Shown one piece after another: positions 1 through 43,184 of a stretch of DNA of 43,184 nucleotides. Position numbers and translations under genes: made by a program. Source of the stretch: Megasphaera sp. NM10 (GTDB lineage Bacteria; Bacillota; Negativicutes; Veillonellales; Megasphaeraceae); assembly GCF_000417505.1 (NCBI RefSeq), contig NZ_APHY01000049.1:1-43184 (forward strand), given 5' to 3'. The stretch's first letter is position 1. Each line of letters opens with the position of its first letter. Under the pieces are notes generated by a model, which was given only the letters and a program-made list of their open reading frames with translations, made no database searches and had not been told where the DNA came from.

Positions 1-59
1 TCAGTAGCTTGCTAAAAAAGAAAAAACAGCGAGCTTATTAAAGTACGCCTTAAAACAGG

Positions 60-97
60 TAGCTGGCATTTTTCACGAAAATGAAAAATGCCAGCTA
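60..97. terminator. Perfect inverted repeat, possible transcription terminator
   Basis: A 16-bp perfect stem (TAGCTGGCATTTTTCA and its complement) with a six-base loop. There is no clear U-tract on either side, so it may be a bidirectional or attenuated terminator, or just a hairpin. It lies downstream of the minus-strand flippase gene. The first 59 bases show nothing recognisable. Confidence 0.4.
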
Positions 98-123
98 TTG
101 TGTTAGTTATGGGAAAGAAGGAA

Positions 124-171
124 GGCTGCAACAAAATGAGCAAAAAAACTCATTTTGTTACAGCCCCTTTT
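124..171. terminator. Hairpin terminator downstream of the flippase gene
   Basis: The arms GGCTG-AACAAAATGAG and CTCATTTTGTT-CAGCC enclose a poly-A loop and are followed on the plus strand by CCTTTTT. It begins directly after the stop codon of the minus-strand flippase. On that strand the downstream T-run is interrupted (TTCCTTCTTT), so it is probably bidirectional. Confidence 0.5.
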
Positions 172-172
172 T

Positions 173-1723
173 CTAGAAAAATCGTCCGATAAGGGGCATT
201 TTGGCTGCGTCTTCTTTGGTGACACCGCCGTTGAGGACCATGCAGCCGATGTAGATGGCCGACCCGACGATGCAGGTCAGGAAGAGGTCCAGGAAGAGTC
301 CCAGGTAAGGGAAGAGGAAGGCGTACATGAAATACATGGCCACGCCCATGATGGCGGCAGAGACGATGTTTTTCATGACGACTTTGATGTCGATAACGTA
401 ACCGATTTTACGGTAAATGAAGAACATGTTGAGGACGGCAGCGACGCCGATGTCGGCCACTGTCGCATAGGAAGCCCCGGTGATGCCCAGGGTCGGGATG
501 GCGACTAAGAACCAGTTGCACAGGACCTTGGCGACACAGGCGACAGCCATGTTGATGACCGGGATCTTCGGTTTCTTCAGGCCCTGAAGGATAGCCGTCG
601 AAATCTGGTGCAGGCCCAAGAAGCAGATGGCGATGGCCACGGCCCGCGTGGCATCCGTAGCGGCCGGCGCGTTGTAGATGAAGGTGACAATCGGTTCGGC
701 CATGACGTAGAGGATGACGCTGAAGGGAATGGTGACCAGGAAGGAGATGCGCATGGACGTCGCCGTCCGTTCGCGGATTTCATCGTATTCCTTCAAGGTG
801 AAACTGTGGCTGATGGCCGGCACCAGGCTCAGGGCCATGGCTGCCGTCAGGATCGTTGCCAGGTTGATGAGCGGTACGGACATGCCCGTCAGGTAACCGA
901 ACAGCTCCGTGGCCTGATGGGTCGAATAACCGGCTACTTCCAGCCGCCGCGGTACGATGAGCAGGTCCAGGTTGGATACGACGGGGAGCATGATGCTCGA
1001 CAGGGAAATGGGGATAGCCAGGATGACCAGGCGCTTGAGGATGTGCTTGATGCTTTCCTGCTCGAATGTCGGCCCGTCGACGGGGAGGGTCCGCTTCAAC
1101 TTATAATAGTAATAGACCAGGACCAGCCAGGCTGCAAACCCACCGGCGCCGGCGCCGAGACTGGCACCGCCGGCGGCATAATCGAGGCCGTACGGCAGGA
1201 GGAGCGCGGCGAAGCCGAGCATGACGACGACGCGGACCAGCTGTTCAACAATCTGGGAAATGGCTGTCGGTGTCATCTGCTGCCAGCCCTGCAGATAGCC
1301 GCGGTAGCCGGCAATGATCGTCGTAAAGAAGATGGCCGGTGCCAGGGCGATGAGCGAATAATAGGCCCGGCTTTCGCGGATGATGTGTTCATCGATGAGG
1401 AAGCTGGAACCAAAGAACATGAGGATACTCAAAAAAAGTGCCGTCGTACAGAGCATGGACAAGGACACGTGGAAAATGCGCTGGGCGCCGAAATAGTCCT
1501 GTTTGGCTACTTTTTCAGCTGTAATGATGGAAATTGCAATCGGCAGCCCGGCACTGGAAATATCGAGTGCCAGCAGGTAAATCGGGAAAGCCATCTGATA
1601 GATGCCGATGCCTTCACCGCCGAGAATACGGGACAAGATGATCCAGTTGATACTGCCAATGGCTTTGACGACAAAGCCCGACAAGGTCAGGATCAATGTG
1701 CCGGAGATAAACTTGTTTGCCAT
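173..1723 (-). CDS. Polysaccharide biosynthesis / MOP-superfamily flippase (SpoVB/MurJ-like)
   Basis: A 516-residue integral membrane protein with about 14 hydrophobic segments spread along its whole length. The N-terminus (FISGTLILTLSGFVVKAIG, then SRILGGEGIGIYQMAFP) is the characteristic opening of the SpoVB/polysaccharide-biosynthesis branch of the MOP (MATE-like) flippases. Members move lipid-linked oligosaccharides such as lipid II across the cytoplasmic membrane; the substrate here cannot be told from sequence. Length is normal for the family and the frame is intact. The ATG is preceded by AAGGGG five bases upstream, which supports this start. It is the last gene of a minus-strand stretch, downstream of ftsH but separated from it by a 245-bp repeat-filled gap, so it probably has its own promoter. 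MurJ proper is the main alternative. Confidence 0.88.
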   Translation of the reverse strand: MANKFISGTLILTLSGFVVKAIGSINWIILSRILGGEGIGIYQMAFPIYLLALDISSAGLPIAISIITAEKVAKQDYFGAQRIFHVSLSMLCTTALFLSILMFFGSSFLIDEHIIRESRAYYSLIALAPAIFFTTIIAGYRGYLQGWQQMTPTAISQIVEQLVRVVVMLGFAALLLPYGLDYAAGGASLGAGAGGFAAWLVLVYYYYKLKRTLPVDGPTFEQESIKHILKRLVILAIPISLSSIMLPVVSNLDLLIVPRRLEVAGYSTHQATELFGYLTGMSVPLINLATILTAAMALSLVPAISHSFTLKEYDEIRERTATSMRISFLVTIPFSVILYVMAEPIVTFIYNAPAATDATRAVAIAICFLGLHQISTAILQGLKKPKIPVINMAVACVAKVLCNWFLVAIPTLGITGASYATVADIGVAAVLNMFFIYRKIGYVIDIKVVMKNIVSAAIMGVAMYFMYAFLFPYLGLFLDLFLTCIVGSAIYIGCMVLNGGVTKEDAAKMPLIGRFF

Positions 1724-1815
1724 GATAACCCCTTAACTCTATAAAATTTTTACCAACATAACAATTAATTTTAGCACATTTGCCAGACCTTGTATATAGT
1801 GAAGTGTTAGCCGTT

Positions 1816-1899
1816 CGTGGGGGCCGTCCCAAAGGGGAGTCAGCCGATAGCCACGTATTCGCCATTATTCATGGCGGGCGCCCCACGTGGCGCCCCTAC
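1816..1899. repeat. Family A (REPIN-like) repeat doublet, degenerate left arm
   Basis: The right arm is the standard GGGCGCCCCACGTGGCGCCC followed by CTAC. The left arm (GTGGGGGCCGTCCCAAAGGGG) is a worn copy of the GTAGGGG arm. Both are palindromic units in opposite orientation around a ~40-bp spacer. Same family as at 7514, 9366, 12687 and 25296. Confidence 0.6.
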
Positions 1900-1979
1900 G
1901 AGCCACGAACCACGAACCACGAGCTACGAACCACGAGCCACTAGCCACGAACCACGAGCCACGAGCCACTAGTCACGAC
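1900..1979. repeat. Short tandem repeat of the CCACGA(G/A) type
   Basis: About eleven imperfect copies of a 7-bp unit (GCCACGA / ACCACGA / GCCACTA) run up to and into the 3' end of ftsH (stop codon at 1969-1971). The same string recurs near 9311, 11566, 19236, 20670 and 40160. It has no coding signature. Confidence 0.7.
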
Positions 1980-3788
1980 CTGCGGTCTGCGCTCTCAAAA
2001 TATCCATGAATTCTTTGCCGGTAATCGTTTCTTTTTCGTAGAGGTATTTGGCCAGGGCATCCAGGGCCGGGCGATGGTCTTCGAGGATTTTCTTGGCCTT
2101 GGCGTGTTGTTCCTTGACGACAGAGACGACTTTGGCGTCGATGTATTTCTGCGTTTCCGGCGCGCAGGCCAGGGACGTATCGCCGCCGAGGTATTTATTG
2201 GTGACTGTTTCCATGGCGACCATGTCGAATTCGTCGGTCATGCCGTAACGGGTGATCATGCCCGGGCCAGCTTGGTCGCCTGTTCGATGTCGTTGGAAGC
2301 GCCTGTCGTGACCTGGTTGAAGACGACTTCTTCCGCAGCCCGGCCGCCGGTGAGGGTGGCAATCTTGTTTTCCAGTTCTTCCCGGGACAGGATGTATTTA
2401 TCCTGCTGGTCGACCTGCATGGTGTAGCCCAGGGCGCCTGATGTGCGGGGGATGATGGTGATTTTCTGGACCGGTGCCGAATGGCTCTGGAGGGCAGCGA
2501 CCAGGGCGTGGCCGATTTCGTGGTAGGCGACGGTCTTCTTTTCGTCGTCCGACAAGATGGCGTTCTTCTTCTGGTAACCGGCGATGACGACTTCGATGCT
2601 TTCTTCCAGGTCGGCCTGGCTGACGGCGTCGCAGTGGTCGCGGATGGCGCGCAGGGCCGCTTCATTGACGATATTGGCTAGTTCGGCGCCGGAAGCCCCG
2701 GCGGCCATGCGGGCGATAGTGTGGAAGTCGACGTCGTCGCCGAGGGCGACTTTCTTGGCGTGGGCCTTGAGGATGGCTTCACGGCCAGCCAGGTCCGGCA
2801 GTTCGACAGGGACGCGGCGGTCGAAACGGCCTGGCCGCAGCAGGGCCGGGTCCAGCGATTCCGGCCGGTTCGTCGCGGCCAGGATGACGACGTTGTCATC
2901 GGCGTTGAAACCGTCCATTTCCGTCAGCAGCTGGTTCAGCGTCTGTTCCCGTTCGCTGTTGCCCATGGCATTGCCCGTGCGTTTCTGGCCGATGGCGTCG
3001 ATTTCGTCGATGAAGATGATGCACGGCGCCTTCTGCTTGGCCTGCTGGAAGAGGTCGCGGACCTTGGAAGCGCCCATGCCGACGAACATTTCGACGAATT
3101 CCGACCCGGCAATGGGGAAGAAGGGCACACCGGCTTCACCGGCGACGGCCTTGGCCAGCATGGTCTTGCCTGTGCCCGGCGGGCCGACGAGGAGGACGCC
3201 TTTGGGCATCTTGGCCCCGATTTTGGCGTATTTATCAGGATGATGGAGAAAATCGACGATTTCCGACAGGTTTTCCTTGGCTTCGTCTTCACCGGCGACG
3301 TCATCGAAATGGATGCCGTTAGCCGACGGGACGTAGACCTTGACCTGGTTCTTGGCGCCGAACATGAGCGAATTGCCGCCGCCGTGGTTCATGAGCTTGC
3401 GGTTGAAATAGTAGCCGACGCCGAAGAAAATCAGGATCGGCAGGATCCAGGCGATGAGGAAGTCCGTAAAGGGCGAATCCTTTTCCTTGATGACTTCATT
3501 GAAGGAGACATTGGCCTTGTGCAGCCGTTCCGTCAGCTGCGGGTCGTTGACGACGCCCGTGCGGTATTCGTTGCCGTCCTTGTCCTTGAAGAGAATCTGG
3601 TTCTCTTCGATTTGGACGTCGGCGATCTTTTCGTCTTCCGTCATGTTCATGAACGTCCCGTAATCGACCTGTTTGACACTCTTCGAATCATAATAAGGCC
3701 GGGCGATGGCGTTGAACATGAAAATGACAGCCAAAGCGACGATATAATAGAATAAAATCGGTTTCTTCTTTTCTTTGACTTCTTTCAC
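1969..3788 (-). CDS. ftsH: ATP-dependent zinc metalloprotease FtsH (one-base frameshift near 2267)
   Basis: Membrane-bound AAA+ protease that degrades misfolded membrane proteins and selected regulators at the inner membrane. Two transmembrane segments (residues ~11-28 and 111-127) flank an extracytoplasmic domain. These are followed by Walker A GPPGTGKT (202-209), pore motif FVG (235-237), Walker B IIFIDEID (257-264), the second region of homology with arginine fingers, the zinc site HEIGH (422-426), and a third ligand in SNDIEQAT. The frame stops after TKLARA. It resumes one base out of phase with [10 protein letters not shown] and 96 further residues. Adding one base after GCCCGGGC restores a normal ~606-residue FtsH. 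The start is GTG with GAGGA upstream. A broken ftsH is unlikely to be tolerated, so a sequencing deletion is favoured over a pseudogene. Confidence 0.93.
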
Positions 3789-3835
3789 AATTCCTCACAT
3801 CCTTTGAAAAAATCAAGCTATACTTTTATTGTACA

Positions 3836-3861
3836 CCCCTTGCGGGACCTGGCAAGAGGGG
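3836..3861. promoter_or_regulatory. Inverted repeat in the ftsH / ABC-F divergent region
   Basis: CCCCTTGC and GCAAGAGGGG form an imperfect hairpin between the two divergent genes. It could be an operator shared by both promoters; no known regulator motif was recognised. Confidence 0.3.
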
Positions 3862-3867
3862 ACTGCC

Positions 3868-3896
3868 TTGCATATTCCCGGTGGATGTGCTAGGGT
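3868..3896 (+). promoter_or_regulatory. Candidate sigma-70 promoter of the ABC-F gene
   Basis: TTGCAT, a 17-bp spacer, then TAGGGT, 37 bp ahead of the ABC-F start. The -35 is good and the -10 is weak. Confidence 0.4.
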
Positions 3897-3932
3897 AAAA
3901 GAAAATACACCAAGAAAGTGATGAAGCATATA

Positions 3933-5797
3933 ATGAATATATTAACCGTAGAAAATGTAAAGAAATCCTATGGCCTGCGCGTCCTCTTCGACGACGTGAC
4001 CTTTGCCATCGACGGCGGCCAGAAACTGGGCCTCATCGGCTTCAACGGCGCCGGCAAGACGACACTCCTGAAAATCATTGCCGGCCTGACCGACACCGAC
4101 AGCGGCACGATCTGGCGCAATCCCAAGGCGCGCATCCATTACCTGCCGCAGGAACCGCAGCTCGTGTCGGGCCATACGGTCCTGGAAAGCGTCCTCGACG
4201 GCGACCTGCCGGTCATGAAGCTCCTCCAGTGCTACGAAGAAGCGGTCCAGCGCGATGACGATGCAGCCGTCGTCGCCCTCAGTGCCGAAATGGACGAACA
4301 GCAGGCGTGGGAACTGGAAGCCCATGCCAAGATCATTCTCAGTAAGTTGGGCATTTCCAATTTTTCCCAGTCCGTCGACGAATTGTCCGGCGGCCAGCGC
4401 AAGCGCCTGGGACTGGCCCGGGCCTGATCATGCCCTGCGACCTGCTCATCATGGACGAACCGACGAACCACCTCGACGACAAGACCATCATGTGGCTCGA
4501 AGAATACCTGCGCGACAGCAAGGCCGCTATCCTGCTCAGCACGCATGACCGCTATTTCCTGGACTGCGTTGCCGATTCCATGATCGAACTCGACCGGGGT
4601 CACGTCTATACCTATACCGGCAATTACGGCCAGTACCTGGAACAGCGCCAGGCCCGGCTCGAACGGGAAGAAGCGAGCGAAGCCAAGCGGCGCAACCTCA
4701 TCCGCCGTGAAAAGGCCTGGATCCAGCGCGGCGCCCAGGCCCGGTCGACGAAGCAGAAAGCCCGTAAGGAACGGTATGAACAGCTCTGCGCCATCGAAGC
4801 GGGCAAACCCATCGGCGAAGTGGAAATGTTCGACACGTCCGTCCGCCTGGGCAAGACCATCATCGACATCGACGACATGGCCTTCGGCTACGACCCGGCC
4901 CATCCTTTGTTCCAGCACGTGACCTATCACGTCGTCAAGCACGACCGCATCGGCATCATCGGCGAGAACGGCGTCGGCAAGTCGACACTGCTCAAAGTCC
5001 TGGCCGGCCAGCTGGCGCCGACGGAAGGGACAGTCACTATCGGCCAGACCGTGCGCTTCGGATTCTTTACCCAGCAGCTGCCCCAGTTCGACGAAGGCAT
5101 GCGGGTCATCGACTACGTCCAGGAACACGGCCATTTCGTGACCAACCAGTTCGGTCAGCGCATTTCGGCGACGCGCCTGCTGGACCAGTTCCTGTTCACT
5201 GAAGAAATGCAGTATACCTACATTGCCAAGCTGAGCGGCGGCGAACGGCGGCGCCTGTACCTGCTGCGCCTGCTCATGGACCAGCCCAACGTCCTCCTCC
5301 TGGATGAACCGACGAACGACCTGGACATCCCGACCCTGACCGTCCTCGAACGCTACCTCGATACCTTCCAGGGCGTCGTCCTCGTCGTATCCCATGACCG
5401 CTACTTCCTGGACCGGGTGGTTGATAAACTTTTCACATTAGAAAAGGGGACATGGGACCGCTTTTACGGTGACTATAGTGAATACTTGGAAGAAAAATAC
5501 AGTCATCACCAAGAAAAGAAAAGCGAAAAGCCCGTTTCACCTTCTATTACTAAAACGAATATTACGCCTACCAAAGCAAAAGCCGGCCTGACGTCGCGGC
5601 AGGAAGAAGAATTGCGGCGCATCACGGAAGAACTGCCGCGCTACGAAGCCATGCTCAAAGGCCTCAATGCGGCTATTGCCGCCGCCGGGAGCAATTACGA
5701 AGAAGTCGAATCCCTGCTGGCCGAGCAGAAGGAAACGCAGGATAAAGTCGATACGCTGACCGAAAGATGGTGTGAGTTAGAAGACTTAAAATCATAG
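3933..5797 (+). CDS. ABC-F family ATPase, Uup-like (one-base frameshift near 4424)
   Basis: Soluble tandem-ABC protein without membrane domains. The first cassette has FNGAGKTT, signature LSGGQRKRLGLARA and Walker B LLIMDEPTNHLDD. The second has GENGVGKST, LSGGERRRLYLLRLL and LLLDEPTNDLD. A positively charged inter-domain linker sits between them and a ~70-residue coiled-coil tail follows (about 5590-5795). ABC-F proteins act on the ribosome; those with such a tail resemble Uup. The frame stops directly after the first signature (...GLARA) and resumes one base out of phase before MPCDLLIMDEP. Restoring one C in CCCGGGCCTGATC gives a continuous protein of about 621 residues. The ATG at 3933 fits the family's usual N-terminus (MNILTVENV); in-frame starts at 3918 and 3921 are alternatives. 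Confidence 0.9.
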
Positions 5798-5920
5798 ATT
5801 ACGGCGATTTTTTTAAAATATTACAAAAAAGCATAGAAATTATGGAAAAATAGGCAGATGAATTACACAAAAGTAATGGAAATCCATGCCACTTTGTATT
5901 ATCCTATAGGTAATGAAGTT

Positions 5921-5937
5921 TGTGATAAAATGTTACA
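5921..5937. promoter_or_regulatory. Operator-like dyad upstream of hydA
   Basis: TGTGATAAAATGTTACA reads as imperfect half-sites TGTRAYA around a 3-bp centre, 55 bp before the hydrogenase start, in an AT-rich region (5798-5991) with no gene. It is loosely Rex-like (TTGTGA...), but the spacing is off the Rex consensus. TAAAAT inside it could serve as a -10 element. Confidence 0.25.
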
Positions 5938-5991
5938 TAGTTACTGATTTTCAAACTTACTGAATTTCTGACCGAAAAGGAGTATCTGCAT

Positions 5992-7449
5992 ATGCCTGAA
6001 TTTCATTCCCGTTTTGAAAAAATTGACCGTCGTGTTCCCATTGATGAACACAACTGTGCCGTTCAATTTGATGTGACGAAGTGTAAGAACTGCACCTTAT
6101 GTCGCCGGGCTTGTGCCGACACACAGACTGTGTTGGACTACTATTCCCTGTCCAGTACAGGCGACATGCCCATCTGCGTTCACTGCGGCCAGTGTTCGTC
6201 TGCCTGCCCCTTTGGTGCCATCGTCGAAGTCAACGATGTCGACAAGGTCAAGGCAGCCCTGAAAGACCCTGAAAAGATCGTCATCTTCCAGACGGCTCCG
6301 GCTGTCCGCGTCGGCCTGGGCGAAGCCTTCGGCATGGACCCCGGTACCTTTGTCGAAGGGAAGATGGTCGCTGCCCTGCGTACGCTCGGTGCGGACTATG
6401 TCTTCGATACCGATTTCGGCGCCGACCTGACCATCATGGAAGAAGCGACGGAACTCCTGCACCGCCTGCAGTCCGAAGAAATTCCTATCCCGCAGTTCAC
6501 CAGCTGCTGCCCGGCCTGGGTCGAATTTGCCGAAACCTTCTACCCCGACCTGCTCCAGCATCTGTCGTCGACCAAGAGTCCTATCAGCATCCTCAGCCCG
6601 GTCATCAAGACCTATTTCGCCCAGCAGAAGAACATCGACCCCAAGAAGATCGTCAATGTCTGCGTCACGCCGTGCACGGCCAAGAAAGCGGAAATCCGCC
6701 GTCCTGAACTGAGCGCAGCCGGCCTCTTCTGGGATGAACCGGAAATCCGCGATACGGATATCTGCATTACGACGCGTGAACTGGCTCAGTGGATCCAGGA
6801 CGAAAACATCGATTTCGCCAACCTCGAAGACGGCCAGTTCGACAAGGCCTTTGGCGAAGCTTCCGGCGGCGGCCGTATCTTCGGCAACTCCGGCGGCGTC
6901 ATGGAAGCGGCTATCCGCACGGCTTACCACATGTTCACGGGTCGTCCGGCACCGAAGGACTTCATTCCCTTTGAACCGGTCCGCGGCCTGCAGGGCGTCA
7001 AGAAGGCAACGGTCATCTTCGGCCACTTCGTCCTTCACGTCGCTGCCATCAGCGGCCTGGGCAACGCCCGCGCCTTCATCGACGACCTCATCAAGAACGA
7101 CTCCTTTGAAGACTACTCCTTCATCGAAGTCATGGCCTGCCCCGGTGGCTGCATCGGCGGCGGCGGCCAGCCGAAAGTCAAACTGCCGCAGGTCAAGAAA
7201 GTCCAGGAAGCCCGGACGGCATCGATTTATAAGAGCGACGAAGAAACGGACGTCAAAGCCAGCTGGCAGAACCCGGAAATCGAAGAACTTTACGAAGCCT
7301 TCCTCGACGAACCGCTGTCGGAAATGGCCGAATTCACCTTGCACACCTACTTCTCCGACAAGAGCGACCAGCTGGGCCGCATGAAGAACCTCACGCCCCA
7401 GACCAACCCCATGTCGCCGAAGTATAAATCCCCGACAACAGAAGAATAG
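5992..7449 (+). CDS. hydA: [FeFe]-hydrogenase, monomeric, two accessory [4Fe-4S] clusters
   Basis: Reduces protons to H2 with ferredoxin or flavodoxin electrons, disposing of reductant in fermentation; cytoplasmic. The N-terminal ferredoxin domain has CxxCxxCxxxC clusters at C31/34/37/41 and C62/65/68/72. The H-cluster domain has L1 TSCCPAW (170-176), L2 VTPCTAKKAE (C228) and L3 IEVMACPGGCIGGGGQP (C383, C387). The proton-path residues in TIMEEATEL and LSSTKSP are kept. At 485 residues it matches the size and two-cluster layout known for Megasphaera elsdenii hydrogenase. L2 has Thr226 where the usual motif is MPC. It is monocistronic, with AAAAGGAG seven bases before the ATG and its own AT-rich promoter region. 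No maturases (hydEFG) are in the window. Confidence 0.96.
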   Translation: MPEFHSRFEKIDRRVPIDEHNCAVQFDVTKCKNCTLCRRACADTQTVLDYYSLSSTGDMPICVHCGQCSSACPFGAIVEVNDVDKVKAALKDPEKIVIFQTAPAVRVGLGEAFGMDPGTFVEGKMVAALRTLGADYVFDTDFGADLTIMEEATELLHRLQSEEIPIPQFTSCCPAWVEFAETFYPDLLQHLSSTKSPISILSPVIKTYFAQQKNIDPKKIVNVCVTPCTAKKAEIRRPELSAAGLFWDEPEIRDTDICITTRELAQWIQDENIDFANLEDGQFDKAFGEASGGGRIFGNSGGVMEAAIRTAYHMFTGRPAPKDFIPFEPVRGLQGVKKATVIFGHFVLHVAAISGLGNARAFIDDLIKNDSFEDYSFIEVMACPGGCIGGGGQPKVKLPQVKKVQEARTASIYKSDEETDVKASWQNPEIEELYEAFLDEPLSEMAEFTLHTYFSDKSDQLGRMKNLTPQTNPMSPKYKSPTTEE

Positions 7450-7491
7450 CCTCCCTTGTTAGGGGAGGTGGCCCAAAGGGCCGGAGAGGTT
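7450..7491. repeat. Family B dispersed repeat (GCCTCCC...GGAGAGG)
   Basis: Two adjacent hairpins, CCTCCCTTGTTAGGGGAGG and GGCCCAAAGGGCC, followed by GGAGAGGTT. Same family as at 9181, 19133, 20566, 29086, 37374, 39918 and 40119. It sits directly after the hydA stop and may act as its 3' end structure. Confidence 0.75.
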
Positions 7492-7513
7492 GAATTTCTT
7501 AGTAAAAGCCTGC

Positions 7514-7620
7514 GTAGGGGTCGCCACGTGGGCGACCCGTTAGGGATTTGGATGTTTTTTTAGCAAACTAGTTAGGGAATCTACATATTTCATAGCGGGC
7601 GCCCCACGTGGCGCCCCTAC
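7514..7620. repeat. Family A REPIN-like doublet
   Basis: Left arm GTAGGGGTCGCCACGTGGGC, then GACCCGTTAGGGATTTGG, a spacer, and the right arm GGGCGCCCCACGTGGCGCCC plus CTAC. The ends GTAGGGG and CCCCTAC are inverted. Its internal spacer is similar to that of the copy at 25296. Confidence 0.8.
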
Positions 7621-7624
7621 AGAA

Positions 7625-7660
7625 AAAGGACCTGTCGTATAAAAGACAGGTCCTTTTTTT
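7625..7660 (+). terminator. Rho-independent terminator
   Basis: AAAGGACCTGTC, an eight-base loop, GACAGGTCC and a run of seven T. It insulates hydA and the repeat from the porin promoter just downstream. Confidence 0.85.
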
Positions 7661-7676
7661 GCTCCCAAACAAGATA

Positions 7677-7705
7677 TTGACAATTAATATCATGAAATGT
7701 ATAAT
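7677..7705 (+). promoter_or_regulatory. Consensus sigma-70 promoter of the SLH porin gene
   Basis: TTGACA, exactly 17 bp, then TATAAT: a perfect match in both hexamers and spacing, the strongest promoter in the window. This fits a very abundant outer-membrane protein. Transcription would start near 7712 and leave a ~158-nt leader. Confidence 0.85.
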
Positions 7706-7711
7706 GACTAT

Positions 7712-7869
7712 GTACTCATTGGAACAAGTCATGTGATAAATGGGACAATGTGGGCAAAACCTTTGTGTAATGCGAGAGGAAACTAGGCACACTCGACCGC
7801 AGCGGATAGGGGGACGCCTTCATCGTGTCATGCTTCCAGGCTTTTACACAGAGAAAGAAGGTCATATTG
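7712..7869 (+). other. Long 5' untranslated leader of the porin mRNA
   Basis: About 158 nt between the inferred transcription start and the porin ATG. It has no repeat-family sequence, and no obvious terminator or known riboswitch was recognised. It may stabilise the mRNA or be a small-RNA target. Confidence 0.4.
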
Positions 7870-9177
7870 ATGAAAAAGAAAATCGTTACATCCTTAGCCG
7901 CTATGATGGCTGTCGGCGCAGCCTGCGCTTTTGCAGCCAACCCCTTCGTCGACGTACCGAGCGACAGCTGGGCTTATAAATCCGTCGTCGAACTCGCTGA
8001 CGCCGGCATCATCCAGGGCGTAGACGGCTCTTATTTCCAGGGCGAACGCAACATCACCCGTTACGAAGCCGCTGAAATGGTCGCCAAAGCCATGGCTCAC
8101 ATGGACAAAGCGTCCGTTGAACAGCGCGCCCTCATCAACAAATTGGCTGATGAATATGCTGACGAACTGAACAACCTCGGCGTCCGCGTCAGTGCCCTGG
8201 AAAACCGCGTGGGCAACGTAAAACTCAGCGGTGATGCCCGTATCCGTTTCCAGCATCAGGACACCAGCAGCGAGGCCAGCACGGGCTATAAGAAAGACGC
8301 TTCCTGGGATTACCGCGTCCGCGTCCGGGCCAATGCCAAGGTCAATGACCGCACGACCGTAACCTACGGCATCAGCACGGATGACATCAACTTCGCCGAT
8401 AACGGCGCTGCCAGCGATAACGGCAACATCTTCACGGACGATGCCAAAGTCGACTACAACTTCGGCGGCAACCATTGGAACCTCAGCGTCGGCCGTACCG
8501 ATACGTACGTCCTGGGCGGTGAAAACGCTTACGGCTTCCAGTATGGCGACGTCTTTGACCGGGCTGAATTGAAATACACCAACGACCACTTCGCAGCTAC
8601 GGCTGGTTATGGTAAATTCAAAGCCGGTGATACTGTTGAAGATGCTGCAGTTGAAGGCAATGGACTTCTTGGTGTTAAAACCGGTTATGGCGAATTGGAA
8701 GGCTTCTTCGGCGGCGGCCGGGCAGCTGGTTCGGCTGTCGGCGTCTACTATAATGATTTCAATGGTATTAACGGTTTTAAAGCTGATGATCTCTGGGGGG
8801 CTTATGCCAGCCTCAACTTCGGCAAATGGAACGCCCTGGCTAACTATGAAAAAATCAATAATGACGTTACCAATGATCCGGAAGTATGGATCGGCAAATT
8901 GACCTACGGTTCGGCTGCCAGCGATGCCCGCGGCTCCTGGGATGCCTGGGTCGAATACATCAACTCCGACAAGGGCGCGCTCCTCGGCGGTGCGACCAAC
9001 TCCTGGCGTGATGACAGCGTCCTGGATAACGTCAAATCCTGGGGCGTCGGCATCGACTACACCCTGGCCAAGAACGTCATCCTCACGGCAGCCCAGACCT
9101 TTGGCACTCAGACCAAACACGGCAATGCCGCTGACCCTGACGAATTCACCGACGTAGAAATCAACTTCTTGTTCTAA
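7870..9177 (+). CDS. SLH-domain outer-membrane porin (OmpM / Mep45-like)
   Basis: A 435-residue exported protein. The signal peptide MKKKIVTSLAAMMAVGAACAFA ends in an AFA-A cleavage site. It is followed by one SLH domain (about residues 25-80; FVDVPSDSWAYKSV ... GSYFQGERNITRYEAAEM), a short coiled coil (about 85-120), then a beta-barrel of alternating amphipathic strands ending in Phe (EINFLF), as expected for BAM substrates. In Negativicutes such proteins tether the outer membrane to peptidoglycan and form the main porin; the SLH domain binds cell-wall polyamines. ATG 7870 is chosen because the signal peptide starts there and AGAAAGAAGG precedes it. It is expressed from a perfect promoter, and an SLH fragment of a related gene lies at 31354. 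I am sure of the family; orthology to a named ompM paralogue is not established. Confidence 0.93.
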   Translation: MKKKIVTSLAAMMAVGAACAFAANPFVDVPSDSWAYKSVVELADAGIIQGVDGSYFQGERNITRYEAAEMVAKAMAHMDKASVEQRALINKLADEYADELNNLGVRVSALENRVGNVKLSGDARIRFQHQDTSSEASTGYKKDASWDYRVRVRANAKVNDRTTVTYGISTDDINFADNGAASDNGNIFTDDAKVDYNFGGNHWNLSVGRTDTYVLGGENAYGFQYGDVFDRAELKYTNDHFAATAGYGKFKAGDTVEDAAVEGNGLLGVKTGYGELEGFFGGGRAAGSAVGVYYNDFNGINGFKADDLWGAYASLNFGKWNALANYEKINNDVTNDPEVWIGKLTYGSAASDARGSWDAWVEYINSDKGALLGGATNSWRDDSVLDNVKSWGVGIDYTLAKNVILTAAQTFGTQTKHGNAADPDEFTDVEINFLF

Positions 9178-9180
9178 AAA

Positions 9181-9227
9181 AGGCTCGCCTCATAGGAGAG
9201 CTGGCCGCCGAAGGCGGTCTGAGAGGT
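9181..9227. repeat. Family B dispersed repeat
   Basis: GGCTCGCCTCATAGGAGAGC followed by TGGCCGCCGAAGGCGGTCTG and AGAGG: the two-hairpin family B structure directly after the porin stop. Confidence 0.75.
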
Positions 9228-9235
9228 TGTCTTAT

Positions 9236-9282
9236 AAGGACTGTTTCATAAGGGTATCTGCCATCATGAAACAGTCCTTTTT
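9236..9282 (+). terminator. Rho-independent terminator of the porin gene
   Basis: AAGGACTGTTTCAT and ATGAAACAGTCCTT form a long stem with a 16-base loop, followed by TTTTT. Confidence 0.85.
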
Positions 9283-9365
9283 CGCTAACTGCTGACTGCT
9301 AACTGCTAACCCCTAGCCACGAGCCACGAGATAAAAATGATTGCTAATTTTTTATATTATGTTTT

Positions 9366-9458
9366 GTAGGGGCTCGCGCGTGGCGAGCCCGCCGGGTACA
9401 TGTGAAATACTTGTGAACCGGATTTGCGTGAACGGGCGCCCCACGTGGTCGCCCCTAC
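9366..9458. repeat. Family A REPIN-like doublet
   Basis: Left arm GTAGGGGCTCGCGCGTGGCG with CCCGCCGGG, a ~40-bp spacer, and right arm GGGCGCCCCACGTGGTCGCC plus CCTAC. Short CCACGAG copies lie just before it (9311-9331). The rest of the 360-bp gap up to the amidase promoter shows no gene. Confidence 0.75.
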
Positions 9459-9467
9459 AGAAAATAA

Positions 9468-9497
9468 TTGCCAATTCCGCCCGAATCGTTGTATAAT
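9468..9497 (+). promoter_or_regulatory. Promoter of the amidase gene
   Basis: TTGCCA, an 18-bp spacer, then TATAAT, 43 bp before the amidase start. Confidence 0.7.
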
Positions 9498-9539
9498 GAA
9501 TAAGTTGAAACAGTTTAGGATCGTAAAGGAGAAGATACT

Positions 9540-10706
9540 GTGTTGAAAAAATTGTGGATCCTTCCGCTTATGCTGCTCGTCTTCCTGATACCGATGGTAT
9601 CGGCCCAGGCAGCGGCTAAGCCGGAAATTACCAATGTGCGGACGGCAACGCGAACAGATGCCAACACGCCTTTTGTTCGGACCGTCCTCGATGTCAGCGG
9701 TAAGGCCAATCCCAAGCTATACATCGATAACTCCGGCGAGTATGTTTTCGTCACTTTGCCTAACACAGGGATTGGCAAGAATGTGGCTAAGAGCTATAAG
9801 CCCAACAGCAACGTCATTTCCCGTGTCACCTTATCGTCTCGCTCGTCGAGTACGGACGTGACCATCAAGGTCCCGCGGGCCGTCACCAAGAATGACGTCA
9901 AAGTCTTTACCCTTCCCGGGGCAACAGGCAGTAAAGTATCGAGCCGTGTCGTCATCGACATCAACGATAAATCGGGCAAGCTCAAGCAGTGGAGCCATTG
10001 GGGTGATACCAATATCGGTATCAAAGGGGCGACCAAGCCATCTCAGAGCTGGAAACCGTCGTCTACCAAGCAGCCGGCAACCAATGTCCCGGCCTATAGC
10101 AGCAGCAAGACCTACAGCCTGACCAAGGGCCTCCAGGGCAAGACCATTGCCATCGACCCCGGCCATGGCGGTTCGGACTCCGGCGCTGTCGGAACGTATT
10201 CCAAGGAAAAGGACATTACCCTGGCCATTTCCAAGAAAGTCGCATCCCTGCTCAGTGCAGCTGGTGCCAATGTCATCATGACCCGCACGACTGACGTCGA
10301 TGTCTACGCACCGTATGATGGCGCTGTCGAAGAACTGCAGGCCCGCTGCAACATCGCCAATGCAGCCAAAGCCGACGTCTTCGTCTGCATCCACATCGAT
10401 TCCTTCGATTCCCCGTCAGCAGGCGGCGTCACAGCCTATTACAACAGTAAGACCCCGTATGACTACGGTCTGGCCAACTACATCCACCTTCAGAACATGA
10501 AGGCGACGAACTTTGCCGACCGCGGCGTCAAGACGGCCAACTTCTACGTCCTCTTGCACACCAACATGCCGGCAACCTTGCTGGAATTGGGCTTCATCTC
10601 CAACCCGAACGAAGAAAAAGCCCTCAACTCTGATGCCCAGCAGCAGAACTTTGCCGAAAGCATCGTCAAAGGCCTGGCCGACTACTTCAACCATAACGGG
10701 AATTAA
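9540..10706 (+). CDS. N-acetylmuramoyl-L-alanine amidase with AMIN domain
   Basis: Cell-wall hydrolase of 388 residues that cuts the amide bond between MurNAc and the stem peptide. A signal peptide (1-26, cleaved after SAQAAA or nearby) is followed by an AMIN-type beta-rich domain (about 28-145) that targets septal or envelope sites. A Ser/Thr/Pro/Lys linker (about 150-198) leads to an Amidase_3 catalytic domain (201-385). Zinc ligands are H209 in DPGHGGSDSG, E223 in SKEKDIT and H285 in VCIHID; the catalytic Glu is E349 in LLELGFISN. The start is GTG at 9540, preceded by AAAGGAG. It is monocistronic, between its own promoter and two terminators. It resembles AmiC-type enzymes that act in cell separation of diderms. 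Confidence 0.93.
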   Translation: MLKKLWILPLMLLVFLIPMVSAQAAAKPEITNVRTATRTDANTPFVRTVLDVSGKANPKLYIDNSGEYVFVTLPNTGIGKNVAKSYKPNSNVISRVTLSSRSSSTDVTIKVPRAVTKNDVKVFTLPGATGSKVSSRVVIDINDKSGKLKQWSHWGDTNIGIKGATKPSQSWKPSSTKQPATNVPAYSSSKTYSLTKGLQGKTIAIDPGHGGSDSGAVGTYSKEKDITLAISKKVASLLSAAGANVIMTRTTDVDVYAPYDGAVEELQARCNIANAAKADVFVCIHIDSFDSPSAGGVTAYYNSKTPYDYGLANYIHLQNMKATNFADRGVKTANFYVLLHTNMPATLLELGFISNPNEEKALNSDAQQQNFAESIVKGLADYFNHNGN

Positions 10707-10740
10707 GAGAAAAGTTTGTAGTTCAGAGTTTGTAGTAAAA

Positions 10741-10787
10741 ACGGGGCTGTCGCACGAAGACTTCTACCATCATGCGCGGCCCCGTTT
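10741..10787 (+). terminator. Terminator hairpin after the amidase gene
   Basis: ACGGGGC and GCCCCGT arms with a long loop, followed by TTTACTTT. Confidence 0.6.
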
Positions 10788-10884
10788 ACTTTATAGTTTG
10801 TAGCACAGAGTTTGTAGTTTGCAGAGAAAACCTTTAAATTTAAACCCATCCGCTAACAACTAACAACTAGCCACTAACAACTTT

Positions 10885-10920
10885 AAAGGGCTTGTCGTCG
10901 TGCGACAAGCCCTTTTTTTT
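10885..10920 (+). terminator. Rho-independent terminator
   Basis: AAAGGGCTTGTCG, a five-base loop, CGACAAGCCCTTT and eight more T: a textbook second terminator behind the amidase gene. Confidence 0.85.
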
Positions 10921-11011
10921 TGAATCATGGAATGAACGCAGTTCGCCGGCCGCAGGTGGCAGGTCGCCGCGATCCTGCGTACCGCAAAAAACACACGACT
11001 ATTGGCCGTGT

Positions 11012-11600
11012 GCGTAGGGGCCGCCTGGGTAAGGCGGCCCGCCGTGAGATTTAACCACAACCCATTCGGGTATAATGGCGGATTTTACGAGCTACGAATC
11101 ACGGGTCACGGCTTTTTCACGGACTCAGATGCGGCTATGCCGCGACAGACTCAGGATTGTATTACGACCGGGTGTCATCTGTCATAAATTCCGGCTATGC
11201 GCAGGATTCACGGCGGCCTTTTTGGCCCGTCAGGTGCCGACCAACGGAAGGCGCAGGACGGTTGCCAAAACGGACAGCCGTGGCTGGACGCCTTTCAGGG
11301 CGTCCCCCTACGATATCGCATACAGGCGATGAATGAGAACTCTGGTTACATGACAAAAAAAATACACGGCCCATGGCCTTGTGCGTAGGGGCTCGCATGT
11401 GGCGAGCCCGCTAGGGAGATTTCATCACAGCCCATGCTGGTATAATGGTGAGGGTTTACGGACTACGAGCCGAGGGTCACTCGAGGCGATGTCGTTCTTC
11501 TGAATCTGTTGCCGCGTAGCGGCATTTGAATCCGAGGCGGCCTGCGACCTGCGGGGCCGCCAGGCCCCACGAACCACTAGCCACTAGCCACTAGCCACTA
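11012..11600. repeat. Mosaic of dispersed repeats, no gene
   Basis: This ~590-bp gap holds single family A arms (11015 GTAGGGGCCGCC..., 11386 GTAGGGGCTCGC...), each followed by a GAGATTT(C/A)A...GGTATAATGG segment. It also holds family C ends facing each other (GACTCAGATGCGGC near 11121 and GCCGCGTAGCGGCATTTGAA near 11509) and terminal CCACTAG strings. The same modules flank the nuclease gene at 19381. No ORF here has a ribosome-binding site or family resemblance. From 10921 to 11011 nothing is recognisable. Confidence 0.7.
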
Positions 11601-11605
11601 AAACA

Positions 11606-11634
11606 TTGACATCACTCCTTGTTTATGGTATATT
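11606..11634 (+). promoter_or_regulatory. Promoter of the rplU-prp-rpmA operon
   Basis: TTGACA, a 17-bp spacer, then TATATT; transcription would start near 11641, about 100 nt before rplU. Confidence 0.8.
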
Positions 11635-11639
11635 AGAGA

Positions 11640-11730
11640 AGTCGTAGCATAAGTGGCTATGGATAAGCCGCGTGGAGAGGCTCACAAGTTCCCGCAAGGG
11701 ACGCCGTATTCAGCGAGTATATTGATGAGG
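11640..11730 (+). ncRNA. Probable ribosomal protein L21 leader (autoregulatory)
   Basis: A structured ~95-nt leader lies directly ahead of rplU, including hairpin GTTCCCGCAAGGGAC and further complementary segments (GTGGCTATGGATAAGCCGC). Its position and size match the L21 leader known in Firmicutes, which binds L21 to repress the operon. A covariance-model search was not possible here. Confidence 0.6.
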
Positions 11731-11741
11731 AGGTGTCACTC

Positions 11742-12053
11742 ATGTACGCTATTATTAAAACAGGTGGAAAACAGTATCGTGTCCAGGAAGGCGACAACAT
11801 TTTCGTCGAAAAACTGAATGCCGATGTTGATTCCAACGTAGTATTCGACCAGGTATTGGCAGTCGTTAACGACGGTGATGTTAAAGTAGGTACTCCCGTT
11901 GTTGAAGGCGCTAAAGTAACTGCAAAAGTATTGGCTCAGGGCAAAGAAAAGAAAGTCCTCGTTTTCAAATACAAAGCAAAATCCAACTACCGTCGTCGTC
12001 AGGGCCATCGTCAGCCGTTCACGAAAGTTACAATCGAAAAGATTGAAGGCTAA
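11742..12053 (+). CDS. rplU: 50S ribosomal protein L21
   Basis: A 103-residue ribosomal protein binding 23S rRNA in the large subunit. It opens with [18 protein letters not shown] and ends with the basic [17 protein letters not shown] signature of L21. Start ATG 11742 has GAGGAGGTG upstream. It is the first gene of the operon with prp and rpmA; its stop overlaps the prp start by one base (TAATG). Confidence 0.98.
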
Positions 12054-12361
12054 TGATTACCATTACGATGCATCGCGATAAGAGAGACCGCTACACGGGT
12101 TTTACCATAAAAGGCCATGCCGATTATGACGAAGCCGGCAGCGATATTGTCTGTGCCGCCGTATCGGCATTGTCGCAGACAGCCTTGTTGGGTCTCATAC
12201 AGTATGCTTCGCAAGACGTACCGTATGAAGTAAACGATGGCTTCTTATCCGTCCAGGTCCCCAAGCCCTGTGAAGCCTCACAGATCATCTTAGGGACTAT
12301 GGTAGCAGGTTTGGAACAAATTGTACGGCAGTATGGAGAATACGTCGTACTCGACTCATAG
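12053..12361 (+). CDS. prp: Ribosomal-processing cysteine protease Prp
   Basis: A 102-residue cysteine protease that removes the N-terminal extension of ribosomal protein L27 in Firmicutes and relatives. The catalytic pair is visible as H22 ([10 protein letters not shown]) and C34 ([13 protein letters not shown]), the same positions as in the characterised staphylococcal enzyme. It lies between rplU and rpmA, overlapping rplU by one base. Its substrate, the extended L27, is encoded immediately downstream. Confidence 0.95.
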
Positions 12362-12380
12362 ACGTCAGGAGGTGGACGGA

Positions 12381-12665
12381 ATGTTCAATTTCAACTTACA
12401 GCTTTTCGCTCATAAAAAAGGGACAGGCTCCACGCGTAACGGCCGTGATAGCGAATCGAAACGCCTTGGTGTAAAATGCCATGACGGCGTCATCGTTAAA
12501 GCCGGCAACATCATCGTTCGCCAGCGTGGTACGCACTTCCATCCGGGCACGAACGTAGGCATCGGCAAAGATGATACCTTGTTCGCAACGGCTGCAGGTA
12601 AAGTTGCTTTCGAACGCGCTGGTAAATACAACCGCAAAGTTAGCGTATACCCTGTAGAAGCATAA
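12381..12665 (+). CDS. rpmA: 50S ribosomal protein L27 with cleavable N-terminal extension
   Basis: A 94-residue L27, placed at the peptidyl-transferase centre. It starts [14 protein letters not shown]; the [10 protein letters not shown] junction is the Prp cleavage motif, so mature L27 begins at residue 10. The core [17 protein letters not shown] and [15 protein letters not shown] segments are typical. Start ATG 12381 is preceded by CAGGAGGTGG. Confidence 0.98.
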
Positions 12666-12686
12666 TTAGCTTATAGTACAAAACTT

Positions 12687-12766
12687 GTAGGGCTCGCTCG
12701 TGGGCGACCCGTTAGGGATTTGGATGACTCTTTTCCCGGAGCGGGCGCCCCACGTGGCGCCCCTAC
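12687..12766. repeat. Family A REPIN-like doublet
   Basis: Left arm GTAGGGCTCGCTCGTGGGCG, then ACCCGTTAGGGATTTGG, a short spacer, and right arm GCGGGCGCCCCACGTGGCGC plus CCCTAC. At 80 bp it is the shortest doublet in the window; it is followed by a terminator. Confidence 0.8.
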
Positions 12767-12770
12767 AGAA

Positions 12771-12804
12771 AAAAGGCTGTCTTGATGAGACAGCCTTTTT
12801 TTTT
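12771..12804 (+). terminator. Rho-independent terminator of the rplU operon
   Basis: AAAAGGCTGTCT, a short loop, AGACAGCC and nine T. Confidence 0.85.
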
Positions 12805-12819
12805 ATGCCAAAAAAACAC

Positions 12820-12847
12820 TTGTCGTCTTCTCAAAATCCTGTATAAT
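12820..12847 (+). promoter_or_regulatory. Promoter of the hypothetical gene / deacetylase pair
   Basis: TTGTCG, a 16-bp spacer, then TATAAT, 47 bp upstream of the start at 12894. Confidence 0.6.
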
Positions 12848-12893
12848 AGAGGATGTATGTACTTTGATTAAACTTAAGCGGAGGTGTTACGCC

Positions 12894-13292
12894 ATGCGCG
12901 TTAGTGTCAATGGAGAAAACCGTGAGCTCCATGTCTATGACCGGTCTACGGGCGTCGATTATGCCAAACAGATCCTCTGTTCCCAGGAACAGCTGGTCAC
13001 GGACATGTACGGCGAGTTCGTCCTGACCGAAGAAGAATACAACCACTGGACCGAACTGCTGGCCATCCAGCAGGAATCGGAAGACCTGCTCTTTGAACTG
13101 AAAGACGTCCTGGTCAAGCAGGAACTGGATGATTACATGTATGAAGAAACGAAATACATGACGACGACCATCGAAACGATCCATATGGAAAATATCTGTA
13201 TCAAAGAGCTGAAAGAAGCCCTGGAAAAAGGCGATGAAAAATGGCTGACTGAGAACCATTTCATCAAGACCCTGAAAAACGTAACAAAATAA
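12894..13292 (+). CDS. Hypothetical acidic protein
   Basis: Encodes 132 residues that I do not recognise. It is acidic, rich in Glu and Asp, with no signal peptide or membrane segment. After a short beta-like N-terminus (MRVSVNGENRELHVYD) it is predicted helical, with a likely coiled coil around 45-115. ATG 12894 is preceded by GCGGAGGTG, which decides this start over upstream codons. The deacetylase gene begins 10 bp after the stop, so the two probably share one transcript. Codon use matches the neighbours. Confidence 0.75.
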   Translation: MRVSVNGENRELHVYDRSTGVDYAKQILCSQEQLVTDMYGEFVLTEEEYNHWTELLAIQQESEDLLFELKDVLVKQELDDYMYEETKYMTTTIETIHMENICIKELKEALEKGDEKWLTENHFIKTLKNVTK

Positions 13293-13302
13293 AGGAAGTC
13301 TT

Positions 13303-14157
13303 ATGTTGAAGAAAATATGCTCGTGGATCATCGGCGTCATTCTCACCGTCCTGGTCCTCCTTATCGGTATCTTTGCTTTTTGGTATTTCGGGTCGACGAA
13401 CTATCACCTGACAGGCGTCCCGGTCCTGAACTACCATCAGGTCAATAATAAATTCAACACCGTGCTGACCATGAAGCCGGCTAACTTTGACGAACAGATG
13501 AAATATCTGCACGACAACGATTACCATTCCATTACGCTGGAACAGTTCGATGCCTACATGCGCGGCGAAGGCGACCTGCCCGACCGGCCAGTCCTCATCA
13601 CCTTTGATGACGGCTACGTCGACAACTATGAAAACGCCTATCCCATCCTGAAGAAATACCACATGCGCGGCACCATATTCCTGATCATCAACCTCATGAA
13701 TACGCCGGGCTACCTGACCTGGGACCAGGTCAAGGAAATGTCCGCCGACGGCATGGAATTCGGGTCCCACACCATCAGCCATAAGCCCCTGACCAGCTTT
13801 GACCGGGCTGGCGTGCGTCACGAACTGCAGGATTCCAAAGACATCATCGAAAAGATGACAGGGAAACCGTGCCACTTCATCGCCTTCCCGGAAGGCAAAT
13901 ATAACGATATGGTCATGGAAGAAACGCGGGGAGCCGGCTACCGCTACGCTTTCACCGTAGAAACAGGCCGCGACTTCCCCTGGGACGACCCGTATGACCT
14001 GGACCGCGTCCCCATGTTTGAAGGCCCTATCAGCTTCAAACACTTCCGGTTCCGTCTGACCTTCAGCGCCTTCAGCGCGCTCCTGTGGAAGACCCATAAA
14101 TACTTTGAACACATAGAGATGACCAAAGATTTGGCCCAACATATCCCGCAGCCGTAA
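13303..14157 (+). CDS. Membrane-anchored polysaccharide deacetylase (NodB domain)
   Basis: A 284-residue carbohydrate esterase family 4 enzyme. An N-terminal transmembrane anchor (about 8-29) places the catalytic domain outside the cytoplasmic membrane. NodB motifs: TFDDGY (100-105; D102 base, D103 metal ligand), HTISH (156-160; metal-binding H156 and H160), and AFPEGKYND as motif 3. Likely substrates are N-acetyl groups on peptidoglycan or an exported polysaccharide; sequence alone does not decide. It has a weak AAGGAAG ribosome-binding site and is closely spaced after the hypothetical gene. Confidence 0.9.
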   Translation: MLKKICSWIIGVILTVLVLLIGIFAFWYFGSTNYHLTGVPVLNYHQVNNKFNTVLTMKPANFDEQMKYLHDNDYHSITLEQFDAYMRGEGDLPDRPVLITFDDGYVDNYENAYPILKKYHMRGTIFLIINLMNTPGYLTWDQVKEMSADGMEFGSHTISHKPLTSFDRAGVRHELQDSKDIIEKMTGKPCHFIAFPEGKYNDMVMEETRGAGYRYAFTVETGRDFPWDDPYDLDRVPMFEGPISFKHFRFRLTFSAFSALLWKTHKYFEHIEMTKDLAQHIPQP

Positions 14158-14174
14158 AAAAGTCGCAGTTATTC

Positions 14175-14233
14175 AAAAAAAGAGCATTTTATGAAACCCT
14201 TGATAAGGGATTTCATGGAATGCTCTTTTTTTT
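14175..14233 (+). terminator. Rho-independent terminator after the deacetylase
   Basis: AAAAAAGAGCATT...ATGAAA-CCCTTGATAAGGG-TTTCAT...AATGCTC followed by eight T: a long two-part stem. Confidence 0.85.
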
Positions 14234-14239
14234 ACAAAA

Positions 14240-14507
14240 ATTTTTGTGTCATATTTTGTTTCTACAATGTTAATACTATATATTAACTAATTACAAAATA
14301 AAGAATAAAAATATAATTACAAACAAGAGCAATGACTGCTGCAAATAACAGATAAATCGCGTAATAAAGCCTTTTAAAAAGAAAAATAAATGCTATAATG
14401 ATGTCACAAAATACACATATTATTTACATAAAAATGCAAAATAATGAAAGAAGGTGCATCGAAAAAATCTTACATGATATATACGGTGAAATCATTATCA
14501 GCAAAGG
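14240..14507 (+). promoter_or_regulatory. Very AT-rich adhesin promoter region
   Basis: About 270 bp of strongly AT-rich DNA, unlike the GC-rich surroundings. TGCTATAATGATGTCACA (TATAAT at 14394-14399, extended -10 TG) lies ~120 bp before the adhesin. The same TGCTATAAT...GTCACA block recurs at 18343 upstream of the poly-G ORF, so both may answer to one regulator or derive from one duplication. Such DNA is a typical target of nucleoid silencers. Confidence 0.55.
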
Positions 14508-14519
14508 ATGCGCGAACAC

Positions 14520-17500
14520 ATGAATAAGATATTTAAAGTTATTTATAGCAAAACCAGACACTGCTACGTCGTCGTTTCAGAACTGGCTAAAAGTCACTGC
14601 AAAACGGCAGGTAGTCATACGGCAAGAAATAAAACAGCATTGACGGCAGCTGTGCTGCTGGCACTGGGGACGTTCTCAGTTGCATCGGTATTTATGCCGA
14701 TGACCGCAGAAGCGGCCGATAAAACCAAGACTGATGGTTCTAACTTTGTTGGTGTAGAACGCACGGATGGACTGTTGGACGATAGCAAATATGCTAACTA
14801 TGGTGGCAAAGGAGCAGGTGGGGCTGATTCCATTACTTTGGGCTTGAATGCACAAGCTGGAGCCGGAACAATCACAATCGGCGACCAAATTCCTATCGTC
14901 CCATTGATGATACGAAGGCTGCAGCCATTTTGGGTAGTGTTAATGACCCCGTTAAACTTGGCGAAACCATGAAAGATGCTGTCAAGGAAAGTGGCGGTCA
15001 GGTCATGGTCATGGGCGGCGGCAACACCGTTGACAAAGCCTACATGACCCAGGTCACCGGTGTCGGCAACACGGTAAGCGGTAAAGATAGCACCTACGCA
15101 GAAGGAACATCGACGCAGTACAACTTCGTCAACGGCTTCCAGAATGAACTGTCCAACGGTAAACACGACTATATCATCGGTTCGAACAACAAGGTCAGCG
15201 GCGAAAGCGTAGATAAGAATCAGTCTAACATCATCTTCGGTGATAACCATAAGCTGACGGGTCAGAATAACAACGTCATCATCGGTTCCTCTGATACCGC
15301 TGATGATGAAACAAAAGTTTCTAATGCTGTGATAGAAGTTGGGTGACAACACGGTTCAGTATGATTTAAATACCAATAAGGATAAGATTACTCTTGCGGG
15401 TCAACAAGGTACGACAATTACCAATGTAAAGAGTGCCCTCGATGGTGCTAAAGATGCAGACGGTAAGAAGGCCACGATTGCTACAGCAACCGGCAATGTT
15501 CTGAAGAATGCAGCAAACCTTGGCGATTTGCAGAAAGTCTACAACGATGTCAATGCAAAAGCTGATAAAGCCAGTGCTTCGCATACGGCCTTGACCGTAG
15601 AAGGTGGCACGCCAGCCGGTAAGGATGATGCAGAGAATAAAGACGTCTATGCTGGCAAGAATATCCTGCTCCATGAATCTACAGGTACAAATGGCAAGGT
15701 CACGTATGATCTGAAGCTGGCCAAGGACATCACAATCGGCGAGCCGGGCAAGGACGGTAAAGTCGGCATCTCCGGCAAGGACGGCAAAGATGCGGTCTCC
15801 ATTTCCGGTAAAGACGGCGTCGGCCTTATCGGCCTGACAGGCCCTGCTGGCACCAATGGCATGAATGGTGCAGATGGCAAGCCGGGAACTTCCATCGATA
15901 TCACGGTCAAGAATGGCTATGATGGAAAAACTGGAACGGATGGCAAGGATGGTGTTAAAGGTGAAAAAGGTGTGGATGGAACGAGCTTGACCCGTATTGT
16001 CTACACCGACAAGACTGGTGAACACCAGGTTGCTACTCTGGAAGATGGCCTGAAATTCAAGGGTGATAATACGACCGTTATTTCCAAGAAGCTCAACAAC
16101 ACCCTCGATATCATCGGTGGTGCAGACAGCAAGAACCTGACGGATAAGAACATTGGTGTCAATAACGACGGTGGCAAGCTGAAAGCCCAGTTGTCTAAGG
16201 ATTTGACAGGCATGAACAGCACTACCTATACAACCACAACTGGCGAAGGAGAATCGGCAACGACTTCTACGACAGTAGTGAATGGGAATGGCCTGACAAT
16301 TACGAACGGCCCAAGTATCACCAACAAAGGTGTTGATGGTGGCAACAAAGTCATCACTAATGTTGGCAGTGGCATTGAAAATGATGCAAATGGTAAATAT
16401 ACCGTTACAGATCAGAACAAAGGCAACGCCGCCAATATCGGTGATGTCCAGAACATGGTCAACGATGCCAAGAAGGATTTGACGGATGGAGCTAACGGCC
16501 TGAACAGCAAAGCCAACATCGATGCATCCAACATCGGTGCTAACTTGAAAGATGCTGATGGTTCCGCTGCTTCAGCAGATGCTCAGAAAGCTAATGCTGA
16601 AAAGTGGGGCAGTGCTATCGGTACCGGTGAAATCAAAGCTGATGATGGTCGGATGGTTACCGGCAAGACCGTCTATAATGAAGTCCGTCCGAAGGAAGAT
16701 GGCAACTATGTGAAGAAAGATATGACCACCGGCGAAAATCTGTCGGCTCTCGATAGTAAGATTGGCAAACTGGATGAATCGAAAAAGTACAATTACATTG
16801 ATTCAGGTAAAGATGTTTCCATTTCGGATAACCTGACCAAACTGGATACGCAGGTCAAGAAGAATGCCGATGATATCACTAACATTAACAAATCAATTAG
16901 TACGCTTGACCAGAATGTCGTGAAGTATGATGATTCCAACAAGTCGAAAGTCACGCTGGGCGGTGAAGGCGGCACCACCATCACCAATGTCAAGGATGGT
17001 GTTCTGAGCGATAGCAGTACAGAGGCTGTCAACGGCAAGCAGCTCTACAATGAACAGCAGGCTCGTGAAGCAGCAGATAAGGTCATCACTGAAAAGGTGA
17101 CGAACAACACCACGGAAATTACTAAGATTGAAAATGGTGAAGGCTTTACTGACAAAGGTAAGGAAGTTATCCGTGAGTTGGCCAAAGGCTCGGTCAAAGT
17201 TATCGCGGGTACAAATACAACTGTAACACCTGGCAGCGACAAAGACGGTGCAAAGACCTACGCGGTCAATGTCGAAGGCAATGGCAAGGTCGCTTCTGAC
17301 GACAGGGGCTTGATTTCCGGTGACACGCTTTACAAAGAAGTCCATGTCGACAAGGATGGCTCTTACATCAAGGGGAGCAACACAGTCGGTCAAAACCTGT
17401 CCGCTTTGGACACAGGCCTCAAGACCACCAGTGACCTCATCCACACGAACGACAAGGACGACACCATCCAGATTGGTGGCAATAGCACGGCCACGAAGAT

Positions 17501-18083
17501 CGATGTCAATGGCAAGGATGGCAAAGGCCGCGTCATCACCGGTGTTGTAACCGATACCGGCGACCCGAACAGCGCAGCTAACGTCGGCTACGTTAACGGT
17601 CTCACGGCTGCCAATACGCAGCAGATTTACCGCGACATGAACAACGCGTACAGCCGTTTGGATACGAACATCAACAGAGCCGCAGCCGGCAGCAATGCTT
17701 TGGCAGCCCTCCATCCGCTTGATTTCGACCCGGCTGATAAAGCAAGCTTCGCCGTAGGCTATGGACATTACCATAACGCCAACGCAGCTGCTGTCGGCGC
17801 CTTCTACCAGCCGAACGCCAACACCATGGTCAACATGGGCATTTCCCTTGGCAACGGCGACCCGGGCTTCAATGCCGGCGTCTCCTTCAAGATTGGCAAA
17901 GGCTCCACATACAACGGCGTCAGCAAGGCCGAAATGGCACAGACCATCCATGACCAGGCTGCAGAAATCTCGACTATCAAAGCCAACGATGCAGCTAAGG
18001 ATAAACGGATCGATGCCCTGGAAAAAGAAAACCAGGAAATGAAGAAACAGATCCAGGAAATCCTGGCCCGCCTGAATGGATAA
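14520..18083 (+). CDS. Trimeric autotransporter adhesin (YadA/Hia-like), two frameshifts
   Basis: Type Vc surface adhesin of about 1187 residues. It has an extended signal peptide (MNKIFKVIYSKTRHCYVVVS ... cleaved near TAEA-ADKT), YadA-like head repeats (about 15000-15340), and a collagen-like Gly-X-Y stretch (about 15730-15990, repeated GKDGK). Stalk and neck repeats follow (GGTTITNVKDGVL, AVNGKQLYN, TGENLSALDS). The C-terminal YadA anchor (about 17670-17910; AAAGSNALAALHPLDFDP, SFAVGYGHY) is followed by ~55 more coiled-coil residues. The frame is lost near 14901 (CCCC read as CCC) and regained near 15339 (GG read as GGG), leaving ~440 bp out of phase. ATG 14520 is preferred because it starts the signal motif and has AAAGGA upstream. 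The two compensating indels look like sequence errors; a dead or phase-varied gene is possible. Confidence 0.9.
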
Positions 18084-18119
18084 AAGATAGTGCTGATGCA
18101 CTGACATAGCCAAAAGAAA

Positions 18120-18159
18120 CCAGCCACAGCGTGAGAAATCACACTGTGGCTGGCTTTTT
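18120..18159 (+). terminator. Rho-independent terminator of the adhesin gene
   Basis: CCAGCCACAG and CTGTGGCTGG arms followed by CTTTTTG. A family C fragment (TCAGATGCGGCTTCGCCGCG) follows at 18163. Confidence 0.85.
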
Positions 18160-18199
18160 GTCTCAGATGCGGCTTCGCCGCGACAAAGGCTACAAAAAA

Positions 18200-18427
18200 T
18201 GCAATAATTTTTTTTGTTTTATTATATTCATATTTTTATAATTAATTATATTTAAAATGTATTAATATTGTAAATAAGAGGGATAAGTAATCGATTGATG
18301 GCTTGAGAATGGCTTTATAACGCTTTATTTTGTCGTTTTATATGCTATAATAAAGTCACAGATTTGTTAAAACTATGATGCCTGTTGTTTGTATAAAATG
18401 AATATAATAGGAAAGGAGACTTTTGTT
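18200..18427 (+). promoter_or_regulatory. AT-rich promoter region of the poly-G ORF
   Basis: AT-rich like the adhesin promoter region. TATGCTATAATAAAGTCACA (TATAAT at 18346-18351) repeats the adhesin block. A good Shine-Dalgarno GGAAAGGAG lies nine bases before the ATG at 18428. Confidence 0.55.
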
Positions 18428-18574
18428 ATGAAGCTAATGCATAAAACATTTTTGAATAAGGGTGAATGCCAATACGACTTGACTATTGAGAATGGACAAA
18501 TAAACGAAAATGTTCATCGGGGGGGGGGATTCTCAATGCTGTCATCGCCAACCTGCCAGGTCGTAGCAAAATGA
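18428..18574 (+). CDS. Small ORF with a G10 tract, candidate phase-variable
   Basis: Encodes 48 residues (starts MKLMHKTFLNKGECQYDLTI) and matches no family I know. It has a strong ribosome-binding site and an extended -10 promoter. A run of ten G (18519-18528) lies inside the frame. With the present count, translation ends at 18574. With one more G (or two fewer) it would read on as ILNAVIANLPGRSKMSDSPR and stop near 18593. It is not similar to the adhesin N-terminus despite the shared promoter type. It may be a remnant of a longer gene; an untranslated leader is another possibility. Confidence 0.45.
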   Translation: MKLMHKTFLNKGECQYDLTIENGQINENVHRGGGFSMLSSPTCQVVAK

Positions 18575-18664
18575 GTGATTCTCCTAGATGCTGAGTTAGA
18601 GACTTTACCAAAAAAAATAAAGTAAAATGATTTGGCAATGTGTAAATCAGGATAGGAGTAAACT

Positions 18665-18844
18665 ATGGCACAGACAACGATTTGTATTCGCATTGATACG
18701 GATGTAAAAAAAGAATTCGAAACATTTTGCGACTCCATCGGCATGAGCATGTCGACAGCAATCAACATCTTCATCAAGAAATCCGTCGGGGAACAACGGA
18801 TCCCCTTCGAGATTACGGCTAAACGGGATAGCGAAAAGTCGTAA
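18665..18844 (+). CDS. RelB/DinJ-family antitoxin, no toxin partner
   Basis: A 59-residue protein with the RelB/DinJ ribbon-helix-helix pattern: TICIRIDTDVKKEFETFCDS, then GMSMSTAINIFIKKSVGEQR and IPFEI. Such antitoxins bind a RelE/YafQ mRNA interferase and autoregulate the operon. No toxin ORF follows; the next element is a hairpin at 18851, so the gene is an orphan. A close paralogue lies at 31656. The ATG at 18665 has GATAGGAG upstream. Confidence 0.85.
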   Translation: MAQTTICIRIDTDVKKEFETFCDSIGMSMSTAINIFIKKSVGEQRIPFEITAKRDSEKS

Positions 18845-18850
18845 AATAAA

Positions 18851-18884
18851 ACAGGGTCTTGTCGCATGTGTGACAAGACCCTGT
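18851..18884. terminator. Hairpin after the orphan RelB gene
   Basis: ACAGGGTCTTGTC and GACAAGACCCTGT form a 13-bp perfect stem. The T-rich side (TTTTATTTTAC) is on the minus strand, so it may work in either direction. Confidence 0.6.
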
Positions 18885-18954
18885 AAGTGGCTAGCAGATG
18901 ACTTTAAATTTAAAGGCTTTCTTTGCAAACTACAAACCCCGTACTATAAAGAAA

Positions 18955-19001
18955 GGGACCACGCACGATGGTAGAAAACTTCGTGCGTGGTCCCCTTTTT
19001 T
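18955..19001 (+). terminator. Rho-independent terminator
   Basis: GGGACCACGCACGA and TCGTGCGTGGTCCC, a 14-bp stem, followed by TTTTTT. It lies 70 bp after the previous hairpin with no gene between them. Confidence 0.8.
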
Positions 19002-19016
19002 GTCCGCTTTTCCTCG

Positions 19017-19354
19017 GAATCAGATGCGGCGTTCCGCCGCGACAGACTCATGAAATAAACGCAGATGGCAGGCCGCAGGTAGCAGGTCGCAAAAATAACC
19101 CCAATCGGGGCATTCGTAGGGGGCGACTTTTAACCTCTCAGACCGCCTTTGGCGGCCAGCTCCCCTATAAAGGGAGCCTTGTGCGGCCCGTTGCGAGATT
19201 TCATCACATCCTATTCGAGTATAATGGCAGGCTTTTACGAGCCACGAGCCACGAGCCACGAACCACGAGCCACGATTTTTTCCACGAGCCGAGGGTCACT
19301 CGAGGCTATGTATTCAATTTGAGTTTGTTGCCGCGCAGCGGCATTTGAATCCGA
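19017..19354. repeat. MITE-like composite repeat, upstream copy flanking the nuclease gene
   Basis: About 338 bp with inverted family C ends: GGAATCAGATGCGGC...CGCGACAGACTCA on the left and TTGAGTTTGTTGCCGCGCAG...TTTGAATCCGA on the right. Inside are a family A arm at 19111 split by a family B copy (19133-19180), the GAGATTTCATCACATCCTAT...GTATAATGG segment, CCACGAG tandem copies (19236-19275), and GCCGAGGGTCACTCGAGGC. A near-identical copy lies downstream of the nuclease at 20458. Confidence 0.75.
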
Positions 19355-19380
19355 AAAAGTGAATCTGGAGGTGTGACGTC

Positions 19381-20403
19381 ATGTCCGATTCGGCACAACA
19401 GGCCAAAGCGCAGAAAAAAGCGTATGACGAGGCGTGCAAGAGGGTTCTTTCAGAGCGGGGCATTATGGCTCATATCCTGAAGGCCTGCACGGAAGAATTC
19501 AAGGATTGTGATTTGCAGGATATTGCCCAACGCTATATCCAGGGCGAACCGAGCATCAGCCGTATTGCGGTGGAACCGGAAGCTATTTCACCGCGCATCG
19601 AAAGCGAGCAGACGGAAGACAAATCCGGAACGGAAGGAACGGTCTATTACGATATCCGGTTTCATGCTGTAGCTCCCATTGATGGAAAGCGCATCCAGCT
19701 CATCATCAACCTGGAAGCGCAGAACGATTTCAATCCGGGTTATCCCTTGTTAAAGAGGGCCGTCTACTATTGCGGCCGCATGATTTCCAGTCAGTATGGT
19801 ACGGTTTTCGTGAAATCCCATTACGAAAAAATCCAGAAGGTCTATTCCATCTGGATCTGTACGATGCCGACGAAAAAATGGGAGTACAATATTTCCAGTT
19901 ACCAATTGATTGAGAAACATCTAATCGGTCATACACAGGCCGAGTGGAGCCATTACGATTTAATCAATATCGTCCTGGTCTGTCTGGGAAGCAAGAGCCA
20001 TAAACAGCTAAAAGGCATCCTACGGCTGTTGAACATGCTGCTCTTGGATAACATCAGCTCTCAAGAAAAACAGAAACTATTGGAGAAAGAATTTGACGTA
20101 ACAATGACACCGCACTTAGAGAAAGGAGTGGCAGCCATGTGTAACTTGAGCGAAGGTATCGAACGGCGTGTAGAATTACGTGGCCGTAAACTAGGTGAAG
20201 AAGTGGGAGAAAAACGTGGAGAACTACGCGGCAGGAAAATTGGAGAAAAAATTGGACAAGAACGCGGAGAAAAAACGGGAAGAAAAGCGCTCAGTGTATT
20301 GCTCCAGAAACTGATGCAAGAAGGCAGAAAAGAAGACGTCGACCGCGTCTTGCAGGACGATGAATACCAGGAACAATTGCTGCGGGAATATCATTTGAAA
20401 TAA
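19381..20403 (+). CDS. Rpn / PD-(D/E)XK nuclease family transposase-like protein
   Basis: A 340-residue protein of the PD-(D/E)XK superfamily related to Rpn recombination-promoting nucleases (PDDEXK-type transposase family). The core shows D91 in YYDIRFHAVAP and E112-x-Q114 in IQLIINLEAQND, the expected D...ExQ active site. A helical middle (LKGILRLLNMLLL) follows. The C-terminus (about 262-305) is a charged repeat of RGRKLGEEVGEK-type units, common in this family, and then a helical tail. Rpn proteins promote RecA-independent recombination in E. coli; the role here is inference. ATG 19381 has TGGAGGTG upstream. The gene stands alone between two copies of a composite repeat (19017 and 20458) and ends at a terminator. 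Confidence 0.85.
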   Translation: MSDSAQQAKAQKKAYDEACKRVLSERGIMAHILKACTEEFKDCDLQDIAQRYIQGEPSISRIAVEPEAISPRIESEQTEDKSGTEGTVYYDIRFHAVAPIDGKRIQLIINLEAQNDFNPGYPLLKRAVYYCGRMISSQYGTVFVKSHYEKIQKVYSIWICTMPTKKWEYNISSYQLIEKHLIGHTQAEWSHYDLINIVLVCLGSKSHKQLKGILRLLNMLLLDNISSQEKQKLLEKEFDVTMTPHLEKGVAAMCNLSEGIERRVELRGRKLGEEVGEKRGELRGRKIGEKIGQERGEKTGRKALSVLLQKLMQEGRKEDVDRVLQDDEYQEQLLREYHLK

Positions 20404-20420
20404 GAGGGTAATCATTTATG

Positions 20421-20451
20421 ACGGCGTTGTCATATAAGACAGCGCCGTTTT
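20421..20451 (+). terminator. Terminator hairpin of the nuclease gene
   Basis: ACGGCGTTGTC and GACAGCGCCGT (one mismatch) followed by TTTTGCG. Confidence 0.65.
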
Positions 20452-20457
20452 GCGTTC

Positions 20458-20765
20458 TTCGGATTCAGATGCGGCTATGCCGGAAATAAACGAAGTTCGC
20501 TGGTTGCAGTTAGCAGACCGCAAAAATAGCCCCAATCGGGGCATTCGTAGGGGCCGACTTTTAACCTCTCAGACCGCCTTTGGCGGCCAGCTCCCCTATA
20601 AAGGGAGCCTTGTGCGGTCCGTTGCGAGATTTCATCACATCCTATTCGAGTATAATGGCAGGCTTTTACGAGCCACGAACCACGAGCCACGAGCCACGAT
20701 TTTTTTCACGAGCCGAGGGTCACTCGAGGCGATGTTGTCAATTTGAATCTGTTGCCGCGCATTGG
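20458..20765. repeat. MITE-like composite repeat, downstream copy flanking the nuclease gene
   Basis: Repeats the order of the 19017 copy in the same orientation: family C left end (GGATTCAGATGCGGCTATGC), family A arm split by family B (20566-20612), GTATAATGG segment, CCACGAG tandem, GAGGGTCACTCGAGGC. The right end breaks off at GTTGCCGCGCA and passes into other repeat debris (GGACGCCCTTTGGGCGTCCC) up to 20841. Confidence 0.75.
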
Positions 20766-20841
20766 GGATGTACATAGGATTCACGCGGGACGCCCTTTGG
20801 GCGTCCCCTACAAATGCGACCGGCGGGGTCGTCAGGCCCCC

Positions 20842-21201
20842 CTATTCTATTTTCTCTTTCCAGCAGAGGAAGATTTCGACGGCCAGGGCGGCGAACCAGA
20901 TGTTGCGGGCCAGGACATTGATGATGCAGTACCAGCCGGATTTTCCCAGGTCGTGGTAGCGCCGTATCATGTAGGAGAAGTCGACGGGGATGAGGAGCAG
21001 GGCGATGAGGCACGAGGCGATGGTGTATTCCAGGGCCTGCGGTCCGCCTTGCGAGGCCAGGTGCTGGAGCCAGATGATGAGGCAGATGGGCAGGATGCTG
21101 AACAGGCGGAAGTGGAGATAGCGTTTGCGGCTGACTTTGCCTTTGAAGTCTAAATGGTTGCGGATGAGTACGCGAATAGGCGCGTCTTCGGCTATGATCA
21201 A
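20842..21201 (-). CDS. DUF805-type small membrane protein
   Basis: A 119-residue integral membrane protein with about four hydrophobic segments. The signatures are DFKGKVSRKRYLHFRLF near the N-terminus and RRYHDLGKSGWY before the last membrane segment, as in DUF805 proteins; their function is unknown. The start chosen is TTG at 21201, because AAAGGAGG lies eight bases upstream and no ATG fits; upstream in-frame codons lack a ribosome-binding site. It is the last gene of the minus-strand group, with a 113-bp gap after the fliB-like gene. Confidence 0.75.
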   Translation of the reverse strand: MIIAEDAPIRVLIRNHLDFKGKVSRKRYLHFRLFSILPICLIIWLQHLASQGGPQALEYTIASCLIALLLIPVDFSYMIRRYHDLGKSGWYCIINVLARNIWFAALAVEIFLCWKEKIE

Positions 21202-21264
21202 GAGAAGGACCTCCTTTAGGGATAAGGGATTTTTCTCTACTATAGCACGAAAGACGCGCCTATT
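21175..21264. promoter_or_regulatory. Inverted repeat around the DUF805 promoter and ribosome-binding site
   Basis: AATAGGCGCGTCTT (21175-21188, inside the first codons of the gene) and AAGACGCGCCTATT (21251-21264) are perfect 14-base inverted copies. The sequence between them contains a minus-strand TATAGT -10 (21239-21244) and the AAAGGAGG ribosome-binding site. Confidence 0.45.
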
Positions 21265-21314
21265 TCGATAGGGACGGGTAAAGTGGCCATGGCTGTCACG
21301 AAATGCCGGAAAAG

Positions 21315-22205
21315 TCAAAATTCTCCGGCCGCTGCCGCTTTCTTGAGGAGCGCCACGTTGTCCGTATCATATTCGATTTGTTCCGACCAGCGGCGTACCG
21401 CTTCGGGCAGATCGCCCGTGGCGGCGGCTGTGAGGGCGATGAAGTCCGTGCTGCGTCCGGCATAGGTGGCCAGGAAGTCTGACGGGACGTCGGCAAAGGT
21501 TTCCAGCTGGCGGTAGAAGATGTAATCGTATATGCGCTGATAGCGTCCGGCCGTCCCGGTGTTCTCGGTGAGGGCTGTGGAATCAGCTGAATTCGCTGTC
21601 TGCGCCTGTAAGGCTTTCAGCTGGGCCGTCCAGGCATCATCAATCGGTTCGGTACGGTCTAAGACGGCCAGGAGCCGTTCATGGTCCTTTTCAGCCGTGG
21701 CCGGTTCATACGTAAGCCCTTTGCGGGGAAGGGGATAGTCCAGCCATTTCAGCAACTGGGCCAGGCTGCCGATGGAGCGGCCTGTTTCACTGTCGCAGAA
21801 GGTGAGTGGCCCCGTTTCGCTGAGAAGCAGTTCACACGCCGCCTCACAGCAGAGGCCGACGCCACCGAGCTCGATGGCCTGGCTGCTGCCGTTTTCGACG
21901 ACCTGGAAAAAACGCGGATGGAGAGCGCAGATATCGCAGAGGATATCGTCCCCGGCCTGGCGGATGAGCTGGCACAGGCCATCTGGGCGGAGAAAGGGAC
22001 AGTTCCCTTCCGCCGTGAGGCAAAAATGCCAGCCGTCCGGTCCTTCGGCGATATGTTGGCGGATGGCCCCGCCTAAGGGGCCTTCGAGCTGCTGGTAGTA
22101 ATCGGCCGTCACGTCGTCGATGTCGATGTCCCAGCCCCGGCAGCACGTGTGTTGGCAGGCGCTGGCTTTGCAGCGGAAACGTCCGTAGAAATCAGGAAGG
22201 ATCAT
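21315..22205 (-). CDS. FliB-family (flagellin lysine-N-methylase-like) CxxC cluster protein
   Basis: A 296-residue cytoplasmic protein with the Cys-rich N-terminus of FliB/YkgJ-type proteins: C12, C17, C21 and C22 in KASACQHTCCRGWDIDID, then NCPFL, GLCQLI and ILCDICALHPRFF. These probably bind an Fe-S cluster or zinc. FliB methylates flagellin lysines in Salmonella. No flagellar gene is in the window and Megasphaera is non-motile, so the substrate must differ. The ATG lies two bases after the stop of the upstream hydrolase gene, so the two are translationally coupled. Confidence 0.82.
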   Translation of the reverse strand: MILPDFYGRFRCKASACQHTCCRGWDIDIDDVTADYYQQLEGPLGGAIRQHIAEGPDGWHFCLTAEGNCPFLRPDGLCQLIRQAGDDILCDICALHPRFFQVVENGSSQAIELGGVGLCCEAACELLLSETGPLTFCDSETGRSIGSLAQLLKWLDYPLPRKGLTYEPATAEKDHERLLAVLDRTEPIDDAWTAQLKALQAQTANSADSTALTENTGTAGRYQRIYDYIFYRQLETFADVPSDFLATYAGRSTDFIALTAAATGDLPEAVRRWSEQIEYDTDNVALLKKAAAAGEF

Positions 22206-22207
22206 GA

Positions 22208-22873
22208 TTAGAATTCATACGTAGTCCCCGGGTCGACGACCTGGACGGGGATGTTGTATTTCGCTTCCGTGAGCTTCTTGTATTCCTGAGGGTCTGCTTC
22301 GATGATCGGCCAGGTCTTGTAGTGGACGGGGATGACGAAGCGCGGCTGGACCCAGAGGGCGGCCAGGGCGGCGTCATCCATGCCCATAGTGAAGTTGTCG
22401 CCGATAGGCAGGATAGCGCAGTCGATTTGTCCGAAACGGTCGAGGATTTTCATGTCTGAGAAGAGGCCCGTATCGCCGGCATAGTAGATGCGTTTGCCGC
22501 CGAATTCGACGATAACACCGCAGGCCAGCCCTCCGGCAATGCCAGACCCGTGGAAGGCCGGGGTCAGCCGTACTTTGCCAAAGGGAAAATCCGCACTGCC
22601 GCCGACATGCATGGCATGGGCTTTACAGCCTGCTTCGCCCGCTTTGCCGGCTACTTCGGCGGTGCTGATGACCGTCGCGTCATTGGCTTTGGCAATGGCT
22701 TCGGTGTCGCCGTAGTGGTCGCCGTGGCAGTGGGTGACGATAATATACTGGCAGGCAATGTCTGTCGGACAGACCTGGGTCCAGGGATTGTCCGTAATGA
22801 ACGGGTCAAAAAGAATCGTCGTCACGTCATCGGAAAGTGTGAATGCGGAATGACCGTAGTAAGTGAATTTCAT
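22208..22873 (-). CDS. UPF0173-type metal-dependent hydrolase (metallo-beta-lactamase fold)
   Basis: A 221-residue MBL-fold hydrolase. The metal motif THCHGDHYGD gives H48, H50, D52 and H53; further ligands lie in AFHGSG, YAGDTGLFSD and IPVHYKTWP. The N-terminus KFTYYGHSAFTL is typical of the UPF0173 group. The substrate is unknown. ATG 22873 has AAGGAGCAGAGG upstream. First of a tight pair with the fliB-like gene, and 26 bp after the Cys-rich gene, so the three likely form one operon. Confidence 0.92.
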   Translation of the reverse strand: MKFTYYGHSAFTLSDDVTTILFDPFITDNPWTQVCPTDIACQYIIVTHCHGDHYGDTEAIAKANDATVISTAEVAGKAGEAGCKAHAMHVGGSADFPFGKVRLTPAFHGSGIAGGLACGVIVEFGGKRIYYAGDTGLFSDMKILDRFGQIDCAILPIGDNFTMGMDDAALAALWVQPRFVIPVHYKTWPIIEADPQEYKKLTEAKYNIPVQVVDPGTTYEF

Positions 22874-22899
22874 GATAGCCTCTGCTCCTTAAAGACGAA

Positions 22900-23328
22900 T
22901 TAGTCTTTTTCTGTACTGTTCAAACTCCATTTCTTCCATTCTTCGAACCAGCTCTTGACGTGTTCCTGCGGGAGGGAGCCACAGAAGGTGTTCTTCAAGG
23001 TCTTGCGGAGTTCACCTTCTTTTTCGCCCAGGGGATAGACGTCCTTGTATTCGTCATAGACGTTCCAGAAGTCGCGCATGTGCAGGTTGGCGTAGGTTTC
23101 GCCGTAAATCTTGTAGCACGTGTCGCAGAGCGTGATGAAGACGGCTTCGTCGTTGTGCTGGTTGGCATCGTCGAGGCCGCAGCAGCGTGTATACAGTTTG
23201 ATTTTGCTGCCGAAGAGCTGACGCAGGTAATCGTAGACGTCGGAAACCATCTGGGGCTGCAGCTGCAGCAGCTTACAGCCGGGAGCGAAATACATGGGGT
23301 ACTGGGCAATGTTGTCAAAGTTATCCAT
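22900..23328 (-). CDS. Cys-rich (CCG-like) hypothetical protein
   Basis: Encodes 142 residues. Cysteines appear as FAPGC (C18), RCCG (C49, C50) and LCDTC (C68, C71), a layout reminiscent of the Cys-rich CCG domains of heterodisulfide-reductase-like Fe-S proteins; this is a weak inference. There is no signal peptide; the C-terminus is helical and rich in Trp and Lys. ATG 23328 is preferred over GTG 23340, because that GTG lies inside the AGAGGTG ribosome-binding site. Probably first gene of the minus-strand operon with the hydrolase and FliB-like genes. Confidence 0.7.
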   Translation of the reverse strand: MDNFDNIAQYPMYFAPGCKLLQLQPQMVSDVYDYLRQLFGSKIKLYTRCCGLDDANQHNDEAVFITLCDTCYKIYGETYANLHMRDFWNVYDEYKDVYPLGEKEGELRKTLKNTFCGSLPQEHVKSWFEEWKKWSLNSTEKD

Positions 23329-23376
23329 AATAATTGACACCTCTTTCTAAAATAAACAGAAACTTTACATTTCTAT

Positions 23377-23396
23377 TAAATAATAACTATTATTTA
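23377..23396. promoter_or_regulatory. AT-rich palindrome in the divergent intergenic region
   Basis: TAAATAATAACTATTATTTA is a 20-bp perfect inverted repeat around a two-base centre (AC). It lies between the Cys-rich gene and trmL promoter regions. It resembles Fur/PerR-type boxes in composition, but its symmetry does not fit them exactly. Confidence 0.4.
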
Positions 23397-23435
23397 TAAG
23401 TATATCATAAAAAGGTCGGAAACGCAATGTTCCTC

Positions 23436-23464
23436 TTGTACTTCCTGCATAAATCCTGTACAAT
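23436..23464 (+). promoter_or_regulatory. Promoter of trmL-ylbF-murB
   Basis: TTGTAC, a 17-bp spacer, then TACAAT; the trmL ATG follows 24 bp later. Confidence 0.7.
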
Positions 23465-23487
23465 ATCCCTTGGAGAGTGATATAAGT

Positions 23488-23973
23488 ATGCATATCGTAA
23501 TGGTAGAGCCGGAAATCCCCGGCAATACGGGCAATGTCGCCCGTTTATGCGCAGCCAATCATATTACGCTGCATTTGGTCAAGCCCCTGGGCTTTTCCAT
23601 TGATGACAAGCATTTAAAACGGGCCGGTCTCGATTACTGGTCGCTCGTCGATGTCCAGATCCATGAGAATTTTCAGGAAGTCCTGGACAAATACAAGGAT
23701 CATCGCTTTTTTTATTTGACGACGAAATCGGAACAGTGTTATGCCGATATCCAATTCCAATACGATGATATGCTCGTATTCGGGAAGGAAACGAAAGGCC
23801 TTCCGGAAGACCTCCTGAAAGCCAATCCGGAACGCTGCTTCCGCGTACCGATGGTCGAACAGGCGCGCAGCCTGAATTTGTCGAATACCGTCGCTATCGT
23901 ATCGTATGAAGCGATGCGCCAGCTCGGTTTCCCGGGCATGGGCAAGAGCGGCATCGGTATCAAGAATCTTTAG
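23488..23973 (+). CDS. trmL: tRNA (cytidine/uridine-34-2'-O)-methyltransferase TrmL
   Basis: A 161-residue SPOUT methyltransferase that 2'-O-methylates the wobble nucleotide of leucine tRNAs. Motif 1 EPEIPGNTGNVARLCAA, motif 2 LVFGKETKGLPE and motif 3 LNLSNTVAIVSYEAMRQLG form the trefoil knot and SAM site. Length is typical. ATG 23488 is preceded by TTGGAGAG; an upstream in-frame start adds residues not found in the family. First gene of a probable three-gene operon; ylbF starts 28 bp on. Confidence 0.95.
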   Translation: MHIVMVEPEIPGNTGNVARLCAANHITLHLVKPLGFSIDDKHLKRAGLDYWSLVDVQIHENFQEVLDKYKDHRFFYLTTKSEQCYADIQFQYDDMLVFGKETKGLPEDLLKANPERCFRVPMVEQARSLNLSNTVAIVSYEAMRQLGFPGMGKSGIGIKNL

Positions 23974-24000
23974 CATTACAGAAATGATGAGGTGTAGAAC

Positions 24001-24348
24001 GTGGAAATTTATGATAAAGCCCATGAGTTAGAGGCAGCTATCAAGGAATGTCAGGAATATAAGGATTTCGTCGCTGCCGGTCAGGAACTGGCCAAAGACG
24101 AAAAGACCAAGCATCTGGTCCGCGATTTCCTCATGCTCCAGGCCCAGCTGGCCTATGCCCAGTCTATGGGGGACAAACCGATCCGCAAGAAGATCGACCA
24201 TCTCAACCAGATGGCAGAGTTCATTAAAAACAATCAGACCGCTGTGGAATATTTGAACCATTATAATAAATGGCAGTCCATGGCTGGCGAAGTGTTCCAG
24301 ATTATTCAAAATGCAATGGCAGAAGGAATGAGCATCCTTGATCAATAA
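24001..24348 (+). CDS. YlbF/YmcA-family protein
   Basis: A 115-residue all-helical protein of the YlbF/YmcA (RicF/RicA) family. In Bacillus these form a complex that promotes RNase Y-dependent mRNA processing. It starts at GTG with GATGAGGTG upstream. The helical pattern (YDKAHELEAAIKECQEYKDF, LVRDFLMLQAQLAY, VFQIIQNAMAEG) is typical. It overlaps the murB start by 11 bases. Confidence 0.88.
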   Translation: MEIYDKAHELEAAIKECQEYKDFVAAGQELAKDEKTKHLVRDFLMLQAQLAYAQSMGDKPIRKKIDHLNQMAEFIKNNQTAVEYLNHYNKWQSMAGEVFQIIQNAMAEGMSILDQ

Positions 24349-25264
24349 ATATGCACTGACGACTTTCGTCTCCGAATTAAGTATCTCCGTTCCCATGGAA
24401 CGGATCCTGCTGGACGAACCGATGAGCGAACACACGACCTTTGCCGTCGGCGGTCCGGCTGACGTCCTGATCTTGCCGGAATCGGTCAAGGAAATGTCGC
24501 TGGCCATCCGGGCAGCCCGGCGGCTGGACCTGCCGGTCACCGTCCTCGGCGGCGGCTCGAACGTCCTCGTCCGCGACGGGGGTATCCGCGGCGTCGTCAT
24601 CCAGCTGAACACGATGAAGAAAGTATTGGCCTGCCACGACCGGAAGATCATGGCCAGTGCCGGTTTCATGCTGAAGGACATCTGTCAGTTCGCCCAGGAA
24701 AACAGCCTGACAGGCATCGAATTCGCCTGCGGTATCCCTGGGACCTTGGGCGGTGCCGTCTTCATGAACGCCGGGGCCTACGACGGGGAAATGAGCCACG
24801 TCGTATCGCGGGTCCGCACGGTCAACAGTACGGGCGGCGTCCATACGTATGATGCACCGAACCTGGGCTTTTCTTATCGCCAGAGCCGTTTCCAGAAATC
24901 CAAGGAATTCGTCGTCGAAGTCGAATTGACCCTGCGCAGCGGCGACCCCAAGGAAATCCAGGCCCGCATGGATGACCTCATGAACCGCCGCCGCAGCAAG
25001 CAGCCTTTGGAAATGCACAGCGCCGGCAGTACCTTCAAGCGGCCGCCGGGATACTATGCCGGGACCCTCATCGACCAGACGGGCCTCAAAGGCCTCTCCT
25101 GCGGCGATGCCCAGGTCTCGATGAAACACGCCGGCTTCGTCGTCAACACGGGGCACGCATCGGCCCGGGATGTCCTCAACGTCATCCACGAAGTCCAGAA
25201 ACGCGTCGAAAAGGCTCACGGTGTCCACCTGGAACCGGAAGTCCGCATCATCGGCGAAGACTAA
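24338..25264 (+). CDS. murB: UDP-N-acetylenolpyruvoylglucosamine reductase
   Basis: A 308-residue FAD enzyme that reduces the enolpyruvyl group to make UDP-MurNAc for peptidoglycan; cytoplasmic. Motifs in order: HTTFAVGGPAD, GGGSNVLVRDGGIRGVV (FAD), GIPGTLGGAVFMNAGAYDGE, YRQSRFQ, GSTFKRPPG with catalytic Ser231, and LIDQTGLKG. The start TTG 24338 has AGAAGGAATGAG upstream and overlaps ylbF; ATG 24395 is possible but lacks a ribosome-binding site. Confidence 0.95.
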   Translation: MINKYALTTFVSELSISVPMERILLDEPMSEHTTFAVGGPADVLILPESVKEMSLAIRAARRLDLPVTVLGGGSNVLVRDGGIRGVVIQLNTMKKVLACHDRKIMASAGFMLKDICQFAQENSLTGIEFACGIPGTLGGAVFMNAGAYDGEMSHVVSRVRTVNSTGGVHTYDAPNLGFSYRQSRFQKSKEFVVEVELTLRSGDPKEIQARMDDLMNRRRSKQPLEMHSAGSTFKRPPGYYAGTLIDQTGLKGLSCGDAQVSMKHAGFVVNTGHASARDVLNVIHEVQKRVEKAHGVHLEPEVRIIGED

Positions 25265-25295
25265 AAATTTAACTCCATCCACTAGTATGGAGTTT

Positions 25296-25403
25296 GTAGG
25301 GGCCGCCCGTGGGCGGCCCGTTAGGGATTTGGGTGATTCTTCTAGCAAACTGGCTGGGAAATCGTACATATTTTGGAGTGGGCGCCCCGCGTGGCGCCCC
25401 TAC
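25296..25403. repeat. Family A REPIN-like doublet
   Basis: Left arm GTAGGGGCCGCCCGTGGGCG plus GCCCGTTAGGGATTTGG, then a spacer with TAGCAAACTGG and TACATATTTT shared with the 7514 copy. Right arm GGGCGCCCCGCGTGGCGCCC plus CTAC. Confidence 0.8.
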
Positions 25404-25413
25404 AGAAAAAGGG

Positions 25414-25465
25414 GCTGTCGCATTAAGCCATTTTGGCTTCGTGCGACAGCTTCTTTTTTTTCTTT
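25414..25465 (+). terminator. Rho-independent terminator of the trmL-murB operon
   Basis: GCTGTCGCA...AAGCCATTTTGGCTT...TGCGACAGC followed by TTCTTTTTTTT. Confidence 0.85.
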
Positions 25466-25537
25466 CTTGCAATATGCGAAGGACCTAAAAGAGCGGCGAA
25501 GTGCCAACTGCGGTCTGCGAACTGCCTCATATCCATA

Positions 25538-25566
25538 TTGTTTTCTCATAGGAATCATGCTATGAT
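25538..25566 (+). promoter_or_regulatory. Promoter of the cysteine desulfidase gene
   Basis: TTGTTT, a 17-bp spacer, then TATGAT, about 68 bp upstream of the ATG. Confidence 0.55.
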
Positions 25567-25634
25567 GATATTAGAAAGATACGTGATACGATTTACGTTA
25601 TGATACCTATTTATAGGAGAAAGCAGGGATAATT

Positions 25635-26941
25635 ATGGATAAAAATGCTATGTGGAACAAGATGATCGGCATCATCAAGCAGGATGTGACGCCGGCGACG
25701 GGCTGTACGGAACCGATTGCCCTGGCTTATGCGGCGGCGACGGCGGCCCGGGAATTGGGCGAAGCCGTGCGCTTCGTCGATGCCCGCGTGTCGGCGAATC
25801 TGATGAAGAACGGCATGGGCGTCACCGTACCGGGCACGGGGACGCCGGGGCTCTATATTGCCGCTGCCGTCGGCGCCCTCGGCGGGGACGCCGGAGCGGG
25901 ATTACAGGTCCTGAAGGCCTTGACGCCAGACGTCGTCGCCTTGGGCAAACAGTACGTCGCCGATGGTAAAGTCACTGTGTCCGTCCGGGAAGATACGCCT
26001 CATGTCCTCTATGCCGAAGCCGTCGTCTATGGCGAAAACCACCGCGTCCGCGTCGTCATCACCGACGACCATACGAACATCGTCTTCGTGGAAAAGGATG
26101 GCCAGGTCCTCTTGGACCAGCGGACGGAAGCGGGGAGCGGGGAAGACCCGAAAATCGCTTTTCTCCATACGCTGACCCTGGCGGATATCGTCGATTTTGC
26201 CGAACACGTGCCGCTGGCCGACATCGCCTTCCTGCAGGAGGCGGAACGGCTCAACGACCAGCTGTCGCAGGAGGGCCTGACGGGGAAATATGGCCTGAAG
26301 ATCGGCTATACCTTGCAGCAGATGGTCGATAAAGACTTATTGTCCGATGATTTGTCCCATCGCATCCAGATCCGCACGGTCGCCGCTTCCGATGCCCGTA
26401 TGGGCGGGGCGGCTTTCCCGGCTATGACCAATTCCGGTTCCGGCAATCAGGCATCGCCGCGACAGAACCCGTGACGGTCGTCGCCGATTCGCTCGGTGTC
26501 ACGCCGGAACGGCGGCTGCGGGCGCTGGCCTTGTCCAGCATGGTCGCCATTTATGCCCACGGCTATCTGCCGAAATTATCGGCTTTCTGTGCTACCGTCA
26601 CGGCTTCCATGGGGGCGGCTGCCGGCATGGCCTGGCTGCTGGCCGAAAAGGACCCGCTGCAGGTCATCGAAAAGGCCCTGGCCACCATGTCCGGGTCCAT
26701 CGTCGGCATGGTCTGCGACGGCGCGGCCAACAGCTGTTCCATGAAGGTGTCGGCGTCGGTCCATGCGGCCTATGAAGCGGTCCTCCTGGCCCTCAATGAC
26801 GTGCGCGTCCAGGGTACGGACGGCTTAGTGGCCAATGCAGCCGAAGAATGTCTGAAGAACGTCGGCCTCCTGGCTTCCCGCGGGATGCAGCAGACAGACG
26901 ATGAAATCTTAAAGATCATGCTCCAGAAGAATAAAGCTTAG
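25635..26941 (+). CDS. cyuA: L-cysteine desulfidase / UPF0597 family, CyuA-like (frameshift near 26451)
   Basis: An Fe-S dehydratase-like enzyme that breaks cysteine into sulfide, ammonia and pyruvate; cytoplasmic. N-terminal part: VTPATGCTEPIALAYA (C24, cluster ligand), MKNGMGVTVPGTGTPGLYIA and VREDTPHVLYAEAVV. C-terminal part: MVCDGAANSCSMKVS with the remaining cluster cysteines. The frame ends as SGSGNQASPRQNP. Restoring one G (CAGG to CAGGG before CATCGCC) gives the family reading SGSGNQGIAATEPVTVVA and one protein of ~435 residues. Ribosome-binding site TAGGAG. The L-serine dehydratase alpha family is the closest alternative. Confidence 0.88.
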
Positions 26942-26963
26942 GCAGAAACTATCTGATATTTTA

Positions 26964-26997
26964 CCGCCTGTTGACAATAAATTCAGCAGGCGGCTTT
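26964..26997 (+). terminator. Terminator hairpin of cyuA
   Basis: CCGCCTGTTGA and TCAGCAGGCGG (one mismatch) followed by CTTTG; it abuts the typA promoter. Confidence 0.55.
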
Positions 26998-27024
26998 GCA
27001 TTTCTGAGCAATCCATGCTATACT
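26996..27024 (+). promoter_or_regulatory. Promoter of typA
   Basis: TTGCAT, a 17-bp spacer, then TATACT, 50 bp before the ATG. Confidence 0.65.
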
Positions 27025-27074
27025 AACCTAGTTATATACAATCTAATATTTGTTAATGAGAGAGAGGACATTAG

Positions 27075-28889
27075 ATGGAACGCAAAGATATTCGTAATAT
27101 TGCAATTATTGCCCACGTCGACCATGGCAAAACGACACTGGTCGATGCCATGCTCAAACAGAGCCATGTTTTCCGTTCTAACGAAAAAGTCGAAGAACGT
27201 GTCATGGACTCTGGGGATATTGAACGTGAACGCGGCATTACAATCTTGTCCAAAAATACATCTGTCATGCACGAAGGCGTCAAGATCAACATCGTCGACA
27301 CCCCGGGGCATGCTGACTTCGGCGGCGAAGTAGAACGTGTACTGAACATGGTAGACGGCGTACTGCTCCTCGTCGATGCTTTTGAAGGCCCGATGCCGCA
27401 GACGAAATACGTTCTGCGCAAGGCTTTGGAACAGAAATTGAAACCGATCGTCGTCATCAACAAGATCGACAAACCCGGTGCCCGTGTCGCTGAAGTCGAA
27501 GACGAAGTACTCGAATTGTTCATGGAACTCGACGCTACGGACGAACAGCTCGATTTCCCTGTCGTCTATGCAAACGGCCGTGACGGCATTGCTAAATACT
27601 CCATGGATGACGACAGCGACAACCTCGAACCGTTGTTCAAGACCATCATCAAATACTGCCCGTGCCCGAAAGGCGACGCTGAAGGCCCGCTGCAGTTCAT
27701 GGTCACGACCTTGGACTACGATGATTATGTCGGTAAAATCGCTATCGGCCGTATTGTCCGCGGCAAGATGTATCCGAACCAGGCTGTCGTCGTCACTGAC
27801 GGCGAAAGCCAGCGCAAAGCTAAGATTGGCCGCGTCTATACCTATGAAGGCCTGAAACGTGTCGAACAGGATGAAGCCGCTATGGGCGAAATCGCCTGCA
27901 TCGTCGGCATCCCGGACCTCAAGATCGGCGAAACCGTTACGGACCCGCAGAACCCGGAAGCTTTGCCGAAAATCAACATCGACGAACCGACGCTGTCCAT
28001 GATTTTCTACGTCAATGACAGCCCCTTTGCCGGCCAGGAAGGGGAATACGTCACCAGCCGTCACCTCCGCGACCGCCTGTTCCGCGAAGTCCAGACCAAC
28101 GTATCCCTGCGCGTCGAAGAAACCGACAGTGCCGATGCCTTCAAAGTATCGGGCCGTGGCGAACTCCACATCGCTGTCCTCATCGAAGAAATGCGCCGTC
28201 AGGGTTATGAACTCCAGATCGGCAAACCGAGCGTCATCACCAAGGAAATCAACGGCCAGAAATGCGAACCGCTGGAAGCCCTCACCATCGACGTTCCGCC
28301 TGAATTCATGGGCGCTGTCATGGAAAAACTCGGTACCCGTAAAGCCGAAATGGTCAACATGACCGATATTTCCGGCTACACCCGCCTGGAATTCATCATT
28401 CCGGCCCGCGGCCTCATCGGCTTCCGCAGCGAATTCCTCACCGCTACCAAGGGCAATGGCATCATGTACCACGTCTTCCACGGCTATGCTCCCTGGAAAG
28501 GCGAAATCCCGGGCCGTACCCGCGGCAGCTTAGTTGCCTTTGAATCGGGCACGACGACAAGCTATGGCATCTTCAACTTGCAGGACCGCGGCACGATGTT
28601 TATCAAACCGGGTGAAGAAATCTATCTTGGCCAGGTCGTCGGCGAAAGCAACCGCGACGTCGACATCGACGTCAACCCGTGCAAGAAGAAACACTTGACC
28701 AACACCCGTTCCTCCGCATCGGACGAAGCACTCCGCCTCACGCCGCCGCAGGAAATGGGCTTGGAAAAATCCCTGGAATGGATCAACGACGACGAACTCG
28801 TAGAAGTTACGCCGAAGAGCATCCGTATCCGTAAAGCCATCCTCGACAAACACGATCGTAAAAAAGCAATGCGCCGTGCGCAGCAGTAA
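27075..28889 (+). CDS. typA: Translational GTPase TypA/BipA
   Basis: A 604-residue ribosome-associated GTPase involved in 50S assembly and stress adaptation. G1 [10 protein letters not shown] (13-22), G2 region ERERGITI, G3 [12 protein letters not shown]4 NKIDKPGA and G5 mark the EF-G-like GTP domain. Domains II, III and V follow, with the TypA-specific C-terminal domain ([32 protein letters not shown] near the end). Normal length, intact, ribosome-binding site GAGAGAGGA. Codon use is strongly biased to C-ending codons, as expected for a well-expressed gene. Confidence 0.97.
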
Positions 28890-28928
28890 GCTTTTTACTA
28901 AAAACTATAAACTGCAAACTTAATACTC

Positions 28929-28973
28929 AAAAAGAGGGTCTGTCGCACGTAATCGTGCACAGGCTCTTTTTCT
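28929..28973 (+). terminator. Rho-independent terminator of typA
   Basis: AAAAAGAG...CTGT-GCACG-TAAT-CGTGC-ACAG-CTCTTTTTC: a long hairpin with a T-run. Confidence 0.75.
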
Positions 28974-29021
28974 GTATGCAAAAATATCATAGCTTTATGG
29001 TCATTTTTCAGGGACTGTTTG

Positions 29022-29360
29022 CTCGGACTCAGAAGCGGCTTTGCCGTAATAGACTCTGAAAATCAGGCGCAGGAGCGCCCAAAGGCTCCCCTTCATAGGA
29101 GAGCTGGCCGCCAACGGCGGTCTGAGGGGTTCTTCGGAAGAGGTTGGCATCGGCCACCTGGCCCCTGGCGGGTTCGCGTGCTCCACTCCTCTTGCCGAGA
29201 GTGCCATTTGCTGGCGTGCTGAAACTCGCTGCGCTCAAACAAAGCAGCACGCCGGACGCAAATAGCACGCACGGCATCCGGCACGGCCTACCCGGACCGT
29301 GCCGGACCGAGGACGTTCCCGCAATGTCACCCACCAGGGGCCAGGCAGCCGTATCCATTA
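29022..29360. repeat. Repeat-derived GC-rich block (family C, family B and a longer unit)
   Basis: A family C end (TCGGACTCAGAAGCGGCTTT) is followed by a family B copy (29086-29132). About 220 bp of GC-rich sequence with internal inverted segments (GCACGGCCTACC..., GGACCGTGCC) then follows. Antisense frames through it (29029-29406) lack ribosome-binding sites and look like repeat-derived noise. No functional gene is seen from 28974 to 29430. Confidence 0.55.
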
Positions 29361-29394
29361 GGGCTGAACAAAAAATCTGAAAAAAAACAAATCC

Positions 29395-29424
29395 GGCTGT
29401 CTTCATGCGACAGCCTCTTTTTTT
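29395..29424 (+). terminator. Rho-independent terminator
   Basis: GGCTGTC, a seven-base loop, GACAGCC, then TCTTTTTTT. Confidence 0.75.
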
Positions 29425-29457
29425 GATGCTTGAATAGTAAATACTTCGTCAGTTGTG

Positions 29458-29501
29458 ATATACTTATTTATAGTAAGTTAATATCACTTATAGTGAGTAA
29501 G
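29458..29501. promoter_or_regulatory. Repeated operator-like half-sites upstream of the antitoxin-like gene
   Basis: TACTTATTTATAGTA and TCACTTATAGTGA are two adjacent inverted repeats sharing CTTAT...ATAGT. This arrangement is typical of autoregulated toxin-antitoxin promoters. Confidence 0.45.
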
Positions 29502-29525
29502 AATGTATGTAAGGAGATGAATGTC

Positions 29526-29684
29526 ATGAATTTATCTAATACTGCCAAAGTAATCAAGGAATCTGAGACAAGAAAACTTCTTACCAGCAAAGGAAATCAA
29601 GAAATAAAAGAAAAAATCCGTAAGGCCTCTCATCTCATGTTTCAACGCAATGAAAAAGCCTATAGGGACTTAGAAAATCGATGA
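29526..29684 (+). CDS. Small antitoxin-like protein
   Basis: Encodes 52 residues, basic and helical (begins MNLSNTAKVIKESETRKLLT). I cannot name the family. The size, the operator-like repeats upstream and the four-base ATGA overlap with a second ORF suggest the antitoxin of a type II pair; this is inference. ATG 29526 is nine bases after AAGGAG; ATG 29517 abuts the ribosome-binding site and is unlikely. Lower GC than its neighbours, suggesting horizontal origin. Confidence 0.5.
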   Translation: MNLSNTAKVIKESETRKLLTSKGNQEIKEKIRKASHLMFQRNEKAYRDLENR

Positions 29685-29749
29685 AACACGAGCAAATATT
29701 GATAGAAATTATCCTAGAAGATGTACTTGTTATAGAAAAAACGCACTGA
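29681..29749 (+). pseudogene. Truncated second ORF of the toxin-antitoxin-like pair
   Basis: Starts at the ATGA overlap and encodes only 22 residues (MKHEQILIEIILEDVLVIEK...) before a stop inside a terminator stem. Too short for a toxin; probably the N-terminal remnant of one. Confidence 0.4.
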
Positions 29750-29782
29750 TAAGTTCCATGAATGGCTTATCAGTGCGTTTTT
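29737..29782. terminator. Bidirectional rho-independent terminator
   Basis: AAAACGCACTGATAAG and CTTATCAGTGCGTTTT: a 16-bp perfect stem with A- and T-tracts at both ends. It could also end the minus-strand tRNA transcript next to it. Confidence 0.85.
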
Positions 29783-29786
29783 GATT

Positions 29787-29875
29787 TGGCGGAGCGGGTG
29801 GGATTCGAACCCACGAGACCTTTCGGCCTAACTGATTTCGAGTCAGCCCCGTTATGACCACTTCGATACCGCTCC
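29787..29875 (-). tRNA. tRNA-Ser(CGA)
   Basis: Reading the minus strand: acceptor GGAGCGG pairs with CCGCTCC, then discriminator G and encoded CCA. The anticodon stem CTGA/TCAG holds loop CTCGAAA with anticodon CGA, decoding UCG. A long variable arm (GGCCGAAAGGTC) identifies the serine class, and the T-loop is GTTCGAATC. It is on the opposite strand to its neighbours. Confidence 0.95.
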
Positions 29876-29965
29876 ATAAGGTACTTTACTAGTATAGCAT
29901 GGTATGCGCTATCCGTCAAGTTTTTTTGCATATTTATTTTTGACATTTGGTTTACAAAGAAAATG

Positions 29966-29996
29966 TTGACTTAGAGTGTACTTCAGGTGGTACAAT
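29966..29996 (+). promoter_or_regulatory. Candidate promoter of the DUF362 gene
   Basis: TTGACT and TACAAT separated by 19 bp, slightly longer than optimal. Confidence 0.4.
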
Positions 29997-30026
29997 GAAA
30001 GTATCTTATTGTTAGGGGGTAAAAAT

Positions 30027-31151
30027 ATGGAAAAAGCCAAGGTATATTTCACGGACTTCCGCTGCCGTCCGGGGAAAAATAATTTACAGAAACTGCAGAA
30101 GCTCTGCAAGAAGGCTGGTATTGAAAATATCAATTTTGAAGGAAAATTCGTCGCCATCAAGATGCATTTTGGGGAATTAGGCTGTCTGGCTTCGCTGCGC
30201 CCGCAGTACGTCAAAGCCGTGGCCGATTTGGTCAAGGAATTAGGCGGCCGGCCGTTCCTGACGGACTGCAATACGCTCTATCCGGGCAGTCGTAAGCACG
30301 CTTTGGAACACATGGATTGTGCCAACCTCAACGGTTATAATACGGTCACTACGGGCTGTCAGATCATCATCGGCGACGGCCTGCGCGGCACCGATGAAAT
30401 CGAAGTGCCGGTCAAGAACGGCGAATACGTCGAAAAAGCGAAAATCGGCCGGGCCATCATGGATGCCGACGTTTTCATCAGCCTGGCTCACTTCAAGGGC
30501 CATGAAATGACGGGCTTTGGCGGCGCCATCAAGAATATTGGCATGGGTTGCGGCAGCCGCGCCGGCAAGATGGAACAGCATTCGTCGGGCAAACCGAAAG
30601 TTGACGAAAGCAAGTGCAAGAACTGTCATCGCTGCGCTCAGGAATGCGGTTCTGACGCCATCACTTATGAAGATAACGTCGCCCACATCCACGAAGACTT
30701 GTGCAAAGGCTGCGGCCGCTGCATCGGCGCCTGTGCTTTTGATGCCATTCAGACTGTCGAATGGGATGCCAATGAAAAACTGGACCGCAAGATGGCCGAA
30801 TACGCCCAGGCCGTCTGCCAGGACCGCCCGTGCTTCCACATCAACCTGGTCATGGACATTTCGCCGAACTGCGACTGCCATGCCGAAAACGATGCACCTA
30901 TCCTGCCGGACATCGGCATGTTCGCTTCCTTCGACCCGGTCGCTCTCGACCAGGCTTGTGCCGATGCCTGCATGAAAGCCGCTCCTATGCCCAACAGCCA
31001 GTTGTCGGATAACCTGGCTAAACCCGATTGGCAGCACCATCACGATCACTTCCTCGACAGCAATCCTAATGTCGACTGGAAGACGACCCTGGAACACGCT
31101 GAAAAAATCGGCTTAGGCACACGGGAATACGAACTCGTCCGCGTCCGCTGA
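30027..31151 (+). CDS. DUF362 domain protein with two [4Fe-4S] ferredoxin motifs
   Basis: A 374-residue cytoplasmic protein. The N-terminal DUF362 region (residues ~1-185) includes VAIKMHFGELG, FLTDCNTLYPGSR and FKGHEMTGFGGAIKNIGMGC. An 8Fe ferredoxin insert follows with C197/200/203/207 and C226/229/232/236, then a further Cys/His-rich part (ISPNCDCHAENDAP, WQHHHDHF). Such proteins are common in anaerobes; the electron partner and substrate are unknown. ATG 30027 has TTAGGGGG upstream. It stands alone and ends before a strong terminator. Confidence 0.9.
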   Translation: MEKAKVYFTDFRCRPGKNNLQKLQKLCKKAGIENINFEGKFVAIKMHFGELGCLASLRPQYVKAVADLVKELGGRPFLTDCNTLYPGSRKHALEHMDCANLNGYNTVTTGCQIIIGDGLRGTDEIEVPVKNGEYVEKAKIGRAIMDADVFISLAHFKGHEMTGFGGAIKNIGMGCGSRAGKMEQHSSGKPKVDESKCKNCHRCAQECGSDAITYEDNVAHIHEDLCKGCGRCIGACAFDAIQTVEWDANEKLDRKMAEYAQAVCQDRPCFHINLVMDISPNCDCHAENDAPILPDIGMFASFDPVALDQACADACMKAAPMPNSQLSDNLAKPDWQHHHDHFLDSNPNVDWKTTLEHAEKIGLGTREYELVRVR

Positions 31152-31196
31152 TTAAAGCTAACTACTAAAGTTTGAGTTAAAATCTATGATTACTAT

Positions 31197-31217
31197 TATA
31201 GCAAGTATATTGCTATA
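31197..31217. promoter_or_regulatory. Perfect 8-bp inverted repeat
   Basis: TATAGCAA, GTATA, TTGCTATA, in the AT-rich gap after the DUF362 gene. It could be an operator for a promoter that no longer drives an intact gene. Confidence 0.3.
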
Positions 31218-31282
31218 GTGTAATTCCATAAAGGATAAATGTATATTCACGATTCGCCTTTTAGACAGTGGAGTCTATAAAT

Positions 31283-31332
31283 ACGCAGGAACTAAACCGG
31301 AAGGGGCGCCGGTTTGGTTCCTGCGTTTTTTT
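31283..31332 (+). terminator. Rho-independent terminator
   Basis: ACGCAGGAAC-AAACCGG...CCGGTTT-GTTCCTGCGT followed by TTTTTT. Confidence 0.85.
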
Positions 31333-31353
31333 ATGTGAAGATATACTTCTTAA

Positions 31354-31641
31354 GAATACGTTACCAAGCTGAAACAGGCCGGTATCCTGACGGGTTATCC
31401 CGATGGGAACTTCGACGGCGACCGCATGATGACGCGTTATGAATTTGCTGCCATCGTGTACCGGGCCATCATGGCCGGTGCCGCTTCCAACCCGGCTTTG
31501 AGCCAGGACGGCACGCTGGATAAATTAGCGAAAGAATTCTCGCCGGAAATGAAACACATCCGCATCGATACGATTGCCAAAGATAAGAATGGCAAACCGA
31601 CGATCGAACGAGTCCGCGTCATTCCCGAAGCAAAACAGTAG
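31354..31641 (+). pseudogene. 5'-truncated SLH-domain porin fragment
   Basis: Reads in one frame from just after a stop at 31351: EYVTKLKQAGILTGYPDGNF..., then MMTRYEFAAIVYRAI, the second half of an SLH domain, then a charged segment ending RVIPEAKQ. There is no start codon before the SLH motif, no signal peptide and no barrel. It is clearly a remnant of a larger SLH protein and differs from the porin at 7870. Confidence 0.75.
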
Positions 31642-31655
31642 AGGAGGGGAGTATC

Positions 31656-31826
31656 ATCGCACAGATAGGATTGTCTTTTCGTATCGATTCAGACCTCAAA
31701 AAGGAGTTTGAAGCATTTTGCGATGCTGCCGGCATCAGCATGACGGCAGCCATCCATTTGTTCATCAAGACAACCGTCCGGGAACAACGGATTCCCTTTG
31801 AAATAAAGGCTTCGAGCAAAAAATAG
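31656..31826 (+). CDS. RelB/DinJ-family antitoxin, non-standard start, no toxin partner
   Basis: A 56-residue ribbon-helix-helix protein, clearly paralogous to the one at 18665: SFRIDSDLKKEFEAFCDAAG, then ISMTAAIHLFIKTTVREQR and IPFEIK. The codon aligned with the paralogue's ATG is ATC, just downstream of GAGGAGGGG, so it uses an ATC start or has lost its start by mutation. TTG 31671 is a poor alternative. No toxin follows; a hairpin begins at 31845. Confidence 0.65.
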   Translation: MAQIGLSFRIDSDLKKEFEAFCDAAGISMTAAIHLFIKTTVREQRIPFEIKASSKK

Positions 31827-31844
31827 AATCGAGAGAGTAAGGAG

Positions 31845-31875
31845 AAAGGGCTTGTCGCACGGCGACAAGTCCTTT
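31845..31875 (+). terminator. Hairpin after the second RelB gene
   Basis: AAAGGGCTTGTCG and CGACAAGTCCTTT with a short loop. The T-run is short (TTTC), so termination may be weak. Confidence 0.6.
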
Positions 31876-32005
31876 CAAGCTGTTAGTAGCTAGGGGTCAG
31901 GGGTTAGCAGATATCGTTCGTCATAAATCCCGGCTGGGCACAGGATTCACGGCGGCCTGCGAACTGCGACCGGCGGCCTGCGGGCCACGAGCCCCTAAAA
32001 AGCCC

Positions 32006-32035
32006 TTCACAGGGGCGGCCTATATATGGTATTAT
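32006..32035 (+). promoter_or_regulatory. Candidate promoter of the miaB-miaA operon
   Basis: TTCACA, an 18-bp spacer, then TATTAT, 49 bp before miaB. The preceding 130 bp are repeat debris without a gene. Confidence 0.4.
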
Positions 32036-32083
32036 ATACTGTAAACCCTAAATTATGATTTTTGTGAAAAACGGAGAGAATAC

Positions 32084-33412
32084 ATGGATTTTCAGAGCAA
32101 TCGATTTTATCATATTATTTCTTATGGCTGTCAGGCGAATATGTCTGACAGTGAGCATTATGCCGGTCAGTTGGAGGAGCTGGGCTATCACAATACGGAA
32201 GATTTGGATACAGCCGATGTCATCCTCATCAATACGTGTTGTGTCCGCGAAACGGCGGAAGACAAGACGCTGGGGAAAATCGGCGAACTCAAGCATTTGA
32301 AGAAGCAGAACCCCGATTTGATCATTGCCGTCACGGGCTGCATGGCCCAGGAATGGCAGGATAAGCTCTTCAAGCGGGCGCCGCACATCGATTTGGTCAT
32401 CGGTACGCACAATATCCACAAGCTCATCGAGCTCATCCGGGAACGGCGCAGCAAGGCCGACCATTATATGGCTGCCGACATGACCCTGCCGGCTTTCCAT
32501 GATATGCCGGTCAAGCGCTTCCAGAAATTCTTTGCCTGGATCCCCATCATGAACGGCTGCAACAAGTTCTGCACGTACTGTATCGTGCCTTATGTCCGGG
32601 GCCGTGAAGTGAGCCGTCCCATCGACGCCATTGTCGAAGAAATCAAGAAGGTCGCTGCTGAAGGCTACAAGGAAATCACCCTTCTCGGCCAGAATGTCAA
32701 TTCCTATGGCCTGGACCTCAAGGACGGCACGGATTTCTCCAAGCTCGTCGCCGCTGTCGACGATATCGACGGCATCGAACGGGTCCGGTACATGACCAGC
32801 CACCCCAAGGATATGACTTTTGCCATGATCGACGCCATTGCCGACAGCAAAAAGGTCGTCAACCACATGCATCTGCCCATCCAGTGCGGTTCTGACGAGC
32901 TCTTGAAGAAGATGAACCGCGGCTACACGGTGGAACATTACCTGGAACTCGTCGACTATGCCCGCAAGCGCATGCCCGACCTGGTCCTGACGACGGACAT
33001 CATCGTCGGCTTTCCAGGCGAAACGGAGGCCATGTTCGAAGATACGCTGAACCTGCTCAAGCGCGTCCAGTACGACATGGCCTATACCTTCATCTATTCG
33101 CCGCGGACGGGGACGCCGGCGGCCAAGATGGAAGACCAGATCCCGCAGGAAGAAAAGAGCCGCCGTCTGCAGCGGCTCATGGATGTGCAGAACGTCTATA
33201 GTTTAGCAAAAAATAAAGAAATGGAAGACCACGTCTATGACGTCATCGTTGAAGGGCCGACCAAGAACGATGCCAACCACTGGTTCGGCCGGACGACGGG
33301 CAACAAGATGATCATCTGGGAAAATGACGGTTCCGTCGCCATCGGCGATACCGTGCCGGTCCAGGTCGACAAAGGCCAGACGTGGGTCCTCAAAGGTCAC
33401 TTAGTGCACTAA
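32084..33412 (+). CDS. miaB: tRNA-2-methylthio-N6-isopentenyladenosine synthase MiaB
   Basis: A 442-residue radical-SAM methylthiotransferase converting i6A37 to ms2i6A37 in tRNAs. The N-terminal UPF0004 cluster uses cysteines in SYGCQANMSDSE, INTCCVRETAE and TGCMAQ. The radical-SAM cluster is CNKFCTYC, followed by PYVRGREVSRP. A TRAM domain ends the protein (about 380-442). ATG 32084 has ACGGAGAG upstream. First of a compact operon that also holds miaA, which makes its substrate. Confidence 0.97.
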   Translation: MDFQSNRFYHIISYGCQANMSDSEHYAGQLEELGYHNTEDLDTADVILINTCCVRETAEDKTLGKIGELKHLKKQNPDLIIAVTGCMAQEWQDKLFKRAPHIDLVIGTHNIHKLIELIRERRSKADHYMAADMTLPAFHDMPVKRFQKFFAWIPIMNGCNKFCTYCIVPYVRGREVSRPIDAIVEEIKKVAAEGYKEITLLGQNVNSYGLDLKDGTDFSKLVAAVDDIDGIERVRYMTSHPKDMTFAMIDAIADSKKVVNHMHLPIQCGSDELLKKMNRGYTVEHYLELVDYARKRMPDLVLTTDIIVGFPGETEAMFEDTLNLLKRVQYDMAYTFIYSPRTGTPAAKMEDQIPQEEKSRRLQRLMDVQNVYSLAKNKEMEDHVYDVIVEGPTKNDANHWFGRTTGNKMIIWENDGSVAIGDTVPVQVDKGQTWVLKGHLVH

Positions 33413-33426
33413 AGGAAGGTGAGACT

Positions 33427-36024
33427 TTGGCAGGAAAAAAATTAACGCCTATGATGCAGCAGTACATGGAAGTCAAAGAGCAGTGCCAGGATAAGATTCT
33501 CTTTTTCCGCCTCGGCGATTTCTATGAAATGTTTTTTGACGATGCGCTGACGGCGTCACGCGAACTCGACCTGACCCTGACCGGCCGGGCTGGCGGCAAT
33601 AAAGAGAAGGTCCCCATGTGCGGCGTACCTTTCCATTCGGCCGACACCTATATCGAACGGCTGGTCCACAAAGGCTATAAAGTCGCTATCTGTGAACAGA
33701 TGGAAGACCCGAAGCTGGCCAAGGGGCTGGTCAAGCGCAAGATCATCAAGGTCATCACGCCGGGGACGATTACCCTGGAGAATGCCGTGGCGTCGAAGAA
33801 GAACAATTACATCGGCTGCCTGACCGAAAGCGATGCCATCCTTTCCATCGCCCTCATGGACGTCACGACGGGCGAATGTTTGTGGGCCGACTGTGCGGCG
33901 TCGGTCATGGAAGATTCCCTGTTCGACATCCTGGCCGTCTACGAACCGAGTGAGCTCATTTACGCCCACATGGGGAAGGATATGGATGCCGTCCGCGAAT
34001 ACCTGCGCAGCCACCTGGCCCAGTGTACGGTTACGGAATTTCCTGCCGATGACAGTGTCGATTACCGGGAACAGGCCCGGTCCTATTTCCCGCCGGAAGA
34101 CTTTGCCGCTGCCTCGGTGGCCGGCGAGTGTATCGGCATGCTCCTGGCCTATGTCAGTGACGTCATGCAGTCCGATATTTCCCACATCAATTCGCTGGAA
34201 CATATCGATAATGAACGGCGTCTGGTCGTCGATGCGGCCAGCCTGCGCCACCTGGAAATCACGCAGAACGTCCGCGACGGCGGCCGCCGGGGGACGCTCC
34301 TCGATGTCCTGGACAAGACTAAGACGGCTATGGGCGGCCGGCTCCTGCGCAAGTGGCTGGAAGCGCCGCTCATCCGCATTGCCGACATTACGCGCCGCCA
34401 GGATGCCGTCGAAGATTTCGTCCTCCACGAAATCATGCGCCAGGACACGGCAGACGTGCTGGACCGGATTTACGATTTTGAACGCATCCTGACCCGCATC
34501 GAAACGGGGACCGTGAGCCCCAAGGACCTGGTAGCCCTGCGGGAATCCCTGGCCGTCATCCCGCAGCTGAAACAGGTCCTGTCCGGTGTCAGTGCCGACC
34601 TCCTGCACAGCCTCAATGACCGCTTGCAGACTCATGACGACGTCTATGACCTGCTCTGCCGGGGCATCAAGGACGAACCGGGCCTGGTCATCCGCAACGG
34701 CGGCGTCATCCGCGACGGCTTTTCGCCGGAACTCGATGAAATCCGCTCCATTGCGGCCAACAGTCATGCCTTTTTGCAGGAACTGGAAGAGAAGGAACGG
34801 GAAAAGACGGGCATCAAGATGAAAATCGGCTATACTAAGGTCTTTGGCTATTACTTCGAGATTTCCCATGCCAATACCAAGCCCATCCCCGATTACTACG
34901 TGCGCAAGCAGACGTTGGTCAATGCCGAACGCTACATCACGCCGGAATTGAAGGAATTTGAAGTCAAAGTCCTGACCAGCCAGGAACGGATGCTGGCGCT
35001 GGAATACAAGCTCTTCGGCGATATCCGCCGCCAGATCCAGGGCCATATCCCGGCCATGCAGGAAACGGCCCGGGCCATTGCCTGCATCGACTGCCTGTAC
35101 AGCCTGGCCTGCGCGGCCTATGACAACCGCTACGTCCGTCCCAGCCTCAATACCAAGGCGACGATTTCCATTAAGGACGGCCGCCATCCCATTATTGAAA
35201 AGTATTTGAAAGACGAATTGTTCGTGCCTAACGACGTCACCTTGAACCATGAAGACCATGAAATCCTGGTCATCACCGGCCCCAACATGGCCGGCAAGTC
35301 GACGTATATGCGCCAGGTCGCCGTGCTGGTCCTCATGGCCCAGGCCGGCTCCTTCATTCCCGCCAAAGAAGGGTCTATCTGCCCGGTGGACCGCATTTTT
35401 ACCCGTATCGGTGCCAGCGACGACATCCTCACCGGCCAGAGTACGTTCATGATGGAAATGAAGGAAGTGTCGTACATCCTGAAACACGCCACCAGCCGCA
35501 GCCTGCTCATCCTCGATGAAATCGGCCGCGGCACGAGTACCTTCGACGGCATGTCCATCGCCCGGGCTGTCATCGAATACTGCCTGAAGCACATCCACGC
35601 CCTGACGCTGTTTGCGACGCACTACCATGAGCTCATCGCCATGGCTGACGATTCGCCGAAAATTAAGAATTATACCGTCGCCGTCAAGGAACGGGGCAAG
35701 AACATCAAGTTCCTGCGGCGCATCATTCCCGGCGGGGCCGACCGCAGCTATGGCCTGCACGTCGCCCGTCTGGCCGGGCTGCCCGAAAGCCTGCTCAAGC
35801 GGGCCGACGTCATCTTGGAAGACTTGGAAAAGAACGGCGGAGCACCCGTCCCGGCCAAGGCGCCTGTGAATCCGGCGCCGTCACCCATGGGAGACAGCCT
35901 CTTTTCCAGTCCCGTCATCGACAAGTTGCTCAGCGTCGATGTCAGCAGTATGACGCCGATTGAAGCGATTTCTTTCTTATATAATCTGCAAAAAGATGCC
36001 AAAGAAGGAAGTGGGATCCAGTGA
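33427..36024 (+). CDS. mutS: DNA mismatch repair protein MutS
   Basis: An 865-residue mismatch-recognition ATPase. The N-terminal mismatch-binding domain has the FxE-type motif in FFRLGDFYEMFFDDA. Connector, lever and clamp domains follow, then the ABC ATPase with Walker A GPNMAGKSTYMRQ from residue 618, LTGQSTFMMEM, Walker B LLILDEIGRGTSTFDG and ATHYHEL. The start is TTG 33427 with AAAGGAAGGTGAG upstream; earlier codons overlap miaB without a ribosome-binding site. It overlaps mutL by four bases (GTGA), so the partners are coupled. Confidence 0.97.
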   Translation: MAGKKLTPMMQQYMEVKEQCQDKILFFRLGDFYEMFFDDALTASRELDLTLTGRAGGNKEKVPMCGVPFHSADTYIERLVHKGYKVAICEQMEDPKLAKGLVKRKIIKVITPGTITLENAVASKKNNYIGCLTESDAILSIALMDVTTGECLWADCAASVMEDSLFDILAVYEPSELIYAHMGKDMDAVREYLRSHLAQCTVTEFPADDSVDYREQARSYFPPEDFAAASVAGECIGMLLAYVSDVMQSDISHINSLEHIDNERRLVVDAASLRHLEITQNVRDGGRRGTLLDVLDKTKTAMGGRLLRKWLEAPLIRIADITRRQDAVEDFVLHEIMRQDTADVLDRIYDFERILTRIETGTVSPKDLVALRESLAVIPQLKQVLSGVSADLLHSLNDRLQTHDDVYDLLCRGIKDEPGLVIRNGGVIRDGFSPELDEIRSIAANSHAFLQELEEKEREKTGIKMKIGYTKVFGYYFEISHANTKPIPDYYVRKQTLVNAERYITPELKEFEVKVLTSQERMLALEYKLFGDIRRQIQGHIPAMQETARAIACIDCLYSLACAAYDNRYVRPSLNTKATISIKDGRHPIIEKYLKDELFVPNDVTLNHEDHEILVITGPNMAGKSTYMRQVAVLVLMAQAGSFIPAKEGSICPVDRIFTRIGASDDILTGQSTFMMEMKEVSYILKHATSRSLLILDEIGRGTSTFDGMSIARAVIEYCLKHIHALTLFATHYHELIAMADDSPKIKNYTVAVKERGKNIKFLRRIIPGGADRSYGLHVARLAGLPESLLKRADVILEDLEKNGGAPVPAKAPVNPAPSPMGDSLFSSPVIDKLLSVDVSSMTPIEAISFLYNLQKDAKEGSGIQ

Positions 36025-38105
36025 GTTCAATCATTCATGTCTTAGATGAAGCAACGCGCAATAAGATTGCTGCCGGCGAAGTCGTCGAACGGCCGGCATC
36101 GTGCATCAAAGAACTCGTAGAAAATGCCATCGATGCCGGTGCCCATGCCATTGAAGTGGAAATCGCCGACGGCGGCCAGTCCTATATGCGGGTCACTGAC
36201 GACGGCTGCGGCATGAGTCCGGAAGATGCCCATAAGTGCATCATCCGCCACGGTACGAGCAAGATCAGTTCCGTCGAAGATATTTTTGCCATTACGTCTT
36301 TAGGCTTCCGCGGCGAAGCCGTGCCCAGTATCGCCGCCGTATCGCACATGCAGATCACGACGCGCCAGGCCAGCGATGACTTTGCGACGCACCTCATCCT
36401 CGACGGGGGCGAAATCACGGCAGAAGACCAGGCCGGCGCACCGGTCGGGACGACGATGGAAGTGAGCGACCTCTTTTACAATACGCCGGCGCGGCGCAAG
36501 TTCCTCAAGAGCGAACGGACGGAAAGTTCGAAAATCTCTGAAATGGTGACCAAACTGGCCCTGGCCAATCCGGCCATTGCCTTTACTTTTACCAATAACG
36601 GCCGGACGACAATGAAGACCGGCGGCACCGGCGATTTGCGGGAAACCGTTGCCAATATCTACGGCGCCAACGTCGCCCGCGATGTCTTTGCCGTCACTGC
36701 CGACCAGGACGGTATCAGCCTGGAAGGCTATGTAGGCAAGCCGTCGGTCTTAAAGAGCAACCGCAACTGGCAGACGTGCATCGTCAATCACCGCATCGTC
36801 CATAATCCCTTGATGTTCAAGGCCATTGACAATGCCTATCATGCCATGCTGCCGAAATCGGGCTATCCCTTTGCCATGCTCCACCTCCACGTCGACCCGG
36901 CGACGATTGACGTCAACGTCCATCCGGCTAAGACGGAAATCAAATTCTCTGATGAACAAGCCGTCTACCGCGCCATCTACCACAGCATCGTCACGGCCCT
37001 GGTGGCCCAGGAAAAGCCCGAAGCCATCGCCAAGACCATCGGTGATGCTGTAGGGGCCGTCCCAGAGGGCGGCCCGCAGCAAGTCCATGTAGGGGCGCCC
37101 ACGTGGGGCGCCCGCTCGCAGGAGAGTGGCCAGGCAACCTCCGTAGGGGCCGTCCCAAAGGGCGGCCCGCAGCAGGCCCATGTAGGGGCGCCCACGTGGG
37201 GCGCCCGCTCGCAGGAGAGTGGCCAGGCAACCTCTGTAGGGGCCGTCCCAAAGGGCGGCCCGCAGCAAGCCCATGTAGGGGCGCCCACGTGGGGCGCCCG
37301 CTCGCAGGAAAGTGGCCAAGCAACCTCCGTAGGGGCCGTCCCAAAGGGCGGCCCGCAATGGGAAAAGGCAACCTCTCAGTCCGCTACGCGGACAGCTCCC
37401 CTATCAGGGGAGCCTCTTGCGGATGGTTCTTCCTTGTTTTCCCAGGCTTTGGCCCAGCATGGCCAGGGCGGCCCGTCGGAAGCGACGTCGGTCGTTTCCG
37501 AGGCGTCAGCGCCTAAAATCGTCTTTGACGGCGATGACGACGTCTTCATTCCCTTAGGGGAAGTGGCGGACTGCTTCATCATTGCCAAGAAGGGTCAGGA
37601 TTTATACATCGTCGATCAGCACGCGGCTCATGAACGGATCCGCTACGATACGTTCTGCAAGCGTGTCGAACGGATGCCGAGCCAGCAGTTGCTGACGCCG
37701 GAGTTCGTCGAAGTCGACAACGAGGATATGACGCTCTTATTGGAACGGCAGGATGTCTTCAACGACCTGGGCTATACCTATTCCGAAGCCGGGCCGACGA
37801 CGCTGCGCGTCGAAGAAGTGCCCTGCGATTTGCAGACCAGCGATATTGCCGATTCTTTAAAGGATATCTGCCTGCTCCTGCATGACCAGAAGGAACCGGA
37901 TAAAGCCATGGTCCGCCATCGTTCGCTGGCCTATCTGTCCTGCCACGGTGCCGTCAAGGCCGGAGACAGCCTCAATATCCGCCAGATGAAGCAGCTCCTG
38001 GATGATTTGTTCCATACGGAAAAACCCTACGTCTGCCCTCATGGCCGGCCGACGATCATCCGCTTTACGCCAAAAGAATTAGCGCACTTATTTAAACGGA
38101 CATGA
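36021..38105 (+). CDS. mutL: DNA mismatch repair endonuclease MutL with repeat-derived linker
   Basis: A 694-residue protein that couples MutS to strand incision. The GHKL ATPase domain (1-~335) has KELVENAIDAGA, DDGCGM, RHGTSKI and GFRGEA. The C-terminal dimerisation/endonuclease domain (~500-694) has DQHAAHERIRYD (532-543), CHGAVKAG and CPHGRPT. The canonical motif ends in Glu; here it is Asp543. Between them, residues 344-471 are made of repeats: three 31-residue units (VGAVPKGGPQQAHVGAPTWG...) and a partial fourth, followed by translated family B sequence. The frame is kept because each unit is 93 bp. The start GTG overlaps the mutS stop. The linker is normally variable and disordered, so function is probably retained. 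Confidence 0.95.
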   Translation: MSSIIHVLDEATRNKIAAGEVVERPASCIKELVENAIDAGAHAIEVEIADGGQSYMRVTDDGCGMSPEDAHKCIIRHGTSKISSVEDIFAITSLGFRGEAVPSIAAVSHMQITTRQASDDFATHLILDGGEITAEDQAGAPVGTTMEVSDLFYNTPARRKFLKSERTESSKISEMVTKLALANPAIAFTFTNNGRTTMKTGGTGDLRETVANIYGANVARDVFAVTADQDGISLEGYVGKPSVLKSNRNWQTCIVNHRIVHNPLMFKAIDNAYHAMLPKSGYPFAMLHLHVDPATIDVNVHPAKTEIKFSDEQAVYRAIYHSIVTALVAQEKPEAIAKTIGDAVGAVPEGGPQQVHVGAPTWGARSQESGQATSVGAVPKGGPQQAHVGAPTWGARSQESGQATSVGAVPKGGPQQAHVGAPTWGARSQESGQATSVGAVPKGGPQWEKATSQSATRTAPLSGEPLADGSSLFSQALAQHGQGGPSEATSVVSEASAPKIVFDGDDDVFIPLGEVADCFIIAKKGQDLYIVDQHAAHERIRYDTFCKRVERMPSQQLLTPEFVEVDNEDMTLLLERQDVFNDLGYTYSEAGPTTLRVEEVPCDLQTSDIADSLKDICLLLHDQKEPDKAMVRHRSLAYLSCHGAVKAGDSLNIRQMKQLLDDLFHTEKPYVCPHGRPTIIRFTPKELAHLFKRT
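37050..37416 (+). repeat. Three 93-bp tandem repeats plus partial copy and family B unit inside mutL
   Basis: Units start at 37050, 37143 and 37236, with a partial fourth at 37329. Each contains two family A arms (GTAGGGGCCGTCCCAAAGGG... and GTAGGGGCGCCCACGTGGGG...). A family B copy (CCTCTCAGTCCGCTACGCGG to CAGGGGAGCC, 37374-37414) follows. These are the intergenic repeats of this genome, here in a coding frame. Confidence 0.95.
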
Positions 38106-38931
38106 CTCATATGATTTACGTCGTGCCTTCATTGAAGGCCAAAGAAAAATTACAATGTGAAGGGAAAGCCTGGGCCGAAAGCCAGGGCTTTGCCTATGTG
38201 CCGCGGGGAAAGCGGACCATACAGGATTTGATGGATGAATACGGCGAGGATTTCCTCGTCTATTCCTCACGGGGGCCTCAGATAGACCGCCCGGAAGGCA
38301 GCCATTTCTTCAGCCTCAACATGGCTGAACTGCGCATCCAGAACCTGCGGAAAGGCCAGCGCGACCATCTCCTGGAAGCCTGATGGGGGTGAAGGAGTAC
38401 GACCTGCGGCCTGCAGCGGCACAGCCGCCCATTTCCGTCCTCGATTGTACCTGTGGTTTTGGCGCCGATGCGGCCGTCGCCTCTTTCGGTCTGCCGGCTG
38501 GCTCCCGCGTCGATGCCCTGGAAGTATCGCCTTTGCTGGAAGCCGTTACGGCCTGGGGCTTTTCCCACTTTGTCCATAAGAAAGACGACGTCACGGCGGC
38601 GCTGCGCCGGATTTCCCTGCGCTGTGGCGACTATCGCGATTATCTCTTATCCGATGACGGGCCTGTGTACGACGTCCTCTATTTCGACCCCATGTTCCAG
38701 CGGCCTGTCGAGGCGAGCTGCCAGTTCCAGCCCGTCCGGGCCATCATGGAACACGGCGGTCTGACGCGGGACCTCATCGAACGGGCGCTGCAGAAAGCCC
38801 GGCGCCGGGTGGTCATCAAAGAACGGGATTTCCGCCAGCTCTGCCGCGATTTCCCGGATGTTGCCTTATATGGCGGCAAATACAGCCGCATTGGCTATGC
38901 CGTATTGGAGTGTGATTCATGGAAAAAGTAA
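38102..38931 (+). CDS. Class I SAM-dependent methyltransferase, RsmJ-like (frameshift near 38380)
   Basis: Two adjacent frames make one protein of ~276 residues. The N-terminal part (MTHMIYVVPSLKAKEKL ... FFSLNMAELRIQNLRKGQRD) matches the leader of RsmJ-like methyltransferases found beside miaA in Negativicutes. The second part has the SAM motif VLDCTCGFGADAAVASFG and YFDPMFQRP. The join reads GAAGCCTGATGGGG; adding one C (GAA GCC CTG ATG GGG) restores EALMGVKE. Alternatively TGATG is a genuine stop/start overlap giving two peptides. It overlaps mutL by four bases and miaA by 13. The target is unknown; rRNA is likely. Confidence 0.78.
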
Positions 38932-39848
38932 TTGCCATCATCGGTCCGACGGCGGTCGGCAAGACGGCCCTCAGTTTTGCCCTGGCCGAACACTACGGGA
39001 CCGACCTCATTTCCGGCGACGCCTACCAGATTTACCGCCATATGGATATCGGTACGGCCAAGCCGACGGCGGACGAACTGGCCCGCTATCACCATTATCT
39101 CATCGATATTGCTGAGCCCGACGAACCCTATTCGGCAGCCCGCTTCTGTGATATGGCGGGAAAGGCCATTGCCGAAGTCAACGGAAAGGGGAAGATACCC
39201 ATTCTCGTCGGCGGTACGGGCCTATACGTCCAGTCCCTCCTGGAAGGCTATGATTTCCAGACGGCCCGCATGACCGAAGCCGACAAGGAAGCGGCCCAGG
39301 CGCGGATCGACGCTCTCAGTCAAGAGGAACTGAAGGCCTATATCGAGACAGAAACGGACTGGCAGCCGCCGGACTGGCACGAGCTGTTTTCCAACACGCA
39401 CCGCCTGACCCGCCTGGTCAGCGCCATCGAGCAGGGCGAAGGAAAATCTTTCGTCCGGGCCGGCAAGGCTCGGGATGTAGTCTATGACGCTTACGTCATC
39501 GGTCTGCGCCTGCCGCGGGATGTCTTGTACCGGCGCATTGAAGAGCGCGTCGACGCCATGATTGCCGCCGGCTGGGTTGATGAAGTGCGGTACCTGCTGG
39601 ACAAGGGCATCCCGCCGGGCTGTCAGTCCATGAAGGCCATCGGCTATCAGGAACTGGCCCTGTATCTCCAGGGACAGATGCCCCTCGATGACGCCGCAGC
39701 CCGCATCAAGACCCGGACGCGGCGCTTTGCCAAACGCCAGCTCACGTGGTTCAAACGCATGCCCTATATCCACTGGTACGACAAGGACCAGTACGATGGA
39801 GAAGAAGCATTGATACAGGCTGTGCTGGGGGATGTGCCTTTCCCATGA
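38919..39848 (+). CDS. miaA: tRNA dimethylallyltransferase MiaA
   Basis: A 309-residue enzyme that adds the isopentenyl group to A37 of tRNAs reading U-starting codons, giving i6A, the substrate of MiaB. P-loop GPTAVGKTAL (residues 9-18), SGDAYQIYRHMDIGTAKP, HHYLIDIAEPDEPYSAARF, VGGTGLYVQSLLEG and the C-terminal TRRFAKRQLTWFKR are all present. It overlaps the methyltransferase gene by 13 bases. Last gene of the operon; hfq, often next to miaA, is absent here. Confidence 0.97.
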   Translation: MEKVIAIIGPTAVGKTALSFALAEHYGTDLISGDAYQIYRHMDIGTAKPTADELARYHHYLIDIAEPDEPYSAARFCDMAGKAIAEVNGKGKIPILVGGTGLYVQSLLEGYDFQTARMTEADKEAAQARIDALSQEELKAYIETETDWQPPDWHELFSNTHRLTRLVSAIEQGEGKSFVRAGKARDVVYDAYVIGLRLPRDVLYRRIEERVDAMIAAGWVDEVRYLLDKGIPPGCQSMKAIGYQELALYLQGQMPLDDAAARIKTRTRRFAKRQLTWFKRMPYIHWYDKDQYDGEEALIQAVLGDVPFP

Positions 39849-39884
39849 CGGGAAGGCGCAGGCGGCAAGTAGAAAAGCAACCTC

Positions 39885-40207
39885 CGTAGGGGCCGTCCCA
39901 GAGGGCGGCCCGCAGCTGACAGCTCTCCTATGAGGAGAGCCGAAAGCCTCCCCTGATAGGGAGGTGCCGTAAGGCGGAGAGGTTTCCTTCAGCGACCTGC
40001 GACCTGCGAAACAGCGGACTGTAAGGAAAAAAGCAATCTCCGTAGGGGCCGTCCCGGAGGGCGGCCCGAAATGAAAAAAGGTCCTGAACGGTATAGCGTC
40101 TCATTGTCTGGAAGAACCTCTCAGTCAGCAGAGCTGACAGCTCTCCTATGAGGAGAGCCACTAGCCCCTAACACCTAACTACTATTCACTAACCACTAGC
40201 CACTAAC
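39885..40207. repeat. Dense repeat mosaic between miaA and the PLP lyase gene
   Basis: Contains family A arms (GTAGGGGCCGTCCCAGAGGG at 39888; GTAGGGGCCGTCCCGGAGGG near 40042) and three family B copies in both orientations (39918-39950, 39948-39990, 40119-40160). It ends with CCACTAGCC / CTAAC tandem strings. The CAACCTCC-GTAGGGGCCGTCC junction is the same as in the mutL units. No gene is seen. Confidence 0.75.
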
Positions 40208-40233
40208 TTATACATTCATTATAGAAAGGAATC

Positions 40234-41496
40234 ATGACATTGTCTTTGGATTTAGAAACATTACGAAAAGAAGCGCTGGCCGAATGTGCGGACCAGTTTG
40301 AACGCATTGATACGATTTGTCTCCATAATACGGCGAAAGTCCTGGCCGCTTATAAGGAAGCCCAGATTTCTTCGTACCAGTTTGCCGGTACGTCGGGCTA
40401 TGGCTACAGCGACATGGGCCGGGAAAAGCTCGATGAAGTCTTTGCCCGCGTCTTCAAGGCCGAAAAGGCCATTGTCCGGCCCCACTTCGTATCGGGGACC
40501 CATGCGCTGGCGACGGTCCTGCTGGCCCTGTTGCAGACCGGCGATCTCATGATGAGCCTCGTCGGGGCGCCTTATGACACGATGCAGGGCGTCATCGGCT
40601 ATGCCCATGAAACGCCGCACTCTTTGAAGGAAAAGGGCGTCCGCTATGAGGAAGTCCCCTTGAAGGACAACGCCTATGATTTGGCCGGCATTGAAGCGGC
40701 CGTCGCCGAAAAGCAGCCGAAACTGGTCCTCATCCAGCGTTCCCGCGGTTACAGCACGCGGGCATCCTTGACGATTGATGATATCCGTTCTATTATTTCC
40801 GTCGTCAAGAAGGTCAGCCCCAAGACGATTTGCTTCGTCGACAACTGTTATGGCGAATTTGCTGCTGAAGAAGAACCGATTGAAGCCGGTGCCGACATCA
40901 TCGCCGGGTCGCTCATAAAGAATCCCGGCGGCGGCATTGCTCCCACAGGCGGCTATATTGCCGGCAAGGAAGAACTGGTCCACGCCGCAGCCGACTACCT
41001 GACGGCTCCGGGCCTGGGCGACGAACTCGGTTCCTATGCAGCCGGCTACCGCCTCTTTTTCCAGGGCTTCTTCATGGCACCGCACGTTACGGCTCAGGCT
41101 ATCAAAGGGGCCGTCTTTGCAGCGGCTGTCTTTGAAAAGATGGGCTTCAAGGTCTCGCCGGCCGTCCAGGACCCGCGCGTCGACCTGATCCAGACCATTT
41201 ACCTGGAAAACGAACAGAACATGTGTCTCTTCTGCCAGGGTATCCAGTCCTTCTCGCCTGTCGACGCCCACGTCACACCCATTCCCGACGATATGCCGGG
41301 CTATGCCGATAAGATCATCATGGCCGCCGGTGATTTCGTTCAGGGTTCGTCTATCGAATTGTCGGCCGACGGCCCGATCCGCGACCCGTACATGATTTAT
41401 CTCCAAGGCGGCATCGTCTTTGAACACAATGTCCTGGCCATCCTCAGCGCAGCCCAGTACATTGCCGAACACCGGGAAGGAGCCGCTCATGATTAA
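40234..41496 (+). CDS. Methionine gamma-lyase family PLP enzyme (aluminium-resistance protein family)
   Basis: A 420-residue pyridoxal-phosphate enzyme of the fold-type I family once called aluminium-resistance proteins (YnbB-like). The PLP lysine is K229 in IAGSLIKNPGGGIAPTGGY. Other landmarks are QFAGTSGYGYSDMGREKLDE, RPHFVSGTHA, LIQRSRGYSTRASLT and FVDNCYGEF. The natural substrate is not settled. ATG 40234 has GAAAGGAATC upstream. It overlaps rnmV by eight bases, so it leads a three-gene unit with rnmV and rsmA. Confidence 0.93.
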   Translation: MTLSLDLETLRKEALAECADQFERIDTICLHNTAKVLAAYKEAQISSYQFAGTSGYGYSDMGREKLDEVFARVFKAEKAIVRPHFVSGTHALATVLLALLQTGDLMMSLVGAPYDTMQGVIGYAHETPHSLKEKGVRYEEVPLKDNAYDLAGIEAAVAEKQPKLVLIQRSRGYSTRASLTIDDIRSIISVVKKVSPKTICFVDNCYGEFAAEEEPIEAGADIIAGSLIKNPGGGIAPTGGYIAGKEELVHAAADYLTAPGLGDELGSYAAGYRLFFQGFFMAPHVTAQAIKGAVFAAAVFEKMGFKVSPAVQDPRVDLIQTIYLENEQNMCLFCQGIQSFSPVDAHVTPIPDDMPGYADKIIMAAGDFVQGSSIELSADGPIRDPYMIYLQGGIVFEHNVLAILSAAQYIAEHREGAAHD

Positions 41497-42034
41497 GGAA
41501 GTCCTCGTCGTCGAAGGCCGGTCCGATGTCGCCCGCATCCGGGCCAGTCACATCGACGTCGATATGATTACGACAGATGGTTTCAATTTGAAGCCTCACA
41601 CGCTGGAACAGATCCGCTGTGCTTATGAAAAGCGGGGCATCATCATCCTGACCGACCCCGACCGGGCCGGCGAACAGATCCGCAAGTTCCTGACCGACCG
41701 CTTCCCTAATGCCAAACACGCCTTTATCCCCAGGAAAGATGCCATTGCCAACAACGACCTGGGCGTCGAACAGGCCTCGCCGGAAGCCATCCGCCTGGCC
41801 TTGTCCAAAGTCCGCTGTGCGACGTATGAACCGCAGGCGACCTTTACCATGCAGGACATTTCCGCTGCTGGCCTCAACGGGACGCCTGATGCGGCCGACC
41901 GCCGGGCCGAAGTCGGCGCCATCCTGGGTATCGGCTATGGCAATGCCAAACAGTTTTTGAAACGCTTGAACCATTACGGCGTCACCCGTGACGAATGGGA
42001 TGATGCCCTCCGTCAGATCCACGAGGTGAAATAA
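41489..42034 (+). CDS. rnmV: Ribonuclease M5
   Basis: A 181-residue Toprim-domain RNase that matures 5S rRNA in Firmicutes. Toprim motifs VVEGRSD (E9) and LTDPDRAGEQIR (D56, D58) are present, and the C-terminal half (IGYGNAKQFLKRLNHYGVTR) is typical. It overlaps the lyase gene by eight bases, and rsmA starts directly after its stop. rnmV-rsmA is a conserved Firmicute gene pair. Confidence 0.96.
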   Translation: MIKEVLVVEGRSDVARIRASHIDVDMITTDGFNLKPHTLEQIRCAYEKRGIIILTDPDRAGEQIRKFLTDRFPNAKHAFIPRKDAIANNDLGVEQASPEAIRLALSKVRCATYEPQATFTMQDISAAGLNGTPDAADRRAEVGAILGIGYGNAKQFLKRLNHYGVTRDEWDDALRQIHEVK

Positions 42035-42892
42035 ATGAAAGAAGTCGACTTGTCCAATCCCGACGTCGTCCGCTACGTCGTCAAACGCTTTGGCCTGCGC
42101 ATGAATAAGAAACTGGGCCAGAATTTTCTCATCCGTCACGCCGTCGTCGACGACATTGCCGACGCTGCCGAAATCGGGGAGGGCGATCCGGTCCTGGAAA
42201 TCGGGCCGGGCATCGGCACCCTGACCCAGGCCCTGGCCGAAACGGGCGCAGCCGTCACGGCTGTCGAACTGGACGACCATCTGTTGCCCGTCCTCGACAA
42301 GACCTTGGAACACTATGACAACGTGCGCGTCGTCCACGGCGACATCCTGCGCATCGACATTGAAGAAGTCATGAATCACCAGCCCTTTACGGTCTGTGCC
42401 AATCTGCCCTACTATATCACGACGCCGATCATCATGAAGCTCCTGGAACAGAAGCTACCCATCAAGCGCATCGTCGTCATGGTCCAGAAGGAAGTGGCCG
42501 AACGCATGGTAGCCGAACCGGGCCATAAGATTTACGGGGCTCTGTCGGTGTCGGTCCAGTACTATACGCAGCCGCAGATGCTCTTTGAAATCTCGCCGAA
42601 ATGCTTCATGCCGGCACCGGAAGTCACGTCGGCCGTCGTCGCCATGGACGTCCGCCAGCAGCTGCCTGTCGATTTAATCGACGAAAAGCGCTTCTTCCAG
42701 GTCGTCAAAGCGGCCTTCCAGCAGCGCCGCAAGACCTTTTCCAACGCCTTGAAAAACACGGGCATGAGCAAGGAACAAATCGCCCAGGTCCTGGAAAAAA
42801 CAGGCATCGACGGCAAACGCCGCGGGGAAACACTGTCTCTCCAGGAATTCGCCGACATCGCCAACGCCTGGAGCGAGATTATTCGTGGCTAG
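42035..42892 (+). CDS. rsmA: 16S rRNA (adenine-1518/1519-N6)-dimethyltransferase
   Basis: A 285-residue methyltransferase (KsgA) that dimethylates two adjacent adenines near the 3' end of 16S rRNA during 30S maturation. KKLGQNFLIRH, SAM motif LEIGPGIGTLTQALAE, VELDDHL, NLPYYITTPIIMKLL (catalytic NLPY) and QQRRKTFSNALK are all in order. The ATG follows the rnmV stop within one base, with CACGAGGTG as ribosome-binding site. Confidence 0.97.
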   Translation: MKEVDLSNPDVVRYVVKRFGLRMNKKLGQNFLIRHAVVDDIADAAEIGEGDPVLEIGPGIGTLTQALAETGAAVTAVELDDHLLPVLDKTLEHYDNVRVVHGDILRIDIEEVMNHQPFTVCANLPYYITTPIIMKLLEQKLPIKRIVVMVQKEVAERMVAEPGHKIYGALSVSVQYYTQPQMLFEISPKCFMPAPEVTSAVVAMDVRQQLPVDLIDEKRFFQVVKAAFQQRRKTFSNALKNTGMSKEQIAQVLEKTGIDGKRRGETLSLQEFADIANAWSEIIRG

Positions 42893-42901
42893 TGGTTCGT
42901 A

Positions 42902-42981
42902 ACTGGCCTTTCCTGATAAGAGAGGTGCCTGGAGGGCATTTGTAGGTGCTCGCTGTAAGACGTTTGTAGGGGCTCGCACGT
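42902..42981. repeat. Family B fragment and interrupted family A left arm
   Basis: CCTTTCCTGATAAGAGAGGT is a worn family B unit. GTAGGGGCTCGCACG at 42966 is the left half of a family A palindrome, cut off exactly where the IS-like sequence begins at 42982. Confidence 0.6.
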
Positions 42982-43055
42982 TGTCAAGAATAACATCGTT
43001 TACATTTTGTGCAAGGACATCCTTTACACTTTATGCAAGCACATCGTTTACAAAT
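42982..43055. mobile_element. Terminal region of an IS21-like insertion sequence
   Basis: Starts with TGTCAAGAAT. It carries three 12-bp sites ACATC(G/C)TTTACA at 42993, 43017 and 43041, spaced exactly 24 bp, with TTGTGCAAGG-like sequence between them. Multiple spaced repeats at the termini are typical of IS21-family ends, where the transposase binds. The element continues beyond the window. Confidence 0.6.
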
Positions 43056-43061
43056 TTCTTC

Positions 43062-43184
43062 TTATTGAAGCTTTAATTTTCCTTCTAAACGAGGATCGTT
43101 GTGAATCAGATAAGCCCGTTTCATCAGGAATACTTGCTTATTTACGTCAATCTTCCCGATGATGAATTGCCTAAAGTACACTGA
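43062..43184 (-). CDS. 3' end of an IS-encoded ORF (partial)
   Basis: The minus strand is open from the window edge to a TAA at 43062-43064, giving the last 40 residues (YFRQFIIGKIDVNKQVFLM ... GKLKLQ). They are not enough to name the protein. The position next to the IS terminal repeats suggests a transposase or helper subunit. Confidence 0.45.
   Translation of the reverse strand, partial: SVYFRQFIIGKIDVNKQVFLMKRAYLIHNDPRLEGKLKLQ

Follow-up and report, generated by a model that had tools for sequence, protein, structure and literature searches.

In Megasphaera sp. NM10, the linker that joins the ATPase and endonuclease parts of the mismatch-repair protein MutL is encoded by short palindromic repeats, belonging to families that are otherwise found mainly outside genes. 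The repeats begin at the same residue in NM10 and in its closest relative among the genomes compared (G002), but their arrangement differs between the two alleles; the spacings between them are biased towards multiples of three, and low dN/dS values point to strong purifying selection on both flanking domains. The probable explanation is that a tolerant, disordered MutL linker was replaced by REP-like repeats, and that these were then turned over under selection for the reading frame. The gene lies in contig NZ_APHY01000049.1, and the whole stretch of 43,184 nucleotides that was analysed is referred to below as the window.

The mutL gene and its internal repeats

A stop-free open reading frame (ORF) of 694 aa in the window was identified as mutL by a profile search (TIGR00585, 541 bits), in which both the N-terminal ATPase part, ending at residue 327 according to Pfam, and the C-terminal dimerisation part (MutL_C, residues 512-651) were matched. 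The motifs QQLLTP, DQHAAHE and CPHGRP were read in the C-terminal part, and we take them to be marks of an endonuclease MutL. Its neighbours include ORFs at 33382-36024 and 38919-39848, which are presumably mutS and miaA. The two ORFs located between mutL and miaA (38102-38383, 93 aa, and 38383-38931, 182 aa) correspond to a single ORF of 269 aa in G002, and the pair meeting at 38383 appears to be split or frame-shifted in NM10. An Rfam scan of the window gave a tRNA at 29790-29875 as its only passing match.

TRF detected a tandem array inside mutL with a period of 93 bp and 3.3 copies (96% matches, score 574; Table 1), and a repeat search placed three copies at 37048, 37141 and 37234, with spacings of 93 and 93. 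Any two units differ at 4 of their 93 bases, and the six variable sites comprise four synonymous and two replacement changes. Each unit contains two palindromes, A and A2. The sequence-only reading had placed in the MutL linker three units of 93 bp, part of a fourth and a family B copy, and this was confirmed by TRF and the repeat search. It had also assigned residues 344-471 to these elements; the repeat origin of this segment holds, but its extent does not, as the repeats together encode residues 344-466, between the end of the N-terminal part and the start of MutL_C. In the encoded peptide (frame VGAVPKGGPQ...), Gly, Ala, Ser, Pro and Gln are abundant. As had been noted, the 93-bp period keeps the frame and no stop interrupts it, but the tandem unit is open in five of its six reading frames, so that a stop-free array is unremarkable, and this feature was dropped as evidence.

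The genome of NM10 was obtained with the 200-bp chemistry of Ion Torrent (PMC3832451); if such reads are the source of the window's assembly, they cannot span the 308-bp array, and the value of 3.3 units has to be read as an estimate. In a structure prediction, residues 345-470 were modelled as coil at pLDDT 25-32, but confidence was poor everywhere (mean pLDDT 47.9, and down to 23 in the C-terminal part), so that the predicted structure is no proof of linker disorder.

Table 1. Positions in the window of mutL, of the repeats inside it and of neighbouring intergenic repeat copies.
Feature	Position	Strand	Basis or remark
mutL	36021-38105	+	ORF list; overlaps the presumed mutS upstream; two ORFs, then the presumed miaA, downstream
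Tandem array, 3.3 x 93 bp, residues 344-446	37050-37357	+	TRF and repeat search
GTAG-tagged palindrome A, copy 1 (CAGA loop variant)	37050-37076	+	pattern match
GTAG-tagged palindrome A2, copy 1	37089-37113	+	pattern match
Palindrome A, copy 2	37143-37169	+	pattern match; hairpin fold
Palindrome A2, copy 2	37182-37206	+	pattern match
Palindrome A, copy 3	37236-37262	+	pattern match
Palindrome A2, copy 3	37275-37299	+	pattern match
Palindrome A, copy 4, opening the partial fourth unit (arm 37329-37357)	37329-37355	+	pattern match
Double-hairpin repeat B; first stem CCGC/GCGG, in mutL copies only	37373-37414	+	pattern match and fold
Intergenic A copy, downstream of miaA	39886-39912	+	pattern match
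Intergenic A copy	40042-40068	+	pattern match
Intergenic B copy (first hairpin), ordinary CAGC/GCTG stem type	40118-40143	+	pattern match

Repeat families A, A2 and B

Family A (GTAGGGGCCGTCCCnnnGGGCGGCCCG) was predicted to fold into a hairpin with a 9-bp stem, a 4-nt loop and an unpaired GTAG (-20 kcal/mol), which agrees with the stem-loop of 20-40 bp and unpaired terminal GTAG that define GTAG REPs. A2 is similar to A with another stem, and part of its tag pairs in the optimal fold; B was predicted to fold as a pair of hairpins. Of the 35 occurrences of the arm GTAGGGGCCGTCCCnnAGGGCGGCCCG in NM10, four lie within mutL; the reversed control pattern gave no match, so that the number of arms is far beyond chance. 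When 15 genomes of the genus were searched with patterns, family A was detected in NM10 (39 copies) and G002 (60 copies) and in none of the 13 others; family B was confined to the same two genomes (46 and 44 copies, respectively), and A2 was present in three (33 copies in NM10, 5 in G002 and 1 in G001). When 61 genomes of the order were searched with the linker peptide, it was recovered from two, both belonging to Megasphaera. Like the GTAG REP super-family, the repeats are multi-copy, mainly extragenic and limited to few species.

Head-to-head dimers, with GTAG outside, prevail in most GTAG REP families (Di Nocera et al., 2013; PMC3733652). Among neighbouring A/A2 pairs at most 150 bp apart, eight of the nine formed by exact matches outside mutL had a single orientation and none was head-to-head, whereas with up to six mismatches 11 of 27 were head-to-head, one was tail-to-tail and 15 had the same orientation. 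Matches to PF01797 (Y1 transposase) numbered three in NM10 and three in G002, with one G002 gene in two pieces. At the five Y1 transposase loci read, no RAYT flanked by A, A2 or B was found; one locus (L198) begins 15 bases from a contig end, and a diverged transposase could be missed in this search. A RAYT was set aside as the mobiliser since the palindromes were absent at these five loci, and the loss of REPtrons is allowed for by Di Nocera et al. (2013; PMC3733652). Because no Y1 transposase at the loci read was flanked by the repeats and the head-to-head counts depended on the mismatch level, the repeats are labelled here as REP-like, and would fall short of full membership of the GTAG REPs. 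Three of the Y1 loci belong to NM10 (L198, L200 and L201) and two to G002 (L199 and L202), both G002 genes having internal stop codons; a bare GTAGGGG string follows closely on the 3' side of L198 and L202.

To place the repeats relative to genes, 168 pattern-matched copies were surveyed: every copy of G002 and, from NM10, the full set of 39 A copies, 10 of the 46 B and 9 of the 33 A2 copies. Fourteen lie in mutL (eight in NM10 and six in G002), and none of the other 154 has an ORF extending for at least 60 aa on both sides. Many of these 154 do overlap an ORF of at least 100 aa in one frame or another. In most such cases the copy is close to the ORF start or the ORF is a long one resembling a shadow frame, and some copies lie within small ORFs (101-141 aa) that never extend for 60 aa to both sides. 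When up to six mismatches were allowed in the same DNA, 157 A/A2 copies were detected, 11 of them in mutL, and one of the remaining 146 had at least 60 aa on both sides. This copy, an A2 of G002 with one mismatch (L107, position 1141615), lies in an opposite-strand ORF of 149 aa with flanks of 76 and 63 aa, and this ORF is probably spurious. The family searches and the copy survey thus support the earlier claim that the linker was built from repeat families otherwise located outside genes. As the copies in mutL appear to go back to a single colonised ancestor, they count as one gene hit and not as fourteen independent hits.

MutL linkers in other genomes

No such repeats were found in the MutL linkers of 10 of the 13 other genus genomes, which were read directly, nor by the peptide and pattern searches applied to the remaining three (G003, G008 and G014). 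A contig scan for more strains yielded 14 loci, seven of which (L031-L037) came from Megasphaera or a near relative, one of them (L033) carrying the name Veillonellaceae; none of the seven contained the repeats, and viral contigs gave no match. The linker of G004 looked repeat-like by eye, but convergence was rejected because its DNA matches only itself in that genome.

Two M. massiliensis-like linkers contain 94 and 96 non-repeat residues at the place of the 130 residues of NM10, and their hydrophobic fractions are 0.14 and 0.16, with 0.15 in NM10. Since the sister-species linkers hold 94 and 96 ordinary residues, the repeats would have replaced the core of an older linker.

Comparison of the NM10 and G002 alleles

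The two genomes align with 92.3% identity and no gaps over the 5101 bases of 31982-37082, with 88.3% identity and 30 gaps over 37437-39804, and with no gaps over the 2649 bases of 40223-42871. In both alleles, 343 residues precede the first palindrome. Beyond this point the repeat order, as read by eye, is three A-A2 blocks and then A-B in NM10, and A-A-B, what remains of the A2 block, A-A-B and more partial repeats in G002. The shared start residue and the different order suggest that the colonisation is ancestral and that the arrays were reshuffled later; the alleles thus differ in arrangement, instead of having the same number of units with diverged sequences.

A stem of the CCGC/GCGG type is present in all three B copies of mutL (one in NM10 and two in G002) and in none of 87 other B copies, which speaks for common descent and local duplication. 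With respect to the intergenic B copy of Table 1, the mutL copy carries this stem (37373-37398) in place of CAGC/GCTG on both sides, with pairing kept; by eye, one of the changes is synonymous in the mutL frame and the other replaces Leu by Arg.

Among the surveyed copies, spacings were measured within a family and strand over distances of at most 400 bp; they were multiples of three in nine of nine cases in mutL and in 5 of 16 cases elsewhere. This difference argues for selection of the reading frame, although its strength is reduced because five of the nine spacings derive from the single 93-bp period (the five distinct values being 93, found five times, 45, 48, 129 and 201). The dN/dS values between NM10 and G002 were 0.023 for the N-terminal part and 0.019 for the C-terminal part, by which both MutL domains appear to be under strong purifying selection.

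Outside the gene, the intergenic repeats downstream of miaA (39848-40234) cannot be aligned with G002 while the flanking genes can, suggesting that intergenic repeat content also turns over fast.

Proposed replacement of the linker and turnover of the repeats

According to the explanation favoured here, REP-like palindromes would have entered the ATPase-endonuclease linker in the common ancestor of G002 and the species of NM10, and would have come to replace about 95 residues of the ancestral linker. The frame that the repeats offer, with the composition given above, may have made a tolerable flexible spacer, with which a working MutL survived. After the split, unequal exchange or slippage, to which tandem palindromes are prone, would have duplicated and deleted repeat blocks while selection purged the out-of-frame variants. 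NM10 carries the 93-bp block in amplified form; in G002, B is present twice and of the A2 arm no more than a remnant is left. The linker itself would act as a spacer, its precise sequence being of little importance.

MutL linkers are long and flexible spacers. Reducing the E. coli MutL linker from 100 to 60 residues led to loss of roadblock bypass in vitro but is described as causing no mutator phenotype in vivo (PMC6902014). This tolerance of a short linker and the similar hydrophobic fraction make it likely that a core of repeat-encoded peptide is tolerated too. On the other hand, shortened or scrambled disordered regions of yeast Mlh1-Pms1 are reported to ablate repair in vivo (PMC6393296), and the human MLH1 linker is reported to contain a vital motif (PMC10325900); therefore, linker sequence is not always free, and this counts against a passive spacer. 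In addition, the turnover is deduced from one comparison, as only two genomes bear the repeats.

The frame break in G002 and alternative explanations

In the deposited G002 sequence, the N- and C-terminal parts of mutL are in different frames and the N-terminal frame stops inside the repeats, thereby separating the ATPase and endonuclease parts. At the site of the break, an A-run has one A fewer than in the neighbouring repeat copy. Given the strong purifying selection on both parts, the break would be either very recent or a sequence error; otherwise, this allele fits a selected spacer poorly. Ribosomal frameshifting was discarded, as the slippery heptamer was absent at the break by eye. As a frame-break control, 125 ORFs of NM10 were compared with G002 DNA, where 43 matched with at least 80% identity and 38 were fully covered. 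Thirty-two of the latter were intact, six had in-frame stops and none was split between frames, some of the ORFs being perhaps shadow frames, and the 80% cut having removed the N-terminal part of mutL, itself split.

We give slightly less than an even chance to the possibility that mutL of G002 is out of frame because of an error in base calling or assembly, and that the array length in the window is likewise assembly-dependent. This would concern single alleles and is compatible with replacement of the linker. The deposited G002 sequence probably derives from PacBio reads alone (PMC6346161), which may be wrong at an A-run enclosed by repeats. The A missing with respect to the neighbouring copy speaks for an error, as do the C-terminal dN/dS, from which any loss would be very recent, and the other frame difference between the two genomes nearby, at the ORF pair meeting at 38383. 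However, the two gapless alignments described above (though with the 30 gaps of the third) and the lack of split genes among the 38 control ORFs argue against it, and a one-base error cannot produce the rearrangement itself. The unsplit control ORFs, the altered repeat order and a break confined to the linker between otherwise intact parts would also be expected from a contingency locus, in which repeat reshuffling and small length changes toggle the mutL frame and generate populations with reversible mutators; repeat-length switching of mutL is documented in Salmonella (PMC2955026). We regard this as unlikely, since it is based on a single allele at an A-run where an assembly from long reads alone could err, the frame is kept in all nine mutL spacings, and an E. 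coli linker 40% shorter is described as causing no mutator phenotype in vivo (PMC6902014). A 93-bp change, moreover, stays in frame, and a switch needs frequent frame-changing events. For this reason and because of the E. coli result, the proposal of the sequence-only reading that copy-number change acts as a mutator switch is unsupported as formulated. Switching could instead come from changes of frame within the repeats, of which the deposited G002 allele would be one case, perhaps an error.

A broader version, in which the MutL linker of the M. elsdenii group would be a repeat-built contingency locus prone to rearrangement and frame loss, with mutator phases and with a burst of REP-like and 7-bp repeats as both cause and consequence of impaired repair, seems to us decidedly unlikely. 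It is highly improbable that the palindromes were kept because their hairpins act in the mutL mRNA, by slowing translation or protecting the transcript. The 386-nt region folds at -226.6 kcal/mol, compared to a mean of -191.6 kcal/mol over 100 shuffles (z -5.5), and the B stem of mutL is altered on both sides with its pairing preserved, as such a role would predict. But repeats of this kind fold wherever they are present, both arms of a stem can be changed by a single template-switch event without selection, and the pattern and peptide searches detected none in the mutL genes of the 13 other genus genomes.

Relation to known repeat systems

GTAG-tagged REPs, mainly intergenic palindromes of 20-40 bp, have been described inside DNA-repair genes by Di Nocera et al. 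(2013; PMC3733652), who suggested insertion into flexible linkers and speculated about hypermutable organisms. The Megasphaera repeats resemble them in tag and location, and also in that a repair gene is the sole tagged gene seen. They differ in that the core of the linker has been replaced by the insert, which is amplified in tandem and varies between two close genomes, and in that no Y1 transposase gene flanked by them was found at the five loci. The main text of that article contains no mention of mutL, mutS, Megasphaera or Firmicutes. Rickettsia palindromic elements, with 44 integrations in R. conorii of which nearly half are fused to ORFs (PMC10969869), are likewise in-frame palindromic repeats within genes of known function (PMC10969869, PMC3733652). 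In contrast to their insertion into many unrelated genes, mutL was the sole clear host among the Megasphaera copies surveyed, and the repeats in this one gene are tandemly amplified.

In Salmonella, copy change of a 6-bp repeat converts mutL between functional and defective alleles (Chen et al., 2010; PMC2955026). Both cases involve a tandem repeat in mutL with a potential effect on mutability, whereas the Megasphaera units, known here from sequence alone, are 93 bp long, in frame, of mobile-type origin and located in the linker. Enterobacterial RU and ERIC elements (PMC2759123, PMC10969869) are similar as small intergenic repeats within reading frames, but the families and organisms are different.

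No earlier report of palindromic repeats in mutL was found among the articles listed by searches of the open-licence literature. The present case extends the repair-gene kind of REP to mutL and to a genus of Negativicutes, with linker replacement, amplification and two divergent alleles. It is a clear and recent case of normally intergenic repeats becoming part of a DNA-repair protein whose ordinary linker is known from sister species. The 2013 proposal on REPs and hypermutability becomes testable in a cultured commensal, and comparison of the two outcomes offers a natural experiment on the small importance of sequence in the MutL linker.

Other tandem repeats in the window

The M. elsdenii-type pair formed by NM10 and G002 appears to have undergone a general repeat burst. 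Arrays of the 7-bp unit ACGAGCC are present in the window at 1898-1978, 19237-19275 and 20668-20699, together with a CCACTAG array at 11574-11600 and an array of period 21 at 40156-40205. Overlapping hits to ACGARCC numbered 37 in NM10 and 105 in G002, with none in the 13 other genus genomes.
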